From a virus: a DNA stretch of 20,213 nt. The translations under genes were made by a program, and so were the position numbers. The notes below the pieces were generated by a model. That model did no database searches and was not told the origin of the DNA. It saw only the letters and a list, made by a program, of their open reading frames with translations. The DNA lies in IMG/VR virus record IMGVR_UViG_3300027782_000458, positions 1-20,213 of that record, one strand, 5' to 3'. Each line of letters starts with the position of its first letter. The first letter of the stretch is position 1. Below are positions 1 to 20,213 of the stretch, in pieces.

Positions 1-167
1 GCATTGTTCCAAGTCCATTGAGTAACTCCTGCTGCGTTCTTAGCCATGAGTTTAAAAGTCCATGTACTCACGTTGATAGGCTTTGTTTCGCAGGGTTCTT
101 CATAAAATGACAAATCCATGCTCCACGTGTCACCCTTTCGAATTGTTTTTAAATTATGTTCTGACAT
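1..167 (-). CDS. N-terminal fragment of a baseplate/tail-fibre protein (BppU N-domain-like)
   Basis: An ATG at 165-167 opens a frame that runs off the left edge, giving 55 complete codons. It lies one base after the stop of the upstream gene, as expected in a tightly packed tail operon. The fragment has a GDTW motif near residues 12-15, followed by alternating hydrophobic residues and a WTFK motif near residues 36-39. That layout resembles the N-terminal immunoglobulin-like domain of BppU-type baseplate proteins, which typically begin 'GDT..L.....D..G.PIDLTGWTFK'. In those proteins the domain anchors receptor-binding or fibre parts to the baseplate. The position after the large distal tail gene fits. 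The family call rests on a short fragment and is moderate; the C-terminal part is not visible. Confidence 0.6.
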   Translation of the reverse strand, partial: MSEHNLKTIRKGDTWSMDLSFYEEPCETKPINVSTWTFKLMAKNAAGVTQWTWNN

Positions 168-168
168 A

Positions 169-777
169 TTATAATGTTATATAAGCTGCAACGACTGAAG
201 TACCATTTAAAGCAGTCCCAAGGGTTATTACTGGCCCTGCGCTCACAGTGTAGTTGTAATACCATTTCCCAACATAGCCAACCGCTACAAGTTTGTGTGT
301 AGTTGTTGAACGCCCCGTTATCGTTCCAGATGCAACAGTATATGTATCAACCACAGTTAACTCCGTAAACCCACCCGTTACCTGCAATGCATAGTTATAC
401 TGAGCAAAATTATTGACCGTGGAATCATAAGAAACCTCAGTAACATAGCATTGGAACTGATAAACTCTGTAATTATTCTGAGGGTCAATAATGTCAAGAT
501 AGGCAGTATATTTCGTGTCAACAGTCGTTAACAAATCCTCAAAGAAATCTATCCCATGTTGCGTAGTACCCACAATCTTTACAAGTCCTGAGCCAGTTAT
601 TGTTGATGCTCTTTTACCAGGTATGAATTGACGATGTGTGTTATTTGATTTAGGAGCAAGTTCGAGCATATCCCTTGAGATGGTCATTGATGCGTCTTTC
701 GCACAGGCTAACGGGTATATATTAGCACCCACTGTGTACGCTATGACTAAACCTTCTGCTTTTACGGGATCTGCCAT
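169..777 (-). CDS. Tail tube-like or distal tail accessory protein
   Basis: This 202-aa protein starts with ATG at 775-777, and that start shares one base with the stop codon of the preceding 807-aa tail gene (TAATG arrangement). It is rich in Thr, Val, Tyr and Gly, with no membrane segment and no cysteine clusters, and it looks all-beta. Residues about 26-68 (an early 'DASMTISRD..' stretch followed by 'SGLVKI') recall TP901-1-type major tail tube proteins. The last 60 residues form a separate Thr/Val/Gly-rich segment that could be an added small beta domain. It comes after the tape measure and large distal tail genes, where baseplate parts normally lie, so a ring-forming tube-fold protein at the tail tip is plausible. 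The family assignment is inferred from composition and motif shape only. Confidence 0.5.
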   Translation of the reverse strand: MADPVKAEGLVIAYTVGANIYPLACAKDASMTISRDMLELAPKSNNTHRQFIPGKRASTITGSGLVKIVGTTQHGIDFFEDLLTTVDTKYTAYLDIIDPQNNYRVYQFQCYVTEVSYDSTVNNFAQYNYALQVTGGFTELTVVDTYTVASGTITGRSTTTHKLVAVGYVGKWYYNYTVSAGPVITLGTALNGTSVVAAYITL

Positions 778-3200
778 TATTGATATAAATAATTATCTGT
801 ATATGTGTCGAAAGTATATGCCGTTCCTGGTGTGTTAATCTTCATATCTCCTCCTCCTATTGTCACAGATGAATGACCAATTATCACAACAGTGAAAGTG
901 TTATTTGTTGCTATTGTCTGCGTTCCTACGGATAAGTCAAAAGTAAATGGCTGATTTGCCACGTAAACAGGATAAGTTATAGTCCGTATTGCAGTACCAC
1001 TTTTCCGCAGTTCAAAGGTAACGTTTTTAGGATAAGTACTGCATGAAACATTCCCAAAAATACCAACCGTTACGGGTGATGTTATTGTTGTCAACGCATC
1101 ATACCTTGCCGTGTTACTTGTCTGAATGCTGAATCCTCCAGAAGTTAACAAAGTTAAAGGAGCAGTAAGTGTTGCAGTCGTATATGTTCCAAGTGTGAAA
1201 TCAGCCTCAAATGTTTGCGTAGTTGGTAGGTCTTTGGTCTGATCCCAAACCTCAACAAGAGTACCTGACCAAGTATTGTTGACAAGGTCAATCTCATTAA
1301 TATTTGCAGGGTAATAAACCTTGTTCACATCATCATCCATGAACCGATAAGTATTCTTAAAGTTCATGAGTTCAAACCCGCTGCCCGTATCCCATGAAAT
1401 GCCGTACATATTCACATCAATCTTATTACGATTGAATCGGTTATGCTCCCACCTTGCCGTGGCATTCTGCCTACGAAATCCGTATGCTTCCCCTAAGAAC
1501 CTATATCTGTACCAATCTGCATCGGTGAGTGTTGTTTGGTCTGATTCAAATATTGCCCCCTTAAATGATGGTGAAAAATGGTCATCGAGATATATTTCTT
1601 GTTTATATGAGTTATTTATCGTGAGTGACTTGGTATAAAGACTATTTTCACCCTTAATCCTTCTCAAGTCGGTTTCAGATTCAAAAGCTGATACCACTTT
1701 AAAATCAAAGTTCTTTAAATATGCATTATTGGCACTCGCTCCCGATGTAGTCGCTGACAAATAAACTGTCAAAGTACCATCAGCAGGGATTGGTAAGGAT
1801 TCAACTTGTATTGTGTTCCACTCTGTTGAGGTAACGCCACTTGTAGTTGTAAGATCAACAATAATTGCAGTACTTCCCCCTAATGAGGCAGATGATGCCC
1901 ATGTGCCATTTTCATTGAGGGAATAATATGTTAAACCAGATTGTATAACTACAAAACCAACTGCGTTACCAACTTGATGGGTATTTTGGAATCTAAAGTC
2001 AACGGTGAAATTAATACTGCCACCTTGTTTTACATTTATACTTTGTGACCTAATCCAATGGAATGTGTCACCAACCCCTAAACTTTGAATCGGAAAATAA
2101 ATATATCTGTCAATCAATTGACCTGTCAATGCAACTGCGTAGTCTTCTCTCGCCCTTAAAACCCCTGATGATGGTGGCGTTGTGTTTGATATTGAACCAA
2201 AGCCATAAGTCCAAGAATTAACGCTAAACTCTTTAAATGTCGCTCCTGATGAAGTTAATGTACCTCTTTCGAATGTTTCGTTTATTAAAACCTCATCAAA
2301 TACATTATAGTAGAAATCAACCTCATCAAACTTTGTTGCTCGATTTAGGCTTCGTAGCATCTCTGGCATTATCGGCTGCATTTCCCTTCCTACACCTATT
2401 TCAATGTCATATCGTGTAAGTATCTCAAATTGATTCACAGATGTGGCATTTGCAACCCTAAGATTATTATTATATGAAGTATATAATTCTTCTGGTCTAA
2501 ATAACCACATTTGCCCATCAAAAAATATAGATTGACCAAATGCAGCACATATTTTTTCTATAACTGTGTAGCAATCATCATATTCCGTTCCTTCTTGTTG
2601 GAACGTCTTAGCATCAAGATAGCATTGATTAAGAGGATGCCTACCGCCAGTGTCCAACATACTATCATGAAACAGATTATTAAGCACAAAATAATCAGCC
2701 GTAACACCCGCAGGATACATTGTTGATAAAGCATTTTCAATGAATTGTAATGGTGTGTATTTCCCAACAGGCTCTGCTCCTGCTACGGCAAAAGGAATTG
2801 TTTTTAGTAACCCAAAACCCTCCGCAGCACGAACCAAAAGGTAGTGATTACCATCATCCCATACCTCTTCAATGTCATCTTGTAAAATATACCCATACCA
2901 AGTTGATAAACCATAGTAACCATTGTAATGTACAATTACTTGTATATCAGTATCATTATTTGCAATGAAAGTGTCAAGGGTTACACCATTGACATTGGTC
3001 ATTATCTGTATCTCACATAGGAACGCTCTGATTGGCTTGAATATATCCTCATCAGTATTATACTCACGGAATATAACAGGTCTCACACCTGCTTGTAATT
3101 CAACCACAGCACCCGTTGCACCTTCAACTCTAAAGTCAACAGTGACATCTTTATTGTCAACTGTCTTGAATGCCATTTGATATTTTAGTGCTTTAGCCAA
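777..3200 (-). CDS. Large distal tail / baseplate protein
   Basis: This 807-aa protein starts 8 bases inside the end of the tape measure gene, the position usually held by the distal tail (Dit) or tail-associated (Tal) protein in siphoviruses. The N-terminal 150 residues are a beta-rich domain (about residues 17-75 and a Trp/Tyr-rich stretch near 92-125). The middle, about residues 310-520, is rich in Ser, Thr and Gly and resembles carbohydrate-binding jelly-roll modules. The last 150 residues are again Thr/Val-rich. There is no signal peptide or membrane segment. I recognise the pattern as the large tail protein of Bacteroidetes siphoviruses but cannot name a specific family. The likely role is tail-tip structure with possible binding to surface glycans. 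A lytic domain was looked for and not seen. Confidence 0.6.
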   Translation of the reverse strand: MAKALKYQMAFKTVDNKDVTVDFRVEGATGAVVELQAGVRPVIFREYNTDEDIFKPIRAFLCEIQIMTNVNGVTLDTFIANNDTDIQVIVHYNGYYGLSTWYGYILQDDIEEVWDDGNHYLLVRAAEGFGLLKTIPFAVAGAEPVGKYTPLQFIENALSTMYPAGVTADYFVLNNLFHDSMLDTGGRHPLNQCYLDAKTFQQEGTEYDDCYTVIEKICAAFGQSIFFDGQMWLFRPEELYTSYNNNLRVANATSVNQFEILTRYDIEIGVGREMQPIMPEMLRSLNRATKFDEVDFYYNVFDEVLINETFERGTLTSSGATFKEFSVNSWTYGFGSISNTTPPSSGVLRAREDYAVALTGQLIDRYIYFPIQSLGVGDTFHWIRSQSINVKQGGSINFTVDFRFQNTHQVGNAVGFVVIQSGLTYYSLNENGTWASSASLGGSTAIIVDLTTTSGVTSTEWNTIQVESLPIPADGTLTVYLSATTSGASANNAYLKNFDFKVVSAFESETDLRRIKGENSLYTKSLTINNSYKQEIYLDDHFSPSFKGAIFESDQTTLTDADWYRYRFLGEAYGFRRQNATARWEHNRFNRNKIDVNMYGISWDTGSGFELMNFKNTYRFMDDDVNKVYYPANINEIDLVNNTWSGTLVEVWDQTKDLPTTQTFEADFTLGTYTTATLTAPLTLLTSGGFSIQTSNTARYDALTTITSPVTVGIFGNVSCSTYPKNVTFELRKSGTAIRTITYPVYVANQPFTFDLSVGTQTIATNNTFTVVIIGHSSVTIGGGDMKINTPGTAYTFDTYTDNYLYQ

Positions 3201-5037
3201 CTCTATTTATTTGTGCGTTTGTTCTATTAAGTGATCCAACTAAGTCTTGCCCTCTTAAAACTACATTAACCGCTCCACTCATAGCCATTCCCCCACCCAT
3301 TACACCTCCGAAATTTGGATTGGCTACTTTACCGATAGAGAAACCTAATGCTGAACCAATACCTTTCAATAGTCCTGCAAAGCCTCCTGCACCACCAAAG
3401 CCTCCTGGTGAGGCTATCATTGATAGTAATTTAATTATACCCGTTGCAATAATCTTAGCTACAATCTGATTAATTGCACTCAAAACGGCTTTAGCAAAAG
3501 CCTTGAATGCGTTGTCTGCACCTGAAATCAAATCAGAGAATAAAGTTTGTACAGGATTAAAGAATGTATTTTCTAATAAATCAAGTCCTGCTTGTGTATT
3601 GATATCCTTTACTAATTTCGGAGCAAGGTCTTTAAACCCTGGCAGTACAGGCATTGTTTCTAAGCCGAAAGTCATTTCAGCTTGTTGCCTTTGCTGAAAG
3701 GCAGTCAATGCCTCTTTCTCTGCTATTGCAACCCTTTTTAATTGCTCAGTCCTGTTCTTTAATGCTTGTGATTCAAGTTGTTCAGCTTTGGTCGCTGCTG
3801 CTCTTTTATTAGCCTCAACGTTTGCTTTCATTGCTGCCTCAGTCTCTCTTTCTATTGCAGCGTTTAAAGCATTTTGTTTTGCTATTTGCTTATCTTTTTC
3901 AGCCTTAGCCTTTGCTGCTCTCTTTGCTGCTTCTTCTGCTGCTTTCTTTTCTTCCTCTTTTCTTTTCTTCTCAGCATCAGTAAGTGTCTTTATTGCTCCT
4001 TCAGTTTCTGATAACTCGCCTTGAACCCCTTTTAAAACACCTTCAAAGAATTGTGTTGCCTTCGCCCCATTCTGAGTTTGTTGAGCAAATACTTGTAAAC
4101 CTGCCGTTCCTGCATTGAAACCTAATAAAACACCTTCCAATTCAAGTACTAAAGCATCAAGAAATGAGGCATTTGCTAACTTATTTAATGATGTAAAAGA
4201 CTTTTCAGCCTCCTTTGCGATTAATCCTTCAAGTGCCTTCCTCTTACCATTTAATTCAATCTCCTTTGCAAATAAGGCTATACGACCCGCAATTACTGAA
4301 TTAACCTTACCAGATGCAATCTCTTCTTTACTTAGATTGGATAATAAACCTGGGTACTTTTGATTCAGTTCCTCATAAGCACCATTCCGCTGATTTAGTG
4401 TACTATTAGTATTAGTAAGTATGTTAGTGAGGTTATTCAGAGTATTTATCTCTGCTTGTGCCTCTCCAACAGTTTTACCAATAGAGGTATTTAACTCATT
4501 TGTTAAATCCTTTTGAGATTTCTGTAATACAAGTACTTCACTAATAGCAGAAGAAAGGCTACCATACTTTTGTACTAAACCAGTAATTACGGAAACAACC
4601 GCACCAAAGGCAAAGGCTGCGCCCGCAGGGCCTACCAACGCACTACCTAATCCCTTCAACGCACCACCTACTCCGCCACTTGTTTTACTTAAAGCAGAGA
4701 ATTGGTCAATAAGAATTGGTAAGTTATTCTGAATCGCAACAAAACCGAAAGGTAAATCCCTAACAACACCTGACAACCCCGTAAGGGTGTTTTGTGCTTT
4801 CTGAGCAGCAGGAGGGATGTCTTTTAACCCAGGTTTTAAATCAGGTATTCCGACCGAACGAAGATTTTTAAGAGATTGTTCAAGGTCTTTAATATATTGA
4901 TTCCCTTTTACAAGGTCATCACCTAAAGCACCTTTTATGGCTTTACGTGCTGAGTCAAGTTCCTTCTCAACCTCGGTTATAGACTTGGTAAATGATGAGA
5001 CATCCGCACCAAGCCGAAATATAAAGTCTTCATTCAT
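3193..5037 (-). CDS. Tape measure protein
   Basis: This 614-aa protein is the longest helical protein in the tail module and directly follows the chaperone gene, with a 4-base ATGA overlap. The N-terminal 60 residues are charged and helical. Hydrophobic Gly/Ala-rich segments lie near residues 139-159 and 519-541, and a Lys/Glu/Ala-rich coiled coil near residues 350-400. The C-terminus is Gly-rich, around residues 545-590. This mixture of long coiled coil and hydrophobic blocks is typical of tape measure proteins, which set tail length and enter the host envelope on DNA delivery. Using the general rule of about 1.5 angstroms per residue, the tail would be about 90 nm, short for a siphovirus. 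No peptidase or lysozyme domain was recognised. Confidence 0.88.
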   Translation of the reverse strand: MNEDFIFRLGADVSSFTKSITEVEKELDSARKAIKGALGDDLVKGNQYIKDLEQSLKNLRSVGIPDLKPGLKDIPPAAQKAQNTLTGLSGVVRDLPFGFVAIQNNLPILIDQFSALSKTSGGVGGALKGLGSALVGPAGAAFAFGAVVSVITGLVQKYGSLSSAISEVLVLQKSQKDLTNELNTSIGKTVGEAQAEINTLNNLTNILTNTNSTLNQRNGAYEELNQKYPGLLSNLSKEEIASGKVNSVIAGRIALFAKEIELNGKRKALEGLIAKEAEKSFTSLNKLANASFLDALVLELEGVLLGFNAGTAGLQVFAQQTQNGAKATQFFEGVLKGVQGELSETEGAIKTLTDAEKKRKEEEKKAAEEAAKRAAKAKAEKDKQIAKQNALNAAIERETEAAMKANVEANKRAAATKAEQLESQALKNRTEQLKRVAIAEKEALTAFQQRQQAEMTFGLETMPVLPGFKDLAPKLVKDINTQAGLDLLENTFFNPVQTLFSDLISGADNAFKAFAKAVLSAINQIVAKIIATGIIKLLSMIASPGGFGGAGGFAGLLKGIGSALGFSIGKVANPNFGGVMGGGMAMSGAVNVVLRGQDLVGSLNRTNAQINRVG

Positions 5038-5665
5038 TTAACCAATCTTTTAAATATTTCTCTATAATCTTCATCGGACATTCCTTTGACCTCATCCCCA
5101 GGCAATTCCCACAATGCTTCAGGTGATTTAGGTGAAGATTTCGGATCACCATGCAGACGAACCATTGTAAACATTAATAACCTCGTCTGTCGGTAAGCAT
5201 CAACCTTCTTCTCCTGATGACCTTTGAGCATTAATGAAAAATGCCGTGGTGACATCTTATAAAACTCATTGGGCAGCAGCATCATTTCACCGAAGGCGTA
5301 GGCTTCAATTTCTTCGAAGGTGAAGTCTTTTTTTTTGCTTCAGGCTCATTTACTTGCTTGATGAACTCATTTTTAGTCCATATCTCCAATGCGTTCTTTA
5401 TTTCAATCATTGCCTCTTCATTACGCAAATTGGATTCGATATAGTCCACGAAATCAGAGAAAGTTAGTTCAGGCTCTACATCCTTTACAATGCAGTTATT
5501 CCAATAGCCAGAATAAAGAATATGAGCAATCCCGATTTCATTAAGTTCATCACCTTTGTGAGTCTTGCCTTCAACAAGTTTTCCATCACCTAAGTACCTA
5601 AATGATGCCATGCCGAATTTAATACCAGTCTTAGTGCCGTTTATAGTTATAGTGCAGTAGTTCAT
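5034..5665 (-). CDS. Tail assembly chaperone fusion made by -1 frameshifting (gpGT-like)
   Basis: Reading the 127-aa chaperone frame to Lys113 and slipping back one base on the A9 run (5328-5336) continues into Asp-Phe-Thr-Phe-Glu-Glu and then an 'EAYAFGE' stretch. It stays open to the stop at 5034-5036. The product would be about 210 aa: 113 from the first frame, 14 linking residues, and 83 from the second. The second frame also has an ATG at 5283-5285 overlapping the first stop (ATGA), so independent translation of the 83-aa part is possible. The linking residues read like natural helical protein and lead smoothly into 'LLPNEFYKMSPRHF', a pattern usual in the second half of tail assembly chaperones. 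In lambda, the equivalent G and GT proteins bind the tape measure protein during tail assembly. Confidence 0.7.
5282..5665 (-). CDS. Tail assembly chaperone (gpG-like)
   Basis: This 127-aa protein is encoded between the tail tube and tape measure genes, the conserved place for tail assembly chaperones. The first 100 residues are a compact, mixed alpha/beta, acidic domain with no catalytic motif. After residue 109 the tail changes abruptly to Lys/Pro/Ser-rich, because the zero frame passes through an A9 run and into sequence that encodes better protein in the -1 frame. This is the hallmark of the lambda G/GT arrangement. It starts one base after the tail tube stop. The position and the frameshift architecture carry most of the assignment; sequence similarity alone would be weak. 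Confidence 0.72.
   Translation of the reverse strand: MNYCTITINGTKTGIKFGMASFRYLGDGKLVEGKTHKGDELNEIGIAHILYSGYWNNCIVKDVEPELTFSDFVDYIESNLRNEEAMIEIKNALEIWTKNEFIKQVNEPEAKKKTSPSKKLKPTPSVK
5327..5333 (-). promoter_or_regulatory. Programmed -1 ribosomal frameshift site A AAA AAG
   Basis: In the zero frame of the chaperone gene the codons read GCA AAA AAA AAG ACT, so the heptamer A-AAA-AAG is in the correct register for -1 slippage. A-AAA-AAG is one of the most efficient bacterial slippery heptamers, as in dnaX. Downstream, TTCAC and CGAAG can pair with CTTCG and GTGAA further along, giving a 10-bp stem with a 3-nt bulge within about 45 nt. That stem could act as a stimulator, although it starts closer to the heptamer than the usual 5-9 nt. 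The shift joins the two chaperone frames. Confidence 0.72.
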
Positions 5666-5666
5666 A

Positions 5667-6098
5667 TTATGGTGTTACGTCAAGAGTTCCCGAAGATTGA
5701 ATAGTTCCGCTGAAGTTGATGAATTCGGTGGTAGACTGATTCAATGTCAAATCAGTTATATAACCTGCGAATTGATGGTAATAAACTGTACCTACTGAAG
5801 AACCTGTAATAGTTGGATTCTGAACCCTTACGGTAACAAGTGTTTTATTAACAGTTGCAGCTAAAAGGTCTTCATAAGATACTTGAGAAATAGTTGGAGT
5901 AGCCTCGCAGATGGCATCAAAATCAACGGTCATCTGAGGTTCTGAAGGTGAAGTAAGAACTCCGCAATTAGTTTGCTCAACTGTGGCATCCATTGTTGTG
6001 TTAACTGAACTTGTGCGAAGACATACAAGATTCTTGTATGATGATGCGCCTGTTACATCTATTTCGATGTTTTGTACTGATCCTAAAATTTGTGGCAT
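5667..6098 (-). CDS. Major tail tube protein
   Basis: This 143-aa protein is Thr/Val/Ser-rich and all-beta in appearance. It lies between the tail terminator candidate and the chaperone pair, as tail tube genes do. It is short for tail tube proteins but within the range for small siphophages. A loop rich in Thr and Asn near residues 28-45 and a C-terminal segment (about residues 105-140) of alternating hydrophobic residues would suit the stacked beta-barrel hexamer rings of a tail tube. Two or three cysteines (near residues 26, 45 and 64) could be chance. It starts 6 bases after the preceding stop, with no Shine-Dalgarno motif. Assigned mainly from order and composition. Confidence 0.72.
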   Translation of the reverse strand: MPQILGSVQNIEIDVTGASSYKNLVCLRTSSVNTTMDATVEQTNCGVLTSPSEPQMTVDFDAICEATPTISQVSYEDLLAATVNKTLVTVRVQNPTITGSSVGTVYYHQFAGYITDLTLNQSTTEFINFSGTIQSSGTLDVTP

Positions 6099-6104
6099 TG
6101 TATT

Positions 6105-6536
6105 CTATTTTTGATTTACTAAATTACTAATTGTTATTATCTTTCTCGCTACAAAATTATCTCCGTCTTGTAGAGGTAAATATGTTGACGATGTCCTTGC
6201 CGTTGGATATACAACGAAATCAGAATCACTAAACCCATCCACCGCAGTATCTGGAATTAATATGTTTAATATTTGTGATGATATATTATCCACTACTCCG
6301 TTATCATAAACTCTGTATTGTTCACTGAATATATCAATTACAACATCTACAAAGTTTCCGAAATACTGATTATTATTATTTGCTGATTCGGTGATGGATG
6401 AAATTACTACATAGTTTTTCGGAGTAGTCCGAAATGGTGTCTGTCCATAAACAGGAACATCTTGCCCATTGTAGGACAAGTTAGCATTTAAGGCGTTTAC
6501 ATATATTACACGTATGTTATTTGATGCGTCTTTCAT
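6105..6536 (-). CDS. Tail terminator / head-tail joining protein candidate
   Basis: This 143-aa protein overlaps the gp10-like gene by 4 bases (ATGA) and directly precedes the tail tube gene. In HK97- and SPP1-type phages this position holds the tail completion or terminator protein (lambda gpU, SPP1 gp17, DUF3168-like). The sequence has an N-terminal strand region, 'VPVYGQTPF' near residues 27-35, and a central segment ('VDVVIDIFSEQYR', about residues 63-75) similar in shape to the 'V..DVWS....' core strand of this group. No catalytic motif is present. The call rests on gene order plus a weak motif match. Its role would be to cap the tail tube and dock it to the head connector. Confidence 0.6.
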   Translation of the reverse strand: MKDASNNIRVIYVNALNANLSYNGQDVPVYGQTPFRTTPKNYVVISSITESANNNNQYFGNFVDVVIDIFSEQYRVYDNGVVDNISSQILNILIPDTAVDGFSDSDFVVYPTARTSSTYLPLQDGDNFVARKIITISNLVNQK

Positions 6537-6973
6537 TTATACATTTTTAGCACCTCAATAACTCTTGTTTTGAATTTAGGCCAGTAAGCCAAAATACTTG
6601 GGCGCATGAATGGTCTTGCAGGGATGTTCACAGGTCTGATACCTTTTCCTTTGAACTTTGATGCTAAATCTTGCCATTCAGAATACTCAGGAGCCTCATA
6701 CAATGTACCTGTACCGAACTCATGATAAGCAGCGTATTTCGTTTGTGCAACAAGCTGATAACTCATAAATTGGTCTTTCTTCAGACTTATTGATGCCCTC
6801 AATCTTCCTGTGTCAACTGGTGCAAGATTCTTTGCACTCCTTGCCATATCCTCACCATGAGCAGCTAATTCCATATCAATTTCAACGGCAGCATCATTAA
6901 CAAGTGTTTTATACTTTTTAACTATATTGTTAATTGCTCTGTCATTTACCTGTATGTTAAATCCTTTAGCCAT
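6533..6973 (-). CDS. HK97 gp10-like head-tail / tail component
   Basis: This 146-aa protein has the recognisable gp10-like core. A helical N-terminal half is followed by 'APVDTGRLRASI' near residues 51-62, then 'YAAYHEFGTGT' near residues 80-90, and a C-terminal 'IPARPFMRPSI' near residues 117-127. These blocks (PVDTG.L..SI, YA.Y.EFGT, ARPF..P) are the usual signature of the HK97 gp10 family, whose members act at the head-tail junction or in tail completion. The gene shares one base with the connector stop (position 6973) and overlaps the next gene by 4 bases, so it is translationally coupled on both sides. Confidence 0.87.
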   Translation of the reverse strand: MAKGFNIQVNDRAINNIVKKYKTLVNDAAVEIDMELAAHGEDMARSAKNLAPVDTGRLRASISLKKDQFMSYQLVAQTKYAAYHEFGTGTLYEAPEYSEWQDLASKFKGKGIRPVNIPARPFMRPSILAYWPKFKTRVIEVLKMYK

Positions 6974-7530
6974 TATATAACTACTTGCCTATATTGGTGA
7001 TAATTCAAACCTTCCCATGAAGGATATTGCGAAATAGATTGCCTTGGATCAGCATTCATCTTCTTGCCTCTGTTTTCATACATCCAAGCAACAAGAGTAA
7101 GTATATCATTCCTTAAATCATTTGGAAGTGTCCCGTATCCTGCTTGGTAAGTAACAGTGTAGGTGCCTGGGATATACAACCACAATTTACCACCTATCAC
7201 CTCATAGTCATCATTCGCAGTCAAAGCCTCATTGTCATTTATCCCTTCTTTCATCGTCACACTATTAACGCAGACTAAAGGAGAATATGGTAAATCAATT
7301 ATCCATACACGTGGATTATTGCCAGTGCATTCAACATTGGCTTGAATTAGCTTATTCGCAAATGACCTTCCTGTTAATTTCTCTAAGTGCTGCCTCGCAG
7401 CGGAGATTAGGTTGTCAATTAAAGTATCATCGGTGGTGTAGTCAATTCGCATCCAATTCTTTGCATCAGTCCTGCTCACAGGCTCTGCAACGGCATCGGC
7501 TTGAATAACTACGCTATTTATGTATACCAT
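6973..7530 (-). CDS. Head-tail connector (gp6-like / DNA packaging protein)
   Basis: I chose the ATG at 7528-7530 (185 aa). An ATG 24 bases upstream would add 8 residues and lengthen the overlap with the glycosyltransferase gene. The first 50 residues read 'AEPVSRTDAKNWMRI...DDTLIDNLISAARQHLEKLTG', the classic start of HK97 gp6 / SPP1 gp15-type connectors ('PVSL.EAK.HLR.D...DD..I..LI.AA...VE..TG'). The rest is beta-rich, with a 'YQAGYGTLPNDLRNDILTLVAWMYENRG' pattern near residues 127-160, also typical of the family. The protein forms a ring under the portal. Its gene overlaps the glycosyltransferase end, so the accessory genes sit in the same transcription unit. Confidence 0.85.
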   Translation of the reverse strand: MVYINSVVIQADAVAEPVSRTDAKNWMRIDYTTDDTLIDNLISAARQHLEKLTGRSFANKLIQANVECTGNNPRVWIIDLPYSPLVCVNSVTMKEGINDNEALTANDDYEVIGGKLWLYIPGTYTVTYQAGYGTLPNDLRNDILTLVAWMYENRGKKMNADPRQSISQYPSWEGLNYHQYRQVVI

Positions 7531-8492
7531 TGTTGTACTTTTTCTTTGAACCAAGTGCTAAAGTGATTGAGTGCTTCTCTCGGATCGTGTTCTCTTGACC
7601 TTGCTTTTGCTTTTCTTGATGCTCCTTGATAGGCTTTTTCTTCATCAAGTTCAGTAATTCTTCTGACCCATTCCTTAACATCGGTTCTGTTTTTAATGTA
7701 TATACCTGCCTTACCGCAGTTTTCCTTTAAACCATCCGCCTCAGTACAAATCACAGGAATACCGCTACTCATTGCCTCTGTTGCCGTTCTGCCCCAACTC
7801 TCATAATGCGATGGCATGAGCAAAATTCGAGTTTGCTTGTAAGCATCAAGTATGTTCGGACTATTTTTAAAATATGTCACATTTGGCAGATTTTCGGTTA
7901 CTTGCTCATCATATGAACCAAGAACACCTAAAAATTGTTTATGTGGCATCGCACGGGCAATATCTGCAAAGACCTTACCCCCTTTGTTTTCGTTTAAGTT
8001 TATTAGTGTAATGTAATTATTCTTAGAAGTGTCAGTATTAGTATCGTAGAAACGATAGTCGCAAGGTGGGGTTAATACAAAATTAGGATATTTGTAATTC
8101 AATAGGTCTTTTAACCACAAAGAATTATAAATAATGTGCTGCTTATTTTCAGCATCAATAATTTCAGGGTACGGATGTGAATTGTGTATAAGGTGAAATA
8201 CTGGTTTCCGATAAAGTTTAGCGGTGTGAATTGTCCAACGTGTGTAATCCAAATGGGTAAATACTACATCTGACCATCTCATTAAGCCATCAATGACATT
8301 TGCATTCGGTGGGAATACATCAATGTCATCAAAAACGTAATTATTTGTTATTTTATAATGATTCGCTTGATGTAGTAATATTTTAATCTGATGCCCTTCA
8401 GATTGTAAGTGTTTTAGTATTCCATGCAGCATATACTCAGCACCACAATTATGTTGAGGTGGATATAAATGAATCGATGCAAGTATTTTCAT
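7518..8492 (-). CDS. Glycosyltransferase, GT-B fold, GT4-like
   Basis: This 324-aa protein begins with the N-terminal Rossmann strand 'MKILASIHLYPPQHNCGAE', and 'GGAE'-like residues are usual in GT4 enzymes. It then has 'LQSEGHQIKIL' at about residues 29-39. The C-terminal half contains 'NKGGKVFADIA' and the diagnostic acceptor/donor segment near residues 230-250, 'ESWGRTATEAMSSGIPVIC', which carries the E-x7-E motif that binds the nucleotide-sugar donor. There is no signal peptide or membrane helix, so it should act in the cytoplasm. It starts 2 bases after the methyltransferase stop and overlaps the connector gene at its 3' end. The substrate is unknown; virion proteins or host surface glycans are the likely options. 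A glycosyltransferase between capsid and connector genes is not part of the standard head module. Confidence 0.85.
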   Translation of the reverse strand: MKILASIHLYPPQHNCGAEYMLHGILKHLQSEGHQIKILLHQANHYKITNNYVFDDIDVFPPNANVIDGLMRWSDVVFTHLDYTRWTIHTAKLYRKPVFHLIHNSHPYPEIIDAENKQHIIYNSLWLKDLLNYKYPNFVLTPPCDYRFYDTNTDTSKNNYITLINLNENKGGKVFADIARAMPHKQFLGVLGSYDEQVTENLPNVTYFKNSPNILDAYKQTRILLMPSHYESWGRTATEAMSSGIPVICTEADGLKENCGKAGIYIKNRTDVKEWVRRITELDEEKAYQGASRKAKARSREHDPREALNHFSTWFKEKVQQWYT

Positions 8493-8494
8493 AT

Positions 8495-8983
8495 TTAATA
8501 GTTTGCATAATACCCATAGTCTAAATTCCTAAATAGACATCTAACATCTTTATATCTTTCCAATACCAAATCATGTGTCAAATCATCTTGGTGATGCGTT
8601 TCATGTATGTTTCCGTTTATTTCGCCTTGTTTCATTTTATAGGGTACGGCAAACATATATTTACACTTTATCCCATTGAGTACCTCTGTGGCTTCATCAT
8701 AGGTCAAATGCTCTAAGATATCACCCATGATTACATAATCATAACCTTTGGTATCAAACTCCCGTATATCACCTATAATTACGTTATCGTAAATTGTTTT
8801 TAAATTAAACTCTTCAACATATGGTCTGAAGATTTCAAGAGCATCAATCTCAAATTTACTATTTAGATTTTTACCATACTGACCAGACCCTGCACCGACA
8901 TCCAAAATATACATTCCAACGGGGAAAGTAGATTTCATGTGGTGGTAAAACTCTTCTTTGAAATAATCGTATGAATATGGCAT
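8495..8983 (-). CDS. SAM-dependent methyltransferase (class I)
   Basis: The open frame extends to 9133, but the upstream part overlaps the capsid gene and crosses the terminator hairpin, so I take the ATG at 8981-8983, giving 162 aa. Residues about 25-37 carry motif I, 'ILDVGAGSGQYGK', followed by an acidic strand end ('ALEIFRPY', about residues 48-55) and motif IV-like 'YDYVIMGDILEHL' at about residues 81-93. These define a Rossmann-fold SAM-binding enzyme. No DNA-methylase NPPY/DPPY motif is seen, which argues against a DNA adenine or N4-cytosine methylase. Pairing with a glycosyltransferase suggests methylation of a sugar or glycosylated product. The ATG directly follows the U-tract of the upstream terminator, with no Shine-Dalgarno motif. 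Confidence 0.78.
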   Translation of the reverse strand: MPYSYDYFKEEFYHHMKSTFPVGMYILDVGAGSGQYGKNLNSKFEIDALEIFRPYVEEFNLKTIYDNVIIGDIREFDTKGYDYVIMGDILEHLTYDEATEVLNGIKCKYMFAVPYKMKQGEINGNIHETHHQDDLTHDLVLERYKDVRCLFRNLDYGYYANY

Positions 8984-9019
8984 AAAACAAAAATAGGGGA
9001 AGGCTTTTACACCTCCCCC
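8984..9019 (-). terminator. Intrinsic terminator after the major capsid gene
   Basis: In minus-strand RNA, GGGGGAGG (9012-9019) pairs with CCUUCCCC (8996-9003) around an 8-nt loop and is followed by UAUUUUUGUUUU running into the methyltransferase ATG. One pair is G-U in minus-strand RNA but A-C on the plus strand, so the hairpin favours minus-strand transcription. A partial terminator here would raise capsid mRNA relative to the genes downstream. Confidence 0.7.
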
Positions 9020-9038
9020 GTATGAGAATGAAACAGGA

Positions 9039-10208
9039 TTAGATTGCTCCGTAAACTGCTGCGCTTGGTTGGAACTGAAGAAGTTCACAACGAGCCTCGC
9101 AACGGAAAGTGATGAGATTCTTGATGAAGTCATCTTGGTCGAACTCAGTAGACCTTACTGCGAGTCCAGATTGTTGTGCAATGGCGAACTTAGTAGTATC
9201 CATTACATACATTCTTGATGCAGTTACAAGGCTATGAGGTATAACAGGAACACCCGCAATACGTACATTACCATTGTTGTCGATAACCATACCGCCAGGT
9301 ACTGAGTAGTCAGCAGGCTTAGTCTTCAGAAGACCTGCCCAACCTGCATGAGTTATCAAAGCGAGATTAGCAGTCCAATTCGCTGCACCCAACTGAGCAA
9401 GATAATCAATGAACTTCTCGGCAGTGTTAGCACCAGAAGAAGAACCTGCGGTTGCAGAAGATGCAATAGCATTCAGGTAATATGTATCTTCAGCTCTTTG
9501 GAAGTCTTCAATTAAAGATTGCTGCAAGTAAGCCTGAAGGAAAGGCAGATCATCAATCATCTGGCGAGATACTTTAGCGTATCCTGCGATGAAAGACAAT
9601 GCGGTGTTTACAACAGTGACGTCATAATCCACCTGAGGCTTAGCAGTATTTTCCGATTGTTTGCCAAAACTGCCTTCTCCCGTGGGGGTATTACCACGTG
9701 GGAAAGATACTGAACCAGTTGATACAGGGATGATGTTGAACACGCTGCGAAGGTGTGGGTTCACGAATGAACGCAGTGCAGGATTGTCAACGTAAGATGT
9801 GTAAACAGAACCAGTAAGGTTGTTTGCAATGGTCATAGTGCCAACTGCTTTCAGGTCAAGGTCTGCTGAGAAACCCTTACCATTTGTACGTGCAGCATTT
9901 TTGATTTCGTTATAACCTTTCTCAATTACATTAGCAATTTCGCCTTTGATAACGTTAATATGCTCTGCGTAAGATGTAGCAACTTTGCTTTCAGTCTTAG
10001 CGTTGATTTTACCCAATGCTGCTTTAGCTTCCAGTGCTTCTTTACGAGCCTCTTCAAGAGATTGGTTGTTCTTTACAAGTTGCTCATTGATTTGCTCAAT
10101 GCGTGTTTCGAAGGCTTTTGCAGCCTTTTCGTTTTCTGCTGAAACGGCAGCTTTTTGCTCCGCCAGTTTGGATGCAAGAGCATCCTCAAATTTTTTTAAT
10201 TCTTCCAT
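9039..10208 (-). CDS. Major capsid protein, HK97 fold
   Basis: This 389-aa protein has the two-part layout of HK97-type capsid precursors. Residues 1 to about 75 are a Lys/Glu/Ala-rich coiled coil (the delta or scaffold domain). A shell domain follows from about residue 105 to the end. Features seen are 'LRSFVNPHLRSVFNIIPVSTGSVSFPRG' in the first strand region and 'ADYSVPGGMVIDNNGNVRIAGVPVIPH' in the C-terminal half, the typical '..G..I.G.PV......' block. A prohead protease is encoded immediately upstream, so the delta domain should be removed during maturation, probably near residues 95-110. The gene starts 2 bases after the protease stop and is followed by a terminator. Confidence 0.92.
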   Translation of the reverse strand: MEELKKFEDALASKLAEQKAAVSAENEKAAKAFETRIEQINEQLVKNNQSLEEARKEALEAKAALGKINAKTESKVATSYAEHINVIKGEIANVIEKGYNEIKNAARTNGKGFSADLDLKAVGTMTIANNLTGSVYTSYVDNPALRSFVNPHLRSVFNIIPVSTGSVSFPRGNTPTGEGSFGKQSENTAKPQVDYDVTVVNTALSFIAGYAKVSRQMIDDLPFLQAYLQQSLIEDFQRAEDTYYLNAIASSATAGSSSGANTAEKFIDYLAQLGAANWTANLALITHAGWAGLLKTKPADYSVPGGMVIDNNGNVRIAGVPVIPHSLVTASRMYVMDTTKFAIAQQSGLAVRSTEFDQDDFIKNLITFRCEARCELLQFQPSAAVYGAI

Positions 10209-10210
10209 TG

Positions 10211-11374
10211 TTAAATGTTTTTTATAATGTTTATAAATGAGTCCACTGGCACTTTTATCTCTTTTCCCTGCTCTGGCTCTTCTTCAGTAACCATCGTGGT
10301 ACTCATTTTTTCAACCGCCTGTGCGAGTTGTCTGACTTTTATTAGACAAAGTTCAATCGTTTCATCGGTGACATCACTATCACGAATAAACTTCTCAAAA
10401 TTACGAATTTGATTTTTATAATCAGCTAAATCATTTATTGACTTCATATTCACAATCGGAGTTGCCTCATTTGCACCCCATGCGGTGAGTGATGAACCTT
10501 CGAATAGCATCACTTCATGTATCTCGTTTGCTTCAGCGTTCTTTTGCTCACGCAGAATACGAAATCCGATTGAATGTTCTTTAATTAAGTCTGACTCAAC
10601 CATCTTGATGAAGTCCTGACCAAGTTTGTGACTGCCTATCTTTGAACGATAGTACAATCCGTAGCCGTCTTCTTTTAATTCAATGATTTTACCAAGTGGT
10701 TTACTCGGATCATGGTTCATCAGATGTTTTACTCTTCCCTTTGCCTCTGGCCCCCAGTCTTGGATTGAACGCTTGAATGCTCCTGGCATCATAATATCAC
10801 CATCGGAGTCTATATTTCCAAATGCGGAGAAATAGCCTGTGACTATACCTTGTTTGGCATCAATATCTTTGACATCAATGCTTTGATGTTTGTAATTGTA
10901 TATCATACTTTTTTTATTGTCTATTTGATTTAACTTTCTTTGCGCCCATTCTACTCCTGCTGAACCGCCCCATCCAAGCCAAGCCACATGACCATTATCA
11001 CGCCAAGGTGTTTCTTTAAATTCGGGTGCTACTTCAGCATTCTGTCTATGCCTCTCAAACGCAGCCATTTTGGCTATGCTTGCACGGCTTAAACGCTCTT
11101 TATTAGCTAATTGGTTAGCACGATTCCAACCTACGGCAGTCATGCCCTTTACTTCATCACCATATTCTTCCCTCCATTTCAGAACTTTCTTTGCGTTATT
11201 AGTCGCAGCCTCTGGATAATCGTTGTATGTTTCTTCCTTCATGCCATCATATTCCTCATCCTCCTCCTCAGCCAAATAAGCAACATATGCTCTTTCTGCT
11301 GATGCTCTTGAGGTGAATACACATTCACCATCACCTATCCTATATTTCCCGTTGTCACACCTTGAAATCGGCAT
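10211..11374 (-). CDS. HK97-type prohead protease with an added N-terminal domain
   Basis: This 387-aa protein is about twice the length of the usual HK97 protease (about 180-220 aa). Residues about 157-310 contain the protease. 'GYFSAFGNIDSDGDIMMPGAF' (about 180-200) is the family signature, His221 lies in 'LMNHD' and Ser268 in 'EHSIGF', matching the catalytic His and Ser of the fold. Residues 1-40 (Cys6, Cys18, 'YRIGDGECVFTSRASAERAY') and about 60-150 ('WREEYGDEVKGMTAVGWNRANQLAN' to 'AWLGWGG') form extra modules that I have met in Bacteroidetes phage proteins but cannot assign a function. Residues 365-375 are acidic. It shares one base with the preceding stop (position 11374) and lies directly upstream of its presumed substrate, the capsid gene. 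Confidence 0.85.
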   Translation of the reverse strand: MPISRCDNGKYRIGDGECVFTSRASAERAYVAYLAEEEDEEYDGMKEETYNDYPEAATNNAKKVLKWREEYGDEVKGMTAVGWNRANQLANKERLSRASIAKMAAFERHRQNAEVAPEFKETPWRDNGHVAWLGWGGSAGVEWAQRKLNQIDNKKSMIYNYKHQSIDVKDIDAKQGIVTGYFSAFGNIDSDGDIMMPGAFKRSIQDWGPEAKGRVKHLMNHDPSKPLGKIIELKEDGYGLYYRSKIGSHKLGQDFIKMVESDLIKEHSIGFRILREQKNAEANEIHEVMLFEGSSLTAWGANEATPIVNMKSINDLADYKNQIRNFEKFIRDSDVTDETIELCLIKVRQLAQAVEKMSTTMVTEEEPEQGKEIKVPVDSFINIIKNI

Positions 11375-12228
11375 TATGATATTATTTGAGGTTCATTTAA
11401 TCTTGGTTTCCTTAATAATCTTCCATTGGCATCACGTTTAGGAATAAACCCAACAGTGCAACGGCAATTAATCGTAAATCCTGGAGGTGCAGACAAATCA
11501 CCTGGCTGCATCGCCACTACAGGCTCACCCTTTTTACCCGTTGAGGTAAATGGTTCTTCAAACGGCACAACCTTTCCATCCATCTGCACGTGGTCAAATT
11601 CATCATCAGGAATTCTCCTTGTCCTCTTATCCCTTGCCGATATCCATTCTTTATCTACATAAAATCCATGTGCCTCCGCTCCTTTCATTGCACCTATGTT
11701 GCTTGACCGCATCACCTCTGTTCTGACTATGCGCCTTGCTCTCATTGCTGAATAAGCGAGGTTCTCATCAGAAAGAATCAATTTCACAATCTCATCAACT
11801 CCTAATCCTTCCTCAATTCCTTTGGTCACTATATCATTGAGTTTCTTCTTTGTCGTTGATGTTATATCAGCCACCAAGACAAACCCCTGCTTTAGCAAGA
11901 ACTCCAACACCACATCAGTCCACTCACGATTAAATCCGAATGTTTCTGACTTTTGTGATTCAATTCGCAATGCCCTATAAACACTATTGCCAAATAGCAA
12001 AACGGATTCTTTATAGAGTGCCTCAAATATCTTGAGCATCTCTTTGTCCCACAAATCCAATCCAAGCCGTGAACGTGCAGCATCAATGCCGATTACTTCG
12101 ATGTCACGAGCGAATCTCTTGAAAGTATTCCAAACAGATTCTTGAACCTGCTCAAAGTACTTTTTGTCAAGAGCTGCTCTGAGTCTCTCCGTTTTCATCC
12201 AGTATTCCTTCCGCTGCTTTGCGTTCAT
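11374..12228 (-). CDS. Phage head morphogenesis protein (SPP1 gp7 / Mu F-like minor head protein)
   Basis: This 284-aa protein has a helical N-terminal half and a C-terminal signature typical of the Phage_Mu_F/SPP1 gp7 domain. 'RARRIVRTEVMRSSNIGAMKGAE' (about residues 163-185) contains the conserved R-T-E-x6-N spacing. 'KEWISARDKRTRR' (193-205) and 'DHVQMDGKVVPFEEPF' (212-227) follow, and 'PPGFTINCRCTVGFIP' (249-263) supplies the N-C-R-C ending. Such minor head proteins bind the portal and take part in head assembly or DNA ejection. The start at 12228 overlaps a small ORF (12167-12337); an ATG 30 bases further in (12198) is also possible. Its stop overlaps the protease start. Confidence 0.87.
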   Translation of the reverse strand: MNAKQRKEYWMKTERLRAALDKKYFEQVQESVWNTFKRFARDIEVIGIDAARSRLGLDLWDKEMLKIFEALYKESVLLFGNSVYRALRIESQKSETFGFNREWTDVVLEFLLKQGFVLVADITSTTKKKLNDIVTKGIEEGLGVDEIVKLILSDENLAYSAMRARRIVRTEVMRSSNIGAMKGAEAHGFYVDKEWISARDKRTRRIPDDEFDHVQMDGKVVPFEEPFTSTGKKGEPVVAMQPGDLSAPPGFTINCRCTVGFIPKRDANGRLLRKPRLNEPQIIS

Positions 12229-12337
12229 TTTCTAACTTTATTTTATACGATGCCCTTAGCGCATCCATCATCCTCCTTTCTATCAAGCAAGTCCTTTCGG
12301 CTTGTGTCTTTGGGTATTTCTCATATACCATTTCCAT
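12167..12337 (-). CDS. Small ORF between portal and head morphogenesis genes (56 aa)
   Basis: The portal gene stops at 12321 and the next head gene starts at 12228, leaving 92 bases that are unusual in this tightly packed operon. A minus-strand ATG at 12335-12337 opens a 56-aa frame that overlaps the portal end by 17 bases and the head gene start by 62 bases. The product begins MEMVYEKYPKTQ, is Arg/Lys/Glu-rich and looks helical throughout, with one cysteine. No family is recognised. Filling the gap with the expected overlaps argues for a real gene. Its short length and the large overlap with the head gene argue against. A start at 12331 (the second Met) is also possible. Confidence 0.45.
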   Translation of the reverse strand: MEMVYEKYPKTQAERTCLIERRMMDALRASYKIKLENERKAAEGILDENGETQSSS

Positions 12338-13697
12338 TATTGTCATCAGGTACCGTTAAATCCATCATTGACATCTCAAGTGGCATCATGCCTCCGCTTA
12401 CATAGGATGAGGAATAAGCACCTCCCTTTTCTTCATAACCCATTGCAGTACGTTTCTCATCAAAGGTCAGCCAATCGGCTTGTTTGAGTTGAGCAACCAT
12501 CTTCTCCATGTCGCTTTGGAGTTCTGGGAGTGCAGATATGTCGAAATCTATATAAACGTTTTCACCGAATCTTGGAACCAGCCAAGCATTCAACTCATCC
12601 CTCAACTCCGCACAAAGCGGTGCAATGGTGTTGGTGATAAGATCACGCATACCATTGGTGTAGTTGTTGTAAGATGAAGTGTCAGTATCGAACAATACAA
12701 TAGGCATTCCAAACACCCGACACCATTGATGCAGTGTCATCTGAAGAGTCTTTACAAGTTCCATGTCAATGGATGACAACCCAAAGTTGAGATAGTTGTA
12801 CGGATATTGCATAACGCCAACAGAGCCTTTATTATCAGTGCCGTTTATTCGCTCATTGATGGCACGTTGGATTATTGATGCCTGTTCAGGAGTCATCTGT
12901 GGTATGTTGTTATTCACAGGCTGCGGAACGAGCGCACCCTTCGCTCCTCCATTTTGTGTCATCTTCGCACTTGCATCCGCTGCGTTATTTGACATTCTCA
13001 AGAGTTTCCACGCTGAACGAAGTGGAGAAACACCTCTAAGGTGTGAGCGTGTCACATCGTTAAAGTCTGGATTCCAAGACTTCCAATGGCAGACATTAGC
13101 CTTTGGAATGTTAATACCTTGAGCGACCATCAGCTTATACCCCAATAACCCGTAAAGATCATTCGGATCAGGGTAAATCTCAAGAAATTGAGTTGGCAGA
13201 ATGTTCAGTTCAACGAATTTGCCATTCTCTATGTTTCCATCGTTTCCGTAGATATTACCCTCACCGCTGAGGATCCGGTAACCGAATAAGTTCTGAAAGA
13301 ACTGGTCTTGTGCTTGTTGTGGATTCGGTTTCTCCAATAATTTAGCCAGTGGAGTTCCTGTTACCATGTTTTCCTCATAGGCGTTTTTTCTCTCCATCAA
13401 AGCACGTTCAAACGCACCTTTGTTGTGAAGACCTTTAGATAGTTGCTTATAACGCTCTAATGATGTCTTTGCCTTCTCCCCTGGCTTCATCTTGTAAACG
13501 TACCAAGGTATTGACCCCGCTTTCCGTGCAAGGAAAGTTACAATTGAGTAAACATCGGAGTTACCCATGTATCCCTCTGTCACGTATGCCTCTGAGTAGT
13601 ACGGCTGAAGGACAACACCATTAACGGTCTGAACTTCACGCTGCGCTCCGATATTCGGATTGAGTCCTTTTCGCTTGAATATATCTAAAATACCCAT
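12321..13697 (-). CDS. Portal protein, HK97/SPP1-type
   Basis: This 458-aa protein is of normal portal length and sits directly after the large terminase, separated by 4 bases. 'VYSIVTFLARKAGSIPWYVYK' near residues 49-69 is the standard N-terminal block of the family ('V..c...ia...a..p...y'). 'PNPQQAQDQFFQNLFGYRILSGEGNIYG' near 124-151 and 'WHGRG/WNPDF'-type residues near 207-225 ('CHWKSWNPDF...RGVSPL') follow. The C-terminal third has 'QWCRVFGMPIVLFDTDTSSYNN', typical of the stem/wing region, and the last 20 residues are acidic. The protein forms the 12-subunit ring through which DNA is packaged and released. Confidence 0.9.
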   Translation of the reverse strand: MGILDIFKRKGLNPNIGAQREVQTVNGVVLQPYYSEAYVTEGYMGNSDVYSIVTFLARKAGSIPWYVYKMKPGEKAKTSLERYKQLSKGLHNKGAFERALMERKNAYEENMVTGTPLAKLLEKPNPQQAQDQFFQNLFGYRILSGEGNIYGNDGNIENGKFVELNILPTQFLEIYPDPNDLYGLLGYKLMVAQGINIPKANVCHWKSWNPDFNDVTRSHLRGVSPLRSAWKLLRMSNNAADASAKMTQNGGAKGALVPQPVNNNIPQMTPEQASIIQRAINERINGTDNKGSVGVMQYPYNYLNFGLSSIDMELVKTLQMTLHQWCRVFGMPIVLFDTDTSSYNNYTNGMRDLITNTIAPLCAELRDELNAWLVPRFGENVYIDFDISALPELQSDMEKMVAQLKQADWLTFDEKRTAMGYEEKGGAYSSSYVSGGMMPLEMSMMDLTVPDDNNGNGI

Positions 13698-13701
13698 ATG
13701 A

Positions 13702-14850
13702 TTACATTATACCCCAGGTCAACTGAGGTGCGTTTAATTTAGTATACACACTATATCTGAGACCATCAATTGCGTGATCGTTGAATTTCACAGGCTCATC
13801 TAATCGTTTGCCATTCTTATCAGTTTTCCACTTGTAGTTTTTCAGTTCCTTGATGAGATTGGCTGATGTGTCGAGTACAAAGAAAGGTAAAGATTTTATC
13901 TTTTGAATACCTACAAAGACATCTTTATTCGATGGCTTGGCATTGAACCCATTCCTAACAAGTTCCTCAATGGTCTTCGGCTCTGCTGAGTCGCAGAATA
14001 TCTCATCATACGCTGATATGCCAAGATTCTTGATACGGTCTACAAGGTCATTAGTGGTAAGCTTAGTTTCATACAACATCTCCTCTGCGTAAATGCCACC
14101 ATCATAAAATATAACTTTAACCATTGCCGATGGGTTATTAAATCCAAAGTCCAAACCGTATACCGTCTCACCTTCAGGCATCTTAGTCACTGGCCTCCAA
14201 TGGGTGTAAACTGTGTCATTCTGATTGCCTTTCTGTCCTAAGCCGTAGACGAGCCAGTAGTTCTCATCAGCATCCTTGAGGCGTTCAATCTCCGCAACGA
14301 GTTCCTTCGGCAAGAATGGATTGTCTTTGTAAGTGGTGATGAAGAAATCTGCATCATCCCTTGGAATGACTTTATCGAATACCCAATGATACATGTCTGA
14401 TGGATTATAATCCAGAACGATTTTACCTTCAGTTCTCATGGTTAACTGCACCCATGCCTCATAAGACATCTCTGTACACTCGTTCATGAATAAGTAAGTT
14501 CTCTTTCTACCACGTATTTTATGCGGTTGGTCAACGGAAACGAACTCAACCAGGTTCCCATTGAGGTTGTAAGTCTGCTCGGTCTTATTGTGGTTTGACT
14601 CATCGTAAATCCCCATTTTCAGCAGGATTTCAATGAAATCACGCAATACCGAACCCTTAATACTTGGTAGTGACTGCCTCACAATTGAGAGCGTTTTACC
14701 CCGTTCCTGAAGGAGTTTGATGATAAACCACAGGATTATGTTGTAAGTTTTACCGCTACGTGATCCGCCCTGCATCACAGTGATACGGGAAGACGAATCC
14801 TTGAGGATTTCGAAAACTTTACTTGTCTGTATTTTCAGCGGTTGCCCCAT
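13702..14850 (-). CDS. terL: Terminase large subunit
   Basis: This 382-aa protein has both terminase domains. The ATPase domain carries Walker A 'GGSRSGKT' at residues 28-35 and Walker B 'YLFMNE' at about 119-124 with catalytic Glu124. 'LDYNPSDMYHWVFDK' lies near residues 146-160. The nuclease domain carries Asp234 in 'YGLDFGFNNPSA', Asp287 in 'IFCDSAEPKTI' and Asp358/Asp362 in 'FNDHAIDGLRY', the three acidic positions of the RNase H-like fold. The 'NPSD' block and the 'GLDFGF.NPSA' pattern fit the PBSX/Terminase_3 group. It cuts concatemers and drives DNA into the prohead. It overlaps the small subunit gene by 32 bases. No intein or insertion was seen. Confidence 0.95.
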   Translation of the reverse strand: MGQPLKIQTSKVFEILKDSSSRITVMQGGSRSGKTYNIILWFIIKLLQERGKTLSIVRQSLPSIKGSVLRDFIEILLKMGIYDESNHNKTEQTYNLNGNLVEFVSVDQPHKIRGRKRTYLFMNECTEMSYEAWVQLTMRTEGKIVLDYNPSDMYHWVFDKVIPRDDADFFITTYKDNPFLPKELVAEIERLKDADENYWLVYGLGQKGNQNDTVYTHWRPVTKMPEGETVYGLDFGFNNPSAMVKVIFYDGGIYAEEMLYETKLTTNDLVDRIKNLGISAYDEIFCDSAEPKTIEELVRNGFNAKPSNKDVFVGIQKIKSLPFFVLDTSANLIKELKNYKWKTDKNGKRLDEPVKFNDHAIDGLRYSVYTKLNAPQLTWGIM

Positions 14851-15211
14851 TGATTATTTCTACTGTGAATGCTCCAAGTTTATCCCCATCGGCACCTGTC
14901 AGTTCCTGGCGTTCGATATACCCTCTATCCTTGAGTTGAGTCTTACTTGCAAAGATTATGGCAGCCGTATCCCCTTCACGGATTTTTCGCATGAGAGCAG
15001 TTTCAATAAAGTCCTTCTTAATTTCCTTTGGTTCAATAGCTTCAAGTCTGGAAACAAATTCAGAATCATCCTTTACCCATTGATAGTAAATACTCCTTGA
15101 AACACCCGCAGCCTCAACGGATTGAGTTATGTTCCCGTAGTTATTCTGAAAAGCCTTAATGAAAGCCTCTTTTTTCAAATCATTGTGTAATATCGTTTTC
15201 TTACCCATCAT
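14819..15211 (-). CDS. terS: Terminase small subunit
   Basis: This 130-aa protein immediately precedes the large subunit and overlaps it. Residues about 15-50 form a helix-turn-helix segment ('FIKAFQNNYGNITQSVEAAGVSRSIYYQWVKDDSEF') of the kind found in phage terminase small subunits of the phBC6A51 type. 'ALMRKIREGDTAAIIFASKTQLKDRGYIER' near residues 72-102 follows and is a common continuation in this group. The protein would recognise the packaging site and recruit the large subunit. Two Met codons open the frame; the second (15208) is equally acceptable. It overlaps the upstream 70-aa gene by 8-11 bases. The repeat-rich region just upstream is a candidate binding site. Confidence 0.88.
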   Translation of the reverse strand: MMGKKTILHNDLKKEAFIKAFQNNYGNITQSVEAAGVSRSIYYQWVKDDSEFVSRLEAIEPKEIKKDFIETALMRKIREGDTAAIIFASKTQLKDRGYIERQELTGADGDKLGAFTVEIINGATAENTDK

Positions 15212-15413
15212 TACCAGTTTTCATTTGTATTGCGTGCATATCGTGTGTAAAGCCTTTAGAGTCCACTTCTTGCCTCTCAAATATCCTCAGCTTTATCCAA
15301 CCATCATCTGACTGCAAAGTGTCTAAATACGCCTTAAAATCGCTTACAAAGACATTGAGCATTATGCTATTGTCTTTGGTATTATGCCGTATGTAAAAAC
15401 CTTTCTTTGCCAT
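15201..15413 (-). CDS. Unknown small protein (70 aa) upstream of the terminase
   Basis: The frame can be read from a TTG at 15420-15422, but the ATG at 15411-15413 is the better start, giving 70 aa beginning MAKKGFYIRH. The protein is a mix of strands and one helix ('VSDFKAYLDTLQ', about residues 23-34), with a central strand 'WIKLRIFERQEVD' near residues 39-51. No cysteines, catalytic motifs or membrane segments are visible, and I do not recognise the family. It is the first gene after the repeat region and overlaps terS. A TAATTTTG element that could be a -7 box lies 6 bases upstream of the ATG, so its mRNA may be leaderless. A role in packaging or regulation would be a guess. Confidence 0.65.
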   Translation of the reverse strand: MAKKGFYIRHNTKDNSIMLNVFVSDFKAYLDTLQSDDGWIKLRIFERQEVDSKGFTHDMHAIQMKTGNDG

Positions 15414-15419
15414 TGTAAA

Positions 15420-15427
15420 CAAAATTA
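15420..15427 (-). promoter_or_regulatory. Possible Bacteroidetes-type -7 element (TAATTTTG)
   Basis: Minus-strand TAATTTTG matches TAnnTTTG and lies 6 bases before the ATG of the 70-aa gene. Twenty-one bases upstream of it is TTTCG (15449-15453), an imperfect match to the TTTG -33 box. If used, transcription would begin at or next to the ATG and would start the terminase/structural operon. The iterated octamers directly upstream could then be operators. The weak -33 box keeps this tentative. Confidence 0.35.
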
Positions 15428-15521
15428 ATCAGAATTGGATATTTATGGCGAAATATTTTTTTTTACACCGCATTTACACCATTTACACCACATTTACACC
15501 ATGTTAGTGTAAAAGGAAAAC

Positions 15522-15539
15522 CAATGTGGGACTGCGTTT
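15522..15539. repeat. 18-bp direct repeat, copy 1
   Basis: The sequence CAATGTGGGACTGCGTTT occurs here and again, identical, at 15645-15662, 123 bases away in the same orientation. It is far more GC-rich than its surroundings and is not palindromic. An exact 18-bp repeat in a 294-base region is very unlikely by chance. Each copy is followed within about 10 bases by an octamer of the array. Confidence 0.85.
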
Positions 15540-15547
15540 CAGCGTTA

Positions 15548-15631
15548 TTTACACCATTTACACCATTTTTGTATATAATATATATATATATAAATATATA
15601 TTAATAGAGATTTTAGTGTAAATGGTGTAAA
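15548..15631. repeat. 18-bp inverted repeat around an AT-rich core
   Basis: The left arm (15548-15565) is two tandem TTTACACCA units; the right arm (15614-15631) is its reverse complement with one change. The change is A-C on the plus strand but would be a U-G pair in minus-strand RNA. The 48 bases between are almost entirely A/T, with alternating TA from 15572 to 15602. The structure could extrude as a cruciform or melt easily, as expected for a DNA-unwinding element. Confidence 0.75.
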
Positions 15632-15644
15632 AGTGGCTCAAACT

Positions 15645-15662
15645 CAATGTGGGACTGCGTTT
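15645..15662. repeat. 18-bp direct repeat, copy 2
   Basis: Identical to copy 1 at 15522-15539 and in the same orientation. Copies 1 and 2 bracket the AT-rich core and its inverted repeat. This layout could position two molecules of one protein on either side of an unwinding region. Confidence 0.85.
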
Positions 15663-15716
15663 GCTTTTACACCAAATAGGTGTAAACTTAGTGTAAATGG
15701 TGTAAAACTTTGTCAT

Positions 15717-17966
15717 TTATGGCACTATTTTGCTAAATCTACCCCTTCCTTCTTGTTTAAACATACTTGCGAAATCCTTTTTTTTCATGCTAATTTCAAA
15801 CTTACGTTCTGGTAAATTATTTATTTTACATATCTCTTTTGCTTGTTTAGATGTAAACTCATCAGGCAGCAGATCATAAAGTTTTTGTGATTCTTTATTT
15901 AATCCTGTGTTAATTTCATTAATCAATCCACCAATTATCCTAATTGTGTTCTCGGCATAGTACCTATACAATCTGTATGCATTGTGTACTGTTTTCTCAT
16001 CAATTATTGGATTTACTATATCGTTCATAATTGCAAGTACTTGGCAAAGTCGTGGCAGGTATGCAGACATTTTAGCCTCTGTACCCATGATAAATCCTTC
16101 TGATTTGTTTATTATCCTATTATTTGCTTCACCTTTTATTTGTTTATTGTAATGCCTAAAAGCATCTTTTCCTTCTTCAGTAATCATAATCCTTTGCTTT
16201 ACCAAAACATCGTTATTGTATTGATAACCAATGGAATACAAGTCTTCAACTATCTGAACCCATTCAGTACACATCTCCTTTTTTTGACTGAATGGGTCTT
16301 CGTCAATATTCAATAAAATGTAATCGGAATCAACCATTAAAAACCTTGATGCAAAACCACTTTCAAGCCTATCATCAGTAAATATATTTTTCAATCGGCT
16401 TGGTTGTGTACCCATTAATAAATTTAAGTTTAAGTTAGGTACAACCCTTTCAAGTGTCTCATCGGCACGTATTTGTGTAATCCTGCCACCAGAGAAAGCC
16501 TGAGTAAAGAATGATATTGAATCATTGCTTTTCTTGTATCCTCCTGCGTTTAAAATGGTTTCGGCTTCATCTTGGTATACCCCCATCCCGTTTTTTTGGT
16601 GCATAGATTTACTTATATAGCCTTCAGTAGTGCCATCCACAATTATTGGAATGTACCTTTTTGGTCTTGGCTCATCAAAAGATTGTTTATCTTTTTGTGA
16701 TTTAGATTTTTTTAATGTCCATTCCTTTAATTCTTCGTTAAACTTTTTATCACCTTCTTCTTGTATTCTTTTTAATGGTGTTTCACACATTACTTTATAA
16801 GCAGGAGTTTTACCAACGGAAACAGGAGCAATCATAAGGCAGAAAAGAATGTTTTTGCCGTCACCATTGAAATCAGAAAAATACCTATCCCCTGCAAGGC
16901 TGCTTATTGTCCAAAGCCCTGCCGTTGCAACAAATTGAGGAGCGAGTGATCTTGCCTCTGAAACTTCAAGTATTGATTTAGCAATAATATTCGGGAATAC
17001 ATCCAATGGAAATTTTATTTCATTTTGCACTATTGGTAATTCTTCACCTTGTGCTTCAAGAATCATTTTGCATACTTCAACAGTTGTATCCCAGTCTCTA
17101 TTATTCTTATAAAATAATATAAATGATGGAGGCAAAGACCAAATTTCATATTCTTCTTTGTCATGCCATGATGGGTATTCTGGCATTGATGCCGTGAATA
17201 GCATCATTCTTTTGCTTTTATAATAAACCTTAGCAGAATATAAAGCCTCTGATCCTTTACGCCTAAATGCAACAAAAGAATCTTTCTGCTTGTACCTAAA
17301 ATCATGTACTTGCTCAAGACCTATCTCATTAAGTATCTGAGTAAAATTCTCATCAGATAGCACTTTATCGAATTTCATCAAAACATCTTGATGTTCTATT
17401 GGGTAATTTACCGCCTTCTTATTTGGATCGTATTTAGGTTTATATTCATTGAAAAGCTGACTTGTCTCAACTAAGTTTTGGTATTCCTTTGATGTCAAAT
17501 AGCCAACATCCTCCATTGATTGGTGGTAAAGAGAATAGCCAGGTGTAGGATAGGTGTAAATAAGTTTACGTTTGCAGTAAACTGCGATGACTTCAGCACC
17601 TTCATCAGATTTGGCTATGCCTGTTTTATGTGTTAGCCCTGTATACTTAAACCAAACGTGGTAGCCTTTATTTCTTGTTTCTTCAATGTATAATTTATTA
17701 TATACATCAGGCATTGTATTTATTACAATTGCCTTCCATTGGTTAAATATGTCCTTATTTTGGGTATTCTTTAGGTCAAAGTCAAGGCATCCGTAGTCGT
17801 CATCAATCCTAACCATTAACCCGTTATGGGTATTATGTAGTGGAAATAGTTCTTTTGCCGTCTCCCATCCTACTGGGTGGTAAGTTGATTTCTTATCTGC
17901 ATCCCAATTAACACCAATTGGGAATAAGCCTAACTCTGCGTAATCGTTATAATATTGTTCTATCAT
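15717..17966 (-). CDS. Primase-polymerase / DUF3987-type helicase fusion
   Basis: This 749-aa protein joins two replication enzymes. Residues 1 to about 160 look like an archaeo-eukaryotic-type primase-polymerase. 'GCLDFDLK' at 59-66 supplies the metal-binding Asp62 and Asp64, 'NKGYHVWFKY' at 99-108 supplies the conserved His103, and Glu125 with 'YTYPTPGY' (137-144) fits the third acidic position and PPS-like loop. Residues about 320-690 are a DUF3987-type P-loop ATPase, with Walker A 'APVSVGKT' (380-387), Walker B 'GVYQDEAE' (462-469), a sensor-like 'LLMGTQPSRL' (516-525) and a possible arginine finger at Arg541 in 'GFASRF'. The Walker A lacks the usual second Gly but keeps GKT. It should start and unwind the replication fork. 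It begins 12 bases after the HNH stop and ends at the repeat region. Confidence 0.85.
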   Translation of the reverse strand: MIEQYYNDYAELGLFPIGVNWDADKKSTYHPVGWETAKELFPLHNTHNGLMVRIDDDYGCLDFDLKNTQNKDIFNQWKAIVINTMPDVYNKLYIEETRNKGYHVWFKYTGLTHKTGIAKSDEGAEVIAVYCKRKLIYTYPTPGYSLYHQSMEDVGYLTSKEYQNLVETSQLFNEYKPKYDPNKKAVNYPIEHQDVLMKFDKVLSDENFTQILNEIGLEQVHDFRYKQKDSFVAFRRKGSEALYSAKVYYKSKRMMLFTASMPEYPSWHDKEEYEIWSLPPSFILFYKNNRDWDTTVEVCKMILEAQGEELPIVQNEIKFPLDVFPNIIAKSILEVSEARSLAPQFVATAGLWTISSLAGDRYFSDFNGDGKNILFCLMIAPVSVGKTPAYKVMCETPLKRIQEEGDKKFNEELKEWTLKKSKSQKDKQSFDEPRPKRYIPIIVDGTTEGYISKSMHQKNGMGVYQDEAETILNAGGYKKSNDSISFFTQAFSGGRITQIRADETLERVVPNLNLNLLMGTQPSRLKNIFTDDRLESGFASRFLMVDSDYILLNIDEDPFSQKKEMCTEWVQIVEDLYSIGYQYNNDVLVKQRIMITEEGKDAFRHYNKQIKGEANNRIINKSEGFIMGTEAKMSAYLPRLCQVLAIMNDIVNPIIDEKTVHNAYRLYRYYAENTIRIIGGLINEINTGLNKESQKLYDLLPDEFTSKQAKEICKINNLPERKFEISMKKKDFASMFKQEGRGRFSKIVP

Positions 17967-17978
17967 AGGTTAGTAAAG

Positions 17979-18563
17979 TTAATGGTTATGAATTTGGGAA
18001 TGACAAGCATGGCAAACAGATACCAATTCAAATAGTGGTTCATTTGTTAAATTACGATAACTTAAATGGTGTACGGCTTGTGCAGAAGCAGATAAACACG
18101 CTTGGCAAATGTTATTGTCTCTTTTCCTAACCATTGCAGCTTTCTGCCTCCACTTTTCAGATTTTATGTAGGTATCATAAATAGCTTTCCATTCAAGTTG
18201 ATTTCTTCTTTTTAATTCTTCATTAAATTGTCTTACTATTTCGTAATACAGATTAGAAACACGATCATGGTTTTTTTGGTATTCTTCACGTCTTTCTTTT
18301 GTCAAATGTGGCAATGTATGGTAGTCTGTACCCTTTGGGATTGCTTTTCCTTTTACTATTTTACAATTCTTACAAGCGGTTTTTCTAACCCAAGATCCAT
18401 TTGATTGCTCAACCATGATATGTATTAGATTTTCTGACTTACAACATATACCATAATCGTAAGTCTTACCATGTTCCCCACAATCATAGCATCCAAAAAA
18501 TTGTTTGAATTCAACATCTTGTAAAATGATGTTTGTACTTCCGCATTTTTTACATACTTGCAT
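17979..18563 (-). CDS. HNH endonuclease with N-terminal zinc-binding motifs
   Basis: The frame opens at 18635, but the first 24 codons run through a strong RNA hairpin, so I prefer the ATG at 18561-18563 (194 aa). Residues about 150-194 contain the HNH nuclease: Cys153/Cys156, the HH pair at 165-166, an Asn near 171-174, and Cys184/Cys187 with His188 and His192. The N-terminal 70 residues hold further CxxC pairs (Cys4/Cys7, Cys25/Cys28, Cys64/Cys67, plus Cys40/Cys41), consistent with one or two zinc ribbons. A charged helix (about residues 85-125) joins the parts. HNH enzymes near phage packaging genes can assist terminase cleavage, but free-standing homing endonucleases look similar. There is no Shine-Dalgarno motif; the ATG abuts a U-tract. 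Confidence 0.82.
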   Translation of the reverse strand: MQVCKKCGSTNIILQDVEFKQFFGCYDCGEHGKTYDYGICCKSENLIHIMVEQSNGSWVRKTACKNCKIVKGKAIPKGTDYHTLPHLTKERREEYQKNHDRVSNLYYEIVRQFNEELKRRNQLEWKAIYDTYIKSEKWRQKAAMVRKRDNNICQACLSASAQAVHHLSYRNLTNEPLFELVSVCHACHSQIHNH

Positions 18564-18632
18564 AAAAAAAGAAACCCAAAACAGCAGGGGTAGAACCGAG
18601 GTTTGCTTACAACCTCTCCCTGCCATTTTGGG
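18564..18632 (-). terminator. Intrinsic terminator formed by stem P2 and its U-tract
   Basis: A 15-bp stem (CCCAAAAUGGCAGGG with CCCUGCUGUUUUGGG) is followed at once by UUUCUUUUUUU, the standard form of a rho-independent terminator, although the enclosed loop of 28 bases is longer than usual and itself structured. It lies directly before the HNH start, so readthrough or regulated antitermination would be needed to express the HNH gene from upstream. Confidence 0.75.
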
Positions 18633-18674
18633 CATAAATGTTTTTATTACCTGATGGGTTCTACTTCACCAGAT
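18564..18674 (-). ncRNA. Candidate structured RNA with a loop-to-linker pseudoknot and terminal U-tract
   Basis: The minus-strand RNA can form four mutually compatible helices. P1 is CUGGUG/CAUCAG (18667-18672 with 18651-18656). P2 is 15 bp (18618-18632 with 18575-18589) and includes two G-U pairs. P3 is GAGGUU/AACCUC (18611-18616 with 18598-18603, 7-nt loop). A perfect 8-bp pairing joins GUAGAACC in the P1 loop (18657-18664) with GGUUCUAC between P3 and P2 (18590-18597). About 70 of 98 bases are paired. P2 is followed by UUUCUUUUUUU and then the HNH ATG. The two wobble positions are A-C on the plus strand, so the fold belongs to the minus-strand transcript. It could be a small RNA, an attenuator or a riboswitch-like leader for the HNH gene. 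I do not recognise a known class. Confidence 0.65.
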
Positions 18675-18677
18675 TAA

Positions 18678-19094
18678 TCACAAATTTACAACTTTATCAT
18701 AAAGTTCCAAAAACTCATGGGCAGTCCTTATGAATTCATAAATTCCGCCTGAACGCCTCTCTCTTTCCTGCTCTTGTATCTGCTCTGGTCTTGGTCTGTC
18801 AGAGCCTACCTTAATTTCTATCATTACTGATCTGCCTTTTATTGTAGCTGAGATATCCGCCGTGCCTTTCCTTGTAGATGACGGAATCCATTTACCCTTT
18901 ATAATCCTTCCTTGTACATTAACCCTTGTGGCACGATGACCTTTCCAGAACAGGAAGTTTGTGATATACTTCGTTAAACCATTTGCCTTGGTGATAGTCG
19001 GCATTGGAGGGGGCGAATAAAGTCCATCTTTCCAAGCGTTTGGATATTGTTCTTGAAACCATGCTTTGTGTGCTTCGTTGTAGCGTTCTTTCAT
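18678..19094 (-). CDS. VRR-NUC domain nuclease
   Basis: This 138-aa protein matches the small phage VRR-NUC group of PD-(D/E)XK nucleases. Residues about 38-58 form an N-terminal helix and strand ('LTKYITNFLFWKGHRATRVNV'). 'KGTADISATIKGRSVMIEIKVGSDRPRPEQIQEQE' at about 76-110 contains the catalytic Asp80, Glu93 and Lys95 and the conserved Gln near 105-109. The end is helical ('IRTAHEFLELY'). VRR-NUC proteins are structure-selective nucleases and some resolve branched DNA, which fits a gene between recombination and replication functions. It follows a terminator hairpin by about 11 bases and carries a promoter-like sequence in its last codons. Confidence 0.85.
   Translation of the reverse strand: MKERYNEAHKAWFQEQYPNAWKDGLYSPPPMPTITKANGLTKYITNFLFWKGHRATRVNVQGRIIKGKWIPSSTRKGTADISATIKGRSVMIEIKVGSDRPRPEQIQEQERERRSGGIYEFIRTAHEFLELYDKVVNL
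18681..18711 (-). promoter_or_regulatory. Bacteroidetes-type promoter TTTG-N19-TAAATTTG
   Basis: Within the last codons of the VRR-NUC gene the minus strand has TTTG (18708-18711), 19 bases, then TAAATTTG (18681-18688). This matches the -33/-7 pattern described for Bacteroides (TTTG and TAnnTTTG, spacing about 17-23). Transcription would begin near 18674-18676, just before hairpin P1 of the structured RNA, giving an RNA of about 110 nt if it stops at the terminator. Confidence 0.55.
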
Positions 19095-19105
19095 AATAAT
19101 TAGTT

Positions 19106-19135
19106 AAAAATCCCCCGATGTAGAAACACCGAGGG
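19106..19135 (-). terminator. Intrinsic terminator between the SSB-like and VRR-NUC genes
   Basis: Minus-strand RNA CCCUCGGUG (19127-19135) pairs with CAUCGGGGG (19112-19120) around a 6-nt loop and is followed by AUUUUU. Two of the nine pairs are G-U in minus-strand RNA but A-C on the plus strand, which ties the hairpin to leftward transcription. The gap between the genes is 61 bases. Confidence 0.65.
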
Positions 19136-19155
19136 TAAATCACAGATTGAACATA

Positions 19156-19416
19156 CTAAAAAGGTAAATCATTTATAGGTGCTGCACTATTGGATTTTTC
19201 AACGGGCTTTAGGTTACCAATATAGGTCTTTTTTGTCTTGGCTTCTCTTTCTTCTTTAGATTGGCGGATTGAGATTGAACCAGTGTTGCCGTAGTTGTCG
19301 GCTTGGTCGTTTATCCAGATATCAATCTGGAGGTAAAGTTTTCCATTTTTAGACTGTTGTAGTTTTGACTTGTCAATGTCTGAAACGCAGATGCTGCCTG
19401 TGTAAAGTGTACTCAT
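19156..19416 (-). CDS. Small SSB-like DNA-binding protein
   Basis: This 86-aa protein has an N-terminal strand-rich part ('TLYTGSICVSDIDKS', then 'KLYLQIDIWINDQADNYGNTGSISI', about residues 26-50) that looks like a minimal OB fold. A basic linker follows, and the last residues are 'INDLPF'. The LPF ending after an acidic residue matches the C-terminal tip of SSB proteins (DDDIPF), which docks recombination and replication enzymes. It is shorter than bacterial SSB (about 110 residues in the OB domain alone), so it belongs to a phage-type reduced group. Neighbours on both sides are nucleases, which fits an ssDNA-binding partner. The family call is good; the DNA-binding role is inferred. Confidence 0.72.
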   Translation of the reverse strand: MSTLYTGSICVSDIDKSKLQQSKNGKLYLQIDIWINDQADNYGNTGSISIRQSKEEREAKTKKTYIGNLKPVEKSNSAAPINDLPF

Positions 19417-19426
19417 TGTATTTGTT

Positions 19427-19987
19427 TTAATAAATTTCTTTTGGAACTCCTAAACGTGATATCTGATCTTCCCACCATGAATGGTCTTTAGGTATCATTT
19501 TCTTCTCAACCTTTGAAGTTTTTGGATCAATGCGGATAATCATGCCATAGTCACACATAGTTGCTGCCATGTATCCATTTACTTGGTTACCATAACCAAA
19601 GAATGCTATTGAATTTCGCAGAGGAACTTGTGAGACCTTTAAATCTAAGACTATTTTACCCGTTCTTACCATGTCAACTCTACCCTTGTAAGGCAATATG
19701 AGACCATTATTTTCGAACTCAGCATAAACAGATAACTCAGTATCCAAGAATGGCAATAACGCCCCTAATTCGGCTTTAACTGCGTTGGCAAGTGGCACTA
19801 CGATATCCCTATTCTCATGGTTGTAGTTTTCAGGTTCAAGGAGATACTCATGCACCGCAGTACCAAGGCGCATCTTTGCTGATGGTGTGAATCCTGCTCC
19901 TTTGGTTATACCACTATATGAGTACCCCTTCATGGTATTGTAAGCCTCGAAGTTGTTCCTATAATACTGGATATTACTCACTTGCAT
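19427..19987 (-). CDS. PD-(D/E)XK exonuclease, RecE/exonuclease VIII-like
   Basis: This 186-aa protein carries the ordered motifs of the RecE-type exonuclease fold. 'LGTAVHEYLLEPE' (41-53) contains the conserved His46. Asp105 in 'KGRVDMV', Asp115-Leu-Lys117 in 'IVLDLK', and Gln135-x3-Tyr139 in 'GNQVNGYMAA' (the QxxxY motif) complete the active site. RecE-type enzymes digest one strand of duplex DNA to make ssDNA for annealing or recombination, so an SSB-like protein encoded directly downstream fits. The length is typical for a phage stand-alone nuclease domain. It overlaps the upstream partial gene by 10 bases. A recombinase such as RecT was not found in the window; it could lie to the right. 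Confidence 0.83.
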   Translation of the reverse strand: MQVSNIQYYRNNFEAYNTMKGYSYSGITKGAGFTPSAKMRLGTAVHEYLLEPENYNHENRDIVVPLANAVKAELGALLPFLDTELSVYAEFENNGLILPYKGRVDMVRTGKIVLDLKVSQVPLRNSIAFFGYGNQVNGYMAATMCDYGMIIRIDPKTSKVEKKMIPKDHSWWEDQISRLGVPKEIY

Positions 19988-20213
19988 ATTTCTTCAGTTT
20001 TAAGATTATGCAATTCCGCTCCAGACTTAGCGAGTGCCTCAGCCATTTGAGCAAGTGTTAGTTTACTCCATGACTTTACACGTAACTTATCAACGGGGAA
20101 TACACGTATAAAATTAACAATCACCGCCTTTGCCCATGCCTCCGATTCGATAACGATGACTTTAACCTCACGTTTGATGCGTGGCGTTTCAAGTGTAATT
20201 GACTCCGCTTGGG
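19978..20213 (-). CDS. C-terminal fragment of an unknown protein
   Basis: A minus-strand frame enters from the right edge and stops with TGA at 19978-19980, giving 77 residues of its C-terminus. It overlaps the exonuclease start by 10 bases (ATG at 19985-19987), so the two are translationally coupled. The fragment has a hydrophobic strand ('EVKVIVIESEAWAKAVIVNF'), a basic stretch 'VDKLRVKSWSKLTLAQMAEALAKSG', and a Lys/Glu ending. The 'LTLAQMAEALAKSG' segment resembles a helical helix-turn-helix, but this is weak. No family is recognised. Its place next to a RecE-like nuclease suggests a role in recombination or replication. Confidence 0.7.
   Translation of the reverse strand, partial: QAESITLETPRIKREVKVIVIESEAWAKAVIVNFIRVFPVDKLRVKSWSKLTLAQMAEALAKSGAELHNLKTEEICK

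What the first reader, a model, noticed from the sequence alone, without database searches (positions are those of the whole stretch)
18564..18711. Promoter, pseudoknotted RNA and terminator unit in front of the HNH gene
A TTTG-N19-TAAATTTG promoter at the end of the VRR-NUC gene is followed by about 110 nt that form four compatible helices, including a perfect 8-bp pairing between the P1 loop and the P3-P2 linker, and then a strong U-tract. All non-Watson-Crick positions are G-U on the transcribed strand only. The unit has everything needed to be an independent small RNA, or a sensing leader that controls the HNH endonuclease by attenuation. The helix order (P1 loop pairing to the 3' linker inside P2, after P3) does not match a class I recognise. 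The pairings are seen; the function is inference.
Basis: partly seen in the sequence, partly recalled or inferred. Interest (0 to 1): 0.85.

Follow-up and report, generated by a model that had tools for sequence, protein, structure and literature searches.

The report
Kissing-loop RNA leader of phage replication genes
Many phages of Bacteroidota bacteria start their DNA-replication genes with a short folded RNA in which an early hairpin grips the transcription-stop hairpin just before the start codon; dozens of unrelated sequences keep this grip, so it probably controls whether the phage switches on replication.

Summary
On the minus strand a Bacteroidota promoter (18681-18711) is followed by HP1, an A-rich linker, a terminator stem with an inner hairpin, a U-tract, and at once the ATG of the HNH gene. 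HP1's loop pairs perfectly (8 bp) inside the terminator. Loci found only through flanking genes, not through the RNA, show the same architecture with at least 30 different pairing sequences. Two permutation tests (35 and 19 elements) gave 0 of 100,000. In two sub-alignments the pseudoknot helix pairs in 100% and 98.8% of cells, with double compensatory changes. The element is not specific to HNH. Over three quarters of non-redundant phage loci with a DUF4373-type initiator carry it. Of 20 near-complete contigs, 12 showed one clear copy and none two, always at the replication module (initiator, primase, prim-pol or helicase), sometimes behind an inserted ORF such as this HNH gene. The start codon follows the U-tract by a median of 6 nt, so these genes must be transcribed through the terminator. 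Best reading: a kissing-loop-braced attenuator leader of the replication operon. Structure and conservation are shown; attenuation and its trigger are inferred. Rfam has no match. New variant of a known kind.

The parts
18681..18711 (-). Bacteroidota-type promoter TTTG-N19-TAAATTTG at the end of the VRR-NUC-like gene
   Evidence: TAnnTTTG just upstream of 44 of 56 elements, about 0.036 expected per element
18649..18674 (-). HP1 hairpin (8 bp, 10-nt loop) at the inferred 5' end of the RNA
   Evidence: 4 of 8 pairs with double compensatory change
18657..18664 (-). PK 5' strand, HP1 loop GUAGAACC
18634..18648 (-). A-rich single-stranded linker
18618..18633 (-). P2 5' strand (terminator stem)
18598..18616 (-). 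P3 hairpin inside the terminator; the fastest-evolving part, with compensatory changes
18590..18597 (-). PK 3' strand GGUUCUAC, pairs with the HP1 loop
   Evidence: 100% of cells paired, all changes two-sided
18574..18589 (-). P2 3' strand
18564..18574 (-). U-tract (UUUCUUUUUUU); U-tract end to ATG is 20 nt or less in 55 of 56 elements
17979..18563 (-). HNH endonuclease ORF (194 aa) starting directly after the U-tract; an inserted ORF
   Evidence: PHROG HNH families; other ORFs in this place in relatives
15717..17966 (-). Prim-pol/DUF3987 primase-helicase, the replication gene next in the operon
   Evidence: Pfam DUF3987 1e-32; PHROG DNA helicase 9.4e-29
18678..19094 (-). VRR-NUC-like nuclease gene upstream; its end holds the promoter
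   Evidence: PHROG endonuclease / Holliday junction resolvase

Best explanation
It is a cis-acting RNA leader, a transcription attenuator, of the phage replication operon. Transcription starts just before HP1. HP1 folds first. As RNA polymerase makes the terminator, the strand inside the terminator hairpin pairs with the HP1 loop, as a pseudoknot beside P3 (window class) or as a loop-loop kiss (second class). This braces the terminator, and most transcripts should end in the U-tract as a roughly 110-nt RNA. The replication genes, with or without an inserted ORF such as HNH, are made only when polymerase reads through. Shown: promoter match, structure, covariation, position, strand specificity and start-codon adjacency. 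Inferred: that the terminator works in vivo, that the kissing pair tunes termination, and that a phage or host factor relieves it.
For: Two gene-anchored sets, collected without use of the RNA, show the HP1-loop/terminator pairing: mean longest complement 6.37 against 4.15 (sd 0.17) and 6.53 against 4.24 (sd 0.27), 0 of 100,000 permutations each. Covariation: PK helix 100% and 98.8% of cells paired, no one-sided changes. Blind search for a conserved terminator motif: every hit with a U-tract and enough upstream sequence also has a complement of 6 nt or more in the upstream hairpin loop. Placement: 20 near-complete contigs gave one clear element in 12 and never two, next to a replication gene or an ORF just before it; 30 of 38 DUF4373 loci; first or second downstream gene is an initiator, primase or helicase in nearly all elements. 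U-tract to ATG median 6 nt, so no separate promoter fits between them. Promoter in 44 of 56. RNA-level strand asymmetry 52 of 56. Architecture scan: 38 real against 0 null at score 48 or more. No antisense promoter (2 of 56) and no conserved in-frame leader ORF (16 of 56).
Against: No RNA-seq or termination assay was available. Other terminators in this phage also lie close to a following gene (19112-19135), so adjacency alone is not unique. No mutually exclusive antiterminator fold was identified, and the PK and terminator are compatible, so this is not the classical two-state switch. The trigger for read-through is unknown. Replication genes in 8 of 38 DUF4373 loci and in several VRR-NUC loci lack the element.
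Confidence: 0.55

Rival explanations
1. A free-standing small RNA acting in trans (sponge, regulator or protein decoy), with the adjacent ORF placed by genome compactness.
For: Own promoter and strong terminator; compact self-contained fold.
Against: No conserved exposed seed: primary sequence differs almost freely between phages. Start codon abuts the U-tract in 55 of 56, and the element stays with downstream replication genes while upstream genes differ.
Confidence: 0.2
2. A translation-control leader: the kissing pair sits next to the start codon and gates ribosome entry, as the ColIb-P9 repZ pseudoknot does for a plasmid replication initiator.
For: Loop-to-distal pairing directly upstream of a replication gene; U-rich, SD-less start region. 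ColIb-P9 precedent in the references of PMC10724649.
Against: G+C-rich stem followed by 6-8 U is terminator-like; no antisense RNA promoter; no leader peptide.
Confidence: 0.1
3. An origin-linked RNA, such as a primer made by termination in the U-tract next to the initiator gene.
For: At most one per near-complete contig and always at the start of the replication module.
Against: GC skew is monotonic and cannot place an origin; no RNA-DNA evidence.
Confidence: 0.08
4. Just a strong terminator with a chance pseudoknot.
For: Long G+C-rich stem with U-tract.
Against: Permutation and covariation tests.
Confidence: 0.02

Closest known systems
pT181 repC transcription attenuator (described in PMC4878617)
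   Same: 5' leader with a first hairpin, a kissing interaction and an intrinsic terminator in front of a replication-initiator gene
   Different: pT181 kisses an antisense RNA in trans and switches between antiterminator and terminator; here the kiss is intramolecular, compatible with the terminator, and no antisense promoter is seen
ColIb-P9 / IncB repZ pseudoknot leader (cited in PMC10724649)
   Same: HP1-type loop pairs with a downstream strand close to the start of a replication gene
   Different: There the pseudoknot activates translation and competes with antisense RNA; here the partner lies inside a terminator
Phage/satellite P4 CI RNA and leader termination before the alpha (primase) gene (own knowledge, not tested)
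   Same: RNA pairing and premature termination upstream of phage replication genes
   Different: CI RNA is a processed trans-acting RNA; no such RNA is shown here
HEARO / IscB omega RNA
   Same: Structured RNA next to an HNH gene
   Different: No Rfam match, and the downstream gene is usually not HNH

Membership tests
Intrinsic-terminator attenuator leader (general kind) | Promoter, leader RNA and intrinsic terminator directly upstream of the controlled gene | tested here: met
   (by sequence; transcription itself not measured)
Intrinsic-terminator attenuator leader (general kind) | Regulated read-through of the terminator | not testable with these tools
   needs RNA-seq or a reporter
Intrinsic-terminator attenuator leader (general kind) | Mutually exclusive antiterminator structure | tested here: inconclusive
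   partial-transcript fold of the window only; none obvious
pT181-type countertranscript attenuator | Antisense RNA promoter across the first hairpin | tested here: not met
   antisense -7 motif in 2 of 56 elements
Any Rfam 15 family (riboswitches, HEARO and others) | Match at or near the gathering score | tested here: not met
   none at gathering; only chance miRNA/L10 matches with relaxed threshold
IscB-HEARO system | RNA tied to an IscB RuvC-HNH gene | tested here: not met
   small HNH protein matching HNH PHROGs only; most elements precede other genes
Type III toxin-antitoxin (ToxI-like) RNA | Tandem pseudoknot repeats before a conserved toxin gene | tested here: not met
   single copy in the window; downstream genes are mostly replication genes
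This new element family | Promoter, HP1, linker, terminator with HP1-loop-complementary strand, U-tract, ATG within 20 nt | tested here: met

The most novel reading that the evidence does not exclude
The loop pair is a self-recognition code. Each phage's replication leader is specific for its own sequence, and released leader RNAs (or an unknown factor) act on leaders of the same specificity, giving copy-number or superinfection control by freely reprogrammable kissing loops, as in plasmid incompatibility RNAs but with both halves carried in one molecule.
Probability: 0.12. Interest if true: 0.88.

Novelty: new variant of a known kind. Interest (0 to 1): 0.72.

Why it matters
It marks the start of the replication module in many Bacteroidota phages and gives a shared, testable hypothesis for how they control replication genes. 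Its topology is strictly kept while the sequence is nearly free, which may be why family-based RNA searches have not listed it, and it is a natural set of kissing-loop terminators with different specificities. It occurs in an isolate, Flavobacterium phage 11b, so it can be tested.

Tried and rejected
(1) HNH-specific regulator, HEARO/IscB or toxin-antitoxin RNA: rejected by the changing downstream genes, the absence of Rfam matches and single copy. (2) Complementarity of the SSB/VRR-NUC terminator loop to the HP1 loop: the terminator loop is conserved in relatives whose HP1 loops differ, so chance. (3) 'PK evolves faster than the rest': not supported; P3 is fastest. (4) Antisense RNA control: no promoter. 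(5) Leader peptide or N-terminal extension: not conserved. (6) Origin placement by GC skew: uninformative. (7) Elements in host chromosomes: 295 genomes of one class searched with model R1, one weak hit without the architecture. (8) Firmicutes phages with related initiator genes have too little intergenic space. (9) Literature searches found no description; a published catalogue of candidate structured RNAs in viruses and phages that I recall could not be found in the library, so overlap with such lists is unchecked.

Full report
What is there. On the minus strand of the window the end of a VRR-NUC-like gene carries TTTG-N19-TAAATTTG, a Bacteroidota promoter match. It is followed by HP1 (8 bp, 10-nt loop), an A-rich linker, a 16-bp terminator stem P2 enclosing P3, the strand GGUUCUAC, a U-tract and, directly after it, the ATG of the HNH gene. 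GGUUCUAC pairs perfectly with GUAGAACC in the HP1 loop. The fold is far more stable than shuffles (z -4.05). Rfam has nothing, and there is one copy in the record.

Relatives. The HNH and VRR-NUC proteins were used to fetch loci from IMG/VR without using the RNA. Directly downstream of VRR-NUC most loci with a gap there show TAnnTTTG, a hairpin, a terminator with U-tract and an ATG, in sequences that are often unrelated. In nearly all of these the hairpin loop is complementary to a strand inside the terminator. Two layouts exist: class A (as in the window), where the strand lies between P3 and the 3' half of P2; and class B, where it lies in the terminator loop, a true loop-loop kiss.

Statistics. 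HP1 loops chosen by local folding alone were compared with their own and with foreign terminators. Mean longest complement is 6.37 (own) against 4.15, sd 0.17 (foreign), 0 of 100,000 permutations, n=35. A second set, upstream of DUF4373 initiator genes of mostly other phages, gave 6.53 against 4.24, sd 0.27, 0 of 100,000, n=19. An architecture scan found 38 distinct elements at score 48 or more against none in second-order Markov sequence of the same size. In two sub-alignments the pseudoknot helix has 100% and 98.8% of cells paired, with 4 of 8 and 5 of 9 pairs changed on both sides and none on one side only; the covariation score exceeds every shuffle and every slid register. A covariance model without the window finds it at E 1.6e-6 and also finds the other class A elements. 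The strand that would be transcribed folds better than its complement in 52 of 56, so the constraint is on RNA. The 56 include elements picked by a scan that used the pairing; the permutation sets do not depend on it.

Blind check. A conserved sequence around the class B kiss (GGGGATGG-N5-12-GCCTGAACC) was searched in all IMG/VR contigs. Hits followed by a U-tract all had a complement of 6 nt or more in the upstream hairpin, apart from one cut off by its contig end; hits without a U-tract look mostly like chance matches in other phages, L286 being a true element that the U-tract test missed.

Genes. Downstream comes DUF4373, a CHC2-type primase, prim-pol/DUF3987, a DUF6291-like or DUF1376-like initiator followed by a helicase, or a helicase, sometimes after an inserted HNH, GIY-YIG or small ORF (the DUF6291, DUF1376, CHC2 and GIY-YIG names are read from sequence, not from a family scan). 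L309 is an exception, with small ORFs. Of 38 non-redundant DUF4373 loci, 30 have the element. Twenty near-complete contigs gave at most one clear copy each (12 with one); two shorter contigs, L062 and L065, have two in series with different loop pairs. Flavobacterium phage 11b, an isolate, has one before a small ORF and an initiator-like gene. Firmicutes phages with related initiators lack room for it, and 295 genomes of one host class gave no convincing hit.

Mechanism. The U-tract end to ATG distance is a median of 6 nt, 20 or less in 55 of 56, and the promoter match lies just before HP1 in 44 of 56. Hence the downstream replication genes can be transcribed only through the terminator, from this promoter or from further upstream. 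I therefore favour an attenuator leader whose terminator is braced by the HP1 loop. The PK strand lies roughly 8-24 nt before the U-tract, so it should leave the polymerase about when the U-tract is made (inference). The relieving signal is unknown. An antisense RNA and a leader peptide are unlikely. Plasmid replication leaders (pT181 attenuator, PMC4878617; ColIb-P9 pseudoknot, cited in PMC10724649) are the closest in logic but use trans antisense RNAs.

Limits. There are no transcription data. Class A and class B may be one family or convergent; model R1 reaches class B only weakly (L115, L112, L184). Absence from the literature was tested only in the open library.

Noticed in passing
window 19112-19135 (minus strand) and the same place in L008-L012, L015: A second strong terminator between the SSB-like and VRR-NUC genes, with conserved loop (UGUUUCUACA / UGUGUCUACA) and a conserved upstream stretch AATGTTCAATCTGTGATTTACCC; it has no HP1 partner.
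   Followed up: partly
window 8996-9019 (minus strand): Strong terminator just after the gene at 9039-10208 that looks like the capsid gene, before a methyltransferase-like ORF and a glycosyltransferase-like ORF lying within the structural gene block.
   Followed up: no
L065:1390-1508 and L062:2554-2646: Second kissing elements in series on the same contig, each with a loop pair different from the first, before a replication gene.
   Followed up: partly
L037-L043, downstream of VRR-NUC: A different hairpin (GTCATTAAAGG..CCTTAATGAC) without terminator in VRR-NUC relatives that lack the element.
   Followed up: no
class A and class B elements (e.g. L012, L184; L086, L115): Conserved internal loops in the terminator stem (GGCG/CAAA-like and GAU/UGAA) that look like a protein or RNA recognition motif.
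   Followed up: partly
L051:3001-3486: VRR-NUC homologue whose N-terminal half is close to the window family while the rest diverges, followed by a GIY-YIG-like ORF in the place of HNH.
   Followed up: no
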